Origin: Methylocystis sp. B8
GTDB lineage: Bacteria; Pseudomonadota; Alphaproteobacteria; Rhizobiales; Beijerinckiaceae
Length of the DNA stretch: 64,000 nucleotides
Assembly: GCF_005771425.1 (NCBI RefSeq)
Contig: NZ_VBTZ01000001.1
Span: forward strand, 806,001 to 870,000
Reading direction: 5' to 3'
The translations under genes were made by a program, and so were the position numbers. Under the pieces are notes generated by a model. That model saw nothing but the letters and a program-made list of their open reading frames with translations, did no database searches and was not told where the DNA came from. Shown piece after piece: positions 1 to 64,000 of the stretch (positions are counted from its first letter, which is position 1; each line of letters begins with the position of its first letter).

Positions 1-243
1 ATTGGCCAGCATGGCTCTTGGAACCGCAGTCCGAAGGCCGGATACCGCGTGATCTTTGTGAAGTTTGAAAACGGCGTTCCCGTCGGCGGGCCGAAAGAGG
101 TGCTGACCGGCTTTCTGAACGAACGTGGTGAAGCGCAGGGGAGGCCCGTCGGCGTCATCATCGACAAGCGCGGCGGTCTGCTCGTCGCCGATGACGTCGG
201 CGGCGTCGTATGGCGGGTGACAGCGGCCAAGGAAGCGCATTGA
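1..243 (+). CDS. Sorbosone-dehydrogenase-like PQQ/beta-propeller protein, C-terminal fragment
   Basis: The reading frame is open from base 1, so the gene begins outside the window and only the last 80 residues are visible. The fragment opens with [16 protein letters not shown], a segment typical of the C-terminal blades of L-sorbosone dehydrogenase and related soluble PQQ-dependent glucose/sorbosone dehydrogenase beta-propellers. A later segment, [19 protein letters not shown], is the usual last-blade signature. Such proteins are usually exported and oxidise sugars or aldoses, but many family members have no proven substrate. The signal peptide and catalytic residues cannot be seen here. The family call is fairly safe; the substrate is not known. 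Confidence 0.75.
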
Positions 244-330
244 CCGGCTTCGCTCGCATTTAGCCGCCGCCTGTGCTAACGGCTGCGGCCAGCTCGGCTT
301 TTTCCGGGCGGAGTCAAGGGTCTGGAGCAG

Positions 331-1104
331 ATGTCCGATATTTTCCATGAGGTCGACGAAGACGTCCGGCGCGACAAAGCAGCGGAGCTTTGGCGGCGCT
401 ATCAGACGCCGATCCTGATCCTCGCCGTTCTGGTCGTCGCCGCGACCGGCGCATGGAGTTATTACCAGACCAACCGCCAGAAGGTGGCGGAAGCCGCCAA
501 CGCCAGGTTCGAAGCGGCGGTCGCGCTCGCCAATGAAGGCAAGACAAAGGAGGCGGCAGCCGTATTCGACGCTCTCGTCAAGGATGCTCCAAAGGGCTAC
601 CAGACGCTCGCCCGCATTCGCGCCGCGGAGTTGCGCGAGGACAAGGCGCGCGCGCTTGAGGAACTGAACGCGATCGCCGAGGACAAGAACGTCGACAAGC
701 TCAATCAGGAAGTGGCGCTGCTGCGCGCGGCCCTGATCATTCTCGAGAGCGGCGATCGACAGAAAATGGAGCGCGCGCTCGGGCCGATGATGACGTCGAA
801 CGATGCGTTCCGCTTCTCGGCGCAGGAATGGAATGGCCTTGACGCGCTCGCCAATGACGATTTCGACGAGGCCGAGCGAGTCTTTAACATTCTGCTCAGC
901 GATCGCGACGCCCCGCAGTCCATGCGTCAGCGCGCCGCCGCCTATCGCGGACTGCTTCACGCCAAGCGCGGACCAAAACCGGCCGCAGCGGCGCCTGCGG
1001 GAAGCGGCGCAACGAGCGGCAATGTCTCTGTCACGCCGGTGATCGAGCCTGAGGAAGGAGCGTCATCCAGCGACGCGCCCTTCGAGGTGAAGCCGTCGAA
1101 GTAA
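331..1104 (+). CDS. YfgM-like membrane-anchored TPR protein
   Basis: A 257-residue protein with a short charged N-terminus, one transmembrane helix at about residues 27-45 and an alanine-rich helical region with TPR-like pairs (about 50-200). It ends in a low-complexity Pro/Ala/Ser tail. This is the architecture of the YfgM / TPR_21 family, in which E. coli YfgM is an inner-membrane protein with a periplasmic TPR domain that associates with SecYEG and chaperones. The next gene is der, and yfgM lies close to der (yfgM-bamB-der) in many proteobacteria; bamB is not between them here. The stop lies 38 bases before the der ATG, so co-transcription is likely. The exact role in this organism is inferred from the family. 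Confidence 0.7.
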
Positions 1105-1142
1105 CGCGCGTGGTCGCGCGCAAGCGCGGCGAGAAACGAGTC

Positions 1143-2528
1143 ATGTCCTTTTCGCTCGCGATCATCGGCCGTCCGAATGTCGGCAAATCGACGCTGTTCA
1201 ATCGCCTGACAGGTAAAAAGCTGGCGCTTGTCGACGATCGTCCGGGTGTCACCCGCGACCGTCGCGAGGGCGACGCCAGGCTCGCCGATTTGCGCTTCAC
1301 TATCATCGACACGGCGGGACTCGAGGAAGGCCCGAGCGCGACGCTGGAAGGGCGAATGCGCGCTCAAACCGAGAGCGCAATTCTCGCCGCCGACGCCATT
1401 CTCTTCCTCATTGACGCGCGCGCCGGCGTCACGCCTGACGACAAATATTTCGCTGATCTGGTTCGACGCGCCGGCAAGCCTGTCATCCTCGTCGCCAACA
1501 AGGCTGAGGGAAAGGCGGGCGAAGCGGGCGCCTATGACGCCTTTTCGCTCGGCCTCGGCGATCCCGTGCCGCTTTCCGCTGAACATGGCGAGGGCATGGG
1601 CGAACTCTATGACGCGCTGCGCGAGGCTCTGCCCGAAGAGACCGCCGAGCCTGAGGAAGAAGAATGTCTCATTGAAGAGAATCTGCGGAGCGATGAGGAG
1701 GATGGCAGCGACCTCGATGTGACGAAGCCGTTGCGGATCGCGGTCGTCGGTCGGCCCAATGCCGGGAAATCGACGCTGATCAACCGCATACTCGGCGAAG
1801 AGCGGCTGCTGACTGGACCCGAAGCGGGGATTACGCGCGATTCGATTTCTGTCGATTTCGTTTGGCGCGACCGGAAGATGAAGCTTTTCGACACCGCCGG
1901 TCTGCGCAAGCGTGCGCGCGTTGTCGACAAGCTGGAAAAGCTTTCCGCCGCAGACGCGCTGCGCGCCGTGCGGTTCTCGGAAGTCGTCGTGCTGCTCATT
2001 GATTCGACGATTCCCTTCGAGAAGCAGGATCTCTCGATCGCCGACCTCGCGGCCCGCGAAGGGCGCGCCGTCGTCATCGCGCTCGGCAAATGGGACCTGA
2101 TCGAGGACCGCGGCGCCGTGCTCACGACGTTACGCGAAGACGCCGAGCGCCTGTTGCCCCAGTTGCGCGGCTGTCCGGTTGTTCCGGTCTCCGGCGCGAC
2201 GGGGCAGGGGCTCGACAAGCTCATGCAAGCGATCGTTGCGGTCCATGAGACATGGAATAAGCGGATCGCAACGGCGCGGCTCAATCGATGGCTTTTGTCG
2301 CAAGTCGAGGAAACGCCGCCGCCAGCGGTTTCAGGACGGCGCATCAAGATCCGCTACATCACGCAGGCGAAGTCGCGCCCACCGCATTTTGTGCTCTTCG
2401 GCAATCAGCTCGACGAATTGCCGGCGAGTTATGAGCGCTTCTTGATCAACGGGCTGCGCAAGACATTCGATCTTCCCGGCGTGCCGATCAGGATCTCGAA
2501 AAAGGCCGGCGATAATCCTTACGCGTGA
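1143..2528 (+). CDS. der: GTPase Der (EngA), ribosome biogenesis
   Basis: Der is a tandem-GTPase protein needed for maturation of the 50S ribosomal subunit. The first G domain shows GRPNVGKS at about residues 9-16 and DTAG at 56-59. The second G domain shows GRPNAGKS near residue 205 and another DTAG. A KH-like C-terminal domain follows ([15 protein letters not shown]), as in all Der proteins. At 461 residues the length is normal. The two G domains are joined by an acidic linker ([18 protein letters not shown]), as is common in alphaproteobacteria. The ATG at 1143 is preferred over the upstream GTG at 1110, which would add an arginine-rich tail absent from the family. Confidence 0.97.
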
Positions 2529-2557
2529 CCGCGCAAGGATTGAGTCCGCGTTGCCGA

Positions 2558-2900
2558 CTATCCGCGCTCAAGCGCGTCACGCACCGACGCCGCAAGGGCG
2601 GCGCGGCGACCCGCTTCATTAACGAGAGCGACTCTGAGCGTCATCGGCAGTTCGAGTTGAACGCCGGCGCCTGAGCGGCATCTGTTGCAAATATTGGCCG
2701 GATCGCGTCCCGCGAGGCGATGGCCTTCACCGACCGACTTCGCCTTAAAACCGGCGCTCGCGAGCCTGTCGCTCGATCAGCCCACCATGCGGCGCTATGA
2801 CTGCGAAGGGCGAGGCGCGTTCGTCGACACGAATGCGATAATCGACGCCTTCGATTTCATTCGCTGCAAGCGTCGCGAAACTATCGTATCGGTCCGCCAT
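2558..2900 (-). pseudogene. Decayed poly-gamma-glutamate hydrolase-family gene (DUF867-like)
   Basis: Reading the minus strand from an ATG at 2898-2900 gives an intact family N-terminus, including EIEGVDYRIRV and AVIAPHGG, before a stop. After about 100 bases in another frame the family C-terminus reappears as DPANICNRCRSGAGVQLELP. It then continues, after one more frameshift, to VRDALERG and a stop at 2558-2560. The pieces total about 340 bases, whereas a working family member needs about 600, so the middle is deleted and the frame is broken. Intact homologues are zinc peptidases that cleave poly-gamma-glutamate, often phage-associated. The two family motifs in the right order make the assignment good; the gene is dead. 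Confidence 0.75.
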
Positions 2901-2956
2901 GTGATTAAAGGCCTCGACGCATGAGCTGGATGGCTCACATGCTCAAGGAAAGCATT

Positions 2957-3970
2957 ATGACGGCAAAGCCTTCTCCTGAAAAACTTCTCGCCCTCGGCAT
3001 GTCTTTCTGGAACGCCAAGACGCTGCTCTCGGCGGTGGAGCTCGGCGTTTTCGACGCTCTCGCCGACAGTCCAGCCGACCTTGCGACGCTAACGGCGAAA
3101 CTGGGCCTGCACGAACGCTCCGCGCGCGACTTTTTCGATGCGCTGGTGGCGATGAAAGTCTTGGATCGCGACGCCAATGGGCGTTACGCCAATTCGCCCG
3201 AGACGGAATTTTTCCTGGTGCGCACTCGGCCAAGCTATGTCGGCGGACTGTTTGAGATGGCCAATGCGCGTCTCTATTCAAGCTGGGGAAATTTGACGGA
3301 GGCGCTGAGAACCGGCCGACGCCAAAGCGAGAATCAGGAGGCGAGCGATCTCTTCGCGGCGCTTTACGCTGATCCAAAACGTCTGCGTGGCTTCCTGGCG
3401 GCGATGAGCGGCGTCAGCGCTGGCGCGGCGCAAGCGATCGCCGATAAATTTCCCTGGCGGGACTACAAGACATTTGTCGATGTCGGCGCCGCGCAGGGCA
3501 TGGTCCCGGTCACCATCGCGCGCGAGCATACGCATCTTACGGGCGTAGGTTTCGATCTGCCGCAAGTTGGACCGATATTCGAGGACTTTGTCGCCGCGAA
3601 CGAACTCGCCGACCGCGTGCGTTTCCATCCCGGCGACTTTTTCAAGGATGAACTGCCGAAGACCGACGTCATCATCATGGGCCATATTCTTCACGACTGG
3701 GATCTTGGGCAGAAGCGCATGCTATTGAGGAAAGCCCATGACGCGCTTTCAGAGGGCGGCGCGCTCATCGTTTACGAGGCCATGATCGACAATGATCGTC
3801 GGGAGAACGCCTTCGGTCTGCTCATGAGTCTCAATATGCTGATCGAAACCGACGGCGGCTTCGACTTCACCGGCTCCGACTGTGAAGGCTGGATGAAAGA
3901 CGCCGGCTTTTCCAGCACGCGCGTCGAGCCGCTGAACGGGCCGAATTCGATGGCGGTGGCCTTCAAATAG
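2957..3970 (+). CDS. SAM-dependent O-methyltransferase, acetylserotonin/hydroxyneurosporene type
   Basis: A 337-residue class I methyltransferase of the Methyltransf_2 type. The N-terminal winged-helix dimerisation domain covers about residues 1-110 ([12 protein letters not shown] and later [16 protein letters not shown]). The SAM-binding motif is DVGAAQG at about 174-180, and [16 protein letters not shown] near 240 is the usual post-motif region with the HDW catalytic signature. Relatives methylate hydroxyl groups of small aromatics, carotenoids or polyketides, and the substrate cannot be told from sequence. The ATG at 2957 has a purine-rich AAGGAAAG just upstream; an earlier start at 2921 would add 12 residues. 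It stands alone, with a pseudogene upstream. Confidence 0.85.
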
Positions 3971-4053
3971 CTTCGCTCCAGGCGGTGAGTCTTACAGCGC
4001 CTGCGGCTAATTCGCGCGGCGTCGTGGCCGATTTGGGGTTGGACAGAAGCTAG

Positions 4054-4070
4054 TTTTGAATTATTCTAAT
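4054..4070. promoter_or_regulatory. Irr-like iron control element upstream of rubrerythrin
   Basis: The 17-base dyad TTTTGAATTATTCTAAT differs at one base per arm from the iron control element TTTAGAA-N3-TTCTAAA bound by Irr in Rhizobiales. It lies 50-66 bases before the rubrerythrin ATG, a plausible promoter position. In the family, Irr controls iron and peroxide genes according to haem status. The match is by eye; an irr gene is not in the window. Confidence 0.55.
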
Positions 4071-4119
4071 TCGTGTATCGGGGGCTAAGGCCGCCGACTC
4101 GAAATATCGGAGGCAAGAA

Positions 4120-4539
4120 ATGGCTATGCTCAAGGGCAGCAAGACCGAAGAAAATTTGAAGGCCGCTTTCGCCGGCGAATCGCAAGCGAATCGCCGCTAT
4201 CTCTATTTCGCTCAAAAGGCTGACGTCGAAGGCTACAATGACGTCGCCGCCGTGTTCCGCTCCACCGCCGAAGGCGAGACGGGTCACGCCCATGGTCATT
4301 TGGAGTTTCTTGAAACCGTCGGCGACCCCGCGACCGGCCTGCCGATCGGCAAGACCGCCGACAATCTCAAGGCGGCCGTCGCCGGCGAGACCCACGAATA
4401 TACGGACATGTATCCTGGCATGGCGCGTTCGGCCCGCGAAGAAGGCTTCGAGGAGATCGCCGATTGGTTCGAGACGCTCGCCAAGGCCGAGCGTTCGCAC
4501 GCTGGCCGGTTCCAGCGCGCGCTCGACGAGCTGAAGTAG
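4120..4539 (+). CDS. Rubrerythrin-type diiron protein without rubredoxin domain
   Basis: A 139-residue four-helix diiron protein. The expected ligands are E20 (in [14 protein letters not shown]), E53 and H56 (EGETGHAH), E90/E93 (GETHEY) and E124/H127 (AERSHAGRF). Classical rubrerythrins end in a rubredoxin domain with two CxxC pairs, which is absent here, so this is a short erythrin-like form that needs an external electron donor. The family reduces hydrogen peroxide in the cytoplasm. An Irr-like box precedes it, and a two-domain Fe-S protein and a DUF3501 gene follow on the same strand. The Fe-S protein is a reasonable candidate donor, which is inference. Confidence 0.92.
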
Positions 4540-4572
4540 GGATAGAGCGACTACCCGAAAAGGAGTTCCCTT

Positions 4573-4767
4573 CGCGTCATGGCCGGGCTTGTCCCGGCCA
4601 TCCACGCAATGGGACCGCGGAAAGCTGAGCGACTTGTCGAGCGCCAGCGGCGTGGTTGCTGCGGCGTCTCTGCAATGCGGCGACCGCTCCGCGGCGTCGC
4701 GGCGTGGATGGCCGGGACATAGGCGAGCGAAGCGACGCCGTCTTTGACGGCTTTGCCCAGCCATGAC
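4573..4767. repeat. Family A palindromic repeat, two units
   Basis: The first unit contains ATGGCCGGG-CTTGT-CCCGGCCAT (4579-4601). The second (about 4705-4767) carries the 62-base module running from a GGATGGCCGGGACATAGG start to a CCAGCCATGAC end. The same module recurs at 38618-38680 and 42131-42191 with at most one or two differences. It fills the gap between rubrerythrin and the Fe-S gene. This is a REP-like intergenic repeat. Confidence 0.85.
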
Positions 4768-4793
4768 GACCGTTGTGTTTTGGAACAACAAAG

Positions 4794-6140
4794 ATGAGAG
4801 AAGGCAGTCTGGAGGCCCCGATCCGGCATCCGCTGGATTGGAAGAGCGCGGATTTTTATGACGAGGCGAAGCTCGACGCCGAAATGCGCCGTGTCTTCGA
4901 CATCTGTCACACCTGCCGGCGCTGTTTCAATCTGTGCGACTCCTTCCCGCGGCTCTTCGATCTGATCGACGAGTCGAAAAGCGGCGAGCTTGATACGGTC
5001 GCGAGCGCGGATTTCAAGAAAGTCGTAGACGCCTGCACGCTTTGCGACATGTGCTTCATGACGAAGTGCCCCTATGTGCCGCCGCATGAATTCAACATCG
5101 ATTTTCCGCATCTGATTCTGCGCTACCGCGCCGCCGAAGCGAAGAAGAAGGGCGTGCCCGCCGCCGATCGCGCGCTAGCGGACACTGACCGCAACGGCAA
5201 ATGGGCGACGCTGATCTCAGGCGCCGCCAATTGGGCGACGCGCCGCGACAACAAGACAATGCGCGGCCTCGAAGAGAAAATCGCGGGCATAGATCGCAAC
5301 GCGGAATTGCCGAAATACGCCAGCAAAACGCTTGAAGCGCAGGCCGCCGCAAATCCGCCGGCGCGCGACGATTCGGCGCCGGCGAAAGCCCGCAAGGCCG
5401 TGCTCTACGCCACCTGCTATGGCGACTATAACGATACGTCGATTGGCATGTCGGCGCTCGCCGTGCTCGCAAAGAACGGCGTCGAAACAAAAGTCGTGCA
5501 TCCGGCGTGCTGCGGGATGCCGAAGCTCGAACAGGGCATGATTGAAGAGGTGGCCGAGGCGGCGCGTAAGGTCGCGGCGGCCTTCGCGCCTTACATCGAC
5601 GAAGGCTATGACATCGTCGCGCCCGTTCCGTCCTGCGCGCTGATGTTAAAGTTCGAATGGCCGCTCATTCTGCCGGAGGACGAAAGCGTCAAGCGTTTGG
5701 CCGAAGCGACATTTGACCTCTCCGAATATGTCGTCGACATCGCGCGTAAAGAGGGGCTGGCGGAAGGCATGTCTTGTCTCGACGGCGGCGTCGCCTTCCA
5801 TGTGTCCTGTCACTCGCGCGCTCAGAATATCGGCCAGAAGGGCGCCGAGCTTCTTGCGCTGATCCCGGAGGCTGACGTCTCGGTGGTCGAGCGCTGCTCG
5901 GGCCATGGCGGCGCCTGGGGTTACAAGAAGGGCAATTTCGAAACGGCGATGAAGGTGGGCAAGCCCGCCGCGCGGCAGATGCAGAGCGCCGGCAAGAGGC
6001 ATATCGTCTCGGAATGCCCGCTCGCCGGACTGCACGTCGAACAGGAGATCGAAACGCTCGGCGGCGAAACGCCAAAGCCAGAACGCATCGGCCATCCGAT
6101 CGTGCTGATGGCCAGAGCTTACGGAATCACAGGCGCGTAA
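4794..6140 (+). CDS. GlpC/HdrD-like Fe-S oxidoreductase of the rubrerythrin cluster
   Basis: A 448-residue soluble protein. An N-terminal pair of cysteine clusters (C38, C41, C44, C48 in CHTCRRCFNLC, then CTLCDMCFMTKCP at about 81-93) should bind two [4Fe-4S] centres. Two cysteine-rich CCG-type domains follow, with HPACCGMP near 235 and ERCSGHGG near 365. This is the layout of GlpC and heterodisulfide-reductase D-like subunits, which pass electrons between a cofactor partner and a thiol or quinone. No GlpA/B partner is present; the neighbours are rubrerythrin and DUF3501, so the protein may feed electrons to the diiron centre. ATG 4794 is chosen over TTG 4773. The gene is real; the electron path is inferred. 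Confidence 0.85.
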   Translation: MREGSLEAPIRHPLDWKSADFYDEAKLDAEMRRVFDICHTCRRCFNLCDSFPRLFDLIDESKSGELDTVASADFKKVVDACTLCDMCFMTKCPYVPPHEFNIDFPHLILRYRAAEAKKKGVPAADRALADTDRNGKWATLISGAANWATRRDNKTMRGLEEKIAGIDRNAELPKYASKTLEAQAAANPPARDDSAPAKARKAVLYATCYGDYNDTSIGMSALAVLAKNGVETKVVHPACCGMPKLEQGMIEEVAEAARKVAAAFAPYIDEGYDIVAPVPSCALMLKFEWPLILPEDESVKRLAEATFDLSEYVVDIARKEGLAEGMSCLDGGVAFHVSCHSRAQNIGQKGAELLALIPEADVSVVERCSGHGGAWGYKKGNFETAMKVGKPAARQMQSAGKRHIVSECPLAGLHVEQEIETLGGETPKPERIGHPIVLMARAYGITGA

Positions 6141-6152
6141 ACGTCAGGTTTT

Positions 6153-6271
6153 TCCTCATCCTGAGGAGCGAGCGAAGCTCGCGTCTCGAAGGACGAGGAA
6201 AAATTTGCGTAGGATGCCTCGCCCTCGTGCTTCGAGACGGCTCCTATGGAGCCTCCTCAGCATGAGGGCTT
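6153..6271. repeat. Family B inverted repeat pair
   Basis: CCTCATCCTGAGGAGCGAGC and GTCTCGAAGGACGAGG are followed by an inverted second copy with CCTCGTGCTTCGAGACGG and CCTCAGCATGAGG. The two units could fold into one long hairpin. Related pairs occur at 42226-42380 and 47871-48006. The element sits between the Fe-S gene and the DUF3501 gene. Confidence 0.85.
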
Positions 6272-6293
6272 AGGTTGATGGAGCACCAAGAAG

Positions 6294-6881
6294 ATGAGCC
6301 GTCACGAACTCACGCACGCCGATATCCTGCCCTGGGCGGAATACGCCAAAGCGCGCAGCGAGCATCGCAAGCGCATCACGGCGCTCAAACGGCATCGCCG
6401 GGTCGAAGTCGGACCTTACGTTACTTTTTACTTCGAGAATTTCGACACGATGTGGCTGCAGGTGCAAGAGATGCTGCATATCGAGAGAGGCGGCGAGGCG
6501 CAGCTCGCCGACGAGCTCGCCGCCTATAATCCGCTTATCCCTAAGGGTAACGAACTCGTCGCGACCTTTATGATCGAGATCGACGACGCATTGCGCCGCG
6601 CGCGCGTATTGGCGCAACTCGGCGGCATCGAGGAAATGGCCTTCATCGAAGTCGGCGGCGCGCGCGTCTCGGGCAAGGCCGAAGAAGACCAGGACCGCAC
6701 CACGGCCGAGGGCAAGGCGAGCAGCGTGCAATTCGTGCACTTCCTCTTTACCGACGCGCAGATCGCCGCGTTCAAGGAGCCGAACGCGCGGGTGATCCTC
6801 GGCCTTTCGCATCCGAACTACAGCCATATGGCCGTGTTGTCGGAGGCGACGCGGGCGGCGCTGGCGGGGGATTTTGCGTGA
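6294..6881 (+). CDS. DUF3501 family protein
   Basis: A 195-residue soluble protein of the DUF3501 family, recognised from the N-terminal MSRHELTHADILPWAEY, the central FYFENFDTMWLQVQEMLHIE and the late segment VQFVHFLFTDAQIAAF. No catalytic motif, membrane segment or signal peptide is visible, and the family has no established function that I know of. It is the third gene of the rubrerythrin / GlpC-like cluster. This three-gene neighbourhood recurs in proteobacteria to my knowledge, suggesting a joint role in peroxide or iron stress. A family B repeat lies in the gap before it. The start at 6294 fits the family and is followed directly by the conserved N-terminal motif. Confidence 0.85.
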   Translation: MSRHELTHADILPWAEYAKARSEHRKRITALKRHRRVEVGPYVTFYFENFDTMWLQVQEMLHIERGGEAQLADELAAYNPLIPKGNELVATFMIEIDDALRRARVLAQLGGIEEMAFIEVGGARVSGKAEEDQDRTTAEGKASSVQFVHFLFTDAQIAAFKEPNARVILGLSHPNYSHMAVLSEATRAALAGDFA

Positions 6882-6898
6882 GGTCAATAAAGGTATTT

Positions 6899-6984
6899 GT
6901 CATGCCCGCGCTTGTCGCGGGCATCCACGCGGCCAAGCTACGCAATGTTCGTCGTGGATGGTCGGGACAAGCCCGGCCATGACG
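6899..6984. repeat. Family A palindromic repeat
   Basis: Inverted copies GTCATGCCCGCGCTTGTCGC and GGTCGGGACAAGCCCGGCCA flank a short spacer. It lies between the DUF3501 gene and prfC, so it may be part of the prfC leader. It belongs to the same family as 4573-4767, 14001-14078 and 42051-42193. Confidence 0.8.
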
Positions 6985-7067
6985 GCTCTTGTAAGAAGGG
7001 CGGGATTGCAGGCGGCGGCCCTTGTCGGTAAGTCGGACGGCGGATTTCTTCCTGACCCGAGCACCCC

Positions 7068-8651
7068 TTGACCGCCCCCACCACCGACCCCGTCTCGCGG
7101 CGGCGCACTTTCGCGATCATCTCGCATCCCGACGCCGGCAAGACGACTCTCACCGAGAAGCTGCTGCTCTTTGGCGGCGCGATCCAGCTCGCCGGCGCCG
7201 TGAAGGCCAAGCGCAACGCCCAGCAGACCCGCTCCGACTGGATGAGCATCGAGCGTGAGCGCGGAATCTCCGTCGTCACCTCGGTGATGACCTTTGAATA
7301 TGGCGGCTGCGTCTTCAATCTCTTGGATACGCCGGGCCATGAGGATTTTTCGGAAGACACCTATCGCACGCTCTCAGCCGTCGACGCGGCGGTGATGGTG
7401 ATTGACGCCGCGAAAGGCATCGAGGCGCGCACGCGCAAGCTCTTCGAAGTCTGCCGCCTGCGCGACATTCCGATCGTCACTTTCATCAACAAGCTCGACC
7501 GCGAAGCGCGCGATCCTTTCGATCTCCTTGACGAAATCGAAAAGACTCTCGCGCTCGACGCGACGCCAATCACTTGGCCCATCGGCTCAGGAAAAAGCTT
7601 CGCGGGCACCTATCGGTTCGCCACGAAGACCGTGCGGCGGATCGACGAGGACGCTGAACTCATGCAAACGAGCGGGCTCGACGATCCTTTGTTCGATACG
7701 CTTTTGCCGGGCGGCGCGGACGAATGGCGCGAGGAGGCGATGCTCGCCGAAGAGGGCAACAAGCCCTTCGATCTTTCAGCCTTTCGCGAGGGCCATCTGA
7801 CGCCGGTCTTCTTTGGCAGCGCCTTGCGCAACTTTGGCGTTCGCGATCTGATCGACGCGATGGCCGAATATGCGCCGAGCCCGCGCGCGCAGGAGGCCGA
7901 CAAGCGTTTGGTCGAGGCGAAGGAGCCGAAGATGACGGGCTTCGTCTTCAAGATCCAGGCGAATATGGACCCGAACCATCGCGACCGCATCGCTTTCATG
8001 CGCGTCTGCTCGGGCAGGCTCACGCGCGGCATGAAGGCGAAGCTTATTCGCACGGGCAAAAACATCCCGATCAATGCGCCGCAATTCTTCTTTGCGCGCG
8101 ACCGCTCGATCGCCGACGAAGCCTATGCCGGCGACGTCGTCGGCTTGCCCAATCACGGACAGCTGCGCATCGGCGATACGCTGACCGAAGGCGAGGAAAT
8201 CGTCTTTCGCGGCGTGCCGAGCTTCGCGCCTGAAATTCTGCGGCGAATTCTCATTGGCGACGCGATGAAGGCGAAGAAGCTGCGCGAAGCCTTGCAGCAG
8301 CTTGCGGAAGAGGGCGTCGTGCAGGTGTTTACGCCGCATGACGGCTCGGGCCCGATCGTCGGCGTCGTCGGCGCGTTGCAACTCGATGTGCTCGCGACGC
8401 GTCTTGAAGCGGAATATGGATTGCAGACGCGCTACGAGCAGCCGCGCTTCGCCATTTGCCGCTGGATCGCGTCCGACGAGTCGACCAAGCTGAAGAGCTT
8501 CATCGATGCGAACGGCTCCAGCATCGCCGACGATCTCGACGGCGCGCCGGTTTTCATGAGCACGTCGGCTTTCCAGCTCAACTACGACGCCGAGCGCAAT
8601 CCGGCGATCAAATTTTCCGATGTGAAGGATTATCAGAAGCGGGCGGCTTAG
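7068..8651 (+). CDS. prfC: Peptide chain release factor 3 (RF3)
   Basis: RF3 is the translational GTPase that recycles RF1/RF2 from the ribosome after termination. The 527-residue protein shows the P-loop SHPDAGKTT at about residues 19-27, the switch-I element ERERGISV near 62, DTPGHEDF near 86 and NKLD near 142. The RF3-specific C-terminal domains include FKIQANMDPNHRDRIAF. Length is normal. No ATG lies at the expected N-terminus; the TTG at 7068 gives the family start MTAP..SRRRTFAIISHPD and is the best choice. The gene is apparently monocistronic and follows a family A repeat. Confidence 0.96.
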   Translation: MTAPTTDPVSRRRTFAIISHPDAGKTTLTEKLLLFGGAIQLAGAVKAKRNAQQTRSDWMSIERERGISVVTSVMTFEYGGCVFNLLDTPGHEDFSEDTYRTLSAVDAAVMVIDAAKGIEARTRKLFEVCRLRDIPIVTFINKLDREARDPFDLLDEIEKTLALDATPITWPIGSGKSFAGTYRFATKTVRRIDEDAELMQTSGLDDPLFDTLLPGGADEWREEAMLAEEGNKPFDLSAFREGHLTPVFFGSALRNFGVRDLIDAMAEYAPSPRAQEADKRLVEAKEPKMTGFVFKIQANMDPNHRDRIAFMRVCSGRLTRGMKAKLIRTGKNIPINAPQFFFARDRSIADEAYAGDVVGLPNHGQLRIGDTLTEGEEIVFRGVPSFAPEILRRILIGDAMKAKKLREALQQLAEEGVVQVFTPHDGSGPIVGVVGALQLDVLATRLEAEYGLQTRYEQPRFAICRWIASDESTKLKSFIDANGSSIADDLDGAPVFMSTSAFQLNYDAERNPAIKFSDVKDYQKRAA

Positions 8652-8656
8652 CGATT

Positions 8657-8800
8657 TCAAGCGCCTTTAATCAGCGCCACAAACGCCGCGACGAGCGCCA
8701 CGGTCACGGCGACGATGATAATATTTTCAGTGAGATCCAGGGCCTTTTGGGCTTCGGTCAGAACTGCGGAAAGATAATTGCTGTGCAGCAGAAAGCCCAT
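8657..8800 (-). CDS. Small single-helix membrane protein, 47 residues
   Basis: A short minus-strand frame starts at the ATG ending at 8800, with AGGAAC seven bases upstream as a ribosome-binding site. The product has a polar N-terminal half (MGFLLHSNYLSAVLTEAQKA) and a strongly hydrophobic helix at about residues 26-43 (IIIVAVTVALVAAFVALI) followed by Lys-Gly-Ala, so it would be a one-pass membrane microprotein. It lies between prfC and the TetR gene, on the strand of the latter. I do not recognise the family. The coherent helix and the Shine-Dalgarno favour a real gene, but no homologue can be checked. Confidence 0.45.
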   Translation of the reverse strand: MGFLLHSNYLSAVLTEAQKALDLTENIIIVAVTVALVAAFVALIKGA

Positions 8801-8845
8801 GTTCGTTCCTAAGGCGCGTCACACGTGGGCGACAATGTTCTGCAG

Positions 8846-9493
8846 TCAGAACCCGGCAAGTCCGCGAAGGCTTAAGCCCGTGAGCGTGTCGACGAGACGC
8901 TCAAGGGCGTCGTCGTCGAATTTGAGCGAGAAAGGCGGCTTCGCCAACCGTTCCGCTTCCCGCACGAAAAACATCGGCTGTTGGGCAAGCCACAGCATCG
9001 CGAAAGTGACGGTCTCCGACGAGGATTCCTGCGGCAGGAAACGCCGCACGACGCGTTCCGCCAGGCGGAAAATTCGTGGCGGCGACTGAGCGATGAAGGC
9101 GCTGAATGTCTCGCTTGGCTTAACGCTTTCCCAGGCGAAGATGCGCAGATAGCGGCAGACGCGATCGCGTTTGACGAGCGGCAGAAGGAATTGATGCAGA
9201 TAGCGTCGAAGCGCGCCTTCCGGCGACAGCGCGTCAAGTTCTTCTGCGTCCAAGAACGCATTCTCTTCGAAGGCCCGCGTAGCGGCGAGCAGCACTTCGC
9301 GATAGAGCCCGTCCTTGCCGCCAAAGTGGTAGTTGACGGCGGCCTGGTTGGCCATCGCCTTTTGAGTGATCAGCCGGACCGAGCCGCCATCATATCCATA
9401 TTCCGCGAAAACCGCGGTCGCGGCTTTGATAAGAGCCGCCCGCGTCACTTCCGTCGAGCGAGAAGCGACGCGGACCTGATCAAGATTGCTCAA
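8846..9493 (-). CDS. TetR/AcrR-family transcriptional regulator
   Basis: A 215-residue TetR-family repressor. The N-terminal helix-turn-helix lies at about residues 16-62 (TRAALIKAATAVFAEYGYDG, QAAVNYHFGGKDGLYREVL). The C-terminal ligand domain resembles the CerR/DUF1956 group (ALRRYLHQFLLPLV, then LWLAQQPMFFVREAERL). It is downstream of, and probably cotranscribed with, the unknown membrane-protein gene at 9503-10117, nine bases away. A perfect inverted repeat upstream of that gene is a likely operator for both. The inducer is unknown. Confidence 0.93.
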   Translation of the reverse strand: MSNLDQVRVASRSTEVTRAALIKAATAVFAEYGYDGGSVRLITQKAMANQAAVNYHFGGKDGLYREVLLAATRAFEENAFLDAEELDALSPEGALRRYLHQFLLPLVKRDRVCRYLRIFAWESVKPSETFSAFIAQSPPRIFRLAERVVRRFLPQESSSETVTFAMLWLAQQPMFFVREAERLAKPPFSLKFDDDALERLVDTLTGLSLRGLAGF

Positions 9494-9502
9494 TTCGCGT
9501 CC

Positions 9503-10117
9503 TCAGAAGCGGTATGCGTTGACAAGGCTCGACACTGCGCCGGTGAGCGACGTTGCGCCATTCCACGCCTTTAGGCCGAGCGGCGCCAGCTTTGAGGAGA
9601 GCCCTGTCGGGTCGAGCTTGGCCAACAAACTCCGGTCCGGCTGGTCCGCGCTGTCGCCCATTGTCTGGGCGGCGACCGGCTCGGCGTTGTTGGTCGGGGG
9701 CGCCAGCGGCGACCCGACAGGGTTTCTCTTTTCCGGAGACGGCTTGCGCAAGGCGGCGACCTTCGTCGGCTTGATCAAGCTCGCCTCCGTCTTCTCGGCG
9801 ACCGGCTCATTCGGCGGGTCATATTCGTTCGACCAGTCAGAGATCCGCTCCTGCGGATAGATCGCGAAGAGCGCCGGCGCACCGCTTTTGCGCCCCGCCG
9901 ACGCGCGTTCAGTGTCCGCCGTCTCGATCCGGTCGATGATCTTGCCGCTCACAGGGTCGGTTGTGAAAACGATCTCGTTCAGAACGTCTGCGTTCTTCCA
10001 CTGTGCAGGCAGGAAGGCGACGAGCCAGGTCGCGACAAAGCAGACCGCGGCGTCGACGAGAAGCCGGCGTGACCTAGCGCTAACCGCGGCGAATTTCGCT
10101 TCCAAATGGTCGCCCAT
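9503..10117 (-). CDS. Unknown membrane-anchored protein paired with TetR gene
   Basis: A 204-residue protein with a cytoplasmic N-terminus of about 20 residues and one hydrophobic helix at about 20-38 (LLVDAAVCFVATWLVAF). A long polar, proline-rich segment without obvious domain follows, and then a glycine/leucine-rich C-terminus (LLAKLDPTGLSSKLAPLG). The start is well supported by GGAGG seven bases before the ATG. I do not recognise a family. It is first in a two-gene operon with the TetR regulator. Efflux components usually accompany such regulators, but this protein does not resemble one. Confidence 0.7.
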   Translation of the reverse strand: MGDHLEAKFAAVSARSRRLLVDAAVCFVATWLVAFLPAQWKNADVLNEIVFTTDPVSGKIIDRIETADTERASAGRKSGAPALFAIYPQERISDWSNEYDPPNEPVAEKTEASLIKPTKVAALRKPSPEKRNPVGSPLAPPTNNAEPVAAQTMGDSADQPDRSLLAKLDPTGLSSKLAPLGLKAWNGATSLTGAVSSLVNAYRF

Positions 10118-10149
10118 GGCAAACCTCCATTTAAAACGACTGATTGAAA

Positions 10150-10167
10150 TTCAAACGGCTGTTTGAA
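10150..10167. promoter_or_regulatory. Perfect dyad TTCAAAC-N4-GTTTGAA, candidate TetR operator
   Basis: A perfect 7+4+7 palindrome sits 33-50 bases before the start of the 10117 gene, within its expected promoter. Half-sites CAAAC/GTTTG are of the kind bound by some TetR proteins, for example PsrA-type regulators. The TetR gene is the second gene of the operon, so autoregulation is the simple reading. Confidence 0.6.
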
Positions 10168-10311
10168 GCGAAATTATGGCGTCTCAATTGATGCGGGCGC
10201 AACATGCGTCATTTTGGCGCTTTAGGCCGCCTCGGGCCGCGACCGCGGCCGCTCTTCCCGTCGCCGCTTCGCCGTGATAAGCGACCCGTCTCACGATGCG
10301 CGTCCTAAGGA

Positions 10312-10345
10312 CCGGCTTCGCCGATTAATCCGGGAGCCGGTTTTT
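10312..10345 (+). promoter_or_regulatory. glyA leader hairpin with T-run
   Basis: ACCGGCT and AGCCGGT pair across a 17-base loop and are followed by TTTTTG, about 40 bases before the glyA ATG. This is terminator-like, so it could be an attenuator or the 3' part of a leader RNA. No named riboswitch class could be matched by eye. Confidence 0.4.
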
Positions 10346-10385
10346 GCTTTCGTTCAGCGCCGTTAGGCATAGAGGTCCAATTCCC

Positions 10386-11663
10386 ATGAGCCAACCCGGT
10401 TTCTTCACCGCCTCCCTCAGCGCTTCCGATCCGGAAATCGCTAAGGCGATCGAACTCGAACTCGGCCGTCAGAGGCACGAGATCGAACTGATCGCGTCGG
10501 AGAATATTGTCTCAAAGGCGGTGCTGGAGGCCCAGGGCTCGGTTCTCACCAACAAATACGCCGAAGGCTATCCCGGAAAGCGCTATTACGGCGGCTGCCA
10601 GTTCGTCGACATCGCCGAAAATCTTGCGATTGACCGCGCCAAGAAGCTGTTCGACTGCGGCTTCGCTAATGTGCAGCCGAACTCCGGCTCGCAGGCCAAT
10701 CAGTCGGTCTTCCTCGCGCTGATGCAGCCGGGCGACGTGTTCATGGGCCTCGACCTCGCCGCCGGCGGCCATCTGACGCATGGCTCGCCGGTCAATGTCT
10801 CCGGCCGCTGGTTCAAGCCGGTGAGCTATACGGTGCGCAAGCAGGATCAGCGCATCGACATGGAGCAGGTCGCCGAGCTCGCCAAGGAGCATAAGCCGAA
10901 GATGATCATCGCCGGCGGCTCGGGCTATTCCCGCATCTGGGACTTCGAAGGCTTCCGCCAGATCGCCGACAGCGTCGGCGCCTATTTCATGGTCGACATG
11001 GCGCATTTCGCCGGCCTCGTCGCCGCGGGTCTGCATCCCTCGCCGTTTCCGCATGCGCATGTGGTCACCACCACGACGCACAAGACGCTGCGCGGCCCGC
11101 GCGGCGGCATGGTGCTGACGAACGACGAGGACATCGCCAAGAAGATCAACTCGGCTGTGTTCCCTGGCCTTCAGGGCGGTCCGCTGATGCACGTCATCGC
11201 CGGCAAGGCCGTGGCTTTCGGAGAGGCGCTGACCCCGCAGTTCAAGACCTATCAGCAGCAGGTCAAGGACAATGCGCAGACGCTGGCGCAGACGCTCGTC
11301 GACGCCGGCCTCGCGATCGTTTCGGGCGGTACCGACAATCATCTGATGCTGGTCGATCTGCGTCCCAAGAAGATCACCGGCAAAGCGGCCGAAGCTGCGC
11401 TCGGCCGGGCGCATATCACCTGCAATAAGAACGGCATTCCTTTCGATCCGGAAAAGCCTTTCGTCACCTCTGGCATTCGTCTCGGCTCGCCCGCGGCGAC
11501 GTCGCGCGGCTTCGGAGAGAGCGAGTTCAAAGATGTCGGGCAAATGATCGTCGAAGTGCTCGACGGACTTTCTTCGAAGGGCGAGGAAGGCAACGCCGCG
11601 ACCGAAGCCGCGGTGAAGGAAAAGGTTCACGCGCTCACTGCGAAGTTCCCGATCTACCAGTAA
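10386..11663 (+). CDS. glyA: Serine hydroxymethyltransferase
   Basis: GlyA interconverts serine and glycine with transfer of the one-carbon unit to tetrahydrofolate; in alphaproteobacterial methylotrophs it is also a serine-cycle enzyme. The 425-residue protein has the N-terminal [34 protein letters not shown], and the PLP-lysine motif [14 protein letters not shown] with the lysine at about residue 232. Length is normal. ATG 10386 gives the family start MSQPGFF; an upstream alternative at 10344 would lie inside the leader. A tight GC hairpin follows the stop. Confidence 0.97.
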
Positions 11664-11670
11664 TCGGTTT

Positions 11671-11697
11671 CCCTTCCCCGTAGCTTGCGGGGAAGGG
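11671..11697. terminator. GC-rich hairpin after glyA
   Basis: CCCTTCCCCG and CGGGGAAGGG form a perfect 10-pair stem with a 7-base loop, starting 7 bases after the glyA stop. CCCCGCGATGCGGGG follows at about 11707-11721. There is no T-run, so it may slow or process RNA rather than act as a classical terminator. Similar hairpins are common between alphaproteobacterial genes. Confidence 0.45.
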
Positions 11698-11756
11698 ACA
11701 TTCCCACCCCGCGATGCGGGGCCGTCTCTCCGAGGAGAGCGGAAAAGGCGCCCGAC

Positions 11757-12257
11757 ATGCGCTGTCCCTATTGCGGTTCCGCCGACACGCAGGTGAAGGA
11801 CTCTCGTCCGGCGGAAGATTCATCCTGCATACGGCGGCGCCGCGTCTGTCCGACCTGCGGCGGCCGCTTCACGACATTTGAGCGCGTGCAGCTGCGCGAA
11901 ATCATCGTCGTGAAGAAGTCCGGCCGCCGGGCGCCGTTCGATCGCGACAAGCTGACGCGCTCGGTCGAGATCGCCTTGCGCAAGCGTCCGGTCGAGCCGG
12001 AACGCGTCGAGCAGATGATTTCCGGAATCGTTCGCCAACTGGAAAGCCTCGGCGAAGTCGAGGTGGAAAGCCAGCGCATCGGCGAATTGGTGATCGAAGG
12101 CCTGCGCTCGCTCGATGCCGTCGCTTTTGTGCGCTTCGCCTCGGTCTATCGTGATTTTCGCGAGGTCAGTGATTTTTCCGCAGTGATCGATGAATTGGAG
12201 AGCGGCGGCGACGGCGTGGCTTTGGCGCCGGACGCCGACGATTCAGAGAAGGCATGA
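11757..12257 (+). CDS. nrdR: Transcriptional repressor NrdR
   Basis: NrdR represses ribonucleotide reductase genes when dATP/ATP occupies its ATP-cone. The 166-residue protein has a zinc ribbon with C3, C6, C31 and C34 ([17 protein letters not shown]) and the ATP-cone from about residue 46 ([20 protein letters not shown]). The C-terminus carries an acidic extension after residue 140. Its stop overlaps the ribD start by four bases (ATGA), so the two are translationally coupled. The glyA-nrdR-ribD order is frequent in Rhizobiales. Confidence 0.97.
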
Positions 12258-13384
12258 CGATCCACAAATCCTTTCCGCAGACGGCGACCGACGACGCCTT
12301 TATGGCGGCGGCTCTTGCGCTCGGCCGGCGCAATCTGGGCCGCACTGCGCCGAATCCGGCGGTCGGCGCGCTGCTCGTGCGCGACGGAGTCGTCATTGCC
12401 CGCGGCTGGACCGCGCCGGGGGGGCGCCCGCACGCGGAAGCGATCGCTATGGCCGCGGCGGGCGAGGCGGCGCGCGGCGCAACGCTTTACGTGACCTTGG
12501 AGCCTTGCGCGCATCACGGCGCGACGCCGCCTTGCGTCGACTCCATCATCGCCGGCGGCGTCGCGCGCGTCGTCACCGCTCTGGAGGATCCTGACCCACG
12601 CGTATCTGGCGACGGCCATGCAAGATTGCGTAACGCAGGGATTGACGTCGTTGTCGGTCTGGGAGCCGCGGCTGCGCGCGCCGATCATCTCGGGCATATT
12701 CTGCGGGTCACCCATCGCCGCCCGATGATTACTCTTAAGTTGGCGCAGACGGCGGATGGCTACGCCGCTGGCGCGGCGCACGATCCGCGTCTCCACATCA
12801 CCGGTCCTGTCGCTGACGCCTTCACCCATGTGCAGCGCTCGCTGCATGACGCCATCATGGTTGGCGGCGGCACGGCGCGCGAAGACGATCCGCTGATGAC
12901 CGTTCGTCTTCCCGGCATGCAGCGCTGCAAGCCGCTGCGCATCGTGCTGGACGAAAAGCTGTCGCTGTCGCCGCGTTCGCGTCTAGCTTCTACGGCGCGC
13001 GAGACGCCGCTGCTCGTGATCGCTGGAGCGGATGTCACTAATCAAGCGGTCAAAGCTTTCGAAAACGCCACCGGCGCCGAAGTTGTCTGCATAGGGACCC
13101 GGGAAGGCCTGCTTGATCTCACAAGCGCACTCAGACTTCTCGCGGATCGCGGCATTACCCGCATCTTCAGCGAAGGCGGTCCGCGCGTCGCTGAAAGTCT
13201 GCTGGCCGCCGATCTTGCGGATGAGGTGATCCTGCACACTGGCGTCAAGCCATTGGGAAGGGCAGGGCGCCCTGCGCTGACGCCTAAGGCGCGCGCCGCT
13301 CTTGAGGACGACTCGCGTTATCGTCTTATCGAAACACGGACGCTCGGCGCCGACATAATGAACCGATACGCGCGGGTGGATTAA
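12254..13384 (+). CDS. ribD: Bifunctional riboflavin deaminase/reductase RibD
   Basis: RibD carries out the second and third steps of riboflavin synthesis: deamination of the pyrimidine and reduction of its ribosyl side chain. The N-terminal deaminase has the zinc site H60-A-E62 plus C85 and C94 ([13 protein letters not shown]). The C-terminal reductase begins near residue 155 ([18 protein letters not shown]) and has [18 protein letters not shown] near the end. At 376 residues it is a full fusion. It overlaps nrdR by four bases and ribE by one (TAATG), indicating one operon. Confidence 0.96.
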
Positions 13385-13986
13385 TGTTCACCGGCATCGT
13401 CACAGATGTGGGCGAAGTCGTTTCGATGGAGCCGCGCGGCGAACTGCGGCGTCTGCGCATCGCCTGTTCATACGATTCCAATAGCATCGCTCTTGGCGCC
13501 TCGATCGCCTGCTCGGGCGTATGCCTGACGGTCGTCGCCGTCGCCCGCGAAGATGCGCGAACAATCTTCGAGGTCGACGCCGCCGCCGAGACGCTTGCCG
13601 TGACGACGGTCGGAACCTGGGCCCACGGAACGCGCGTCAATCTTGAACGCGCGCTGAAGATCGGCGATGAACTCGGCGGCCACATCGTCACCGGCCATGT
13701 TGATGGCGTCGCGCGCATTCTGTCGCGCGAGGACTTTGATGACATGTCGCAATTCTGGGTGGAGTCGCCGCGCGAGCTGTCGCGCTTCATCGCCAAGAAG
13801 GGATCTGTCGCGCTCGACGGCGTTTCGCTCACCGTAAACGACGTCGACGGCGATCGCTTTTCCGTGCTGCTCATTCCGCATACGCTGGCCGTGACGACTC
13901 TCGGCGCCCGAAGGGCAGGGGATGCGATAAACATCGAAATCGATCTGATGGCGCGCTATGCGGCGCGGCTGCGCGAAGCGCGATAG
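13384..13986 (+). CDS. ribE: Riboflavin synthase alpha subunit
   Basis: This enzyme dismutates two molecules of 6,7-dimethyl-8-ribityllumazine to riboflavin. The 200-residue protein shows the duplicated lumazine-binding barrel: [12 protein letters not shown] at the start, with GVCLTVV in the first repeat, and a second repeat with GHIVTGHVDGVARI and DGVSLTVNDVDGDRFSV. Length is typical. It overlaps the ribD stop by one base. A family A repeat separates it from ribH, the lumazine synthase that makes its substrate. Confidence 0.96.
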   Translation: MFTGIVTDVGEVVSMEPRGELRRLRIACSYDSNSIALGASIACSGVCLTVVAVAREDARTIFEVDAAAETLAVTTVGTWAHGTRVNLERALKIGDELGGHIVTGHVDGVARILSREDFDDMSQFWVESPRELSRFIAKKGSVALDGVSLTVNDVDGDRFSVLLIPHTLAVTTLGARRAGDAINIEIDLMARYAARLREAR

Positions 13987-14000
13987 TTCAGGACAATCCC

Positions 14001-14078
14001 CGTCATGCCCGCGCTTGGCGCGGGCATCCACGAAAATCTTCTCGACAATGGATGGCCGGGACAAGCCCGGCCATGACG
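14001..14078. repeat. Family A palindromic repeat within the rib cluster
   Basis: CGTCATGCCCGCGCTTGGCG and the inverted GGATGGCCGGGACAAGCCCG flank a 14-base spacer, forming a long potential hairpin between ribE and ribH. An insert of this kind inside an operon could alter mRNA stability between the two cistrons. Confidence 0.8.
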
Positions 14079-14133
14079 CTGTTGTAGTCGCCGCGCAAAA
14101 TTGCGTGTATCGATCTCGGCGCAAGGAGTTCCC

Positions 14134-14616
14134 ATGGCAGGTTTTGCACCCGATGACGATGACGCCGCGCCTGTGCCAGGCGCGCATATTCTCGTCGTCG
14201 CGACGAAGTTCAACGGCGAGATCGTCGCCATGCTGCGAGAGGGCGCGCTTGACGCGTTGCGCGGGCTGCAGGCTCACCCGACTGTGATCAATGTTCCGGG
14301 AGCGCTGGAGATCGCCACCGCGGCAGCGATTGCGCTCGATGACGCCGCGGCTGCCGGACTCCCCTACGACGGCGTCGTTGCGCTCGGCTGCGTTATCCGC
14401 GGCGAGACCTATCATTTTGAACTCGTCGCCAATGAAAGCGCGCGCGCGCTGACGGATCTTTCCCTTTCGCGCCGCCTGCCGCTCGGCAATGGCGTGCTTA
14501 CTGTGGAGAACGAGGCTCAGGCGATTGTGCGCGCCGATCCGAAACAAGGAAACAAGGGCGCCGATGCTGCGCGGGCGGCGCTGGCGCTCGTGCGCCTCAA
14601 ACGAGGCGTCGCATGA
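14134..14616 (+). CDS. ribH: 6,7-dimethyl-8-ribityllumazine synthase
   Basis: RibH condenses the pyrimidine product of RibD with 3,4-dihydroxybutanone phosphate to make lumazine. The 160-residue protein shows ATKFNGEI (substrate pocket), NVPGALEIATAA, and ALGCVIRGETYHFELV with the catalytic histidine at about residue 94. ATG 14134 has AAGGAG seven bases upstream and is preferred to TTG 14101. It overlaps nusB by four bases (ATGA). Confidence 0.97.
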   Translation: MAGFAPDDDDAAPVPGAHILVVATKFNGEIVAMLREGALDALRGLQAHPTVINVPGALEIATAAAIALDDAAAAGLPYDGVVALGCVIRGETYHFELVANESARALTDLSLSRRLPLGNGVLTVENEAQAIVRADPKQGNKGADAARAALALVRLKRGVA

Positions 14617-15065
14617 GCGTCGATCAACGTTCGGCCGCGCGTTTGGCGATTGTGCAAGCGCTCTATCAGATGGAAGTGGCCGGCAAGGGCCTCAATGAAA
14701 TTTTCGCCGAGTTCGAGTCCCACTGGATCGGACGCGAGATCGAGGGCGCGCAATATAAGCCGGCGGACGCCGCCTTCTTTCGCGACGTGCTGCAGGGCGT
14801 GCTGACGGATCAGGTCGCCATCGACCGGCAGATCGACCGCGCGCTTTCCGGCGGTTGGCCGCTGTCGCGGCTGGAGGCCGTCATGCGCGCCGCCTTGCGA
14901 GCCGGCGCCTATGAGTTGCGTTCGCGCAAGGACGTTCCGGCGCGCGTCGCCCTCAAGGAATATGTTGACGTCGCCGGCGCCTTTTTTGGACCGACCGAGT
15001 CGGGGATGGTGAATGCGGTGCTCGACAGGATCGCCCATGAGGAGCGCGCCGAGGAGCTGAGTTAG
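14613..15065 (+). CDS. nusB: Transcription antitermination factor NusB
   Basis: NusB binds boxA RNA with NusE (S10) and promotes antitermination, chiefly in rRNA operons. The 150-residue all-helical protein starts RSAARLAIVQALYQMEVAG and ends with the conserved helices VPARVALKEYVDVAGAFFG and GMVNAVLDRIA. The ATGA overlap with ribH and the ribH-nusB-thiL order are widespread in proteobacteria. Confidence 0.97.
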   Translation: MSVDQRSAARLAIVQALYQMEVAGKGLNEIFAEFESHWIGREIEGAQYKPADAAFFRDVLQGVLTDQVAIDRQIDRALSGGWPLSRLEAVMRAALRAGAYELRSRKDVPARVALKEYVDVAGAFFGPTESGMVNAVLDRIAHEERAEELS

Positions 15066-15090
15066 AATTTCGGGCGTTCCTTCTCCCGAC

Positions 15091-15150
15091 GCGAACCGGG
15101 TGTTCCCGGTTCGCGCAAACAATGCTGAAGTCGGCAACAGCCGACTTCAG
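15091..15150. repeat. Two adjacent perfect hairpins between nusB and thiL
   Basis: GCGAACCGGG-TGTT-CCCGGTTCGC (15091-15114) and CTGAAGTCGG-CAACAG-CCGACTTCAG (15125-15150) are two back-to-back perfect 10-pair stems. Neither has a T-run. They lie in the leader of thiL and could be RNA processing or stability elements. Confidence 0.6.
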
Positions 15151-15177
15151 TTCGGGAGGGGAAGTCAAAGGCTTCAC

Positions 15178-16125
15178 ATGCCGCATCGCTATAGCGAAGA
15201 TGAAATCATCGCCCGCGTTTTCGCGCCGATTGCCGGGGCGGCCGCGCTCGGTCTCAAGGACGACGCCGCTCTTCTCGCGCCCGAGCACGCGCCGCTCGTC
15301 GTCACGACCGATATGGTCGTCGCGGGCGTTCATTTTTTCGCAGACGATGAGCCGGCGCTGATCGCCAAAAAGGCGCTGCGCGTCAATCTCTCCGATCTTG
15401 CCGCTAAGGGCGCCGAACCGATCGGTTTTCTGTTGGCCTTGGCGCTCCCAGCCGACTGGACCAACGACTGGCTCGAAGCTTTCGCTGCGGGGCTCGCCGA
15501 GGATGCGCGCGCTTACCGCGTGCCCCTCATCGGGGGTGACACGGGCGCCACTCCAGGTCCGTTGACCATTTCGATTACCGCGCTCGGGCGCGCGCCCCGC
15601 TTCGTGCCGCGCACCAGCGCGAAAGCCGGAGATGCAATCTTTGTTTCAGGCCCAATCGGAGACGCGGCGCTAGGCCTGGCGTTGCGGCGCGACCCGGCGC
15701 TTGCTGGGCGTCTTTCCGGCGACGCGCGCGACTATCTGATCGGGCGCTATCTGCTGCCGCAGCCGCGTCTCGACCTCTCCGCGTGGCTCTCGGCCAACGC
15801 CAGCGCCGCCATGGACATTTCCGATGGTCTAGCCGGCGATCTCGCCAAGCTCTGCCGCGCCTCGGGCGTGAGCGCAAAGGTCGAACTTGCCGCCGTGCCG
15901 CTCTCGGCGGCGGCGCATGGGGCGATAGCGATCGATCCTTCGCTGTTTGAAACAGCGATAACCGGCGGTGACGACTACGAAATTCTCATCGCCGGACGCG
16001 AAGCGGCTCCTCCTGCGCCCGCCTGTCGGATAGGCGAGATTGTGGCGGGAAACGCGCCCCCGGTCTTCCTCGACGCTCGGAAAACGCCTGTCGTTTTCAA
16101 AAAATTGTCCTTCCAGCACTTCTAA
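15178..16125 (+). CDS. thiL: Thiamine-monophosphate kinase
   Basis: ThiL phosphorylates thiamine monophosphate to the active cofactor thiamine diphosphate. The 315-residue protein has the PurM/ThiL fold marks: LGLKDDAALL near residue 25, VVTTDMVVAGVHF near 42, KALRVNLSDLAAKGAEP near 65 and IGGDTGATPGPLTIS near 120. The C-terminal AMDISDGLAGDLAKLC and ITGGDDYEIL follow. The ATG at 15178 is favoured by family length; a start at 15100 would add 26 residues across the hairpins. It lies downstream of nusB on the same strand. Confidence 0.95.
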   Translation: MPHRYSEDEIIARVFAPIAGAAALGLKDDAALLAPEHAPLVVTTDMVVAGVHFFADDEPALIAKKALRVNLSDLAAKGAEPIGFLLALALPADWTNDWLEAFAAGLAEDARAYRVPLIGGDTGATPGPLTISITALGRAPRFVPRTSAKAGDAIFVSGPIGDAALGLALRRDPALAGRLSGDARDYLIGRYLLPQPRLDLSAWLSANASAAMDISDGLAGDLAKLCRASGVSAKVELAAVPLSAAAHGAIAIDPSLFETAITGGDDYEILIAGREAAPPAPACRIGEIVAGNAPPVFLDARKTPVVFKKLSFQHF

Positions 16126-16311
16126 CGGAACGGCGCCTGCGCAGCATTGCCGCGCGGCTACGTTTCTGGCAGAAAGCCCGCCGGAAAGCCGCTGTCCTCG
16201 CCCGATTCGCTCGGCGGGGCCGCTACTCCTTTTTCCGTTGCGCGACATCCGCTCGCAGCGACGCGACCAATTCGACCATCCGCGGTCAAGGAACGAAAAG
16301 GCGAAGCCAAA

Positions 16312-18492
<2,181 letters not shown>

Positions 18493-18512
18493 GAAGGTCG
18501 CACGGCGTAATT

Positions 18513-18547
18513 AAAAGGGCGGGGGAGACCTCGCCCTTTTGCTTTTT
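18513..18547 (+). terminator. Rho-independent terminator of hppA
   Basis: AAAAGGGCG pairs with CGCCCTTTT around a 10-base loop and is followed by GCTTTTTCG, 20 bases after the hppA stop. It is a classical intrinsic terminator. Confidence 0.85.
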
Positions 18548-18590
18548 CGAACTTATTTGGAAGTTCCAATGGGAATGATGTTTTCAGGAA

Positions 18591-18831
18591 TTGGAATGGC
18601 GCGTGATCCACGTTCGTGAAAAGTTTACGACCCGGGTCGACAAAGACCCTGCTTGCCGAGGTTCGGAAGATTGCAAAGGCCGAAGGCCGCCAGCTTCAGG
18701 CCATTATTGAGGACGCTTTGCGGGCGCATGTCGAGGAACGCAGTAAGTCAAAACCGCGACGGCGCGTCATCGACGCGTATCGGTCGGGCCTTTCGCGCTA
18801 CGGCGATCTTTACGAAAAACTCGCCAAGTGA
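18591..18831 (+). pseudogene. Frameshifted ribbon-helix-helix antitoxin remnant
   Basis: Starting from TTG 18591 or GTG 18603 the frame reads HVREKFTTRVDKD, the usual N-terminal strand of ribbon-helix-helix antitoxins. The natural continuation, LLAEVRKIAKAEGRQLQAII, is in the +1 frame after GACCCTG at about 18646-18652, as if one C had been inserted. The rest (EDALRAHVEERS and RSGLSRYGDLYEKLAK) matches the C-terminus of such antitoxins. A shorter frame from GTG 18616 could still be translated (71 residues) but lacks the DNA-binding strand. No toxin gene follows; nadE starts 70 bases on. Either the locus is dead or there is a sequencing error. Confidence 0.65.
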
Positions 18832-18900
18832 GCAAAGCTCTTGCATTATCGCGGCGGGCGAGCGCCCCAATCGCAACTTTCGGCCGCTCGGGCGGACTTC

Positions 18901-20934
18901 ATGACCCATCCTTTCTATTGTTTGCACACGCATGGCTTTGTCCGAGTCGCTGTCGCGACGCCGCGCGTAAGAGTCGCCGACCCGGCTTTCAACGTTGCGC
19001 GAACGATCGAATCGGCCCGAGACGCCGATAAGCACGGCGCCTCGCTCGTGCTGTTTCCTGAGTTGGGAATATCCTCATATGCGATCGACGATCTCCTTCA
19101 CCAGGAGGCGCTGGTCGATGCCGTCGAGGCGGCGCTCATTGAACTCGTCGAGGCTTCTCACGGCATTCATCCGCTGATCGTCGTCGGCGCGCCGCTGCGT
19201 CATCGCGGCCGTCTTTATAATTGCGCAATCGCGATCCTACGTGGCCGCGTGCTGGCCGTTACGCCGAAGGTCTATCTGCCGAACTATCGCGAATTTTACG
19301 AACACCGCCACTTCGCGTCTGGCGCTTTCCTCTCCGGCGAGGACATCGAGGTCGCTGGGCAACAGGCGCCTTTCGGCTCCGATATACTTCTCGAAGCGAC
19401 GGATTTCCGGGGCCTCGTCATTCATATGGAGATTTGTGAAGACGTATGGGTTCCGATCCCGCCCTCGACGCGCGCTGCGCTCGCGGGAGCGACTGTGCTG
19501 CTGAATCTCTCTGCGTCTAACGCCATCATCGGCAAATCGGACTATCGCGAGACGCTCTGCGCCGCGCATTCGGCGCGCTGCCTTTCGGCCTATCTCTATT
19601 CAGCCGCAGGGCAGGGCGAGTCGACGACGGATCTCGCTTGGGACGGAGAAGCGTTGATCTGCGAGAAGGGCGATGTTCTCGCCAAGGCGCCGCGCTTTTC
19701 CGATGAACCGCAATTGACGCTCGCCGACGTAGATATCGGCCGGCTTCTCGCCGAACGGATGCGACAGGGGACATTCGGGGCCTGCGCCGATGTGGAGCAG
19801 GGCGCAACGGACTATCGCCGCGTCGCTTTCGAACTCGCTGCGACGTGCGACCGCGATCTTGGTTTTCTGCGCGAGGTGGCGCGTTTTCCGTTTGTCCCGG
19901 CTGACGAAACGCGACTCGCCGAGCTCTGCTTCGAAGCCTTCAACATACAGTCGCATGGTCTCGAACAACGACTGCGCGCCACGCAACTAAAAAAGGTGGT
20001 GATCGGCGTCTCTGGCGGACTCGATTCAACCCATGCGCTATTGGTGGCTGTGACGGCGATGGATGCGCTCGGCCTTCCGCGCGAAAATGTGCTTGGCTTC
20101 ACTCTGCCGGCTCTCGCCACGACCGAACACACCAAGGCGAACGCATGGCGGTTGATGCGCGCTCTCGGCGTGACCGCGCAAGAGATCGATCTCACTGCCG
20201 CGTGCAAGCAGATGCTGATCGACATCGATCACCCGGCTGCGCGGGGCGAGGCGGTTTACGACGCAACTTACGAGAATGTGCAGGCGGGGGCGCGCACGTC
20301 GCTGCTGTTTCGTCTCGCCAATCGCTATGGGGCGCTGGTTATCGGCACGGGCGATCTCTCAGAGCTCGCGCTTGGTTGGTGCACTTATGGCGTCGGCGAT
20401 CAGATGTCGCACTATAACGTCAACGCCTCGGTCCCCAAGACGCTCATCCAGCACCTCATCCGCTGGTGCGCCCGCGATGCGCGGTTTGGACCGGAGACGG
20501 TGACGGTGCTCGAGGACATTCTCGCGACCGAAATCTCCCCTGAGCTCGTGCCCGGCGAAACGAGCCAGCGGACGGAGGAGACGGTCGGACCATACGCTCT
20601 GCAGGATTTCAATCTCTATTACGCGACCCGATACGGATTTACGCCAGCGAAGATCGCCTTCCTTGCCTGGCGCGCGTGGCGCCATGCGGCCGCCGGATCA
20701 TGGCCAGTAGGCATCGCCGAAAAAGACAAGGTCGCCTATGAGCTCTCAACGATCAAACATTGGCTCGGCGTTTTCGTGAAACGCTTTTTCGAGGGAAGCC
20801 AGTTCAAGCGGTCGGCGCTGCCGAACGGCCCAAAAGTCAGTTCGGGAGGATCGCTCTCACCACGAGGAGATTGGCGCGCGCCGTCGGACTCGGTGGCTGA
20901 CGTATGGATGAATTCGCTCGACGATATTCCGTGA
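18901..20934 (+). CDS. nadE: Glutamine-dependent NAD+ synthetase
   Basis: NadE makes NAD+ from nicotinate adenine dinucleotide, ATP and glutamine. The 677-residue protein joins an N-terminal nitrilase-type glutaminase to a synthetase domain. The glutaminase triad is visible as E54 ([10 protein letters not shown]), K at about 123 (TPKVYLPNY) and C at about 179 (EICEDVWVP). The synthetase P-loop is [13 protein letters not shown] near residue 370, followed by [16 protein letters not shown]. Length fits the long bacterial class. ATG 18901 is chosen as the family start ([20 protein letters not shown]). pncA and pncB elsewhere in the window complete nicotinamide salvage. Confidence 0.96.
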
Positions 20935-21002
20935 ACAAGCACAAGGAAGCCGGCCGCTCCAAAAAGCGCCCGGCTCATCAACCTATGCGACATACGGGAA
21001 CG

Positions 21003-21176
21003 TCAGGCGCGCCGGACAAGGCCGAGAACGACCGAGACCACTAGCAGAACCAGCGCGAGCCAGAACAATATGCGCGCCCCGTCTACCGCCACGCCCGCGA
21101 CGCCTCCAAAGCCCAGAAAACCGGCGATGAGAGCGACGACCAGAAACACGACGGCCCAATACAGAAGGTTGCCCAT
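21003..21176 (-). CDS. DUF1328 small membrane protein
   Basis: A 57-residue protein with two transmembrane helices, starting MGNLLYWAVVFLVVALIAGF, then a GFGGVAGVA turn, and ending in LVLLVVSVVLGLVRR. This is the DUF1328/YtjA pattern of small stress-associated inner-membrane proteins with no known biochemical role. The ATG ending at 21176 has GGAGG six bases upstream, so it is preferred over the longer frame beginning at 21200. It is convergent with nadE. Confidence 0.88.
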   Translation of the reverse strand: MGNLLYWAVVFLVVALIAGFLGFGGVAGVAVDGARILFWLALVLLVVSVVLGLVRRA

Positions 21177-21342
21177 TTTGACCTCCGCTTTCGAACTCAC
21201 GTCCTAGAACGCGTCTGCTGCGAACATGTTCCGAAGCGGAAAAAAGGCGGGCGCTCCACGGCGCGCATTGCTCAGGTCTCGACGCTGTCACAATCCGCGT
21301 TAAAATAGTTCAAAGCATCCACGTCACATGCCCTTAGACGCT

Positions 21343-22008
21343 ATGTGCTATTCGCTCGAGGCAAGCGTTACCGCTGGGCTCGGCCTGGGATTGGCCGGCT
21401 ACGGCATGGTTTCAAAAGCGCTACGTCATGACCGGCGCATGTTGCTATTCGCCGCGTTTCCGCTGGTGTTCTCGGCGCACCAGTTCGTCGAAGCTGCGGT
21501 ATGGCTTACGCGGAACGATCCCGTCGCCGGCCAACCGTTTCGCTATCTCTATACGCTGATCGCCTTTACGATGTGGCCCGTGCTGACGCCTTTCGCCGCA
21601 GCCTATGCGGAATCCAATTCGGAGCGAAAGAGTCTTTGGCTGACCATGGGCGGCGTAGGCTTCGTCCTAGCCGCTTATCTTACCGCCAAACTCGCCGGCG
21701 CCGACGGTATCGACCTGTCGGTATATCGGCATTCCCTCGCCTATGATCCGTTATTTGAGCGGCCGCCGCTCTTGGCGGATTTCCTCTATCTCGTACTCAC
21801 GGTGACGCCGCTGATCTTCAGCGAGCGGAGGGCGATCAATGTTTTTGGCGTAGCGGTTTTGGCCACCTTCTTTGTGGCGCTCGCCGCCAATCGACCGGCT
21901 TGGTATTCCGTCTGGTGTCTCGCCGCCGCGGTGTTCAGCCTGGTGATCGCGTTTGCGATCGAAGAGGAGCGCAGCTCCGATTTCGAGGAGGCGGAAGTGC
22001 GACGCTAG
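21343..22008 (+). CDS. Multi-pass membrane protein, DUF6629-like
   Basis: A 221-residue protein with about seven hydrophobic segments. It starts MCYSLEASVTAGLGLGLAGY, a form (MC-aromatic-S-x-x-AS) shared with a family of bacterial membrane proteins annotated as DUF6629, and has FPLVFSAHQFVEAAVWLT with the family's histidine-glutamine pair near residue 50. Function is unknown. A second ATG at 21328 would add five residues. It ends four bases inside the convergent aminotransferase gene. The membrane assignment is certain; the family call is moderate. Confidence 0.7.
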   Translation: MCYSLEASVTAGLGLGLAGYGMVSKALRHDRRMLLFAAFPLVFSAHQFVEAAVWLTRNDPVAGQPFRYLYTLIAFTMWPVLTPFAAAYAESNSERKSLWLTMGGVGFVLAAYLTAKLAGADGIDLSVYRHSLAYDPLFERPPLLADFLYLVLTVTPLIFSERRAINVFGVAVLATFFVALAANRPAWYSVWCLAAAVFSLVIAFAIEEERSSDFEEAEVRR

Positions 22009-22871
22009 CTACTCTGCGCCGCATTCGTCGCCCATTCGATATAAAGCGTTCGAAGCAGCCCACTCTTCTCGCCCGGCTTGCCTGACCCGATGGCGCGCCC
22101 GTCGATCGAGATCACTGGCAGTATGAGATTGGAGGCGCTCGTTAGAAAGGCTTCCTTCGCGTCATAGGCCTCGTCGACCGAGAAGCTGCGCTCTTCAACC
22201 ATTAAACCTTCGCGCGCCGCGAGCGTTTGCACGACTTTGCGCGTACAGCCCGGGAGAATCTCGGCAGAGTTCGCACGGGTCACGAGCACGTCGGTCTTGG
22301 TGAGGATAAAGGCGGTTGAAGACGAACCTTCGGTCACGAAGCTATCGCGATCGACCATCCACGCTTCCTGGCAACCGGCCTCGAGCGCCGCCTGCTTCGC
22401 CAGCACCTGGGCAAGAAGCGCGACGCTTTTGATGTCTCGCCGAGCCCAGCGCAAGTCGGGAACAGTGATTACGTTGACCCCAGTGTCAGCGGCGATAGAG
22501 GCGATGATGTTCTTTCTTTGGGTGAAAGCGACGAGCGTCGGCGCCGTGTCTTGGGGGAAGCCGAAGTCGCGATCGCTGGCGGCGCCTCTGGTGATTTGCA
22601 GATAGACCAGTCCTTCGCTCAACCCGTTTCTCGCAACGAGTTCAGCCTCGACTTCCGCAATGTGCGTCATCGAAGGAGAATTCTCGATGCGCAGTTCGCG
22701 CAGAGATCGTGCAAGTCGGGAAAGATGCGCTTCATTGTCGATCAACCTCCCGTCGATGACGGCGGCGACCTCGTAAACCCCATCGGCGAAAAGGAAGCCG
22801 CGGTCGAGAATCGACACGCGCGCTTCGGCGATCGGGATGTAAGCTCCATTCACGTAAGCGATGTCAGGCAA
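22005..22871 (-). CDS. dat: D-amino-acid transaminase (class IV aminotransferase)
   Basis: A 288-residue PLP enzyme of fold type IV. It opens with YVNGAYIPIAEARVSILDRGFLFADGVYE in broken form (positions 5-33), as in D-alanine transaminases. The PLP lysine is in RRDIKSVALL near residue 146, and VTEGSSST near 181 is the family's phosphate-side loop. The DRGFLFADGVYEV form favours D-amino-acid transaminase over branched-chain IlvE or aminodeoxychorismate lyase. The product would supply D-glutamate or D-alanine for peptidoglycan. It is convergent with the DUF6629-like gene and divergent from the ligase gene at 23055. Confidence 0.88.
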   Translation of the reverse strand: MPDIAYVNGAYIPIAEARVSILDRGFLFADGVYEVAAVIDGRLIDNEAHLSRLARSLRELRIENSPSMTHIAEVEAELVARNGLSEGLVYLQITRGAASDRDFGFPQDTAPTLVAFTQRKNIIASIAADTGVNVITVPDLRWARRDIKSVALLAQVLAKQAALEAGCQEAWMVDRDSFVTEGSSSTAFILTKTDVLVTRANSAEILPGCTRKVVQTLAAREGLMVEERSFSVDEAYDAKEAFLTSASNLILPVISIDGRAIGSGKPGEKSGLLRTLYIEWATNAAQSS

Positions 22872-23054
22872 GGTCGGCTCCGGCGAAGTCGCCCAAATCT
22901 ACAGCAGCGCTTGCGGCTTGTCCTGCCGGCGCTCTCGGCTCTATCGATAAGGCGAGGGCTGCCTACATTAAAGTGATCTGCGGCGGATCGGCCCCGAGAG
23001 GGCTCCCTTCGCGACCCCTGGTCGCTGCCGCCGTTGCGCTCGAAAGGGGGATTC

Positions 23055-24455
23055 TTGGGCGAGGAGATCAAGACAACGGGCTTCACCCCGGCCGACAAGG
23101 CGCGCTTCGCCGGGCGCCTTGCAGAGGAGACCGATCTTGCCCGGACGCTCTATGAGCAGGACAAATTTTCGCGCGACGGCCACATGGTGGGTTTCGAAGT
23201 CGAGACCTGGATCGTCGATCACAATTACGCGCCCTCCTCGATCAACCAAGACGTCCTTGAGACTCTAAATCACCCGCTCGTCGTGCCGGAGTTGTCACGA
23301 TTTAACCTCGAGTTGAATTGCGCGCCTTTCCGACTTGAAGGCGACGCGCTCACGCAAGCGCATGAGTCGCTGACGAGCCTCTGGGCGATGTGCAACGACG
23401 TCGCCCACCAGCTCGACGCCAATCTGGTGATGATCGGAACGCTGCCCACGATCCGCGACTCGGATCTCACTCTCGCCAATATGTCGCCGCTCAACCGCTA
23501 TTATGCGCTGAACCAGGAGGTGCTGCGACTGCGCGGCGGTCAGCCGCTGCACGTCAATATCGCCGGTCGCGACCGCCTTGTCTCAGTACATAAGGACGTG
23601 ATGCTCGAAGCGGCGACGACGTCGTTTCAGATTCATCTCAAAGCGCCGGCCGATCTGGCGCATCTCTATTACAACGCCTCCGTGGCGGCCTCGGGACCGA
23701 TCCTCGCAGCCTGCGGCAACGCACCCTTCTTATTCGGCAAGGCGTTGTGGGAGGAAACGCGCATCCCGCTCTTCGAACAGGCGGTGAAAGTGCCGGGGCC
23801 GGCACGGGTCTGCATGGGCTCCGGCTATGCGGCTCGCTCACTTATCGAAATCTTTGAGGAGAATTTGCGCGACTATGACGTGCTTCTCCCGATGGCCTAT
23901 GACGATCCGCCGGAGACGATGCGGCACCTGCGCCTGCACAACGGCGTGATCTGGCGCTGGAACCGCCCGTTGATCGGCTTCGATGAGAGTGGCGCCCCGC
24001 ATTTGCGCATCGAGCATCGCATTCTGCCGTCGGGGCCGACCTTCATCGACATGATGGCGAACGCCGCGCTTTATCTCGGCCTCGCGCGCACCCTCGCGAT
24101 GGCCGGAGATAGCGGCGCGGGAGGCCTCTCCTTCAACGACGCCAAGCGCAACTTCTATGCCGCGGCGCGTTTTGGCCTCGACGCGCAGCTCGAATGGCCG
24201 GGAGAGGGCGAAGTTGCAGCGGATCGTCTGCTGCTCGAGCGTCTCATTCCCGACGCTCGGAAAGGACTTCGAGACCTGGGCGTCGCAGAGGCGGATTTCC
24301 TCGATATCGTTGAGGCGCGGGTGCAAACACGCCAGACGGGGGCGGCTTGGCAGCGAAAAGCCCTTGAGGCGCGCGGCGGCGACCTTTATGGCCTGATGGC
24401 GGCCTATTGCGAGCGCCAGCGGAGCGGCGCGCCTGTCCATCAATGGGAAACATGA
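23055..24455 (+). CDS. GCS2-like carboxylate-amine ligase
   Basis: A 466-residue protein of the glutamate-cysteine-ligase type 2 superfamily. Recognisable parts are MVGFEVETWIVDHNY (family start of the ATP/glutamate site), FNLELNCAPF, RGGQPLHVNIAGRD, FQIHLKAP, and RIEHRILPSGPTFIDM near residue 330. The C-terminus HQWET resembles the family ending. Relatives join amino acids or other amines to carboxylates, not necessarily glutamate to cysteine. TTG 23055 with AAGGGGG five bases upstream is the best start; there is no early ATG. The next gene, a metal-dependent amidohydrolase, overlaps it by four bases, so the pair is coupled. Substrate unknown. Confidence 0.8.
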   Translation: MGEEIKTTGFTPADKARFAGRLAEETDLARTLYEQDKFSRDGHMVGFEVETWIVDHNYAPSSINQDVLETLNHPLVVPELSRFNLELNCAPFRLEGDALTQAHESLTSLWAMCNDVAHQLDANLVMIGTLPTIRDSDLTLANMSPLNRYYALNQEVLRLRGGQPLHVNIAGRDRLVSVHKDVMLEAATTSFQIHLKAPADLAHLYYNASVAASGPILAACGNAPFLFGKALWEETRIPLFEQAVKVPGPARVCMGSGYAARSLIEIFEENLRDYDVLLPMAYDDPPETMRHLRLHNGVIWRWNRPLIGFDESGAPHLRIEHRILPSGPTFIDMMANAALYLGLARTLAMAGDSGAGGLSFNDAKRNFYAAARFGLDAQLEWPGEGEVAADRLLLERLIPDARKGLRDLGVAEADFLDIVEARVQTRQTGAAWQRKALEARGGDLYGLMAAYCERQRSGAPVHQWET

Positions 24456-25495
24456 GGAGAACAGTGACTGACGCGCCTTGCGCCTTGCTCGACCGGCTGC
24501 CTGACGGATTTCTCGACTGCCCCGCCAATCGCCTGAAGGACATCCTGCCCCGTCCAACCCTGTTTGACCTTCCGGGCCGCGATCCCAAACCACTATTCGT
24601 TTCCACACTGCTGCACGGGAATGAGACGAGTGGTCTCGCCGCCGTGCAGGAAGTCTTGCGCCGGCGCCTCGCGCGCGGGCTTAATCGGTCGCTCATTCTG
24701 TTCATCGGCAATGTCGAAGCCGCAGCGCAGAATGTTCGCACGCTGCCGGGCCAGCGCGACTTCAATCGGGTATGGACCGGCACGGCTTTTCCCGACGATC
24801 CGCTCGCCCATATGGCGCGCTGGATTTACGATTACGTGAAGAAACGCGACGCCTTCGCCGCCGTCGACATCCACAATAACACCGGCTTCAATCCGCACTA
24901 CAGTTGCATCAGCAAGCTCGAGCCGAAATATGTCGCGCTCGCGCAGCTGTTCTCGCGCCTCATCGTGCTTTTTCAGCGCCCGCGCGGCACCTGCGCAGCG
25001 GCCTTCTCGGAGCTTTGTCCGGCGATCACCGTTGAATGCGGCAAGTCAGAACTCGATGCGGGCGCTGCCCATGTCATCGAATTGCTCGAAGCCTGTTTCT
25101 CCATCACGCAGCTTCCCGACCACGCGCCAGCCTCGCATGATGTAGAATTGCTGCGCACATGCGCGATCGTTAAGGCGCCTGCGGGCGCAAGCTTCTCCTT
25201 TGATGGGACGCCCGCCGATTTTATCTTCCGTCCGGACATCGACCATCTCAACTTCAGCGAATTGGACGCAGGCGCCTCTTTCGGCGCGTTGGGCGACGAA
25301 GAGGCGCGTCTCGAAGTTCTGCCGGGTGACGGATTCGATACGCAGCCGATCAACTACTTCGATTATGCCGGCGGCAAGATCAGACTCGCACGTCCGGCGA
25401 TCCCGGCGATGCTGACGGTCGACCGCCGCGCGGTTCAGCAGGACTGCCTCTGCTATTTGATGCACCGCATCGGTTTGGACGGCGTCGCTGAATAA
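24452..25495 (+). CDS. Aspartoacylase/succinylglutamate desuccinylase-like M14 hydrolase
   Basis: A 347-residue zinc hydrolase. HGNETSG near residue 55 supplies the first two zinc ligands (H, E), FNRVW follows, the third histidine is in NTGFNPHYS near 150, and TVECGKSELDAG near 195 carries the catalytic glutamate. This is the AstE/aspartoacylase layout, in which amide bonds of acylated amino acids are cleaved. Its start (ATG 24452, or GTG 24464 with AGGAGA upstream) overlaps the stop of the ligase gene, suggesting synthesis and hydrolysis of the same amide. The substrate is not known, and a proteolytic role is less likely. Confidence 0.8.
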   Translation: MRRTVTDAPCALLDRLPDGFLDCPANRLKDILPRPTLFDLPGRDPKPLFVSTLLHGNETSGLAAVQEVLRRRLARGLNRSLILFIGNVEAAAQNVRTLPGQRDFNRVWTGTAFPDDPLAHMARWIYDYVKKRDAFAAVDIHNNTGFNPHYSCISKLEPKYVALAQLFSRLIVLFQRPRGTCAAAFSELCPAITVECGKSELDAGAAHVIELLEACFSITQLPDHAPASHDVELLRTCAIVKAPAGASFSFDGTPADFIFRPDIDHLNFSELDAGASFGALGDEEARLEVLPGDGFDTQPINYFDYAGGKIRLARPAIPAMLTVDRRAVQQDCLCYLMHRIGLDGVAE

Positions 25496-25513
25496 CGCTC
25501 ACATAAAGGTGAG

Positions 25514-25885
25514 CTACGGTTTCTCCGGCTGAACATCCTCGATGATATACAGGCCCTTTGCGTCGCGGCTGATCGTGAATTTGATCTTCTTGCCCTTCGA
25601 CAGCGTGGAGAGATCGACGGTCGGCGCGACGCGAAACGCCATCGTCATCGGCGACATTTCTAGGGGTCCAGAGACCGGCCCATGCGTGATCATGAGCTTT
25701 CGTTCGTCGGCGTCGATGGCCCGGACGACGCCCTCGCCGCGACCCGTCGTTTTTTCAACCTGGGCCACGACAATGCTCGAGCGCGAGGGATCGTCGGTCG
25801 TCGCGCCCGCTGAGGCGCCGCCAAATCCAGCGGAAAGGGCGGCGCAGGCCGCGACGCTCAAAATCCAAGGACGCTTGGTCTTCAT
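25514..25885 (-). CDS. CusF-like periplasmic copper-binding protein
   Basis: A 123-residue secreted protein. A signal peptide covers about residues 1-28 (ILSVAACAALSAGFGGASAGA). The mature domain is a small OB barrel with GEGVVRAIDADERKLMITHG and GPLEMSPMTMAFRVAP. The His and two Met of the CusF site (H near 68, MxxM in SPMTM) are present, while the tryptophan of E. coli CusF is not obvious. CusF carries Cu(I)/Ag(I) in the periplasm. It is downstream of the Csp1 gene on the same strand with a 29-base gap, so the two probably form a copper operon. Confidence 0.85.
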   Translation of the reverse strand: MKTKRPWILSVAACAALSAGFGGASAGATTDDPSRSSIVVAQVEKTTGRGEGVVRAIDADERKLMITHGPVSGPLEMSPMTMAFRVAPTVDLSTLSKGKKIKFTISRDAKGLYIIEDVQPEKP

Positions 25886-25914
25886 TTGAGGTGCGGCCTC
25901 GCTTGCTGACGTCG

Positions 25915-26355
25915 CTAAACTTTACGGCACTCTTCGGCGCATTTCTGGCACGCCTTGCCGCAGGCCGTACATTCGGCGATCTTGGGAAACTTGTCGCATT
26001 GTTTCTTACAGTCCTCGCAAATCAGGGCGATTGTCTTCGCGAGCGGGCCAACATGCGAAGAATTGACCGCCGCCAGCGATGCGAGCGCGTTGCATGCCGC
26101 GACAAGCTGGAAGGAAGCGTCGGCACATTCAGTCATGCTCGTGTCTTTCATCGCGAACATGCCTAAACAGTGGCGAATGCAGTCATTGCCGGTGGACACG
26201 CATTCGATCGCGGCCTTTTCCAGATCCTTGTAAAGCGCCGGATGCATATCCTCCATTTTGGCTGCGCCGCCCGCTTGGCCGGCTTGAGCAAACGCTTGGC
26301 TGGCGGAGGCGACGGCGGCTGCGGTTCCGACGGCGATGAATTCGCGACGTTGCAT
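25915..26355 (-). CDS. csp1: Tat-exported copper storage protein Csp1
   Basis: A 146-residue four-helix-bundle copper store. The N-terminus MQRREFIAVGTAAAVASASQ is a twin-arginine signal (RREF) ending at AFAQ. The mature part has 13 cysteines, spaced mostly as CxxxC or CxxC along the helices (CEDCKKQC, CTACGKACQKCAEEC). Csp1 of Methylosinus trichosporium has the same Tat signal and 13 cysteines and stores many Cu(I) ions outside the cytoplasm for methane oxidation. This is the best taxonomic marker in the window. It is followed by the CusF-like gene. I could not recognise a copper-regulator box upstream. Confidence 0.95.
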   Translation of the reverse strand: MQRREFIAVGTAAAVASASQAFAQAGQAGGAAKMEDMHPALYKDLEKAAIECVSTGNDCIRHCLGMFAMKDTSMTECADASFQLVAACNALASLAAVNSSHVGPLAKTIALICEDCKKQCDKFPKIAECTACGKACQKCAEECRKV

Positions 26356-26508
26356 GGTCTTTCTCCCAAGTGCTGCATTGACAGGTGAATCCCGAAGGGA
26401 CCAGTTGGGGTTCCAGCAGGATGGCTGCGCTCATGTCATCTTAGAGTCTCGCGGACGCATTCGCGAACAGGACGTTCGTGTTGAAAGCTGTTGCGCACAG
26501 GCGTTTTG

Positions 26509-27111
26509 TCACGTGCGCCGAAAGATGACGCTGAGATTATTGGCGGGCATGTCTACGATTTGAGGCTCTCCAAACCCTTTCTCGCGTGCGCAGGCCGCGA
26601 CATCTTCAATATCTCGGACTCCCCATGCGGCGTTGCGAGCGCGAAGGCTCGCGTCGAACTCGGCGTTGCTCGGCGCGCTATGCGCTCCGCCGCGCCTGTA
26701 TGGACCGTATAGATAGAGCGGCGCTCTCGCCGGCAAGGTCCTGCCTGCGCCTGCAAACAAGGCCTCCGTGGCGCTCCACGGCGAGATGTGCGTCATGTTG
26801 ATGCAGATGATGGCGTCAGCGGCGCTGATGGGCCAAGGGCTCTCTTCGACGTCGAGCGCGAGCGGCGCAGGCGCATTGGCGACTCCACTCGCGGCGATCC
26901 ACGCCGAGATGCTTTCGCGCGCTTCGGGACTCGGATCGGACGGGCAGAACGTGAGTTGGGTGAAATTCGCCGCGAAAAAAGTGACATGTTCGCCAGCGCC
27001 GCTTGCAATTTCGAGCGTCAAGCCCTTCGCGGGCAGAACGTTGCGAAGCACCCCGAGAATTGGTTCGCGGTTGCGAGCGGTCGATGGCGCGAAGATGCGC
27101 TTGTCGTTCAT
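26509..27111 (-). CDS. DUF938 SAM-dependent methyltransferase-like protein
   Basis: A 200-residue protein of the DUF938 family. It starts with RIFAPSTARNREPILGVL, has the SAM-loop LEIASGAGEHVTFFAANF at about 33-50, and then CPSDPSPEARESI and INMTHISPWSATEALFAGAG. The fold is a class I methyltransferase; the substrate is unknown. It lies upstream of csp1 on the same strand with about 150 bases between, so it has no clear operon partner. Confidence 0.9.
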   Translation of the reverse strand: MNDKRIFAPSTARNREPILGVLRNVLPAKGLTLEIASGAGEHVTFFAANFTQLTFCPSDPSPEARESISAWIAASGVANAPAPLALDVEESPWPISAADAIICINMTHISPWSATEALFAGAGRTLPARAPLYLYGPYRRGGAHSAPSNAEFDASLRARNAAWGVRDIEDVAACAREKGFGEPQIVDMPANNLSVIFRRT

Positions 27112-27395
27112 GTTGCTCTCTTTCTAGCACGAGCAACGCCCGTGCAGGAGCATTAGCGTTGTTTGGTCGCGGTCTCATGACGTAAAGGCTGAATTGCGGA
27201 ACGCGCTCGCGTCGCCCACAGTAGAGCGGCTGGCGGATGTGCGACAGAGTCCGAGTTCACGAAACGACGCCCTTCCGAGGCATGAAATTTGATGCGCGTC
27301 ATCGGCGCAGGCGGAAGTCTGAGAGGTCGTATTCAAGAAACGCGCCCGTCGCCCTGGCGTATCGCTCGCCAGTTTGACCGCCAATGAGGGCCTGC

Positions 27396-27716
27396 ATGTC
27401 ACAAATCTTCGAGCTTGTGGCCTCAGGCCATCGGACGTTTGTCGTATTGGCGACGCTCGGCCTCCCAGGACAACCTCCGCGCCGTTTCACGAAAGAAGAG
27501 GCGGTGATCCTGTCGCGGGCCCTCAATTCCGTCGTAAACGGCGATCGTCGTGAGCAGCAGATTTATATGAGCCCTATCGCCAGCGACCATGATTTCGAGG
27601 CGAACGTCGAACAGAGCGGCATTGTCGTCTCATTGGAATGTCACGCGGACGTCAGACTGGATTGGAGCGAAACGCGCGCCTTGGCCGAAGAATTGAGAGC
27701 GTTTGCGTCTCAGTAA
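27396..27716 (+). CDS. Hypothetical protein, 106 residues
   Basis: A small soluble protein with no recognisable domain. Visible features are MSQIFELVASGHRTFVVLAT at the start, a basic PPRRFTKEEAVILSRALNSV helix and an acidic C-terminus. The start at 27396 has GAGGG six bases upstream. Base use resembles neighbouring genes. It is convergent with the EEP-family gene downstream. The 280 bases before it hold nothing I can name. Confidence 0.5.
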   Translation: MSQIFELVASGHRTFVVLATLGLPGQPPRRFTKEEAVILSRALNSVVNGDRREQQIYMSPIASDHDFEANVEQSGIVVSLECHADVRLDWSETRALAEELRAFASQ

Positions 27717-27731
27717 TCGAAGGCGCTTGGG

Positions 27732-28697
27732 TCAGCTTCTGACAAGTTCAAACCGCGCAACCACCGGCGCGTGAAGCGACCCTTCGACGAATTCCTCGGC
27801 ATAGACTTCGTCTTGAAGTCCTTCGTTCAAGATCGTCGTTTTGCGCCAGGCCGCCGCAAGCGCTGGCGAAGCGAGAAGATGGTCGATCAGCGTGGGACGG
27901 CCGGCGTGAATGACCGTGAAGCGACGCCCCGGTTCGACGCGTTCTTCCAAGGGGATGAGAACCCGCGCTCCCGTCGCGCCTTCATCTCCACCGCCGCGCA
28001 GGAGTCTCGTCGGCGCATCATGCTCGTCGGCGTTGAAGTCGCCGGCGATCGCGATCAACGCCTCCGGCTCCGCGTCAAACAGAGTCTCGGCGAACAGCCG
28101 AGCCTCCAGCGCCTGACCCTCGCGCTTGAGGGCCGCCACAAACTGGCCCTCAATTTGCGCGCGGCTCGAGCCACAGCCGCGCGCCGTCGCCACAGGGAAC
28201 GCCCGAGGCGCGCGCAGATGCAGGTTGACGATGTGGATTACGCCGCCCTGGGGTAGCTCGATCGCCGCATAGAGCAGGGGCCTGTCCCAGACGATGTCCA
28301 CGGGTTCCGGCTGCGAGCCGTCGGCATCGCGCGGCGGCGGCCAGGCCCACGGCGCGACAATGTCATGATGGATCTGACGTCGCACGCGCATTGGCCATCG
28401 CGAAAGGATCGCCAGGTTATGCACGTCGGCCGGGGCCTCGCCGCCCGGCCTCACCGTCATTGCTCGATGAAATGGCGCATAGCCGGTCGTCGCGAGCAAT
28501 TGATCGAGCGCGATATACTGGCGTGCGTCGTGCTTATGAACCCTCTGCGCATGGATTTCCTGCAGGCACAAAATATCGGCGTCGAGCGCCTCGAGCAGCG
28601 GGCGCAGCGCATCGGCTCGGCGCGCGAAGTCGTTAGGCTTAGTCGCCGACCAATCAAGATTTTCGAGGTTGAACGTCGCGAGGCGAAATGCTGGCAT
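27732..28697 (-). CDS. Endonuclease/exonuclease/phosphatase-family hydrolase
   Basis: A 321-residue EEP-fold protein. Metal and catalytic motifs are present in order: TFNLENL near residue 8, LCLQEIHA near 45, HIVNLHLRAPRA near 155, IAGDFNADEHD near 215, LIDHLLAS near 270 and the C-terminal SLHAPVVARFEL. There is no signal peptide. The family includes nucleases, phospholipases and phosphatases, and sequence does not decide between them. It is divergent from the Crp-like gene. Confidence 0.88.
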   Translation of the reverse strand: MPAFRLATFNLENLDWSATKPNDFARRADALRPLLEALDADILCLQEIHAQRVHKHDARQYIALDQLLATTGYAPFHRAMTVRPGGEAPADVHNLAILSRWPMRVRRQIHHDIVAPWAWPPPRDADGSQPEPVDIVWDRPLLYAAIELPQGGVIHIVNLHLRAPRAFPVATARGCGSSRAQIEGQFVAALKREGQALEARLFAETLFDAEPEALIAIAGDFNADEHDAPTRLLRGGGDEGATGARVLIPLEERVEPGRRFTVIHAGRPTLIDHLLASPALAAAWRKTTILNEGLQDEVYAEEFVEGSLHAPVVARFELVRS

Positions 28698-28801
28698 CGC
28701 TCATCATCGCTGGAAGAGTCGGCCTCCGCCAGCAGAATGCGCCTCGACGGGGCCGACGTTTAGCGGCAATATCCGCGTTATTTCCAATTTGGGAGTGAAA
28801 C

Positions 28802-29491
28802 GTGTCCCTTTTTGACGGCATTCCTTTTTTTGCTGGCCTTGATCCCGCGCGCGGCGAGCAGTTCGCGCGCCAATGCGCGCGCAAACGATACGCCGAACAT
28901 GAATTAGTCCTCGACTTCGACGATCCCTCCACGGACGTTTATTTCATCGTCAGCGGCGACGTTCGAGTTCTAATTCGAACCGCAGCCGGCAAGGAAATGA
29001 TCTTTGGCGACTTCGGACCGGGCAAATTCTTCGGCGAGATGGCGGCGATCGACGGCGCCAAGCGCTCCGCAAACGTAACCGCGCTCACCAATGCGGAACT
29101 CCTGCTGGTGCCGCCAACAGTCTTCAAGGAAATCGTGTTCGGCGAGCCGGAAATCTGCGAGCGGCTGTTACGCTTGCTGACGTCGCGCGTCCGGGAGCTG
29201 AATACCCGCCTCTTCGAACGTTCGGTGCTCGACCTCAAGCATCGCCTTTATTCCGAATTATTGCGCATGTCGGCGCCGCGTAAAGGTTCGCCGGAGCAGT
29301 CGATCGTTTCGCCCCCGCCCTTCCAGCACGATCTCGCCGCCCGGATCGGCTGTCGGCGCGAACAGGTCAGCCGCGAACTCTCTGCGATGATCGACGAGGG
29401 CTTGGCGGAAAAAATCCGTGGCGGACTTGTACTTATACGCCCCTCAGTCCTCGAGAAAAGGGTCCAGGACGCGCTTAACGAAGCCGAATGA
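28802..29491 (+). CDS. Crp/Fnr-family regulator with intact cyclic-nucleotide pocket
   Basis: A 229-residue regulator. The N-terminal cupin covers about 1-120, with the phosphate-binding cassette FFGEMAAIDGAKRSAN at 77-91 (Gly-Glu, Arg-Ser), as in cAMP-binding Crp proteins. A dimerisation helix (LLTSRVRELNTRLFERS) and a winged helix-turn-helix (FQHDLAARIGCRREQVSREL) follow. There are no clustered cysteines for an Fe-S centre as in Fnr. It opens the gene set that ends in a CHASE2 adenylate cyclase, so cAMP is the likely ligand. The GTG/ATG question does not arise: the frame opens with GTG 28802 after a GGGAG site. Confidence 0.92.
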   Translation: MSLFDGIPFFAGLDPARGEQFARQCARKRYAEHELVLDFDDPSTDVYFIVSGDVRVLIRTAAGKEMIFGDFGPGKFFGEMAAIDGAKRSANVTALTNAELLLVPPTVFKEIVFGEPEICERLLRLLTSRVRELNTRLFERSVLDLKHRLYSELLRMSAPRKGSPEQSIVSPPPFQHDLAARIGCRREQVSRELSAMIDEGLAEKIRGGLVLIRPSVLEKRVQDALNEAE

Positions 29492-29593
29492 GGCGTGTGC
29501 GCTCTCGCACAAACGGAGGATGAAGCTCCCGCTAACGTCGTTACAGTTGCCGGAAAGGTGAAAAGCCCCGGCAGGAACGACTGGGAGAGGTTA

Positions 29594-29998
29594 ATGATTC
29601 CCGAACTGACGCCTATCGAGCGTTGCGCCGAGATGGCTGGTTTGCGCAGTTATGAAATCGTTTTGGGCGTGAGCCCGAGCGATAAGCACCAGCGGATGCT
29701 CGCTCGCTATCGGCGAAATCTATCGGTTGACGCGGCCCGCCGCCGACTCGTCGCCGACATCCGTAATGCGGTCAAGATCGGCGCCCCGCGTCGCGCCGCC
29801 GACTTGCTGATCGTGCTGCGCTGGCTGCTCTCGTCCGACGCGTCTTGTGACGGTACGCGAGCCACCTCGCGTCCGCGCCGTCGTGTCTTGTCGGCGGGAC
29901 GCCGCAGAAGCGCGACGCCGTCATCGGCGACTGAAATGAAAGCCGTCGGAGGCGGCGACGTCGTCTATCTCTTCGACGGCGGACGCCGTCGCGGCTAA
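29594..29998 (+). CDS. Unknown 134-residue protein of the Crp-CHASE2 locus
   Basis: A soluble protein starting MIPELTPIERCAEMAGLRSY, with a helical segment DKHQRMLARYRRNLSVDAAR and LLIVLRWLLSSD. A basic, arginine-rich low-complexity region follows, and a final VVYLFDGGRRRG. I do not recognise the family. ATG 29594 has AGAGG upstream; the frame extends up to GTG 29495, next to the Crp stop, so a 167-residue form is possible. Its place between the Crp-like gene and the outer-membrane gene suggests a shared role, but nothing in the sequence defines it. Confidence 0.55.
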   Translation: MIPELTPIERCAEMAGLRSYEIVLGVSPSDKHQRMLARYRRNLSVDAARRRLVADIRNAVKIGAPRRAADLLIVLRWLLSSDASCDGTRATSRPRRRVLSAGRRRSATPSSATEMKAVGGGDVVYLFDGGRRRG

Positions 29999-30243
29999 GC
30001 GCGTTCGACCTGTGGTTTCGCGGCAACACCGATAATGTGTTTTGTCCGCAGCTTCAGGTCGGATTGCAGCGCAGGATGGGGGCAAGTCTTTGTGGAAACA
30101 AGTGAATTCGCGGCGCCGGGCTCGGGCCTGAGCCGCGCGCTAGCTCGCCGCTCGCTTGCCACCCCATTCCGCATGAGTCACCGTTCAATTGACGGTCTGA
30201 CCCTGGCGCGCCGTTATTTCCGATTCTTCGGAGTCTGCCATTG

Positions 30244-31644
30244 ATGCGTTTAAGGAGCTTGCTATCCGTGTTCGCGTGCAGAGCGGCGCCAGCCCTCGCG
30301 GTGGCGCTGCTTGCCGCCTTCGCCCTTTTAGGTCCGGCCTTGGCGCAGGAACCGGCCTTGGCGCAGGAAGACGCTCGCGCCGAGCGGGAGCGCCTCGCGG
30401 CCCATATTCAAAATAATCCGACCGATTATCAGGCGACGTATCGTTACGTTTTGCTTTCGACGGAGGCGCGCGACTACGAGGCGGGAATAGGCGCGCTTGA
30501 GCGTCTGCTAATGTTCAATCCCAACCTCGCTCGCGCCCGCAAGGAACTCGGTTTTCTCTATGCGCGGCTTGGCTCCTATGGGGTCTCGGCCCAGCACTTG
30601 CGCAAAGCGCTCGCCGAGGAGGGGCTCGATCCGGTTCAGGCCGCTCAGATCGAAGCGCAATTGCCGGACATCGAAAAACGCACTCAAGCCAGCAGGCTCT
30701 ACGTGCGAATACACGCCGGTCTGCGTGCACAAACCAACGCGAATTTCTTCCCGACCAATAATCTGCTTCAAGCGGGCGGCGTTGGCGTCGCGTCGACCGC
30801 CTCGCGCCAGGGGGACGTCAACGCCTTCCAGTTGGTGCAGGCCGCCCACGATCTCGATTTTCAGAACGCCCGAGGCGACCAATTTGAAACGCGGGTGACA
30901 GGTTACGCCACCGAACAGTTTCGTCTGCCGCAATATAGCGTCGTCCTGTTCGCGGGCACCGTGGGACCCCGTATTCACATTGCGCCCGATCTCCATCCGG
31001 GTCTGTCGATCAAGCCGTATCTGACGGGCGCGACGTCGATGCTCGGTTCGACCAACTATATCAACGCCGGCGGCGGCGGCGTAAGTTTTGGCGCGCAGGT
31101 CAATCCGGACTTTTGGCTCGAGCCCGGCGCCGAATGGCGCGCGCTCTGGGTCAACCCTCTGCCAAGCGGCTTTGGCTTTCTGCCCACATTGCCGTCGTCA
31201 ACCATCTCGACATTGGCGACCGGCGACGTTGTCACCGGCTATGTGGGCAGCACATACAGGCTGACGGAAATGCTGCGACTCGAGGGTCGAGTCGCCTATT
31301 CCCGCGCCTGGGCTGGCCTTGCTCAACAGTCCTCTAATCAGGTGGACGTTCAAGCGATGATTCGGTTCGAGCTTGATCCGCCGTTCGAAATCATTCCGCG
31401 CAAATGGACCGTGGCGCCTTACGGCCGCTTCACGCATCTTGCCTTTGACGCCGCCAATCCTTTGATCAATCCATTCATTGCGCGACGCGACGCCGCATGG
31501 ATCGGCGGCCTGATGGTCGACTTGCCGATCACCGCCAATTTCGGCTTCGCCGGCAATGTCGAATATGCCCGCAACGGCTCAAATCTGCCGAACTTCAAAA
31601 CTGAGAACTTTTCTGTCTCCTTCGGGCCGACGGCGAAGTTCTGA
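30244..31644 (+). CDS. Outer-membrane beta-barrel protein with N-terminal TPR, Slam-like
   Basis: A 466-residue exported protein. A signal peptide ends near residue 35 at GPALAQ, where an 18-base tandem repeat makes PALAQE twice. Residues about 45-140 are TPR-like helices (ALERLLMFNPNLARARKELG, FLYARLGSYGVSAQHLRKAL). The remainder has alternating amphipathic strands and ends in SVSFGPTAKF, a terminal aromatic typical of BAM substrates. TPR plus barrel is the layout of surface lipoprotein assembly modulators (Slam, DUF560), but membership is unproven. The next gene encodes a secreted FecR-domain protein 12 bases downstream, which could be a client or partner. Confidence 0.8.
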   Translation: MRLRSLLSVFACRAAPALAVALLAAFALLGPALAQEPALAQEDARAERERLAAHIQNNPTDYQATYRYVLLSTEARDYEAGIGALERLLMFNPNLARARKELGFLYARLGSYGVSAQHLRKALAEEGLDPVQAAQIEAQLPDIEKRTQASRLYVRIHAGLRAQTNANFFPTNNLLQAGGVGVASTASRQGDVNAFQLVQAAHDLDFQNARGDQFETRVTGYATEQFRLPQYSVVLFAGTVGPRIHIAPDLHPGLSIKPYLTGATSMLGSTNYINAGGGGVSFGAQVNPDFWLEPGAEWRALWVNPLPSGFGFLPTLPSSTISTLATGDVVTGYVGSTYRLTEMLRLEGRVAYSRAWAGLAQQSSNQVDVQAMIRFELDPPFEIIPRKWTVAPYGRFTHLAFDAANPLINPFIARRDAAWIGGLMVDLPITANFGFAGNVEYARNGSNLPNFKTENFSVSFGPTAKF

Positions 31645-31656
31645 CGGAGGCGATCG

Positions 31657-32505
31657 ATGAGAAAGCTCCTCTCGGCCGTAACAATCGCTCTTACGCTCAT
31701 CGCAGCGCCGGCATTCGCCGAGAAGGTCGGAAACGTCGGAGCGGTCAATCAATCGGCGCATGGCACCCCGCCAGGCGCGGCGAAGCGCTCGCTTTCCGTC
31801 GGCCTTGGCGTCCAGAAACGTGAACGCATCGAGACGAGTCCGGAGGGCAGCGCGCAGATCGTCTTCAACGATACGTCAACGATGACCGTTGGACGCAACA
31901 GCGCCGTCACTGTCGATGATTTCGTCTATTCCGGTGGTCGCGGGCAACAGGGCGTGTCGCTCGCGAAAGGCGTGATGCGCTTTGTCGGCGGCGGCGTCAG
32001 CCACGAAGGCGGCGCGCGGCTTCGGACGCCGACGGCGTCGATCGGCGTGCGCGGCGGAACCGCGATGGTCCAAGTTACTTCAGCCGGCACGCTCGTCGTG
32101 CATCAATATGGCGTCACCCAGGTTGGGGGACAGACTCTCACGCAGGCCGGGTATGGCGTGTTTGTTTCAAACAACGGACAAGTGTCGGAGCCTTTCCTCG
32201 TTCCACCGGAAACAATTGCTCAAATGATCGCGGCTCTGGAGAGCGGGAAAAAGCAGCATGGCGGCGCCAAGCACACGCCGACGAGCGAAGAAGCGAATCT
32301 CATGCTCGGCGGAGCGCCTCCTCAGAATATCGTGAGTTCGCCGGGCCTCGACGCTCTCGGCCCGATGTGGGCCGGCAACGCGATCGTGCAGAGCCAAACC
32401 AATGTCCAAAATCAGCCCGCTACAACTCCGGCGCCGGTGGTTCAGCAGCAAAGCGTCGATCCTACGCCTCCTCCTCCGGATCCTCCCTACTGCCACGGCC
32501 ATTGA
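31657..32505 (+). CDS. Secreted FecR-domain protein
   Basis: A 282-residue protein with a signal peptide (cleavage near ALTLIAAPAFA, residue 21). The FecR domain spans about residues 45-165: LGVQKRERIETSPEGSAQIV, then MTVGRNSAVTVDDFVY and LRTPTASIGVRGGTAMVQV, the usual signature. The C-terminus is proline- and glutamine-rich and ends PYCHGH, a possible metal site. There is no transmembrane helix, so unlike classical FecR it cannot itself contact a sigma factor and is probably periplasmic. Similar FecR proteins often neighbour CHASE2 cyclases. It is tightly spaced after the barrel gene, with the cyclase gene 137 bases downstream. Confidence 0.88.
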   Translation: MRKLLSAVTIALTLIAAPAFAEKVGNVGAVNQSAHGTPPGAAKRSLSVGLGVQKRERIETSPEGSAQIVFNDTSTMTVGRNSAVTVDDFVYSGGRGQQGVSLAKGVMRFVGGGVSHEGGARLRTPTASIGVRGGTAMVQVTSAGTLVVHQYGVTQVGGQTLTQAGYGVFVSNNGQVSEPFLVPPETIAQMIAALESGKKQHGGAKHTPTSEEANLMLGGAPPQNIVSSPGLDALGPMWAGNAIVQSQTNVQNQPATTPAPVVQQQSVDPTPPPPDPPYCHGH

Positions 32506-32642
32506 CCTGGATTGTAGCGGCCGAGTCGCGGCCCGCGTTGGGGTTCTGATGGTTGCGCTGGAAGGACCGGCTAGTTAGTGCTGCCTCGTCGTAGCCTCAC
32601 CCGTATAAGGGGGCGGCGGCGTGACCGCCATTTGAGGTGCAG

Positions 32643-34859
32643 ATGTTGAAACGGCGTCGCGCCTATCTACTCGCGCTTCTCGCCGCCGCGGCTCTCGTTC
32701 TCCCCTGGGGCCTCGTTCAGCCTCGAGCGCTCGACGATCTGCGCAACTTCGTCTTCGACAGCTTTCAGCGCCTCGCGCCGCGCGCCTATGATCCGGAGGC
32801 GCCGACGCGCGTCGTCGGCGTCGATGAGAAAAGCCTCAAAGCTTATGGGCAATGGCCTTGGCCGCGCGCGCGACTGGCCGAACTCGTCGACCGGCTGCGC
32901 GAGTTGGGCGCGGCCTCCATCGCCTTCGACTTCATTTTCGCGGAGGCCGATCGCGCCGGAGCCTCCCAGCTCGTCGATGTGATTCCCGACGCGCGCGCCC
33001 GCGCCGAGGTGTCGAGGCTCGTCGCCAAAACGCCGAGCGGCGATCAGATTTTCGCTCAGGCGTTGACGCAGGCGCCGGCGACGCTCGGCGTGACGCTGAC
33101 GGACTCGGTTGTCGCGCCGCTGCCGGCGAAGTCGGGAATAGTAATTGCCGGCGACGATCCGGCGCCCTTCCTTGTCGCTTTCGCCGGCGCGGTCGGCCCC
33201 GAGCGGCGCCTCGTTGACGCCGCGCAGGGGCTTGGGGCCACGAATTGGCTGCCCGATCGCGATCAGGTCGTTCGCCGGGTGCCGCTCGTGACGCGCGCCG
33301 GCGACGTTCTCGTGCCATCGCTGGCGCTTGAGGCTTTACGCATCGCGCAGGGCGAACAGGCCATCGTCATCCGCTCTTCGAACGCCAGCGGCCAAACGGC
33401 ATTCGGCAAGCAAACGGGCGTGAACGCCGTAAAGGTCGGCGCATTCGAAATTGAAACCGGCCCCAGCGCAGAGGTTCGCCCGCGCTATTCGCATAGCGCC
33501 GCGGCGCGAGACATTTCCGCGAAGGATGTGCTCGAGGGTCGCGTGGGACGCGACGAAATCGATGGACGCATCATTTTCGTCGGCGCGCTGGCGACGGGAC
33601 TTGGCGACGTCCGCGCGACGCCTCTGGAGCCGGTCGTCCCTGGCGTCGACGTGCATGCGCAGATCGTCGAGTCGATCGCTTCGGGCGCGCTGCTTGCGCG
33701 ACCGGACTGGGCGCCGGGACTCGAATTCGTCGTCGCCGCGCTCGCCTTCCTACTGATTATGGGCCTGCTCTATGTTGCGCCGCCGCTTGCTTCGGCGGCC
33801 GTCGCGCCGCTCGCCGTCATTGGCCTCTTCGCTGGAGCTTTCTATCTGTTCGATCGTCGCGGGGTTCTTCTTGATCCGGCCTATCCGAGCCTCGCCATCA
33901 TCGGCGGCTATCTCTTCGGCGCCGTGACGCTCTGGCGCGCTGAAACGTCGGCGCGCCGCCACGTGCGGCAGGCCTTCGGCAAATTCGTCGCGCCCGCCGT
34001 CGTCGATCGACTCGCCGAACATCCTGAGCGCCTGGTGCTCGGCGGCGAGACGCGCGAATTGACGGTGCTCTTTTCCGACCTGCGCAATTTTTCCCGCATT
34101 TCGGAGGGCATGAGCGCGCGCGAACTCACGCAGTTCATGAACGACTATCTGACGCCGATGACCGACGCCATTCTCGAACAGGAGGGCACTGTCGACAAAT
34201 ATATGGGCGACGCGGTGCTCGCCTTCTGGAACGCGCCGCTCGACATCGACGACCACCCGCGGAGGGCGGTTCGGGCCGCCCTGATGATGCGCGCGGCGCT
34301 CATGGATCTCAACAGGCGCCGCGCCGAGGCCGCGGCGGCGGCTGGCCGCGAGGCTCAGCCGGCGGCCATGGGCCTCGGACTCCATCTCGGGCCTTGCAGC
34401 GTCGGCAATATGGGATCGATCCGCCGCTTCGACTATTCGATCCTCGGCGACACGGTGAACCTCGCGTCGCGGCTGGAGGGGGCGAGCAAGGCCTTTCAGA
34501 CGGATATTGTGGCGTCCAGCGCCGTGCGGGACGCGGTGCCCGATTTCGCCTGGATTGATCTTGGGTGGGTCCGCGTTCTTGGCAAAACCGAGGCGACTCA
34601 AGTTTTTGCGTTGGCCGGCGACGGCGGTGCGGCGGGTTCCGATTCGTATGTGCGATGGCGCAAGGCGCATGACCTCATGCGCGAGGACTATGAATCAGGC
34701 CAATTCGAGGTCGCCGCCGAGCGCGCTTCGACATTGGCCCGGTCGGTTCCCGAACCGTGGCCCGCGCTCTATGTCGCTTTGGAGGAACGATATCTGACGC
34801 TGGCGCGGGAAGGTTTGCAGGATAACTGGTCTTCGGTATGGAATCTTTCGAGCAAGTGA
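32643..34859 (+). CDS. CHASE2-domain class III adenylate cyclase
   Basis: A 738-residue membrane protein: one N-terminal helix (LLALLAAAALVLPWGL), a periplasmic CHASE2 sensor (about 30-355, with VVGVDEKSLKAYGQWPWPR), three helices (about 365-430), then a cytoplasmic class III cyclase. The cyclase has both metal aspartates (VLFSDLRNFSR near 478, VDKYMGDAVLAFW near 517), the purine-selecting lysine of VDKY, and the transition-state pair N and R in GDTVNLASRLEG near 602. It should make cAMP. The ATG at 32643 has GAGGTG upstream. The signal sensed outside is unknown; the adjacent FecR and barrel proteins are candidates to supply it. Confidence 0.93.
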   Translation: MLKRRRAYLLALLAAAALVLPWGLVQPRALDDLRNFVFDSFQRLAPRAYDPEAPTRVVGVDEKSLKAYGQWPWPRARLAELVDRLRELGAASIAFDFIFAEADRAGASQLVDVIPDARARAEVSRLVAKTPSGDQIFAQALTQAPATLGVTLTDSVVAPLPAKSGIVIAGDDPAPFLVAFAGAVGPERRLVDAAQGLGATNWLPDRDQVVRRVPLVTRAGDVLVPSLALEALRIAQGEQAIVIRSSNASGQTAFGKQTGVNAVKVGAFEIETGPSAEVRPRYSHSAAARDISAKDVLEGRVGRDEIDGRIIFVGALATGLGDVRATPLEPVVPGVDVHAQIVESIASGALLARPDWAPGLEFVVAALAFLLIMGLLYVAPPLASAAVAPLAVIGLFAGAFYLFDRRGVLLDPAYPSLAIIGGYLFGAVTLWRAETSARRHVRQAFGKFVAPAVVDRLAEHPERLVLGGETRELTVLFSDLRNFSRISEGMSARELTQFMNDYLTPMTDAILEQEGTVDKYMGDAVLAFWNAPLDIDDHPRRAVRAALMMRAALMDLNRRRAEAAAAAGREAQPAAMGLGLHLGPCSVGNMGSIRRFDYSILGDTVNLASRLEGASKAFQTDIVASSAVRDAVPDFAWIDLGWVRVLGKTEATQVFALAGDGGAAGSDSYVRWRKAHDLMREDYESGQFEVAAERASTLARSVPEPWPALYVALEERYLTLAREGLQDNWSSVWNLSSK

Positions 34860-34937
34860 CGTCTTCGTCTGAGCGCGACTGTTGTCCTGCCGCAATTCGC
34901 ACGCCTTATAGATTTCTCTCAGGATCGCTACTCGCGC

Positions 34938-35624
34938 ATGATCTCAAATCCGATACAGACTTATTGGGGCCTGATAGCATCTCGTCACGACCCCGACGCT
35001 TTTGCGGTCCTCGATACCGCCTACCGCGAATCCCAGCGCGGATATCATGATTGGAGCCATATCGGCGATCTGCTGGCGAAGCTCGATTACTTTAAGGCGC
35101 TCGCCGTACGGCCAGACCTGATCGCCGCGGCAATCTTCTGGCACGATGTCGTCTATGTGACCCGCGACAGCGAAGGTCTGCTTCGCCCCGACGCTGAAAA
35201 CGTCCGCGCCAGCGCAGCGCTCTTTGAGAGTCACGCCAAGTTCAACGAAACGGATGCGGCGGCCATTCATGATTTGATCATGGCGACAGCCGATCATCTC
35301 GATGCGCGCGCGACGATCGAGCGCTATCCAGGTTTTACGAACGATCTCGATCTTTTTCTTGATCTCGATCTCTCCTCGCTCGGCGCGCCTTGGCCCGCAT
35401 TCGAGCAAAATCTTGAGCGGCTTCGTTTCGAATACGCCTGGGTGCCGGAGCCGCTTTTTTGCCTCGGACGACTGCAGATGATCGACACTTTCGCCGCGCG
35501 CGGAGATGCGCTCTACAGACGCGACGAGACCAGAAAGCTTTGGAATAACCGCGCACATGAGAACCTTGCGCGCGCCCAGGAGGAATTGCGCCGGGAAGTC
35601 GCGCGGCTTGCCTCGTCGGCCTAG
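34938..35624 (+). CDS. HD-domain metal-dependent phosphohydrolase, COG4339-like
   Basis: A 228-residue soluble protein. The HD-type metal motif is seen as YHDWSHI near residue 36, AIFWHDVVY near 66 and ATADHLD near 116. The C-terminal half is helical, with AWVPEPLFCLGRLQMIDT. The family (predicted HD superfamily hydrolases) has no established substrate. It follows the cyclase by 78 bases on the same strand; a link to the cAMP locus is possible but not shown. Confidence 0.8.
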   Translation: MISNPIQTYWGLIASRHDPDAFAVLDTAYRESQRGYHDWSHIGDLLAKLDYFKALAVRPDLIAAAIFWHDVVYVTRDSEGLLRPDAENVRASAALFESHAKFNETDAAAIHDLIMATADHLDARATIERYPGFTNDLDLFLDLDLSSLGAPWPAFEQNLERLRFEYAWVPEPLFCLGRLQMIDTFAARGDALYRRDETRKLWNNRAHENLARAQEELRREVARLASSA

Positions 35625-37187
35625 CTACAAAGTGAGCGCTTCGCGCACCTTCGCCGAATAGCCGTAGAGATCGTCGTAGAGCCTTAGTCCGCCAGCGGCG
35701 TCGACGACAGCGGTGAAATATTCGACGTGCACCGGAATAGGTTTGGCGAGATTGATGCGGCGCTCCTTTTCCCCGATCATGGCCTTCAGCCGCTTTTCGT
35801 CGTAATCCGGGCGTCCGAGCACTTCTTCCGCAAGCTTGAACGGATCTTGAACGCGCACGCAGCCGTGGCTGAACGCCCGCTTGGCGCGAGCGAAGAGTTT
35901 CTTTTGCGGCGTGTCGTGCATGTAGATCAGAAGATCGTTGGGGAACACGAATTTCACTCGACCGAGCGCATTCTTCTCGCCGGGCGGCTGCTGAACGATC
36001 GGACGACCATGGCTGTAGGTCACCTTATATCCGTGCGCCCGGAGTCGTGAGAGCTTGCCGCCTGTCTTGGGCGCCAGCTCGTTCTCGATGATCGACTCGG
36101 GAACGTTCCAGGTCGGATTGATGATGATGTAACGCATCACGTCCGAGAAAACGGGCGTCGGGGTCTGTTTCTTCCCGACGATAACGCGCGCGCGCTGCAC
36201 AAGTTGATTGTCGCGCGTGAATGTCATCTCAAATTGTGGGATGTTCACTTCCAGTCGCGTCGCGCCCATTTCACGCGGCTCCCAACGCCACCGCTCCATA
36301 TTGGCGATGATCTCCGCCTCAACGCGCTTCGCCTTGGCTTGGGAAAGCGACGCAAAATTCGTGATGGGTCTCGTGTCCGAGGCGCGCGCCGCGCTCGCCT
36401 CGCGCTTTGGATGGACGCGCGCCGCGCGCAGTTCGGCGAGCGTCTCGCGCAAGGCGGCATAGGCCGGCTGCGGCGGATTGAATGCGGCAAGTCGCGCGCC
36501 GGCCTCACCTCCAGCGCCCGCGACAGCGTCGAGCGCTTGGGCCGGTTTTGCAACTTTCGGGCGCTCCTCGATCTCGGAGGAGATCGCTGCGGGATCGACC
36601 CTGGAGCCGCTTGCCTGCGCCGCATAGTCGGCGACGGCCTCGGATAGGGCGAGTTCGGCTGCGGCGCTCCAATCAGACGCTTCGGCGGGCGCCCTGACGT
36701 TCAAACCGTCGCGGGCGGCGTCGTGAACGGTTTGTGCCGCGCTTTTCGCCGATGGGGAGAAACCATTCGCCGCGCGCCAAAGCGGCGCATAGTCGTGCTT
36801 CTTGTAAAAAGCAGCGATTTCCGATCGCCGGGCTCGGCGGTCAGGCTGCGCTTCCTCATTCGCCCAATTGCGCAACGTGTCGTTGATAGCTTGGCGCGCG
36901 TCGGTCGCTTGCTGCTCATCAATTCGCCGGCGTTCCTCGGCCCGCTGGCGCTCGTCGATCTGCCGCTGCTCTTCGCTGCGCTGTTGCTCATCAATTCCAT
37001 GCTGCGCGTCGGCTGGAGATTGGTCGGACGGTTCGCGCTCCATCGCCGGCGGCGCTTTCCGTTCGATGTCCGTGGCGGGGGGCGCATCGCTCTGGGGGCT
37101 CGACATTTGCGCCATTCCCGGGCCAGCGAGCAGGACGGCTAGAACGGCGAGCGGGGCGACCTGGCTGCGGAGCGATACGCGAAACAT
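35625..37187 (-). CDS. L,D-transpeptidase of the YcbB type
   Basis: A 520-residue exported protein. A signal peptide covers about 1-26 (LAVLAVLLAGPGMAQ). A Gln/Glu/Arg-rich coiled region (about 60-105, repeated RQIDERQRAEERRRIDEQ) follows, then a scaffold domain. The catalytic YkuD domain has FPNDLLIYMHDTPQKKLF and AFSHGCVRVQDP, with the active cysteine near residue 440. It forms 3-3 crosslinks in peptidoglycan or attaches proteins to it. The charged coil is longer than usual and low in complexity. The gene is convergent with the HD gene. Confidence 0.93.
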   Translation of the reverse strand: MFRVSLRSQVAPLAVLAVLLAGPGMAQMSSPQSDAPPATDIERKAPPAMEREPSDQSPADAQHGIDEQQRSEEQRQIDERQRAEERRRIDEQQATDARQAINDTLRNWANEEAQPDRRARRSEIAAFYKKHDYAPLWRAANGFSPSAKSAAQTVHDAARDGLNVRAPAEASDWSAAAELALSEAVADYAAQASGSRVDPAAISSEIEERPKVAKPAQALDAVAGAGGEAGARLAAFNPPQPAYAALRETLAELRAARVHPKREASAARASDTRPITNFASLSQAKAKRVEAEIIANMERWRWEPREMGATRLEVNIPQFEMTFTRDNQLVQRARVIVGKKQTPTPVFSDVMRYIIINPTWNVPESIIENELAPKTGGKLSRLRAHGYKVTYSHGRPIVQQPPGEKNALGRVKFVFPNDLLIYMHDTPQKKLFARAKRAFSHGCVRVQDPFKLAEEVLGRPDYDEKRLKAMIGEKERRINLAKPIPVHVEYFTAVVDAAGGLRLYDDLYGYSAKVREALTL

Positions 37188-37208
37188 GACTCGAAACTCC
37201 TGTGACTC

Positions 37209-37547
37209 TTACAGGGCCTTTCGGCAGACGAAACGGATGGTCTGTCCGCGCACGCCATAGCCTTCGTCAGTCTCCACGGTGACGCCGTGACAGTTCTGCG
37301 CGGGATCTGACTGCGCGACGCTCGTCGACTCTTGCCAGTCGATCGGAAGGATGAAGGGCGCGACCGGCGAGGCGTCGGCGACGACGCGAGCAGCCTGGCC
37401 TTCTGGCGTCTTAATGAGGAGGGCCTTTGCGGCGGTGAAGCCGACGTTAGCGACGAGAATTGCAAAGGCGATCCTCATGGCCAACGCGATGGGCGCCGGT
37501 CGTGAAGCGAAGCTGGATTTGGCGATGCCGTTCATTGTGTTGTTCAT
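37209..37547 (-). CDS. Hypothetical membrane-anchored protein, 112 residues
   Basis: The protein starts MNNTMNGIAKSSFASRPAPI and has one hydrophobic helix (about 19-40, ALAMRIAFAILVANVGF). A periplasmic tail with two cysteines (NCHGVTV, RFVCRK) could form a disulfide. No family is recognised. GGGAAG lies five bases before the ATG. The open frame extends far upstream but that part overlaps the DUF2076 gene, so I exclude it. It precedes the L,D-transpeptidase on the same strand with about 20 bases between them and may be cotranscribed. Confidence 0.6.
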   Translation of the reverse strand: MNNTMNGIAKSSFASRPAPIALAMRIAFAILVANVGFTAAKALLIKTPEGQAARVVADASPVAPFILPIDWQESTSVAQSDPAQNCHGVTVETDEGYGVRGQTIRFVCRKAL

Positions 37548-37666
37548 GGCGACTTCCCGTCGAACTGTTCTGGCGCTAGGTCTGTTCCGCTCCCTTGAGC
37601 GGATAATCGACCCTAGAGCGCCCTCGAGGGGGTCGCGGTGCGCTGGCGCACGCGGCGCCAGATGCG

Positions 37667-37694
37667 AAAACTCCCGGCCCTTGCGAGCCGGGAG
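37667..37694 (-). terminator. Rho-independent terminator of the DUF2076 gene
   Basis: On the minus strand CTCCCGGC pairs with GCCGGGAG around an 8-base loop and is followed by TTTTCGC, 10 bases after the DUF2076 stop. Confidence 0.75.
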
Positions 37695-37704
37695 CCCAAT
37701 CTCG

Positions 37705-38430
37705 TTAGACGTCGAAGCCGCCGTCGCCGCCGCTGTCGAAGCCGCCGCCATCGTCGTAGCCGGAGTCGTAGTCGGCGTCCTGCGCGCCGGCGCGGTCGTC
37801 GTAGCCAGCGTCATAGCCGGCGTCGGTCGCGCCCGACTGATCACCGTAGTAGTTGTTGATGACCGTGTCGCCGCCGGTCGGCGTGAAGCCCGAGCCGATG
37901 CCGAGATTCGCCATCCCGCCATAGCCCGCGCCATGCGTGAACAGGCTGCGGATGCCGTCGGCGAGCAGCACGCCGCCCGCGACGCCCGCCGCTGTGCCGA
38001 GCGCGCCCCTTAAGAAGCCGCCGCTATCAGATGTAGGCGGCTGCTGTTGTCCCCACCCCTGCGGCGCATAGCCGCCGGCCACCGGATTCATGCCCGGCTG
38101 CGGGCCCCAAGGACCATTAGGACGGGCCTGCGGCTGGGGCGGGCGCTGCGGCGCCGGACGGCCGCCGCCGAACAGGCCGCCGAGGAAACTGCCGGCGGGT
38201 TTCGACTCAAGCTCCTGCACGCGGGCTTCAAGCTCTTCGATGCGCGCATTGGCGCCCTGCAGCGCCTGGTCCTGCACAATCACGGTCTGCGCCAAAAGAT
38301 AAGGCGCGGCCGGCTGGGCTTTGACCTGTTCGTTGATGAAAGCTTCCGCCTGCTGGTCGCGCGGCGTCGACGCGGCGCTCTTGATGCGCTCGAACAGACC
38401 AGCGATAAGTTGGCGCTCTTCCGGTGACAT
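37705..38430 (-). CDS. DUF2076 family protein
   Basis: A 241-residue protein starting MSPEERQLIAGLFERIKSAA, the family hallmark. It continues with FINEQVKAQPAAPYLLAQTV and a short coiled coil (ARIEELEARVQELES). A glycine-rich hydrophobic segment (FLRGALGTAAGVAGGVLLAD) follows, and the C-terminus is repetitive in Gly, Asp and Tyr. DUF2076 proteins are thought to be periplasmic ligand-binding or envelope stress proteins; no function is established. The ATG at 38430 fits the family; the upstream extension does not. A strong terminator follows. Confidence 0.88.
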   Translation of the reverse strand: MSPEERQLIAGLFERIKSAASTPRDQQAEAFINEQVKAQPAAPYLLAQTVIVQDQALQGANARIEELEARVQELESKPAGSFLGGLFGGGRPAPQRPPQPQARPNGPWGPQPGMNPVAGGYAPQGWGQQQPPTSDSGGFLRGALGTAAGVAGGVLLADGIRSLFTHGAGYGGMANLGIGSGFTPTGGDTVINNYYGDQSGATDAGYDAGYDDRAGAQDADYDSGYDDGGGFDSGGDGGFDV

Positions 38431-38612
38431 AGAGATTCTCCATTGTCGCCCCCTCGTGGGCGCGGCGCAGGAAGATATGGCCCCGCCGCAAAACGCCGCC
38501 AAGCCCCAAGCGCAAGCGCGGCCGATTAAACTTTCGAAATCTGGCGGTAAGGTGGGCGCGCTGAAATCTTCCACCGCCTTTCGACGCGGGGCATGAAGGC
38601 GGTCCGGGACGC

Positions 38613-38682
38613 CGGCGTGGATGGCCGGGACATAGGCGAGCGAAGCGACGCCGTCTTTGACGGCTTTGCCCGGCCATGACGT
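38613..38682. repeat. Family A palindromic repeat
   Basis: A single unit with the 62-base module from GGATGGCCGGGACATAGGCG to CCCGGCCATGAC, nearly identical to 4707-4767 and 42131-42191. It lies between the Hcp reductase gene and the DUF2076 gene. Confidence 0.85.
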
Positions 38683-38691
38683 GAGACTCGT

Positions 38692-39720
38692 TTATGCCGC
38701 CGTAAACTTCTCGCTGAAGATACGATCATGCGGGACGCCGCCGGAACGCGCAGCCTCCTCGGTCGCGGCGATGAGGGCGGGCGGGCCGCAGACGTAAATG
38801 TCGGGCGGCTCGGTCGCGGTCGACAATGCCTCTGCAAGCGCTTCGACCGGCGTACCGACGAACTCGCGCCATTCCTTCTCCGGCTTCCACACGCAGAGCG
38901 TCACGACGAGCTGCGGCAATGACGTTTTCAGCGCGCCGATGGCGTCGAGCGCGAAAAGCTCGTCGACTTTATTGACGCCGAAAAACAATCGGCACTGGCG
39001 CTGATCGGCGAATTCGGCCATTTGGCGCAGCATGGAAAGCGCCGGCGCAAGGCCGGTGCCGCCGGCGACAAACCAGCGCGGCGCGGCGCTCGCCTCATCG
39101 GCGGTGAACTGTCCCTGCGGACCGCGAATAAGCAGCGTATCGCCGATGGCGGCGTGATCCCGGAGATAGTTCGAAAAGGCGCCGTTCGGCTGAACGCGGA
39201 TGAAAAGCTCAAGCGCTCCATCCCAATTCGGCGCATTCGCGAGCGAATAGGAGCGCTTGGCCGAGCCGTCGGGAAGCGTGACTTCGACGAATTGTCCGGC
39301 GGTGAATTGCGCCGCGCGTCCGAAGGTCGGATCATCTTCATATTGAAGCTGCAGGCGCATCGCGCCCGAGCCCGCCGGCTCAAGCGCGACGAGCGTCGCG
39401 CGCCGTTCGGGAATGGGCGCGAAGCCGACCGCCGCTTCGTCGAAAGGCGCGCGCAATGCGAGATCGCTGCGCGGCTGCGCGCGGCACAGCAATATGTCGC
39501 CCGCCATGCGCTCTTCCTCGCTTAGCGCCGAGCTGCTGTAGGACATCAGTTCGACCTCTCCGCTTGCGCGAGAGACGCGGCACGCGCCGCAGCCGCCCTC
39601 CCGGCAGGAGGAAGGGAGATAAATGCTCGCGCGTTCGGCGGCGTCCAGTAGCGTGTCGGACGGTTCAGCATCGAAGGCAATCGTCGCGCCGTCGCGCGTG
39701 AGAAGGCTGACCTTATACAT
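38692..39720 (-). CDS. 2Fe-2S/FAD reductase, candidate Hcp reductase, MmoC-like order
   Basis: A 342-residue electron-transfer flavoprotein. An N-terminal plant-type ferredoxin domain has C39, C44, C47 and C79 (SSCREGGCGACRVS, ILLC). The FAD domain has KRSYSLAN near 155, and the NAD domain has VAGGTGLAPALSM near 216 and VCGPPALIAA near 310. The order ferredoxin-FAD-NAD is that of the soluble methane monooxygenase reductase MmoC and phenol hydroxylase reductases. E. coli Hcr has its ferredoxin at the other end. Because hcp lies 54 bases upstream on the same strand, reduction of Hcp is the likely job; no monooxygenase subunits are nearby. Confidence 0.85.
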   Translation of the reverse strand: MYKVSLLTRDGATIAFDAEPSDTLLDAAERASIYLPSSCREGGCGACRVSRASGEVELMSYSSSALSEEERMAGDILLCRAQPRSDLALRAPFDEAAVGFAPIPERRATLVALEPAGSGAMRLQLQYEDDPTFGRAAQFTAGQFVEVTLPDGSAKRSYSLANAPNWDGALELFIRVQPNGAFSNYLRDHAAIGDTLLIRGPQGQFTADEASAAPRWFVAGGTGLAPALSMLRQMAEFADQRQCRLFFGVNKVDELFALDAIGALKTSLPQLVVTLCVWKPEKEWREFVGTPVEALAEALSTATEPPDIYVCGPPALIAATEEAARSGGVPHDRIFSEKFTAA

Positions 39721-39774
39721 GGCGGATTCCGAAAAGAGGCGGACGCCCGAGGCCGGGCGTCCATTGGATGAGCG

Positions 39775-41439
39775 TTAGGCCGCGCGGGCGAGCGAGGCTT
39801 CGATGTCGGCCTTGGCGTCGCCGACAGGCTGAACGCCGAATTTCTGCACCAGCACGTCGACGAGCGCAGGCGTGAGAAATGCCGGCAGCGTCGGGCCAAG
39901 GCGCACATTGCGCACGCCGAGCGCGAGCAGCGTGAGAAGAACGGCCGCAGCCTTCTGCTCGAACCAGGACACGATGAGCGACAGCGGCAGTTCGTTGACG
40001 CCGACGCCGAAAGCTTCCGCGAGTTTCGTCGCGACGACGAGCGCGGAATAGGCGTCATTGCACTGGCCCATATCGAGAAGACGCGGCAGACCGCCGATCG
40101 TCCCGAAGTCTTGCTTGTTGAAGCGATATTTGCCGCAGCCGATCGTGAGGATCACCGTATCCTTCGGCGCTTCGTCGGCGAAGTCGGTGTAATAGTTGCG
40201 GCCAGGCGCCGCGCCATCGCAACCGCCGACGAGGAAGAAGTGGCGGATGGCGCCGCTCTTCACAGCGTCGATCACCTTGTCGGCGACGCCAAGCACCGTG
40301 TCGCGCCCGAAGCCGATGGTGATTGTTTGGTCCGGCGCGTCTTCAGTAAAGCCGGGCAGGGCCTGCGCCGCCTGCGCGACAACCGCGAAATTCTCATCGG
40401 CGATGTGGCGAATGCTCGCCCAGCCGACCGGCCCTGCGGTGAAAATGCGACCGCGATAGCGCGGCTGCGGCTCGATGAGGCAATTGGAGGTCATGACGAT
40501 CGGGCCAGGGAATTCGGCGAATTCCTTCTGCTGATCCTGCCAGGCGCCGCCGTAATTGCCGACGAGATGCTGATAGGCTTTGAGCTTCGGATAGGAATGC
40601 GCCGGCAGCATTTCGCCATGCGTATAGACGTTGATGCCTTTGTCCTTCGTCGCTTCGAGGATGGCGTGCAGATCCTTCAGATCATGACCGGAGACGAGGA
40701 TCGCCTTGCCCTTGACCGGCGTTATGCGCACGTTGGTCGGCGTCGGCGCGCCGAAGGCGCCGGTATTCGCTGCGTCGAGCGCCTCCATGGCGAGGAAATT
40801 GGCGCGGCCAAGCGACATCGCCTCGTCGAGCAGCGTCGCGACGTCGCGCTCTTCGCGCGCCAGAACGTCGAGCGCATGTTCGACGGTCTCATAGATCGCG
40901 TCGCGTTCTTGCCCGAGAACGCGCGCGTGATGCGCATAGGCGCAGACGCCTTTGAGACCGTAAAGAATGAGCGAGCGCAGGCCGACGACATCCTCGCCGA
41001 GGATCGCCGCATCTTTGCGCACGGCGGCCTCAGACGCCTGAGCGAGAAGTGCGGCCATGTTGCTCGCGGGCGTGAACGCGGCGGGACCAGAAAGAGACTC
41101 GGGCGTCTTGCCGGCGGCGCGCGCGGCGTCTTCGTAAAGCGCCTTGGCGCGATCGCGAATCTGCGACGCCTGCTGGATGAGCTCGACGAATTTCACCGCG
41201 TTGAAATTGACATTAGTGAGCGTGGTGAAGAAGGCGAAGAGGATGAAGCGGTCGGCTTCGATGTCCGTCGCGCCCAATTGGCGCGCGCGATGGAGATATT
41301 GGCCGACGCCTTCGCAGACATAGAGCAGAGTGTCTTGCAGATCGGCGGTCGCGGCGTCCTTGCCGCACATGCCTTTCGCGCCCGCGCAGCCCGCGCCCTC
41401 GTCCGACCGGTAAGTCTGCTCGCATTGATAACAGAACAT
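39775..41439 (-). CDS. hcp: Hybrid-cluster protein / hydroxylamine reductase
   Basis: Hcp reduces hydroxylamine to ammonia in vitro and acts as an NO reductase or S-nitrosylase in vivo. The 554-residue protein begins [19 protein letters not shown], giving CX2CX11CX6C (C3, C6, C18, C25), the pattern of class II Hcps with a [2Fe-2S] proximal cluster. The hybrid cluster is served by [31 protein letters not shown] and [12 protein letters not shown]. The ATG ending at 41439 is correct; the longer frame is not family-like. The adjacent reductase and NsrR genes form a nitrosative stress module. Confidence 0.96.
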
Positions 41440-41463
41440 GTCGCTCCCTCCTGGCTTAATTCG

Positions 41464-41484
41464 GTATTTAGAATGTTTATTAAA
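41464..41484. promoter_or_regulatory. AT-rich operator-like site upstream of hcp
   Basis: GTATTTAGAATGTTTATTAAA begins 25 bases before the hcp ATG (minus strand). It shares GTATTT and AAT spacing with the palindrome upstream of nsrR at 41980-42000 (12 of 21 positions). It also contains TTTAGAA, an Irr-type half-site, so the regulator is uncertain between NsrR and Irr. Confidence 0.45.
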
Positions 41485-41530
41485 AAGGATGGAAGTCAAG
41501 CCGTGAGGCGCGGCATTTCGCGGCGATTGT

Positions 41531-41962
41531 TCAGGCGGAGAGATCGGCGAGCGGGAAGGCGGCAGTTTTTTCGAGACAATCATTCAGGGTGTAACGATCG
41601 AGCTCGCGCAAAAATCCCTGTTCGGCGCGCGCCAGCATGCCCTTCAGTCGGCAGCGCGGCAAAAACGCGCAGTTGCTGCCTTGCGGGCTGAAACATTCGA
41701 CCAGCGGCTGATCGTCAAGCGTGCGGACGACCTCGCCGATTCGGATGTCGCGCGGATCGCGCGCCAGCCGAACGCCGCCTTGCGCGCCGCGGATGCCCTC
41801 GACATATCCGGCGGCGGCGAGTTCCTGGAGCACTTTCGCCATATGGTGGCGGGAAACGCCGAAATGATCGGCGATCGCCGCCGCGCTCATCACTTCCGGG
41901 TTACGATCAGCGAGGAGGATGAGCGCGCGCAGGCCAAAGTCGGTGAAGGTCGTTAGCCGCAT
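41531..41962 (-). CDS. nsrR: Rrf2-family nitric-oxide sensor NsrR
   Basis: A 143-residue winged-helix regulator. It begins [19 protein letters not shown] with [18 protein letters not shown] as the recognition region. Three cysteines (C90, C98, C104 in [16 protein letters not shown]) should bind an NO-sensitive Fe-S cluster. The spacing X7-X5 fits many alphaproteobacterial NsrR proteins. The YTLNDCLE end also matches. It is upstream of hcp on the same strand with a 91-base gap. NO would destroy the cluster and relieve repression of hcp and the reductase. Confidence 0.9.
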
Positions 41963-41979
41963 GGAGTCAATTTAACACG

Positions 41980-42000
41980 GTATTTGAAATTCTGAAATAC
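41980..42000. promoter_or_regulatory. Palindrome GTATTT-N9-AAATAC upstream of nsrR, candidate NsrR box
   Basis: The inverted repeat begins 17 bases before the nsrR start codon, so it would overlap the promoter. AT-rich dyads of this size are typical of NsrR operators. Autoregulation is common for NsrR. Confidence 0.55.
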
Positions 42001-42050
42001 ATTCAGTCGTCATGCCTGGCCTTCACGCAGATCAACGCCGCCTCTCTCGG

Positions 42051-42193
42051 CGTCATGCCCGCGCTTGTCGCGGGCATCCACGTGGCTCCGTCGCGCGCAT
42101 CTGGCAAGCATTTATGCATCGTCTCGGCGCGGATGGCCGGGACATAGGCGAGCGAAGCGACGCCGTCTTTGACGGCTTTGCCCGGCCATGACG
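42051..42193. repeat. Family A palindromic repeat, two units
   Basis: CGTCATGCCCGCGCTTGTCG (inverted half) and the 62-base module at 42131-42191 lie in the nsrR upstream gap. The module is nearly identical to those at 4707-4767 and 38618-38680. Confidence 0.85.
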
Positions 42194-42225
42194 GCTGTGG
42201 GATTCGTAGGCGCTAATGAAAGCGG

Positions 42226-42380
42226 TCCCTCGTCCTTCGAGACGCCCGCTGCGCAGGCTCCTCAGGATGAGGGGCCTTGGATTGATGCGCGATTGCGCGC
42301 GACTGCATTCTTTGCAGCAGCCAAAAGCAGTCCTCATCCTGAGGGGCGGCCGAAGGACGCGTCTCGAAGGACGAGGACTG
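42226..42380. repeat. Family B inverted repeat pair
   Basis: CCCTCGTCCTTCGAGACGCC with CTCCTCAGGATGAGGGG is followed, 67 bases on, by the inverse copy (CCTCATCCTGAGGGGCGGCC, GTCTCGAAGGACGAGGAC). The two could pair into a long hairpin. The pair stops about 25 bases short of the proB stop. Confidence 0.85.
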
Positions 42381-42405
42381 CTATGCGGACGCCTCTATAT
42401 CCTTC

Positions 42406-43536
42406 TCACTCCCCGCTGAGCGCCATGTCGTCGCGGTGGATGATTTCGTCGGGGCCCTTGAAGCCGAGCAGCGACTCTATTTCCTTCGTCGAGCGGCCGA
42501 TGATTTTCACCGCGTCCGACGCGTCATAGGTCACGAGCCCACGGCCGATCTCGCCGCCCTTGGCGTTGCGGATCACGATGCAGTCGCCGCGCGCGAAGCC
42601 GCCTTCGATCCGCGCCACGCCCGCCGGCAGCAAGCTCCTTCCTGAGCGCAGCGCCTTCGCCGCGCCGTCGTCGATATGCACGGCTCCCTTCGGCTCCAGC
42701 GAGCCGGCGATCCATTTCTTGCGCGCCGTCACCGGATTGGACGGCGTCAGAAACCAAGTGCAGCGCCCGCCCGCGGCAATACGCGCGATCGGCGCCTCTT
42801 CGCGACCGTCGGCGATCACCAAATGCGCGCCGCCGGTGGTGGCGATCTTCGCCGCCTCGATCTTGGTGCGCATGCCGCCGCGCGAATATTGCGAGGCGGC
42901 GCCGCCGGCCATGGCTTCGATCTCGGCGGTGACGCGCGGCACGACGGCGATGTGTTTGGCGTCGGGGTTTGAATCGGGCGGGGCGCTGTAGAGCCCGTCG
43001 ACGTCGGACAGCAAGATCAAAAGATCGGCGCTCGCCATGGTTGCGACGCGCGCGGCGAGACGGTCATTGTCGCCATAGCGGATTTCCGCCGTCGCCACCG
43101 TGTCGTTTTCATTGATCACCGGCACGGCGCGCAGCGACAAGAGCCGCGTCAAACATTCGCGCGCATAGAGGTAGCGGCGGCGCTCCTCAGTGTCGCCGAG
43201 CGTGACGAGCACTTGCCCGGCGACGAGGCCGCGGTCATGCAGCGTTTCGGCCCACAGCCTAGCGAGCGCAATCTGGCCGACGGCGGCGGCCGCCTGACTG
43301 TCTTCGAGTTTCAGCGCGCCGCGCGAAAAGCCCAGCACGCTTCGCCCCAGCGCAACGGCGCCGGAGGATACAACCAGCACGTCGGCGCCGGCACGATGCA
43401 GATCGGCGACGTCGTCGGCGAGGCGCTTCAGCCAGGCGCGCTTCGCCGACGCCCTGTTCGGGTCGACGATGAGCGAGGAGCCGACCTTGACGACGATGCG
43501 TTTGAAGGCGGCGAGGTCAGGGGCGCGCTTGGTCAT
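42406..43536 (-). CDS. proB: Glutamate 5-kinase with PUA domain
   Basis: ProB phosphorylates glutamate at the gamma-carboxyl, the first step of proline synthesis. The 376-residue protein starts with [20 protein letters not shown] and has [53 protein letters not shown] and [17 protein letters not shown]. The C-terminal PUA domain follows ([20 protein letters not shown]). Length is normal. The ATG ending at 43536 is chosen; the frame runs 13 residues further. Its usual neighbours (proA, obgE) are not seen in the window. Confidence 0.96.
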
Positions 43537-43621
43537 GCGGCGGGGAGAGTTAGCCCGCAGCCGCTGGAACTGCAAATTGATGTGTTGGAGCCGTCGCTCG
43601 TTAGCGATGCGCCTAGGCGCA

Positions 43622-43897
43622 TCAATCGCCGAGTCCGGCGACCTCGGCGTCTTTATCCTCCTCTATGCCGGCGGCAGACGAGAACTCTTCCAGCTCTTCG
43701 CTCCAGCACTCAAATTGCCGGCGGCCATAGTCGACCATGGCTTCCGCGAGATCGCTCGGCGACCTCGCCGTCCAAATATCTTGCGCGAATTGCAACGCCG
43801 ACCGCATGTTGATCAGCCCGAAATCCAACAGTCTCGCTGCGTAATCCTGATAGTTCTTCATTGAAACCGAAAGGAGGGAGGCGTCGGTCGCGATCAT
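43622..43897 (-). CDS. Short phasin-like protein
   Basis: A 91-residue helical protein with [20 protein letters not shown] and [20 protein letters not shown]. This resembles the central helices of phasin-family proteins, which coat polyhydroxyalkanoate granules, though it is shorter than typical phasins (about 110-180). AGGGGG five bases before the ATG at 43897 supports the start. Methanotrophs of this group store PHB, which fits. The family call is moderate; it may be a phasin fragment or relative. It lies upstream of proB on the same strand. Confidence 0.5.
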
Positions 43898-44201
43898 CGT
43901 AACCCCCTGAAGTTGCCGGATATGTATCTTGCCGTGACTAAAAATATAGAGGGAGACGCGGCTGCGCCAGCGCCTCCCTCGGGACTGAAAAGGGCTGCAA
44001 TATGCTGCGAAGATTGCCTTGGCTCTACTACGAACACGTGACAGAACGCAGCCTCGGCGCTGCGCCTTGAGTTAGGTCAACTATATGAAAGAATTGCATA
44101 ATTTTCGTTTTTGTAATATCAGTTTTTTTTGCCTGTCGCGATTGAGGGGGCCAACATCGAGTGAAATTGTGGAACTCCCGTAGCGGCGGGTTTGGGAGGC
44201 C
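43898..44201. other. Gap of 304 bases before the BLUF gene
   Basis: No gene, named repeat or RNA is apparent. The stretch near 44085-44140 is AT-rich (a run of eight T within AGTTTTTTTTGCC) and is the likely promoter region of the BLUF gene. I see no clear -35/-10 pair. Confidence 0.4.
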
Positions 44202-44609
44202 GTGATGCATCGAGTTGTGTATTTCAGTAACGCGAGTCTTGAACTGACCTTCCCGGCGATCGAAGCGATTGTCGAGAAGGCCGCAGAGCGAAATCGGCCG
44301 CTGCAAATCAGCGGGGCGCTCCATTACAATGGTCTCAACTTTTTGCAAATTCTCGAAGGCCCGCAACAGGCGCTGATGCCTCTTTATTTGCAGATCCGCA
44401 AGGATCCGCGCCATTCCGGCGTGGTAAAGCTGGTCCATGAGCGCATCTTGACGCGCAGCTATCCCGACTGGGGCATGAGACTCTTTTGCGGCGCGCCGAA
44501 GTGCGTTGGCGCACCCACCGGAATGTCGCCGGGCGATACAGACCTTCCCGCGATGATCAACGCCTTTTTCGGATTGGGCCACACGATGGCGTTCGCCGAG
44601 CTTCGGTGA
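44202..44609 (+). CDS. BLUF blue-light sensor, short stand-alone form
   Basis: A 135-residue flavin photoreceptor. The key residues sit at the same spacing as in AppA: Y6 (RVVYFSN), N30 (ERNRPLQISGAL), Q48 (NFLQILEG), W89 and M91 (YPDWGM). So the hydrogen-bond switch around FAD should be intact. No output domain is attached, so it must act through a partner protein. GGGAGG lies eight bases before the ATG. The following small gene at 44672 is unknown; BLUF targets are often regulators elsewhere. Family assignment is sure, signalling partner unknown. Confidence 0.93.
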   Translation: MMHRVVYFSNASLELTFPAIEAIVEKAAERNRPLQISGALHYNGLNFLQILEGPQQALMPLYLQIRKDPRHSGVVKLVHERILTRSYPDWGMRLFCGAPKCVGAPTGMSPGDTDLPAMINAFFGLGHTMAFAELR

Positions 44610-44671
44610 GCGCAATTCTTGCTTAGGTCGATTTGCCGGATTTGGCCGCGTCGCGCCCGTCGGAGCTGCTA

Positions 44672-44920
44672 ATGTTAGGAAATGCTATGAAAATCGGCTC
44701 GCCCAAGGGCGGAGGAAAGACGGAGGCCGGGGCGCGTCATGGCCGGCTCCTGTCCGGCTATTTAGTCAATCTGCATCGCGGGGCGGCGCCGGTGAGGGAA
44801 CTGATGCTCGCCGATATCGAGAGGTTTCAGTCGCTCGGAGCGACGGGTTATGCCGACGATCTAAAGCTCGCGCTCAAACGGTTCACGTCTGAATTTATCG
44901 AGAGAAAGGATCGGCGCTAA
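44672..44920 (+). CDS. Hypothetical protein, 82 residues
   Basis: A small basic soluble protein. The core GYLVNLHRGAAPVRELMLADIERFQSL and DLKLALKRFTSEFIERKDRR look like two amphipathic helices. ATG 44672 has GGAG seven bases upstream; ATG 44687 also has AGGA. No family is recognised. It follows the BLUF gene by about 60 bases on the same strand, so it could be a partner; this is only positional. Confidence 0.45.
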   Translation: MLGNAMKIGSPKGGGKTEAGARHGRLLSGYLVNLHRGAAPVRELMLADIERFQSLGATGYADDLKLALKRFTSEFIERKDRR

Positions 44921-44972
44921 ACTTTCGCGCGAAAGCGACTTGCCGCGCATCGCGCGGTCTATATAGAGCCGG

Positions 44973-45698
44973 ATGATGGGTTTGCGCCGAGCTCTTGCTT
45001 GTACGTCTCTGCTTGCCGCCGCTGTGCTCTCAGCGCCCGCGTATGCGGCTTCTGACTGTGGTTCTTTCGACTCAAGCAAGAAGCTTACGCTTATGCGTAT
45101 CGAGTCGAAGGCCCCGAAGGTCAACTTCGTCTCCGGCCCGAGCAAAAAGGCGCTGAACTGTCCTTCGAGCGAGCCCGCCTGCAGGCTGAAAGCTTTCCTC
45201 ACGCCAGGCGACGAGGCGCTGATTGAGGCGTCCGATGCGCCTTTCGTCTGCGCTACCTATGTCTCGGCGCGCGGGACGGAAACCACCGGGCTTTTGCCGC
45301 GCGAGGCTATTCAGCCCGTGGCGCCGGAAGCTGTCGCGCGCGCGAAATGGGAGGGCGAGTGGCGGCGCGCCGAGGCGAAGATCGTTCTCAAATCGCGCGG
45401 CGATGTCGTGAAGGTTTCCGGCAGCGCGACCTACGGCGCCGAAGACCCCGAGCGGGTCAAACGCGGCGCTGTGAATCTCGGAGAACTCGACGGCGAGGCC
45501 AAGCCGCGCGGAAATACGCTTGCGATTGGCTATGATCCTGATCGATCGGCGGATCTGCCGACCCCGGAAGCGGCGAAGGACAGCTGCGCCGCGCGGCTTT
45601 CTCTTTTTGGCCGCTATCTCGTCGTCGAAGACAATTTGGGCTGCGGCGGCATGAATGTGAGCTTTTCCGGCGTCTATGTGCGTGGCGCGGGGAAATAA
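44973..45698 (+). CDS. Secreted cysteine-containing hypothetical protein
   Basis: A 241-residue protein with a clear signal peptide (about 1-25, ALACTSLLAAAVLSAPAYA). The mature part has paired cysteines (SDCGSF, LNCPSSEPACRLK, FVCATY, DSCAARL, LGCGGM) suited to disulfides in the periplasm. A segment VLKSRGDVVKVSGSATYGAE suggests a beta-rich domain. No family name is certain. The shape (disulfide-rich, SH3-like first half) is seen in uncharacterised secreted proteins of Rhizobiales. It is convergent with pncB. Confidence 0.75.
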   Translation: MMGLRRALACTSLLAAAVLSAPAYAASDCGSFDSSKKLTLMRIESKAPKVNFVSGPSKKALNCPSSEPACRLKAFLTPGDEALIEASDAPFVCATYVSARGTETTGLLPREAIQPVAPEAVARAKWEGEWRRAEAKIVLKSRGDVVKVSGSATYGAEDPERVKRGAVNLGELDGEAKPRGNTLAIGYDPDRSADLPTPEAAKDSCAARLSLFGRYLVVEDNLGCGGMNVSFSGVYVRGAGK

Positions 45699-45714
45699 CG
45701 CGCGTCGGACGCCG

Positions 45715-47040
45715 TCAGTCGATCAACCGCGCGCGAGTCTCTCGCTCAAATTTCGCGAGTTCATCGCTGATCGCGACTTCATAGCGCTGATGTGAGCTGA
45801 GTGAGAGCAATTTCGGCGGAAGCACGGCGATCTGCTCTTTTGCGTAAGCGCGAATTTTCTGAAGGTCGGGTGATGCCGCGACGCGGCGACCGGAAAGCAT
45901 GACGGGCTGCAGCAAGGGAACGCCCGCTAGTGTTTCACTATGCCGGGCGATGACGTCCCCGACCGCGACGCCGTCTCGAAACTCTCGGAAAACCTGCTTG
46001 CGGCCCGGCAGCGATCGCTTGCCGGCCGAGAGTTTCATCCGTCCTTCGCCGGCGTATTCGGTGAGCTTATAGGCGATGTCGAGGGCAGGGGCGTCGCTCG
46101 AGACCGCCATATCCGTGCCGACGCCGAAAATATCGATCGGCGCGGCGCGCGACGTCAGCTCGTGGATCTTTGTTTCATCGAGACCGCCGCTTGCGACGAT
46201 CTGCACGTGGCTCAAGCCGGCGTCATCAAGAATGCGGCGCGCCTCTCGCGAAAGCGCGTCGAGATCGCCGGAGTCGAGACGCACAGCGCGAATTTTGAAG
46301 TTTGCGCCGCGCTCTCTCGCGAGCGCGACGACCTTCTTGACGCCTTCGATCGTATCGTAAGTGTCGACGAGCAGCGTCGTATCGGGAAAGACATCGCTGA
46401 AGGAGCGAAATGCTTCCATCTCCGACGCGCAGGCCTGGACAAAACTATGCGCCATCGTTCCGGCGACAGGCAGTCCATAGGCCTGTCCGGCGGCGACATT
46501 AGAGGTCGATTCAACGCCGCCGATGTAGAACGCGCGCGCGCCTTTATTGGCCGCATCGATTCCTTGCGCCCGTCTTGCGCCGAAATCGACGACGCTGCGG
46601 CCGCGCGCAGCAGCGACAATGCGCGCCGCTTTGGAGGCGAGGATCGTTTGCAGCCCAATCTGATTGAGAACGAGCGTTTCAATGAGTTGCGCTTCGGCGA
46701 TCGGCGCGACCACCTCCATGATCGGTTCGTTTTCAAAGAACGGCGCACCCTCGCGCATCGCATAAATGTCACCTGAGAAGCGAAAATTGGCGAGCCAATC
46801 GAGGAAAGGCTTTGAGGAAAATTCGAGCGAAGCGAGATAGTCGATCTGCGGCGCCTCAAAACGCAAATTCTCGATCTCGTCGAGAAGATCGTTCAAGCCG
46901 GCGGCGATCAGGAAATTGCGTTGCGGCGGCAACTTGCGCACGAAGAGGCTGAAGGTCGCCTGCGCGTCCATGCCTAATTCGAAATAGGCGCGCAGCATCG
47001 TGAATTCATAGAGATCCGCGAAGAGCGCGCTGCTGGACAC
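45715..47040 (-). CDS. pncB: Nicotinate phosphoribosyltransferase
   Basis: PncB joins nicotinate to phosphoribosyl diphosphate in NAD salvage. The 441-residue protein shows LFADLYEFTMLRAYFELGM at the start, VVDFGARRAQGIDAANKGAR near 150, VAGTMAHSFVQA with the active-site histidine near 195, LVDTYDTIEGVKK near 228 and VRLDSGDLDAL near 253. Length is normal. It lies 109 bases downstream of pncA, the enzyme that makes nicotinate, on the same strand. Confidence 0.94.
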   Translation of the reverse strand: MSSSALFADLYEFTMLRAYFELGMDAQATFSLFVRKLPPQRNFLIAAGLNDLLDEIENLRFEAPQIDYLASLEFSSKPFLDWLANFRFSGDIYAMREGAPFFENEPIMEVVAPIAEAQLIETLVLNQIGLQTILASKAARIVAAARGRSVVDFGARRAQGIDAANKGARAFYIGGVESTSNVAAGQAYGLPVAGTMAHSFVQACASEMEAFRSFSDVFPDTTLLVDTYDTIEGVKKVVALARERGANFKIRAVRLDSGDLDALSREARRILDDAGLSHVQIVASGGLDETKIHELTSRAAPIDIFGVGTDMAVSSDAPALDIAYKLTEYAGEGRMKLSAGKRSLPGRKQVFREFRDGVAVGDVIARHSETLAGVPLLQPVMLSGRRVAASPDLQKIRAYAKEQIAVLPPKLLSLSSHQRYEVAISDELAKFERETRARLID

Positions 47041-47149
47041 GGATGCTCCTTCTTAGGCCGAGATTGCCCTCGCGCCGGTCGGGACCATAGCCATGGCGTC
47101 GAGGCCGGGCAAATCTTCGCCGGCTTGTGCTGCAATCGGCCTCTGGATT

Positions 47150-47725
47150 TCAGCGCTCTTCGATGATAACGCCGGCCTTGCACATCTTTTCGACGGCGTC
47201 TCTTCCGCCTTCCGCTGTGATGGGGCGGGAGCCGGACAGACGCACATGCGTCTCAAACCCTTCCGCAATGGCGTCGAGCGCGGAGTCGCGCACGCAAACG
47301 TCGAGCGCCAATCCGACGATCAGCAGACGACGCACGTTGAGATCGCGCAGACGATCCGCCAGTCCCGTCGCGTTGAATGCGGAAAGCTGGTCGCGCTCTG
47401 GCGCTGCTCCTTTGGCGATGATGATCGCGCGCTCGGGCAGGCGCAGATCGGAATGGAACTCAGCGCCCGCGCTGCCCTGAACGCAGTGCGCTGGCCATGG
47501 TCCGCCAGACTCTCGAAAGCTCGCATGGCCTGGGGGATGCCAGTCGCGCGAGGCAAACACAGGAACGCCGGCAACGACCGCCTCCTCGATCAGCCCGTTC
47601 ACTACAGGGACAATCTTGTCGGCGTCGACGACTTCCAGCGCGCCGCCAGCGCAGAAATCGCGCTGCACGTCCAAGACGATGAGCGCGTCGCCGGCCTTCA
47701 GCCGCATCGCTTCGCTGGGCATCAT
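47150..47725 (-). CDS. pncA: Nicotinamidase
   Basis: PncA hydrolyses nicotinamide to nicotinate and ammonia. The 191-residue protein has LIVLDVQRDFCAGGAL with the catalytic aspartate D19, SRDWHPPGHASF for metal binding, IIAKGAAPERDQLSAF with the catalytic lysine, and GLALDVCVRDSALDA with the nucleophilic cysteine near residue 146. CGGAG six bases before the ATG at 47725 supports the start. It is upstream of pncB on the same strand, and with nadE it closes the salvage route. Confidence 0.94.
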   Translation of the reverse strand: MMPSEAMRLKAGDALIVLDVQRDFCAGGALEVVDADKIVPVVNGLIEEAVVAGVPVFASRDWHPPGHASFRESGGPWPAHCVQGSAGAEFHSDLRLPERAIIIAKGAAPERDQLSAFNATGLADRLRDLNVRRLLIVGLALDVCVRDSALDAIAEGFETHVRLSGSRPITAEGGRDAVEKMCKAGVIIEER

Positions 47726-47870
47726 GCTGCTCCGGATAACGGGCTTGGGTCAGACCGATCTCCAGATTTATGTCTTTAGCTCATGGGAACAAGACAAGTT
47801 TTCTTTTTCGTATGACGATGAGAGCGCCTGTAGGCCAGAGAAATTCCTGCAGGACAGGGGGCTTCAACAA

Positions 47871-48006
47871 GCAGTCCTCATGCTGAGGAGGCGCCTGAAA
47901 GGCACCGTCTCGAAGCACGAGGGCTGCGATGCTGACAGGGCGCTTCGTGGAGATGGGCCCTCGTCCTTCGAGACGCGCGCTTTGCGCGCTCCTCAGGATG
48001 AGGGCC
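47871..48006. repeat. Family B inverted repeat pair in the pncA-gyrB gap
   Basis: CCTCATGCTGAGGAGGCGCC, GTCTCGAAGCACGAGG and then the inverse CCCTCGTCCTTCGAGACGCG, CTCCTCAGGATGAGGGCC. It occupies most of the 304-base gap between pncA and the end of gyrB; the rest shows nothing else. Confidence 0.85.
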
Positions 48007-48029
48007 TTAGTACGAGAGCCCGGCGCCGC

Positions 48030-50591
<2,562 letters not shown>

Positions 50592-50638
50592 CTACCCTTT
50601 CGAATCAATCGGATAGGTCCAATTCGACGATTCGCGCG

Positions 50639-51244
50639 TCAGTGGTATCCTTCCTCGGCGAGCACTTGGCGGACCGCGGCGCGCGACTTCATGCGCTGGT
50701 AGTGCGCAGCGCAGTTCGGCGGCAGCGTCATGCCCGTCTTGTCGGCCCAGAATTCGACATAGAACAGGGCCGCGTCGGCGATGGAGAAGTCGCCCGCCAC
50801 ATAGTCGCGGCCGGCGAGTTCGGCGTTCACTGTTTGAAAGGCCGCTTCGGCGATGGCGCGCCCTTCGGCGATGATTTGCTCCCGCTCGTCGCCATAGCGC
50901 TCTGGCGTGAAGACGCGGCGAAAACCGTCGCCGTGGATGTGGCCGGTACAGAAAACGAGCATCGCGAACGCTTCTTGCGCCCGTGTGGGCTCGGAGGGCA
51001 GAAGCTTCCGCCGCGGGTAGGTCTGCGCCAGCCACGTCGCAATGCTGACGAAATCTGTCAGCGCCGTACCATCGTCGCGCACGAGCGTCGGGATCGTGCC
51101 GTGGGGATTGATCGCCAGATATTCCGGCTTCAAATGGTCGCCGCGCGGCAGATTGAGCACATAGGCTTCGAAAACAAGGCCGATCTCTTCGAGAAGGATG
51201 TGAATGCCGGTCGAACAGGAGCCCGGCGTCATGTAGAATTTCAT
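50639..51244 (-). CDS. Glutathione S-transferase-family protein
   Basis: A 201-residue protein. The N-terminal thioredoxin-like domain (MKFYMTPGSCSTGIHILLEE; INPHGTIPTLVRDDG with the cis-proline loop; LTDFVSIATWLAQTY) is followed by a helical domain with YVAGDFSIADAALFYVEFW, the N-capping box of GST folds. A serine/cysteine at SCSTG is the likely catalytic residue, as in beta-class enzymes. Substrate unknown. It separates gyrB from recF, both on the same strand. Confidence 0.9.
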   Translation of the reverse strand: MKFYMTPGSCSTGIHILLEEIGLVFEAYVLNLPRGDHLKPEYLAINPHGTIPTLVRDDGTALTDFVSIATWLAQTYPRRKLLPSEPTRAQEAFAMLVFCTGHIHGDGFRRVFTPERYGDEREQIIAEGRAIAEAAFQTVNAELAGRDYVAGDFSIADAALFYVEFWADKTGMTLPPNCAAHYQRMKSRAAVRQVLAEEGYH

Positions 51245-51322
51245 TGATGCCTCTGGAGGGTTGCGCAGCCGTTGCAACCTCGGCGCCACCGCGCGACGCC
51301 ATCATCAAGGTCCGAGCGGTTT

Positions 51323-52462
51323 CTACGCTGAGGTTATTCGTCCGGGAGTCACGAGCAGAAGTTCGGCGCGACCCCACAAGGGCTCAAACAGCGCGGGGTC
51401 GGCGCCGGTCATCCAGACCTGTCCGCCAAGCGCCTGCAGTTCGTCGTAGAGCGCCTCGCGGCGCTTCACATCGAAATGCGCCGCGACCTCATCGAGCAGG
51501 AGGATCGGCGCCTGGCCAGTCATCGCATCGACCAGCTTGGCGTGCGCCAGCGTGAGCCCCATCAGCAGCGCTTTCTGCTCGCCGGTCGAACAGGCGCGCG
51601 CCGCTTCATTCTTGGGGCCATGCCGCACAGCCAGGTCGCTCGCCTGCGGACCGATTAAGGTGCGTCCGGCGGCGGCGTCGCGGCGGCGCAACGCCGCGAG
51701 TTCGCCGCGATACCATTCTTCGACGACGAGCGCAGGCTCAAGCCCGAGACGCTGCTCCAGCTCGCCTTCGATCGTCACGTCCGCCCAGGGAAACGACGAA
51801 GCGTCGTTGCGGCCAGCGGCGATCAGCGTAGCAAGCCGCGAGACGGTCTCGCGTCTGGCGGCGGCTACCGCAACGCCAAGCGCAGCGATTTCTTGTTCTG
51901 CGGCGTCGAGCCAGCGCCGGTCCGAAACGCCTTCTTCGAGAAGCCGGTTTCGATTGCGCAGCGCACGCTCCAGCCTATTGGCCCGCGCGCCGTGCTCGGC
52001 GTCGACGCCGAGCGCCAGCCGGTCCAAAAAGCGTCGGCGCTCGCCCGCTGGCCCCGAAAACAGCCCATCCATCGCTGGGGTGAGCCAGAGCACGCGTACG
52101 TAATCGGCAAAGGCGCGCGCTGACGTCGCAGGCTCGCGATCGATACGGAAAAGTCGCTCGCCCGACGCTGTCAGCCCGTGCCCGAGCTGCGTCGTCGCGC
52201 CGTCGATCTCGACTTCGATCGAGCCGGCGAAACCGCCGGAACCGCCGCGTCTTGCGCATTCGGCAAGCTCCGCGCGACGTAGGCCGCGGCCGGGCGAGAA
52301 CAACGACAGGGCTTCGAGCAAATTGGTTTTGCCGGCTCCATTCTCGCCAAAAAGCGCAATCATCGGCGACTCGAACCGGCAATCGAGCGCCGCATAAGAT
52401 CGGAAATCACTGAGCGTCAGACGGCGCACGCGCGGCGCGTTCTTGATCGCGACCGTCATCAC
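51323..52462 (-). CDS. recF: DNA repair/replication protein RecF
   Basis: RecF binds gapped DNA with RecO and RecR and loads RecA. The 379-residue ABC/SMC-type ATPase has Walker A FGENGAGKTNLLEALSLF near residue 38, the signature STGEQKALLMGL near 288 and Walker B ILLLDEVAAHFD near 315. VRRLTLSDFRSYAALDC at the start is the family N-terminus. The gyrB-recF closeness is ancestral to the dnaA-dnaN-recF-gyrB cluster, but dnaN is not here. Confidence 0.96.
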   Translation of the reverse strand: MMTVAIKNAPRVRRLTLSDFRSYAALDCRFESPMIALFGENGAGKTNLLEALSLFSPGRGLRRAELAECARRGGSGGFAGSIEVEIDGATTQLGHGLTASGERLFRIDREPATSARAFADYVRVLWLTPAMDGLFSGPAGERRRFLDRLALGVDAEHGARANRLERALRNRNRLLEEGVSDRRWLDAAEQEIAALGVAVAAARRETVSRLATLIAAGRNDASSFPWADVTIEGELEQRLGLEPALVVEEWYRGELAALRRRDAAAGRTLIGPQASDLAVRHGPKNEAARACSTGEQKALLMGLTLAHAKLVDAMTGQAPILLLDEVAAHFDVKRREALYDELQALGGQVWMTGADPALFEPLWGRAELLLVTPGRITSA

Positions 52463-52505
52463 GACACTGTCCCGCCGAAGCGATGCGGCGCACGCGCGCT
52501 GACGA

Positions 52506-53054
52506 TCATTGTGGCCTGGAAACGCGGCGGCCCGGCGAGAGGATGGCGTAGCTGTGAGGCCCGGTGTAGGACGTCATGACGGCTTCGATCAAAGGTTCGT
52601 CCGAACCTTCAACGTTCGACCAATCGACTGTGAAACTCGCGCCCGTTCCGCCGCGAACGTCATCTTGGGCAATGATCACCTGCAGAGAGGCATAGGGCTT
52701 CAGATAAAGCGGCTCGTTCAAGTAGCTTTCAATCAATTGCCCCGAGCCGCTGCGATATTCGATCTTGTCGATCGCCAGAATGTTCGTAGCCGAGGCGTTA
52801 TGAATAGAGAGCGCGCCGGAGAAGTTCAGCCGCGTCACGCCGCCTTGCCCAATGAGCGTCGAATGCAGCGGAATGAGCGTGCGTCCACGAATGGCGAGTC
52901 TTTCCGCCGGGGCGGATGTCGTGGCGTCGGGGCTGACGATAACGGGCTGAGCCGAAGATAAGGGCCGGGCTGCGCATTCGGTTGCGAAGGCGATCAAGAC
53001 GAGAGCGAGCGCAAGAACACGCGGGCAAAGGCTAAGCGGCGCTGCGCGCATCAT
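52506..53054 (-). CDS. DUF3124 secreted protein
   Basis: A 182-residue exported protein. A signal peptide ends near residue 28 (LALALVLIAFATECAA). The DUF3124 domain shows LIPLHSTLIG, FSGALSIHNASATNILAIDK, IEYRSGSGQLIESYLNEPLY and FTVDWSNVEGSDEPLIEAVM. It is a beta-sandwich family of unknown role, in the periplasm. ATG 53054 (or 53051) is chosen; the upstream extension crosses the coaBC leader. It is divergent from coaBC. Confidence 0.82.
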   Translation of the reverse strand: MMRAAPLSLCPRVLALALVLIAFATECAARPLSSAQPVIVSPDATTSAPAERLAIRGRTLIPLHSTLIGQGGVTRLNFSGALSIHNASATNILAIDKIEYRSGSGQLIESYLNEPLYLKPYASLQVIIAQDDVRGGTGASFTVDWSNVEGSDEPLIEAVMTSYTGPHSYAILSPGRRVSRPQ

Positions 53055-53310
53055 TTCTTTCCGTATGACATAGGCTGGGCGCCGGGCGACCCGGCGCACA
53101 CTACCATTGCGCCGCGAAAGGTCTAATCGAAGGAGTGCGCCGCCTAGGCGGACTGCGGGCCTGCGCGACGACGCGCCGCATGCCGGCAAGTCGTCACAGC
53201 GGCGCAAAGCGCCTCCCACGCGACAAAATTCTCGTTTTTTGGACGAGCGAAGCCGTTTGGCCTTGCCGGTAAAATCTGTATTCTCCGGCTGCGGCGATCG
53301 GAGTTTTTCA

Positions 53311-54579
53311 GTGGCGGGCGTGGGTCATGCGCAAAGCCTTGCGGCTAAGCGCGTCTTGCTGATTGTCGGCGGGGGGATCGCCGCATACAAGTCGCTCGAT
53401 CTCGTTCGGCGTCTGCGCGAACGAGGCGCGCGGGTGCGCGTCGTCATGACCGCAGCGGCCAAGGAGTTCGTGACTCCGCTCGCCTTCGTCAGCGTCGCCA
53501 ATGAGAAAGTCTATGACGATCTCTTCTCCGCGATCGACGAGCAGGAGGTGGGGCATATCCAGCTCTCGCGCGACGCGGACCTTATCGTCGTTGCGCCGGC
53601 GACGGCGCATATAATGGCGCGTGCGGCGCGAGGTCTATGCGACGATCTCGCGACCACCTTGCTGCTTGCGACCGACAAGCGCGTTCTTTATGCGCCGGCG
53701 ATGAATGTGCGCATGTGGCTTCATCCTGCGACGCAGCGCAATGTCTCGACCCTCCATGGCGACGGCGCCTGGTTTGTCGGACCGAATGTCGGCGACATGG
53801 CTTGCGGCGAATATGGGCCCGGGCGCATGAGCGAGCCTCTCGAGATTGTCGAAGCGATCGAGACTGCGCTGAAGCAGGATACTCGATTGCCGGCGCCCGA
53901 AGGACTTTTGGCGCGCGGCGGCGCGCTTGAAGGCCTGCATGTCGTCGTGACGTCCGGTCCCACTCATGAGCCGATCGATCCGGTGCGCTATATCGCCAAC
54001 CGATCGTCAGGTCGGCAAGGCCACGCCATCGCGGTGGCGGCGGCGCGCGCCGGCGCGCGTGTGACGCTGGTTTCAGGGCCCGTCGCGCTGTCCGATCCGC
54101 CCGGTTGCGAGGTTATACATATAAAGAGTGCGCGAGACATGCTCACCGCCGTGGAGGCTACGCTTCCTGCGGATATATTCATCGCCGCGGCGGCCGTCGC
54201 CGACTGGCGTATCGAGCCGGCGCGCGACAAGATCAAGAAGGGCGAGTGCGGCGCTCCTTCTCTGTCACTCGTTGAAAATCCCGACATTCTCGCGACCGTC
54301 TCACAGGGACTGCGGCGTCCGCGCCTCGTCGTCGGCTTTGCAGCCGAAACCAGCGACCTTATCCGCCATGCGCAAGAGAAGCTCGCGCGAAAGGGATGCG
54401 ATCTCATCGTCGCCAATGACGTCAGCGAGGGAACGGACGTTTTCGGCGGCGCGACCAACGAAGCCCATCTCGTTACGCGCTCTGGCGTCGAGGATTGGCC
54501 GCGGCTTCGCAAGGAGGATCTCGCAGAACGGCTTGTGGCGCGCCTCGCGCAGATGATCCGCGCCGGGGCGACGCCATGA
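53311..54579 (+). CDS. coaBC: Phosphopantothenoylcysteine decarboxylase/synthetase
   Basis: CoaBC carries out two steps of coenzyme A synthesis. The N-terminal flavoprotein CoaC has RVLLIVGGGIAAYKSLDLVR, the active histidine in VGHIQLSRDADL and the PAMNVRMW motif. The C-terminal CoaB has VTSGPTHEPIDPVRYI-NRSSGRQGHA, AAAVADWR and DKIKKGE. At 422 residues it is a full fusion. GTG 53311 with GGAG upstream is the likely start; longer starts add a basic, low-complexity region. It overlaps dut by four bases. Confidence 0.95.
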   Translation: MAGVGHAQSLAAKRVLLIVGGGIAAYKSLDLVRRLRERGARVRVVMTAAAKEFVTPLAFVSVANEKVYDDLFSAIDEQEVGHIQLSRDADLIVVAPATAHIMARAARGLCDDLATTLLLATDKRVLYAPAMNVRMWLHPATQRNVSTLHGDGAWFVGPNVGDMACGEYGPGRMSEPLEIVEAIETALKQDTRLPAPEGLLARGGALEGLHVVVTSGPTHEPIDPVRYIANRSSGRQGHAIAVAAARAGARVTLVSGPVALSDPPGCEVIHIKSARDMLTAVEATLPADIFIAAAAVADWRIEPARDKIKKGECGAPSLSLVENPDILATVSQGLRRPRLVVGFAAETSDLIRHAQEKLARKGCDLIVANDVSEGTDVFGGATNEAHLVTRSGVEDWPRLRKEDLAERLVARLAQMIRAGATP

Positions 54580-55040
54580 AAGTCGCGATCCGCCGACTGC
54601 CGAACGCCGAGAATCTGCCGTCGCCGGCTTACGCCAGCGAGGGAGCGGCGGGCATCGATCTCTATGCCGCGCTCGCGCCGGGTCAAAAGCTGGTGCTGGA
54701 GCCCGGCGCGCGCGATCTCGTTCCTACGGGACTCTCGATTGCGTTGCCGCGAGGCTATGAGGGGCAGGTTCGCCCGCGCTCGGGCTTGGCCGTCGAGCGC
54801 GGCGTCACCATTCTCAACGCCCCAGGCACCATCGACAGCGACTATCGCGGCGAGATCAAAACGCTTCTGATCAATCTCGGGGCGCAACCCTTTGAGATTG
54901 TGCGCGGCATGCGCATCGCGCAGCTCGTTATTGCGCCGGTCACGCATGTGACGCTTGTTGAGGTCGACGATCTTGACGCAACGTCGCGCGGCGCCGGCGG
55001 CTTCGGGTCGACGGGACTGGGCGGAGAAGGCGCGCCATGA
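54576..55040 (+). CDS. dut: dUTP pyrophosphatase
   Basis: Dut hydrolyses dUTP to dUMP and keeps uracil out of DNA. The 154-residue trimeric-type enzyme has motif 1 (SEGAAGIDLYAAL), motif 2 (RPRSGLAV), motif 3 (LNAPGTIDSDYRGEIKTLLI), motif 4 (GMRIAQLVIAPV) and the mobile C-terminal motif 5 (GAGGFGSTGLGG). It is coupled to coaBC by an ATGA overlap and to the following Rrf2 gene in the same way. Confidence 0.97.
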   Translation: MKVAIRRLPNAENLPSPAYASEGAAGIDLYAALAPGQKLVLEPGARDLVPTGLSIALPRGYEGQVRPRSGLAVERGVTILNAPGTIDSDYRGEIKTLLINLGAQPFEIVRGMRIAQLVIAPVTHVTLVEVDDLDATSRGAGGFGSTGLGGEGAP

Positions 55041-55480
55041 AGCTTCTGCCGCGCGCCGCCCGCTTCGCGCTCATGGCGACGCTCGACGTCGCGCTTCATG
55101 CGCGTGGTCGGCCGGTGTCGTCAAAGCAGCTCGCCGCGCGTCATGATCTCCCGCCGCGACGATTGGAGACGATTTTGCAGGCTCTGGTGCGGGCCGGGAT
55201 TCTTAAAAGCGTCAGAGGGCCTGCGGGCGGCTATGCGCTGGCGCGCGAGAGGCGCCGTTTGTCGGTCGGCGAAATCGTTCGCGTCGCATTGCGCGCGGAG
55301 GAGGAGGCGCCAGACGTCGCGCCGCCGCTGCTCTCGGCGGTGCTCGAGCCGGTCATCGCCGATGCTGAGGAGAGCGCGTTACGGCGGCTCGACGATGTGA
55401 CGCTCGACAATCTGCACGCCCGCGCGGTCGCGCATGGTTTTGGAGAAAGGCCGGACGCGAGCGGCGATTTTGAGATATGA
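55037..55480 (+). CDS. Rrf2-family regulator without cysteines
   Basis: A 147-residue winged-helix protein beginning [20 protein letters not shown], with [20 protein letters not shown] and [20 protein letters not shown], as in Rrf2 proteins (IscR, NsrR, RirA). The cluster-binding cysteines normally found near residues 90-110 are missing and there is no cysteine anywhere, so it cannot hold an Fe-S cluster of its own. It overlaps dut by four bases at its start and the following enoyl-CoA hydratase frame at its end. Targets unknown. Confidence 0.9.
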
Positions 55481-55518
55481 AGCGCGCAAGCCGGCGAAGC
55501 CGCCGGAAGGAGGCGCGT

Positions 55519-56292
55519 ATGTCCTATGAAACCATTCAAGTCGAGACGCAGGGTCGAGTTGGACTGATCCGGCTCAACCGGCCAGAAGCGCTCAATGCGC
55601 TGAACGCCCGACTGATCGCCGAGCTCGACGACGCGCTTTCGGCGTTTGAGTCCAATGATGGCGTTGGCTGCATGGTCCTGACGGGGTCCGAGAAGGCCTT
55701 TGCCGCAGGCGCCGACATCAAGGAAATGCGCGACAAGAAATTCATCGACGCCTTTCTCGACGATTTCATCGGCCGGTGGGACGTCGTGGCGCGCGCGCGC
55801 AAGCCGATCATCGCCGCCGTCGCCGGGTTCGCGCTGGGAGGCGGCTGCGAAATCGCGATGATGTGCGACTTCATTCTCGCAGCGGACACGGCGGTCTTTG
55901 GACAGCCGGAAATCAAGCTTGGCGTTATACCAGGCGCTGGCGGCACGCAGCGCTTAACTCGCGCCGTCGGCAAGGCGAAGGCGATGGACCTCATTCTTAC
56001 CGGCCGGATGATGGGAGCGGAGGAGGCGGAGCGGGCCGGCCTGGTCGCGCGGATCGTCCCGGCCGCGGATCTGCTCGCCGAGGCGATCAAGACCGCCGCG
56101 ACCATCGCGTCCCTGTCGCTTCCCGCGGTTCTCATGGCCAAGGAGGCGGTCAACCGCGCTTTCGAGGCGACGCTCGCCGAAGGAATTCGGCACGAGCGGG
56201 GGCTCTTCTATTCGCTTTTCGCCACGGATGACCAAAAAGAAGGCATGAGCGCCTTCGTCGAGAAGCGGAAGCCGGCCTTCGCCAATCGCTAG
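55519..56292 (+). CDS. Enoyl-CoA hydratase
   Basis: A 257-residue crotonase-fold enzyme that hydrates trans-2-enoyl-CoA in beta-oxidation. Motifs: INRP-like [32 protein letters not shown] with the oxyanion hole, [15 protein letters not shown] with the first catalytic glutamate near 114, and [19 protein letters not shown] with the second near 134. GGAAGGAGG lies seven bases before the ATG. This position next to rpsT and dnaA is usual in Rhizobiales. Specificity for short-chain substrates is likely but not proven. Confidence 0.93.
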
Positions 56293-56408
56293 GCGGCCAT
56301 TGACGCGGGGCCCGCGCCGCGCTTATAAACCCGCCACTTGGCCGCGATTTCGCGGCCCTTTGGTTTTTGGGCGGCGGAATCGCCGTCTTTTTCAAGGACA
56401 CGCAAAGC

Positions 56409-56681
56409 ATGGCCAATACGAGTTCGGCCAAGAAAGCCGTTCGCAAGATCGCGCGCCGCACCTCGATCAATCGGGCGCGTCGCAGCCGCATGCGCACTTT
56501 CGTGCGCAAGGTCGAAGAGGCGATCGCCTCGGGAGATGCGGCGGTGGCGGCCGACGCGCTGCAAAACGCCGTTCCGATTGTGATGCGCGCCGCGCAGACG
56601 GGCGTCATTCATAAGAACACGGCCTCGCGGAAGGTTTCGCGATTGACGGCGCGGGTGAAAGCGCTGGCCGCGCAGGCGTAA
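56409..56681 (+). CDS. rpsT: 30S ribosomal protein S20
   Basis: S20 binds 16S rRNA and aids 30S assembly. The 90-residue, strongly basic protein begins [20 protein letters not shown] and has the conserved [14 protein letters not shown] and [15 protein letters not shown]. Length is normal. It ends 35 bases before a strong terminator, and the rpsT-to-dnaA arrangement is common in the order. Confidence 0.97.
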
Positions 56682-56716
56682 AGACGCTTCGCCGCCTCGG
56701 CGACGCAACAATCTCC

Positions 56717-56743
56717 AAGCCCGGCAGAGCCGGGCTTTTTTTT
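56717..56743 (+). terminator. Rho-independent terminator of rpsT
   Basis: AAGCCCGGC-AGA-GCCGGGCTT followed by seven T gives a textbook intrinsic terminator, 35 bases after the rpsT stop. Confidence 0.9.
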
Positions 56744-57617
56744 GCGCCTAACGTAGCGGCCAAATCGTCGCATGACGGGCTGATGACACGATAAAAAAAA
56801 TTTTTTGTAGTGATAATACGTGAACATTCAAAATTCTCCCGATTCAATCCCTTGCAATTAAGCTGTCACGAAAGGGAAAAAGAGGGGCTCTTGACAGTTT
56901 TTTTGACCTGCTATGAACGCGGGCGGCTGCTTATCGCGCAGCCGGAATGCACATTTGGCCAGTGGATTTTTAAGGGCCATGAATCATCAGCTTATAGCGA
57001 AGCATGACAAAAGCTTTGTGGCGCCATGCTACAAAATCCAAATTAATGTGACAGATTTAATCACAAGCGTCGTTGCGTGTGATGGCGCTCGCGTGTAGCC
57101 TTGAATGGTCGAACGAAAGGCGGTCGGCGTCGGTTTTCACAAAGCGCGCAACAGCAAGGGGAACGACCAGCGTTCTCCGGCGCGGATGAGCCGAGGGCGA
57201 GACGCATTGCCGCTTTCCAGCCGTTCGATTTGAAAACTCAGTGATCAGTTCGCAAGGGCGTAGCGTAGAGTTCGTTAATTGCGACGCGCGTTTAATTCCG
57301 GGATTTTGTCGATCCCGGACGAGGGAGATTTTGTCATGGCGAAAGGGCGGTTGGCCGGGACAGTCCAGGGAGTGCGCAGCATCAGCGATCGTTTTATTCC
57401 GCGATCGTTCGCTGCGCATGGCAGAGTCTGTTTAACGCGGCAGGCCAACGTCAGTAGTTGTGCGCGGCTCGCGATTGGGCCGCCTTCACGACTTCTCATC
57501 TAGCGCCGTCCGCCGCGGCGATTACTCGATTCAGTTAGGTTCCTTTCGATCAGCGCCTGCGGCGTTCCTCGCCGAGGGGTTCGCTTCTTGGCGCGCGTTT
57601 CGGAAAAAAGGTCTGAT
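56744..57617. other. rpsT-dnaA non-coding gap: candidate replication origin or dnaA control region
   Basis: There is no gene here. An unusually AT-rich stretch occupies about 56787-57070, including AAAAAAAATTTTTT at 56793-56806. Dyads: AGCATG / CATGCT around ACAAAAGCTTTGT (57001-57030), TGTGA-N9-TCACA (57047-57065) and an imperfect GCGCAGC..CGATCG / CGATCG..GCTGCGC (57374-57417). No good TTATCCACA DnaA boxes were found. In several Rhizobiales the origin lies near this position; here that remains a proposal. The dnaA promoter must be in the last part. Confidence 0.45.
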
Positions 57618-59120
57618 ATGTCTGATCATAGAGAGCAATTGGCAAGCGATGGCGTTTCTCCAGAGGATCGTTCGAAATGGGATCGAGTTCGTCACAGACT
57701 GAGGACTGATCTCGGCGACGCCGTTTACAATTCCTGGTTCACGAGATTGGAGCTCGAGCGTATCGATGGCGGGGCCGTACATCTGACGGTGCCCACCAAA
57801 TTCCTGAAGAGCTGGGTGCAGTCGCATTATGCGCCGCGCATCAAGGCGCGCGTGGCGGGCGAATTCTCCAAAGTGGAGCGCGTCGTTATCGACGTGCGCT
57901 CGCCCGTCCGCAAGCCCCGCGCGCGCGAGGACGGCGCGGAGCCATGCGAGTCCAACGGACAGCATAATGCCGAGCGCGCTGTCGCATCGCTGGCGCCTGC
58001 CTTTGAGGCGGCTAGCGAAACGAACAGGAGGCGCGCCGTTCGCCCGATTGCTTCGCGTCACGACGCCGATGCATTCGTTGGCTCGCCGCTCGATCGCCGC
58101 TTATCTTTCTCGACCTTCCTTGTCGGCCCGTCGAACCAGCTCGCCTACGCCGCCGCCTGCCGTGTCGCCGAGTCGCGCCCCGGCGACCTTCCGATGTTCA
58201 ACCCGCTTTATGCCCACGCGGCGGTCGGCCTCGGGAAAACACACCTCCTGCAGGCGCTGGCGCATGCGTCGAACGACAATCGCCGCAACGCGATCTATCT
58301 GACAGCCGAGCGGTTCATGAGCGGCTTCGTCTCTTCGCTTACCGCTCAGACGTCGTTGGCCTTCAAGGAAAAATTGCGCGGCATCGACATGCTGATCATC
58401 GACGACGTTCAGTTCTTGCAAGGCAAATCGATCCAGCAGGAATTCTGTCACACGCTCAATGCGCTGATCGACGCCGGCCGTCAGGTGGTCGTCGCCGCCG
58501 ATCGGCCGCCATCGGAGCTCGATACGCTCGACGAACGCGTATTGTCGCGATTCAAGGGCGGGCTCTGTGTGGACATCGGGCCTCTCGATGAGGCCTTGCG
58601 CGTAAAGATCCTCTCCGCGCGAATTTCGTCGGCAAAGGAGTCGCACTCCGATTTCCACGTGCCGCCGGAGGTCATTTCCTATGTCGCGCGCACCATTGTC
58701 ACGAACGGTCGCGATCTTGAGGGCGCGATCAACCGGCTTCTTGCGCACGCCACTCTGACCGGGGCGCCGCTGACTGTCGAGACCGCAGAGACCGCTATCC
58801 GCGACCTCGTTCGCACGCAGGACCCAAAGCGCGTCAAAATCGACGACATCCAAAAGCTCGTCGCGAGCCACTACAATATCTCGCGCGCCGACATTTTATC
58901 GTCCCGGCGCACCGCTAATGTGGTGCGCCCGAGACAAATCGCGATGTATCTCTCGAAAGTGCTGACGCTGCGCTCGCTGCCTGAGATCGGCCGCCGCTTC
59001 GGCGGGCGCGATCACACCACGGTGCTGCACGCGGTGCGCAAGATCGAAGAACTCGCCGCCAAGGACAAGGGGCTCGCAGAAGTCATCGAGTTGCTGAAGC
59101 GGATATTGAACGAGCAGTAG
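57618..59120 (+). CDS. dnaA: Chromosomal replication initiator DnaA
   Basis: DnaA opens the origin. The 500-residue protein has domain I (about 10-90, [13 protein letters not shown]), a variable domain II, the AAA+ domain with P-loop [14 protein letters not shown] near 205 and Walker [14 protein letters not shown] near 262, and the DNA-binding domain with [20 protein letters not shown] and [16 protein letters not shown]. The first glycine of GxxGxGKT is alanine here, perhaps a lineage variant. ATG 57618 has AAAAAAGG upstream. dnaN is not adjacent. Confidence 0.96.
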
Positions 59121-59160
59121 AATTTGAAGCGCGCGCCGGCTCTGGAGGCGCGCCCCCGTC

Positions 59161-60246
59161 TTATCGTCCGGTTTTCACCATCGTCCACATTCGGGTGATA
59201 AGTTTCTGAGTCGCCTGATCGGGTGCGACAACAGTGAACAGGCGCCGCATCGTCAGATCGCTCGGATATACCGACGGATCGTTCGCCACGGCCTTGTCGA
59301 TCAGCGGCCGCGACGGCGCGACGCCGTTGGCGAAATTGGTGGCGATCGAATTGCGCGCGGCGACGTCCGGACGAAGCAGATAATCGATGAAGAGATAGGC
59401 TTCATTGAGGTGCCGCGCGTCCTGCGGAATCGCGAGATTGTCGAGCGAGAGAAGCGAACCTTCGTTCGGTATCACATAGGCAAGATCGGCGTCGGTTCCG
59501 GCCTCGCGGGCGCGGTTGCGCGCTTGCAGACTGTCGCCTGACCAGCCAATGGCCAAGCAGATGTCACCGTTCGCCAGCGCATTGATATATTCGGAGGAAT
59601 GAAACTTCTTCACATAGCGGCGAAGGCTTCCCAGGAGGTCGGCGGCGCGCTTGAGGTCCTGGGGATTTTTAGAATTCGGATCGAGCTTCAGGTATTTGAG
59701 CGCAATCGCCAACATGTCCTCGGGACTATCGAGCATGTAGACGCCGCAGTCGGCGAGCTTCTTTAAGGATTCCGGCCGAAGGACTTGCTCCCAGCTCGTT
59801 ATCGGCTTGCCAAGCCGTTCCTGGATTTTGGCGACATCATAGGCGACGCCGGTCGTGTACCACATGTAGTTGATAGCGTAACGGTTCCCCGGATCGAAAC
59901 GCGCAAGTCTGCTGTCGATCTCGGGCCATATGTTGCGGGCGTTGACGAGCTTGCTTCTGTCGATCGGCTGCAGCACGCCCGCCGCAATTTCGCGCTGCAG
60001 GAACGTTGCCGAAGGCACGACGACGTCGTAACCCGTGTCGCCGGCGAGAAGCCGCGCTTCGAGCATTTCGTTCGAGTCATAGGTGTCGTAAATGACTTTG
60101 ATCCCCGTCTCTCGGGTAAAGTCTTCGAGCACGCTTGGATCGATGTAATCGCTCCAGTTGAAAATATTGACGACGCGCTCGGCGCCCAGAACAGGCGTCG
60201 CTGCGGCGACAAGCGCGAGGAAGCAGGCGAGGAGAAACCGTTTCAT
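59161..60246 (-). CDS. Polyamine ABC transporter substrate-binding protein, PotF-like
   Basis: A 361-residue periplasmic binding protein. It has a signal peptide (about 1-21, LLACFLALVAAATPVLG), then VVNIFNWSDYIDPSVLEDF, the PotD/PotF start, and VIYDTYDSNEMLEARL. The segments LAIGWSGDSLQARNRA and YVIPNEGSLLSLDNLAIP also fit putrescine/spermidine binders. No permease or ATPase genes are adjacent, so the transporter would be completed from elsewhere. It is convergent with dnaA. The ligand is likely a polyamine by family. Confidence 0.9.
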   Translation of the reverse strand: MKRFLLACFLALVAAATPVLGAERVVNIFNWSDYIDPSVLEDFTRETGIKVIYDTYDSNEMLEARLLAGDTGYDVVVPSATFLQREIAAGVLQPIDRSKLVNARNIWPEIDSRLARFDPGNRYAINYMWYTTGVAYDVAKIQERLGKPITSWEQVLRPESLKKLADCGVYMLDSPEDMLAIALKYLKLDPNSKNPQDLKRAADLLGSLRRYVKKFHSSEYINALANGDICLAIGWSGDSLQARNRAREAGTDADLAYVIPNEGSLLSLDNLAIPQDARHLNEAYLFIDYLLRPDVAARNSIATNFANGVAPSRPLIDKAVANDPSVYPSDLTMRRLFTVVAPDQATQKLITRMWTMVKTGR

Positions 60247-60347
60247 ACGACAATCCATGTGGCGGACCAGTCGGGCGAATCTATCATGGTTGCGCGCGCT
60301 TTGGCGACGCGCCAAGCTGAGCTGATGAAACCGCGCAGGACATAAAT

Positions 60348-60821
60348 ATGACCGTTTTTCACACAGAAGGCGCGGCGGCGCTCCAGGGGCGCGTCGACGC
60401 CACGAGACGCGTGGCGCGCGGGGCCCGGCGCTATTTGCGGGCCTGCGGCTTCTCCGTCGTTTGCGAGGCGCCTTTGCCGAACGGGCGGCGCGCTGATCTC
60501 ATCGGACTCGCGCCCGACGGCATCTTGCGTATCGTCGAGGTCAAGTCGAGTGACGCCGATTATCGCGCCGATCTTAAATGGCCGCAGTATCGCGGCTTTT
60601 GCGATCGGTTCTATTTCGCGATTCCCTCGTCGCTCGATCCGGCGATCTTTCCCGAAGACGCGGGCCTGATCGTCGCCGATGCGCATGGCGCCCTGCTTAT
60701 GCGGGAAGCTCCAGCGTTTCCGCTCGCCCCAGCTCGGCGACGTTCGATGCTGTTACGCTTTGCGGCGATGGCCGCGGACCGTTACTGCATGCTGGCCTTC
60801 GGCGACGAACTGGCGAATTGA
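60348..60821 (+). CDS. mmcB: DNA repair putative endonuclease MmcB
   Basis: A 157-residue protein of the MmcB/DUF2161-type nuclease family, typical of alphaproteobacteria and under SOS control in Caulobacter. The PD-(D/E)xK-like core is seen as RRADLIGLAPDGILRIVEVK, with the glutamate and lysine in IVEVKSS, followed by DFRADLKWPQY-type DYRADLKWPQYRGFCDRFYF. Its exact nuclease activity is not established. It is divergent from the PotF-like gene, so a promoter must lie in the 100-base gap between them. Confidence 0.9.
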   Translation: MTVFHTEGAAALQGRVDATRRVARGARRYLRACGFSVVCEAPLPNGRRADLIGLAPDGILRIVEVKSSDADYRADLKWPQYRGFCDRFYFAIPSSLDPAIFPEDAGLIVADAHGALLMREAPAFPLAPARRRSMLLRFAAMAADRYCMLAFGDELAN

Positions 60822-60829
60822 AGCCGGCG

Positions 60830-61423
60830 TCAGCGGGGCGCGCGCTTGGCGAGAATGCGTTGCAGCGTACGGCGATGCATGTTGAGCCGCCGCGCCGTCT
60901 CCGAAACATTGCGGTCGCAGGATTCGAAGACCCGTTGGATATGCTCCCAGCGCACCCGGTCGGCCGACATTGGATTCTCTTGCGCGTCCGGTTTGTCGAG
61001 CTGAGTCGCCATCAACGCGTGATAGATTTCGTCGGCGTCGGCGGGCTTCGCTAAATAGTCGAAGGCGCCGAGCTTAACCGCGGTCACCGCAGTGGCGATG
61101 TTGCCGTAGCCGGTAAGGATGATTCCGCGCGCATCGGGGCGCGACGCCTTCAGCTTGGAGATGACGTCGAGGCCATTGCCGTCGTTGAGCCGCATGTCGA
61201 TGATGGCGAAGGCCGGCGGGTGCGACTCGAGCGCCGCCAGACCCTCGGCGACCGTTTCGCACGGCGTCACGACGAAGCCTCGCGCCTCCATGGCGCGAGT
61301 CAGCCTTCCAAGAAACGGCTTGTCGTCGTCCAGGATCATCAACGAGCGATCCTGCGGCAAGGATGCAATTTGCTCAGGCTCCGAGACGTCTTCTCGATCC
61401 GACTTCAATTCTTCGGCCGACAT
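60830..61423 (-). CDS. regA: ActR/RegA-family redox response regulator
   Basis: A 197-residue response regulator. The receiver domain has LMILDDDKPFLGRL and the phosphoacceptor aspartate in FAIIDMRLNDGNGL near 96, then GIILTGYGNIATAVTAVKLG and AKPAD. A Fis-type helix-turn-helix at the C-terminus (NVSETARRLNMHRRTLQRIL) is the RegA/PrrA/ActR signature. The RegB-type kinase gene is 58 bases upstream on the same strand. The pair controls energy and redox genes in alphaproteobacteria. Confidence 0.95.
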   Translation of the reverse strand: MSAEELKSDREDVSEPEQIASLPQDRSLMILDDDKPFLGRLTRAMEARGFVVTPCETVAEGLAALESHPPAFAIIDMRLNDGNGLDVISKLKASRPDARGIILTGYGNIATAVTAVKLGAFDYLAKPADADEIYHALMATQLDKPDAQENPMSADRVRWEHIQRVFESCDRNVSETARRLNMHRRTLQRILAKRAPR

Positions 61424-61481
61424 CGCGTGTTTCCACCCGTGATTTTTGTCAAATCTAGCTTATCGGCCGCCTTGCGTCGAT

Positions 61482-62816
61482 CTATTTGTCCTGCTGTGGG
61501 ATCCTTGGCTTGGCGGCCGCGGGTTCGAGCGCTGCGCGCGGCCAGGTGATTTTGACGATGGCGCCGGTTCGCGGCGGCGAAACATTGCCTATTTCAACGA
61601 TGGCGCCCGATCGCTCCAGAAGCGTCTTGGCGATGAAAAGACCAAGTCCAAGCCCCGATTCTGCATCATTCTTGGTGCGCCGTTCCGTCGGCCGGCCCCT
61701 CAAATAAGGATCGCCCAGACGATCGAGAATGTCGGGAGGGAAGCCCGGTCCATCGTCCTGGATCGCTATCGTCACATAGCTTGGACTCCACCAGGCGTCG
61801 ATTTTTACGCGCGAAGCGGCGAAGTCCATGGCGTTTTCAACGAGATTGCCAAGGCCGTAAAGAATGGCCGGATTGCGCGTCAGCACCGGTCCGTCTGGAG
61901 GACCGCTTTTCGAGATCTCGACTTCGACCCCGATTTCGCGTTGGGGTTCGACTACTTCCTGGATCAGCGTGTCAATCGACAGCAGGTTCATGACGCTGCT
62001 TTGATCCGTCGCGCCGAGCGAGGCGAGCTTGCCCAATATCTCGCGGCAGCGCGCCGTCTCTTGCGCCAGGAGCTTAAGATCGTCGCGCAGCGCCGGCGCA
62101 TTTTCCGGCGCGGACTTCAGCAGCTCTCTGATGATGAGCGTGATGGTCGCGAGCGGAGTGCCAAGTTCATGCGCGGCCGCCGCGGCGAGGCCGTCGAGTT
62201 GCGACAGGTGCTGCTCGCGCTCGAGCACCAGTTCCGTTGCGGCGAGCGCGTCGGCCAAGAGCCGCGCTTCGTCCGACACGCGCGCGGCGTAAATGCCGAT
62301 GAACGCCGCGCTGAGCGCGAGCGCCGCCCAGATGCCGGCGCGGTAGAGGAGCGGGAATGTGAGCTTTTCGTCGGGATGCCAGGGCAGAGGGTAATATTCG
62401 ACCGCAAGCACCGTCGCGACCGCAATCATGACGATGCCGAGCAGCAGCGTCAGATTGCTCGGCAGCGATACCGAAGAGATGATCACCGGCGTCAGGAACA
62501 GCATCGCGAAACTGTTGGTCAGTCCGCCGGTGAGATAGAGCAGAAAGCCGAGCTGGATGATGTCGTAGCCGAGCAGCACGGCGGCTTCGACGTCGCCGAG
62601 GCGGAAACTGCGCGGCGTGCCAAAGCGCATCCCGATATTGAGCGTCGCCGACGCGGTGATGAAGACGAAGCAGAGGCCGACGGGAAAATCGAATCCAAGA
62701 ATGAAATAAACGCCGAGACATGCGGCGGCCTGGCCGGCGATCGCCACCCAGCGCAGCATGAGCAGCGTCTCCATGCGCAAACGCCGGGCGTCGTATTCAT
62801 ATTCGAGCGTTGTCAT
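61482..62816 (-). CDS. regB: ActS/RegB-family redox-sensing histidine kinase
   Basis: A 444-residue membrane kinase: about six N-terminal transmembrane helices (residues 20-180), then the H-box AAAAAHELGTPLATI near 225. The redox-active cysteine follows in ETARCREILGKL, matching RegB Cys265. N and G boxes are seen as LVENAMDF, DDGPGFP and GLGLGLFIAKTL. It autophosphorylates under reducing conditions and phosphorylates RegA/ActR. The upstream gene is the NDUFAF6-like one, on the same strand. Confidence 0.94.
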   Translation of the reverse strand: MTTLEYEYDARRLRMETLLMLRWVAIAGQAAACLGVYFILGFDFPVGLCFVFITASATLNIGMRFGTPRSFRLGDVEAAVLLGYDIIQLGFLLYLTGGLTNSFAMLFLTPVIISSVSLPSNLTLLLGIVMIAVATVLAVEYYPLPWHPDEKLTFPLLYRAGIWAALALSAAFIGIYAARVSDEARLLADALAATELVLEREQHLSQLDGLAAAAAHELGTPLATITLIIRELLKSAPENAPALRDDLKLLAQETARCREILGKLASLGATDQSSVMNLLSIDTLIQEVVEPQREIGVEVEISKSGPPDGPVLTRNPAILYGLGNLVENAMDFAASRVKIDAWWSPSYVTIAIQDDGPGFPPDILDRLGDPYLRGRPTERRTKNDAESGLGLGLFIAKTLLERSGAIVEIGNVSPPRTGAIVKITWPRAALEPAAAKPRIPQQDK

Positions 62817-62852
62817 CTCAGTCAGTCCATAGGGCGCCGCTTCCGGCGCGTA

Positions 62853-63692
62853 TCACAATCCGACGCCGCGCGACGCGCGCCAAATGCGCCACTGTCGACG
62901 CAGCGGCGAGAGTTCGCCGGCCGGGCGATAGGGATCGTAATCGTTTCGCGCGAGCCGCTCCAGATGAAGCGGAATGGTCGCGGCAGGGAGCAGCGCGGCG
63001 CGGGCGGGGCCGAGACTCTCCGCCAGACGTCGCGCCTCGTCATAGTGAGACTGCGCCAGCGCCCCCGTCTCCCTCAGAGCGAGGCGGAGCTCTTCCCGGC
63101 GAGCCTTGGGGTCGCCGTCTTGCGCGAACGCTTCGTCGGGCAGAAATTTCTCTTGGTTGGGGCGCTCGGCGAAGGCGCACAATGTTCGCGTCAAGCCAAG
63201 CGCGACGCCCCCCTCATCGAACGCCCGCGTGGATGACGCTTGAAGATCGGCGCCGAGAATACGGGCCGCCCAGCGCATCGGGGCCGATGTCGTGGCGCGG
63301 CAATAATCTTCGAGCGCGGCCCAAGTCGGCATCGCATCATCGTAGAGATCGAAGATGTGCGCCTCCGCCAGCGCGATGAATTCGTCGCGGGGCAGGGCGA
63401 AACGCTCAATCGTGTCGATAAGCGCATCGGCTACGGGATTGGCGCGCGCGCCTTCGCCTTGCGCGGCGTCGCCCTGCAGCGCGTCAATCCACCACTGCAG
63501 CCGCATCTCGCCTAGCAGCGGTTGCGTGACCTTGCCGCCGACATCGGCGGCCTCCTGGGCGAAGGCATAGAGCGCGTGGATGTGTCTGCGCGCCTCTTGC
63601 GGCGCGAAGAGACAGGCGAGCCAGAGGTCGCGATCGCGCGACCGCAGAAGCTCCTCGCACTGCGCATAATGCTCCTGCGAGGCGGCAGGCAT
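62853..63692 (-). CDS. Squalene/phytoene-synthase-fold protein, NDUFAF6-like
   Basis: A 279-residue isoprenoid-synthase-fold protein (LWLACLFAPQEARRHIHALY; LQWWIDALQG; FIALAEAHIFDLYDD). The two aspartate-rich motifs of true synthases are degraded: the first reads FAQEAADV and the second region reads ALGLTRTLCAFA..KFLPDEAF with no DVGED. That is the pattern of NDUFAF6, a mitochondrial complex I assembly factor. It is one base from the Mth938-like gene, the NDUFAF3 homologue. A complex I assembly role is inferred; carotenoid or hopanoid synthesis is less likely. Confidence 0.8.
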   Translation of the reverse strand: MPAASQEHYAQCEELLRSRDRDLWLACLFAPQEARRHIHALYAFAQEAADVGGKVTQPLLGEMRLQWWIDALQGDAAQGEGARANPVADALIDTIERFALPRDEFIALAEAHIFDLYDDAMPTWAALEDYCRATTSAPMRWAARILGADLQASSTRAFDEGGVALGLTRTLCAFAERPNQEKFLPDEAFAQDGDPKARREELRLALRETGALAQSHYDEARRLAESLGPARAALLPAATIPLHLERLARNDYDPYRPAGELSPLRRQWRIWRASRGVGL

Positions 63693-63693
63693 G

Positions 63694-63990
63694 TCACACC
63701 GCGATCAGTAGAGCGCCGACTCGGCGATCCTCGTCGACGAGCATATTGTACGTGCGCACAGCGGCGCCCGTCGCCATGGTTTCGCAGCCGACGCCCGATG
63801 CGCGCAGCTTGGCGCGCAAGACGCTTGCAAGCGGCAGCAGGTCCTGTCCGGTTCCGACGACGAACACGTCGAGACCGCCGCTTTCAGATAGCGCGCGATC
63901 GATCATCGCTTCGTCGATCTCCGCGGCGTTGCTTAGAGGCACGGCGCGCACGCCGGAGGGCAGGGCGAGAATAGAGCCTTTGTGGGACAT
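63694..63990 (-). CDS. Mth938-like protein, NDUFAF3-like
   Basis: A 98-residue Mth938/DUF498 domain protein, starting MSHKGSILALPSGVRAVPLS, with LDVFVVGTGQDLLPLASVLR and GVGCETMATGAAVRTYNMLVDEDRRVGALL. The G-T-G-Q and C/M-x-T-x-A-A-V-R-T-Y-N motifs are the family's core. The human homologue NDUFAF3 acts in complex I assembly, and in alphaproteobacteria the gene often follows secDF. The stop is one base from the NDUFAF6-like start. Only 10 bases of upstream sequence are in the window. Confidence 0.88.
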   Translation of the reverse strand: MSHKGSILALPSGVRAVPLSNAAEIDEAMIDRALSESGGLDVFVVGTGQDLLPLASVLRAKLRASGVGCETMATGAAVRTYNMLVDEDRRVGALLIAV

Positions 63991-64000
63991 ATCGGCGAAG

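Follow-up and report, generated by a model that had tools for sequence, protein, structure and literature searches.

The window analyzed here, a stretch of 64,000 nt, comes from a Methylocystis host. The features of its candidate signaling locus are listed in Table 1. As an earlier sequence-only reading had claimed, five genes lie on the forward strand in the order crp, small gene, TPR-barrel, fecR and cyclase, which is confirmed by coordinates and Pfam matches. These five genes are real, but they do not make up the complete set: a sixth gene is syntenic in nearly all genomes of the genus that carry the module of TPR-barrel, FecR and cyclase genes as well as in those that have lost it, and it belongs to the block. 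A possible role of its product as a phosphodiesterase was rejected, with no match in Pfam, NCBIfam or PDB. The second gene, previously listed as an unknown protein, is also real, but its conserved part runs from the ATG at 29588 and not from the start drawn at 29495. This gene is fast-evolving (45-72% in most congeners), its product is conserved mostly from residue 28-34 onward among congeners, and the first codons drawn from 29495 overlap a conserved palindrome. In a sister genus, it adjoins Crp and the CHASE2 cyclase. Because 243 bp separates the crp/small gene pair from the TPR-barrel, fecR and cyclase genes, a single transcript is not evident.

Table 1. Features of the locus (positions refer to the 64,000-nt window)
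Feature	Position	Strand	Evidence
Crp/Fnr-family regulator, 229 aa	28802..29491	+	PF00027 E 4e-20, PF13545 E 2e-9
Palindrome TGTGCGCTCTCGCACA (TGTGCG-N4-CGCACA), likely Crp operator	29496..29511	.	conserved arms across genomes
Small conserved protein, function unassigned	29588..29998	+	conserved in congeners; no Pfam match
TPR + predicted 14-strand outer-membrane barrel, Slam (T11SS) homologue	30241..31644	+	TPR_9; AF2 model; hhalign
Secreted FecR-domain protein, short form, variable tail	31657..32505	+	PF04773 E 5e-13
CHASE2 class III adenylate/guanylate cyclase	32637..34859	+	PF05226 E 2e-55, PF00211 E 4e-16
Sixth gene, 228 aa, HD-like by eye	34938..35624	+	synteny; no Pfam/NCBIfam match

The cyclase retains all of its catalytic residues (D481, D525, K521, S601, N608 and R612), as had been stated, and thus carries the two metal Asp residues, the Lys plus Thr/Ser/Asp pair and the Asn-Arg pair of class III enzymes; the same residues are found in CyaK of S. 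meliloti. It is the only CHASE2 protein of the genome. The description of the FecR protein as secreted and without a membrane anchor was borne out by eye: an N-terminal signal peptide is present, and neither a lipobox nor a further membrane segment is visible. The classical FecR anti-sigma layout, in which a cytoplasmic N-terminus is followed by a transmembrane helix, was likewise not seen by eye in this protein.

The TPR-barrel protein has a signal peptide and a TPR region recognized by Pfam, and its AlphaFold2 model (pLDDT 85) combines TPR helices with 14 long strands in a barrel, which would place it in the outer membrane. In hhalign comparisons over the whole length, it matched the PF04575 family with a probability of 100 (E 6.5e-40) and a set restricted to strong Slams with 99.4 (E 1.5e-21); the barrel part alone matched the strong Slams with 97.7 (E 1.4e-12), and porin controls reached probabilities of only 6.5 to 7. 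The protein does not reach the curated PF04575 threshold and has no match in NCBIfam, and no other protein of its own genome scores above that threshold; the TPR-barrel of one relative (locus L065) does so with 22.5 bits against 22. A PDB fold search retrieved generic barrels and BcsC/PelB, with no Slam entry among the matches listed, an outcome that speaks neither for nor against Slam. Judged by these profile alignments, the TPR-barrel is a homologue of Slam (type XI secretion) over its whole length.

The neighboring FecR provides a second link to this secretion system. FecR tails vary widely in length among congeners, and a Slam-cargo barrel matching NHBA, TbpB and fHbp forms the C-terminus in 23 of the 24 long FecRs of relatives. 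A TbpB-type cargo barrel is absent from the window FecR, and for this protein export through the Slam-like barrel therefore does not follow. The proposal that the barrel exports or positions FecR nevertheless gains real support, since it fits both the Slam homology and the cargo domain on the relatives' FecR. Like Slam/T11SS proteins (DUF560, PF04575; PMC8406197, PMC12282271), the window protein combines an N-terminal TPR region with a 14-strand barrel, and in relatives the product of the neighboring gene ends in a TbpB/fHbp/NHBA-type barrel, as Slam cargo does. It differs from them in escaping recognition by PF04575 and in having a FecR without cargo barrel next to it, and its partner is a FecR beside a cyclase, whereas that of Slam is a host-binding lipoprotein. 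The main texts of the two T11SS papers (PMC8406197, PMC12282271) do not mention FecR or cyclases. As no description was found in the literature, the pairing of a TPR-barrel showing whole-length Slam homology with FecR appears to be new.

We then compared the arrangement of these genes across genomes. The gene order is conserved in about 22 Methylocystis genomes. fecR lies directly 3' of the TPR-barrel gene in 71 of 80 named loci, and in a class-wide sample this was the case in 19 of 28 genomes versus 0 of 16 control porin loci. These counts place the arrangement beyond chance. Across Alphaproteobacteria, the TPR-barrel/fecR pair is adjacent and is gained or lost together. An independent start from the Pfam Slam model, applied phylum-wide, gave 30 loci for inspection, and in 11 of them FecR and/or a CHASE2 cyclase adjoined the Slam-type gene. 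FecR-CHASE2 and Slam-CHASE2 adjacencies were both seen across the phylum, and three-gene modules of TPR-barrel, FecR and cyclase recur in Methylocystis, Methylosinus, Rhodopseudomonas, Bradyrhizobium, Shinella and Paracoccus. A recurring module of these three genes is supported.

The claim that all genes form one locus is partly right, but as a single unit the locus is not supported. Outside Methylocystis and a single sister genus, crp does not adjoin the module, and crp and the sixth gene outlast it, being retained in a Methylocystis clade in which the module has been lost. Moreover, the TPR-barrel and fecR genes are both missing from loci L032 and L240, in which crp, small gene, cyclase and sixth gene are otherwise intact, which speaks against a single unit; joint loss of the two genes was observed in one genome. 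Two sub-units are visible in the comparison: crp, small gene, cyclase and sixth gene, common to Methylocystis and one sister genus, and the TPR-barrel/fecR pair.

The Crp protein retains the G-E...R-S nucleotide motif and the RE-x-V-x-R recognition helix. Residues T127 and S128 of E. coli CRP are cAMP contacts; L and N occupy these positions here, which weighs against the proposed cAMP cascade, and the corresponding 140-TT nucleotide contact of Clr is likewise missing. In a PDB search, Clr (7PZA) was not the best match. In the palindrome located 3' of crp, the arms are conserved and the center varies. It occurs in most Methylocystis and in a sister genus, and is confined to loci in which crp lies next to the module or, according to the tree, once lay there; it is absent from the corresponding place in 16 crp loci of other genera. 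This conserved CRP-type element between crp and the module favors the local Crp link put forward previously, and the palindrome is likely a Crp site. It was also considered as an intrinsic terminator and rejected, as no T run follows at its 3' side and the region folds no better than shuffles; terminator and promoter scans gave results near chance. The exact Clr box TGTT-N8-AACA is no commoner in the window than by chance, and the count of canonical TGTGA-N6-TCACA sites with two mismatches is near chance, with only the site at 29496 proving conserved across genomes. The genome holds three further palindromes of this type, whose neighboring ORFs give no evident regulon.

The sequence-only reading knew of no described system combining these parts, which is not upheld, because the NsrA-CyaK/CyaD1/CyaD2-Clr cascade of S. 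meliloti, an organism with a clr-cyaD1-fecR cluster, and clusters in Campylobacterota have already been described. In S. meliloti, NsrA is required to activate the CHASE2 cyclases CyaK, CyaD1 and CyaD2, with Clr acting at the output (PMC7529298, PMC13001267), so the signal flow from barrel to CHASE2 cyclase to Crp that had been proposed does exist. In this organism, clr, cyaD1 and the FecR gene SMc02177 are clustered near SMc02178 (PMC5498481, PMC7529298, PMC13001267). In the assay of PMC5498481, signal perception did not depend on SMc02177, which weighs against the proposed cascade. The pSymB protein beside cyaK is a single chain of 1219 aa that joins FecR and TPR to a C-terminal part consistent with the barrel published for NsrA (residues 600-1200). 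On these features and its position rather than a locus tag, this fusion is taken to be NsrA, the tag of which is presumably SMb20775. Both systems thus comprise FecR, TPR and an outer-membrane barrel adjoining a CHASE2 class III cyclase, together with a Crp-family regulator. However, in NsrA the FecR, TPR and a much larger barrel are fused, whereas the window splits them over two genes with a 14-strand Slam-type barrel; the Clr site is TGTT-N8-AACA and the candidate site here is of the TGTG-N8-CACA type; and S. meliloti is a legume symbiont, whereas the window host is a methanotroph for which no plant signal is known.

Other systems share fewer features. By description, the Campylobacterota cluster (PMC9239204) likewise unites CHASE2 cyclase, FecR and TPR genes, but it is described with a cAMP phosphodiesterase and without the adjacent Crp present in the window; the same article credits the NsrA study with regard to ECF-type modules inhibiting a transmembrane cAMP enzyme. 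In the Burkholderia LysM-FecR/CHASE2 histidine kinase operon (PMC5192318), FecR also adjoins a CHASE2 sensor, but the output is two-component and a TPR-barrel is absent.

We lean towards the interpretation that the locus encodes a sensor of the NsrA/CyaK/Clr type, which relays signals from the envelope to the cytoplasm through cAMP and has its outer-membrane part split into two proteins. The Slam-homologous TPR-barrel in the outer membrane would hold or pass FecR, the periplasmic FecR domain would control the cyclase via the CHASE2 domain (by activation or by an inhibition that a signal relieves), the cyclase would make cAMP, and cAMP-Crp would bind the palindrome 3' of its own gene and tune the module. 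The FecR-CHASE2 contact, the sign of control, and the nucleotide response and binding site of Crp are all presumptive. This sensor model is supported by the FecR-adjacency counts, the Slam homology, the relatives' cargo barrels, the joint absence of the pair and the palindrome, as well as by the pSymB fusion beside cyaK and the need for NsrA in CHASE2 cyclase activation. Nitrobacter loci with TPR-barrel and cyclase and no FecR, and TPR-barrel/FecR pairs that lack a nearby cyclase in 36 loci with room to show one, weigh against it.

Instead of being the dedicated reader of this cyclase, Crp may be a general, family-inherited regulator, whose position is a neutral relic and whose cAMP comes from any cyclase; this is compatible with the sensor up to the cyclase, and we regard it as a serious possibility, somewhat short of even. 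Its ortholog occurs in 33 of 60 family genomes, crp persists in the module-less Methylocystis clade, and the genome encodes four class III cyclases and eight cNMP-binding proteins; the retention of crp without the module and the three other cyclases speak against the full cascade. On the other hand, the restriction of the palindrome to two genera (0/16 crp loci elsewhere) points to a local link.

It is also conceivable, though rather unlikely, that the sensor reports on export itself. Here FecR would be cargo of the Slam-like barrel and cAMP would serve as a readout of the secretion channel or of the outer membrane: working export would remove FecR from the periplasm, and blocked export would retain it and alter cyclase activity. 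The cargo barrels on the long FecRs and the position of these genes directly 3' of the Slam homologue fit such a scheme, but short FecRs, including that of the window, have no cargo barrel, and the fusion of FecR domain and barrel beside cyaK favors holding over secreting. Finally, a separate surface/export pair that is often, but only by chance, the neighbor of an independent Crp-cyclase circuit seems improbable, because although crp, small gene, cyclase and sixth gene occur without the pair, and the pair occurs without a cyclase next to metabolic genes in Afipia and others, the three-gene modules recur in six genera, FecR-CHASE2 and Slam-CHASE2 adjacencies span the phylum, and a FecR-TPR-barrel fusion adjoins cyaK.

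Under the preferred sensor model, this gene set probably passes information from the outer membrane to the cell interior via cAMP. We give about even chances to a broader view, in which a branch of the Slam family has FecR as cargo or partner, often with a CHASE2 cyclase as output. In this view, a secretion-type channel would supply the outer-membrane side of a second-messenger receptor found widely among Proteobacteria, and NsrA of S. meliloti would be its fused counterpart. To our knowledge, CHASE2 is an orphan sensor domain, with known neighbors but no known ligand or signal route across the envelope. If a Slam-type barrel delivers FecR to CHASE2, this would define a physical path, open to testing, that leads from the cell surface to cAMP; it would also partly account for the FecR genes adjoining CHASE2 genes and assign a signaling role to non-classical type XI secretion branches. 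The symbiosis receptor of S. meliloti would then belong to a far larger family that is for the most part non-symbiotic.

The five genes that the sequence-only reading had placed on one strand were all found on the + strand, and the catalytic set that it had called complete in the cyclase is present (D481, D525, K521, S601, N608 and R612); the class III catalytic residues are identical in Sinorhizobium meliloti CyaK. The small gene, previously listed as unknown, is real but was probably drawn with the wrong start: ATG 29588 is the likely one, because conservation across the genus begins mostly at residue 28-34. In the TPR-barrel, a protein with TPRs and an outer-membrane barrel, named relatives reach up to 96% identity, which assigns the genome to Methylocystis. 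This genome encodes a single CHASE2 protein and two FecR proteins; its overall counts of class III cyclases and of cNMP-binding proteins are four and eight.

Features of the crp-cyclase locus and the evidence for each
Feature	Position	Strand	Basis
crp	28802-29491	+	Pfam cNMP_binding + HTH_Crp_2
palindrome TGTGCGCTCTCGCACA	29496-29511		in front of small gene, behind crp
small gene	probable start ATG 29588	+	conservation within genus
TPR-barrel	30241-31644	+	Pfam TPR
fecR	31657-32505	+	Pfam FecR
cyclase	32637-34859	+	Pfam CHASE2 + Guanylate_cyc
sixth gene	34938-35624		synteny throughout; HD-like only by eye; family search without match

The order of the five genes was recovered in approximately 22 Methylocystis genomes, which keep endo (- strand), crp, small gene, TPR-barrel, fecR, cyclase and sixth gene, but the five do not behave as a single unit. 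In three genomes (G003, G008 and G013), the sixth gene directly follows crp, and the small gene, TPR-barrel, fecR and cyclase are all missing. Loss of the module (TPR-barrel, fecR and cyclase) is the simpler reading, since the three group as a single clade in a flanking-gene tree whose outgroup has the module, although support for the nesting node is low (0.49). Another Methylocystis genome (G002) is without TPR-barrel and fecR alone, and a locus from another genus (L240) has crp, small gene, cyclase and sixth gene together without these two. Because only TPR-barrel and fecR are absent in both cases, they behave as a pair, and the other four genes as a second unit that accommodates it. In G007, the cyclase is accompanied by two FecR genes and is distant from crp. 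The sixth gene is conserved beside the cyclase and is retained where the module is missing. In G017 (L042), TPR-barrel and cyclase are each in pieces by frame changes, which may reflect sequencing error or decay.

Outside the genus, 80 loci were gathered by a TPR-barrel profile search; a FecR gene lies directly after the TPR-barrel in 71 of them and a CHASE2 cyclase lies downstream in 32. In a class-wide genome sample, 19 of 28 loci had FecR no more than 1.5 kb past the barrel, compared with 0 of 16 OprB porin control loci of equal size. Replicons of Shinella and Paracoccus also bear the three-gene module. Of 13 loci belonging to other families of the order, 9 had a FecR match ~7 kb or less from the CHASE2 cyclase, or in a neighbouring ORF, in varying orientations. 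Crp does not belong to this wider association. Several variants were observed. Nitrobacter-type loci (L140, L141, L143, L144 and L147) have the cyclase directly after the TPR-barrel with no detectable FecR between them. Afipia and relatives (L093-L109) have the TPR-barrel/FecR pair without cyclase, adjoined in some by a glycosyltransferase or glycerol-3-phosphate dehydrogenase gene. Modules with FecR and CHASE2 cyclase on Shinella and Ensifer plasmids (L071 10799-15188; L076 1-8004) adjoin NHLP-type bacteriocin export genes. At one locus (L062 185-11473), the ORF that ends just upstream of a CHASE2 cyclase is ~3760 codons long and gives a FecR match; it may encode a giant surface protein that takes the place of FecR.

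The barrel is homologous to Slam, the outer-membrane protein of type XI secretion (T11SS). In its AlphaFold2 model (pLDDT 85), 14 long strands accompany the TPR helices. When profiles were aligned, PF04575 proteins gave a probability of 100 (E 6.5e-40, 381 columns), comparison with seven strong Slams only gave 99.4 (E 1.5e-21), and the barrel part alone against the same seven gave 97.7 (E 1.4e-12), against 6.5-7.7 for a porin control. Since the Pfam Slam model PF04575 does not recognise the window protein, we regard it as a distant Slam homologue and do not call it a PF04575 member. Among 30 loci fetched phylum-wide with the Pfam Slam model, a search that did not start from the window sequence, 11 have an adjacent FecR and/or CHASE2 cyclase.

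Long FecR proteins (≥550 codons, stop to stop) are present in 24 loci, and 23 of them share a C-terminal domain that occurs in no short FecR. When eight long and two short FecRs were scanned, the NCBIfam model 'Slam-dependent surface lipoprotein' matched seven of the long proteins below its cut-off (E 2e-4 to 2e-11) and none of the short, and it was also found for the Shinella and Paracoccus FecRs. In PDB, the domain profile matched NHBA, fHbp and LbpB (best E 2.5e-5). Its AlphaFold2 model (pLDDT 90) matches TbpB, fHbp and also NHBA (Z 16.9, rmsd 2.6 over 147), the last of which is a Slam-dependent surface protein or close kin. TbpB, fHbp and LbpB are Slam-dependent surface proteins or close kin (PMC8406197). 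On the strength of these matches, long-FecR relatives have a Slam homologue, then a FecR with a cargo domain, and often then a CHASE2 cyclase. Methylocystis and Afipia FecRs are without the cargo domain and end in low-complexity tails; among close Methylocystis species, the tail (31657-32505 and congeners) varies from short Pro-rich to long Gly/His-rich repeats. No literature linking FecR to DUF560 or 'surface lipoprotein assembly modifier' was found, which is weak evidence because coverage was limited to open-licence papers; the main text of two T11SS surveys mentions neither FecR nor cyclases.

Crp orthologs (52-68% identity) occur in 33 of 60 genomes of the family, in many genera, most not adjoining a CHASE2 cyclase. 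Most Methylocystis carry the palindrome behind crp, as do the sister-genus locus and even two of the genomes without the module; it was found at none of 16 crp loci in other genera, two of which have a different upstream site. Since this conserved two-fold site (TGTG-N8-CACA type) adjoins a crp whose recognition helix retains RE-x-V-x-R, it is most simply a candidate Crp operator. The window Crp has L/N where E. coli CRP has contacts T127/S128. Three more TGTGC-N6-GCACA sites lie elsewhere in the genome (L218 1501, L219 1501 and L220 1501), with no evident regulon.

Read alongside the observed parts, homologies and associations of the locus, the barrel would most likely hold or pass FecR at the outer membrane; FecR may be retained there, be secreted or act as a readout of export. 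The FecR domain would then most likely set CHASE2 cyclase activity, with the contact, the sign of control and the signal all putative, and cAMP would most likely work through Crp, with its presumed nucleotide response and adjoining candidate operator.

In S. meliloti, the Crp-family protein Clr acts downstream of the CHASE2 cyclases CyaD1, CyaD2 and CyaK, and outer-membrane NsrA is needed for perception (PMC7529298, PMC13001267). The genes clr, cyaD1, SMc02177 (FecR) and SMc02178 are numbered consecutively, and SMc02178 is described as lying close to cyaD1 and clr (PMC5498481). The replicon pSymB has a single CHASE2 cyclase, and the ORF immediately upstream of it encodes 1219 aa, with FecR at 85-179, TPR at 250-606 and then a C-terminal region; this layout fits the barrel published for NsrA at residues 600-1200, and the protein is taken to be NsrA. 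In PMC9239204, the NsrA study is cited for ECF-type modules inhibiting a transmembrane cAMP enzyme. Campylobacterota have CHASE2 cyclase/FecR/TPR/phosphodiesterase clusters (PMC9239204). Because the S. meliloti and Campylobacterota systems are described, the circuit is of a known kind; the sequence-only reading had known of no described system combining all four parts. The differences from S. meliloti are an architecture split over separate proteins, a barrel of Slam type and a methanotroph as host.
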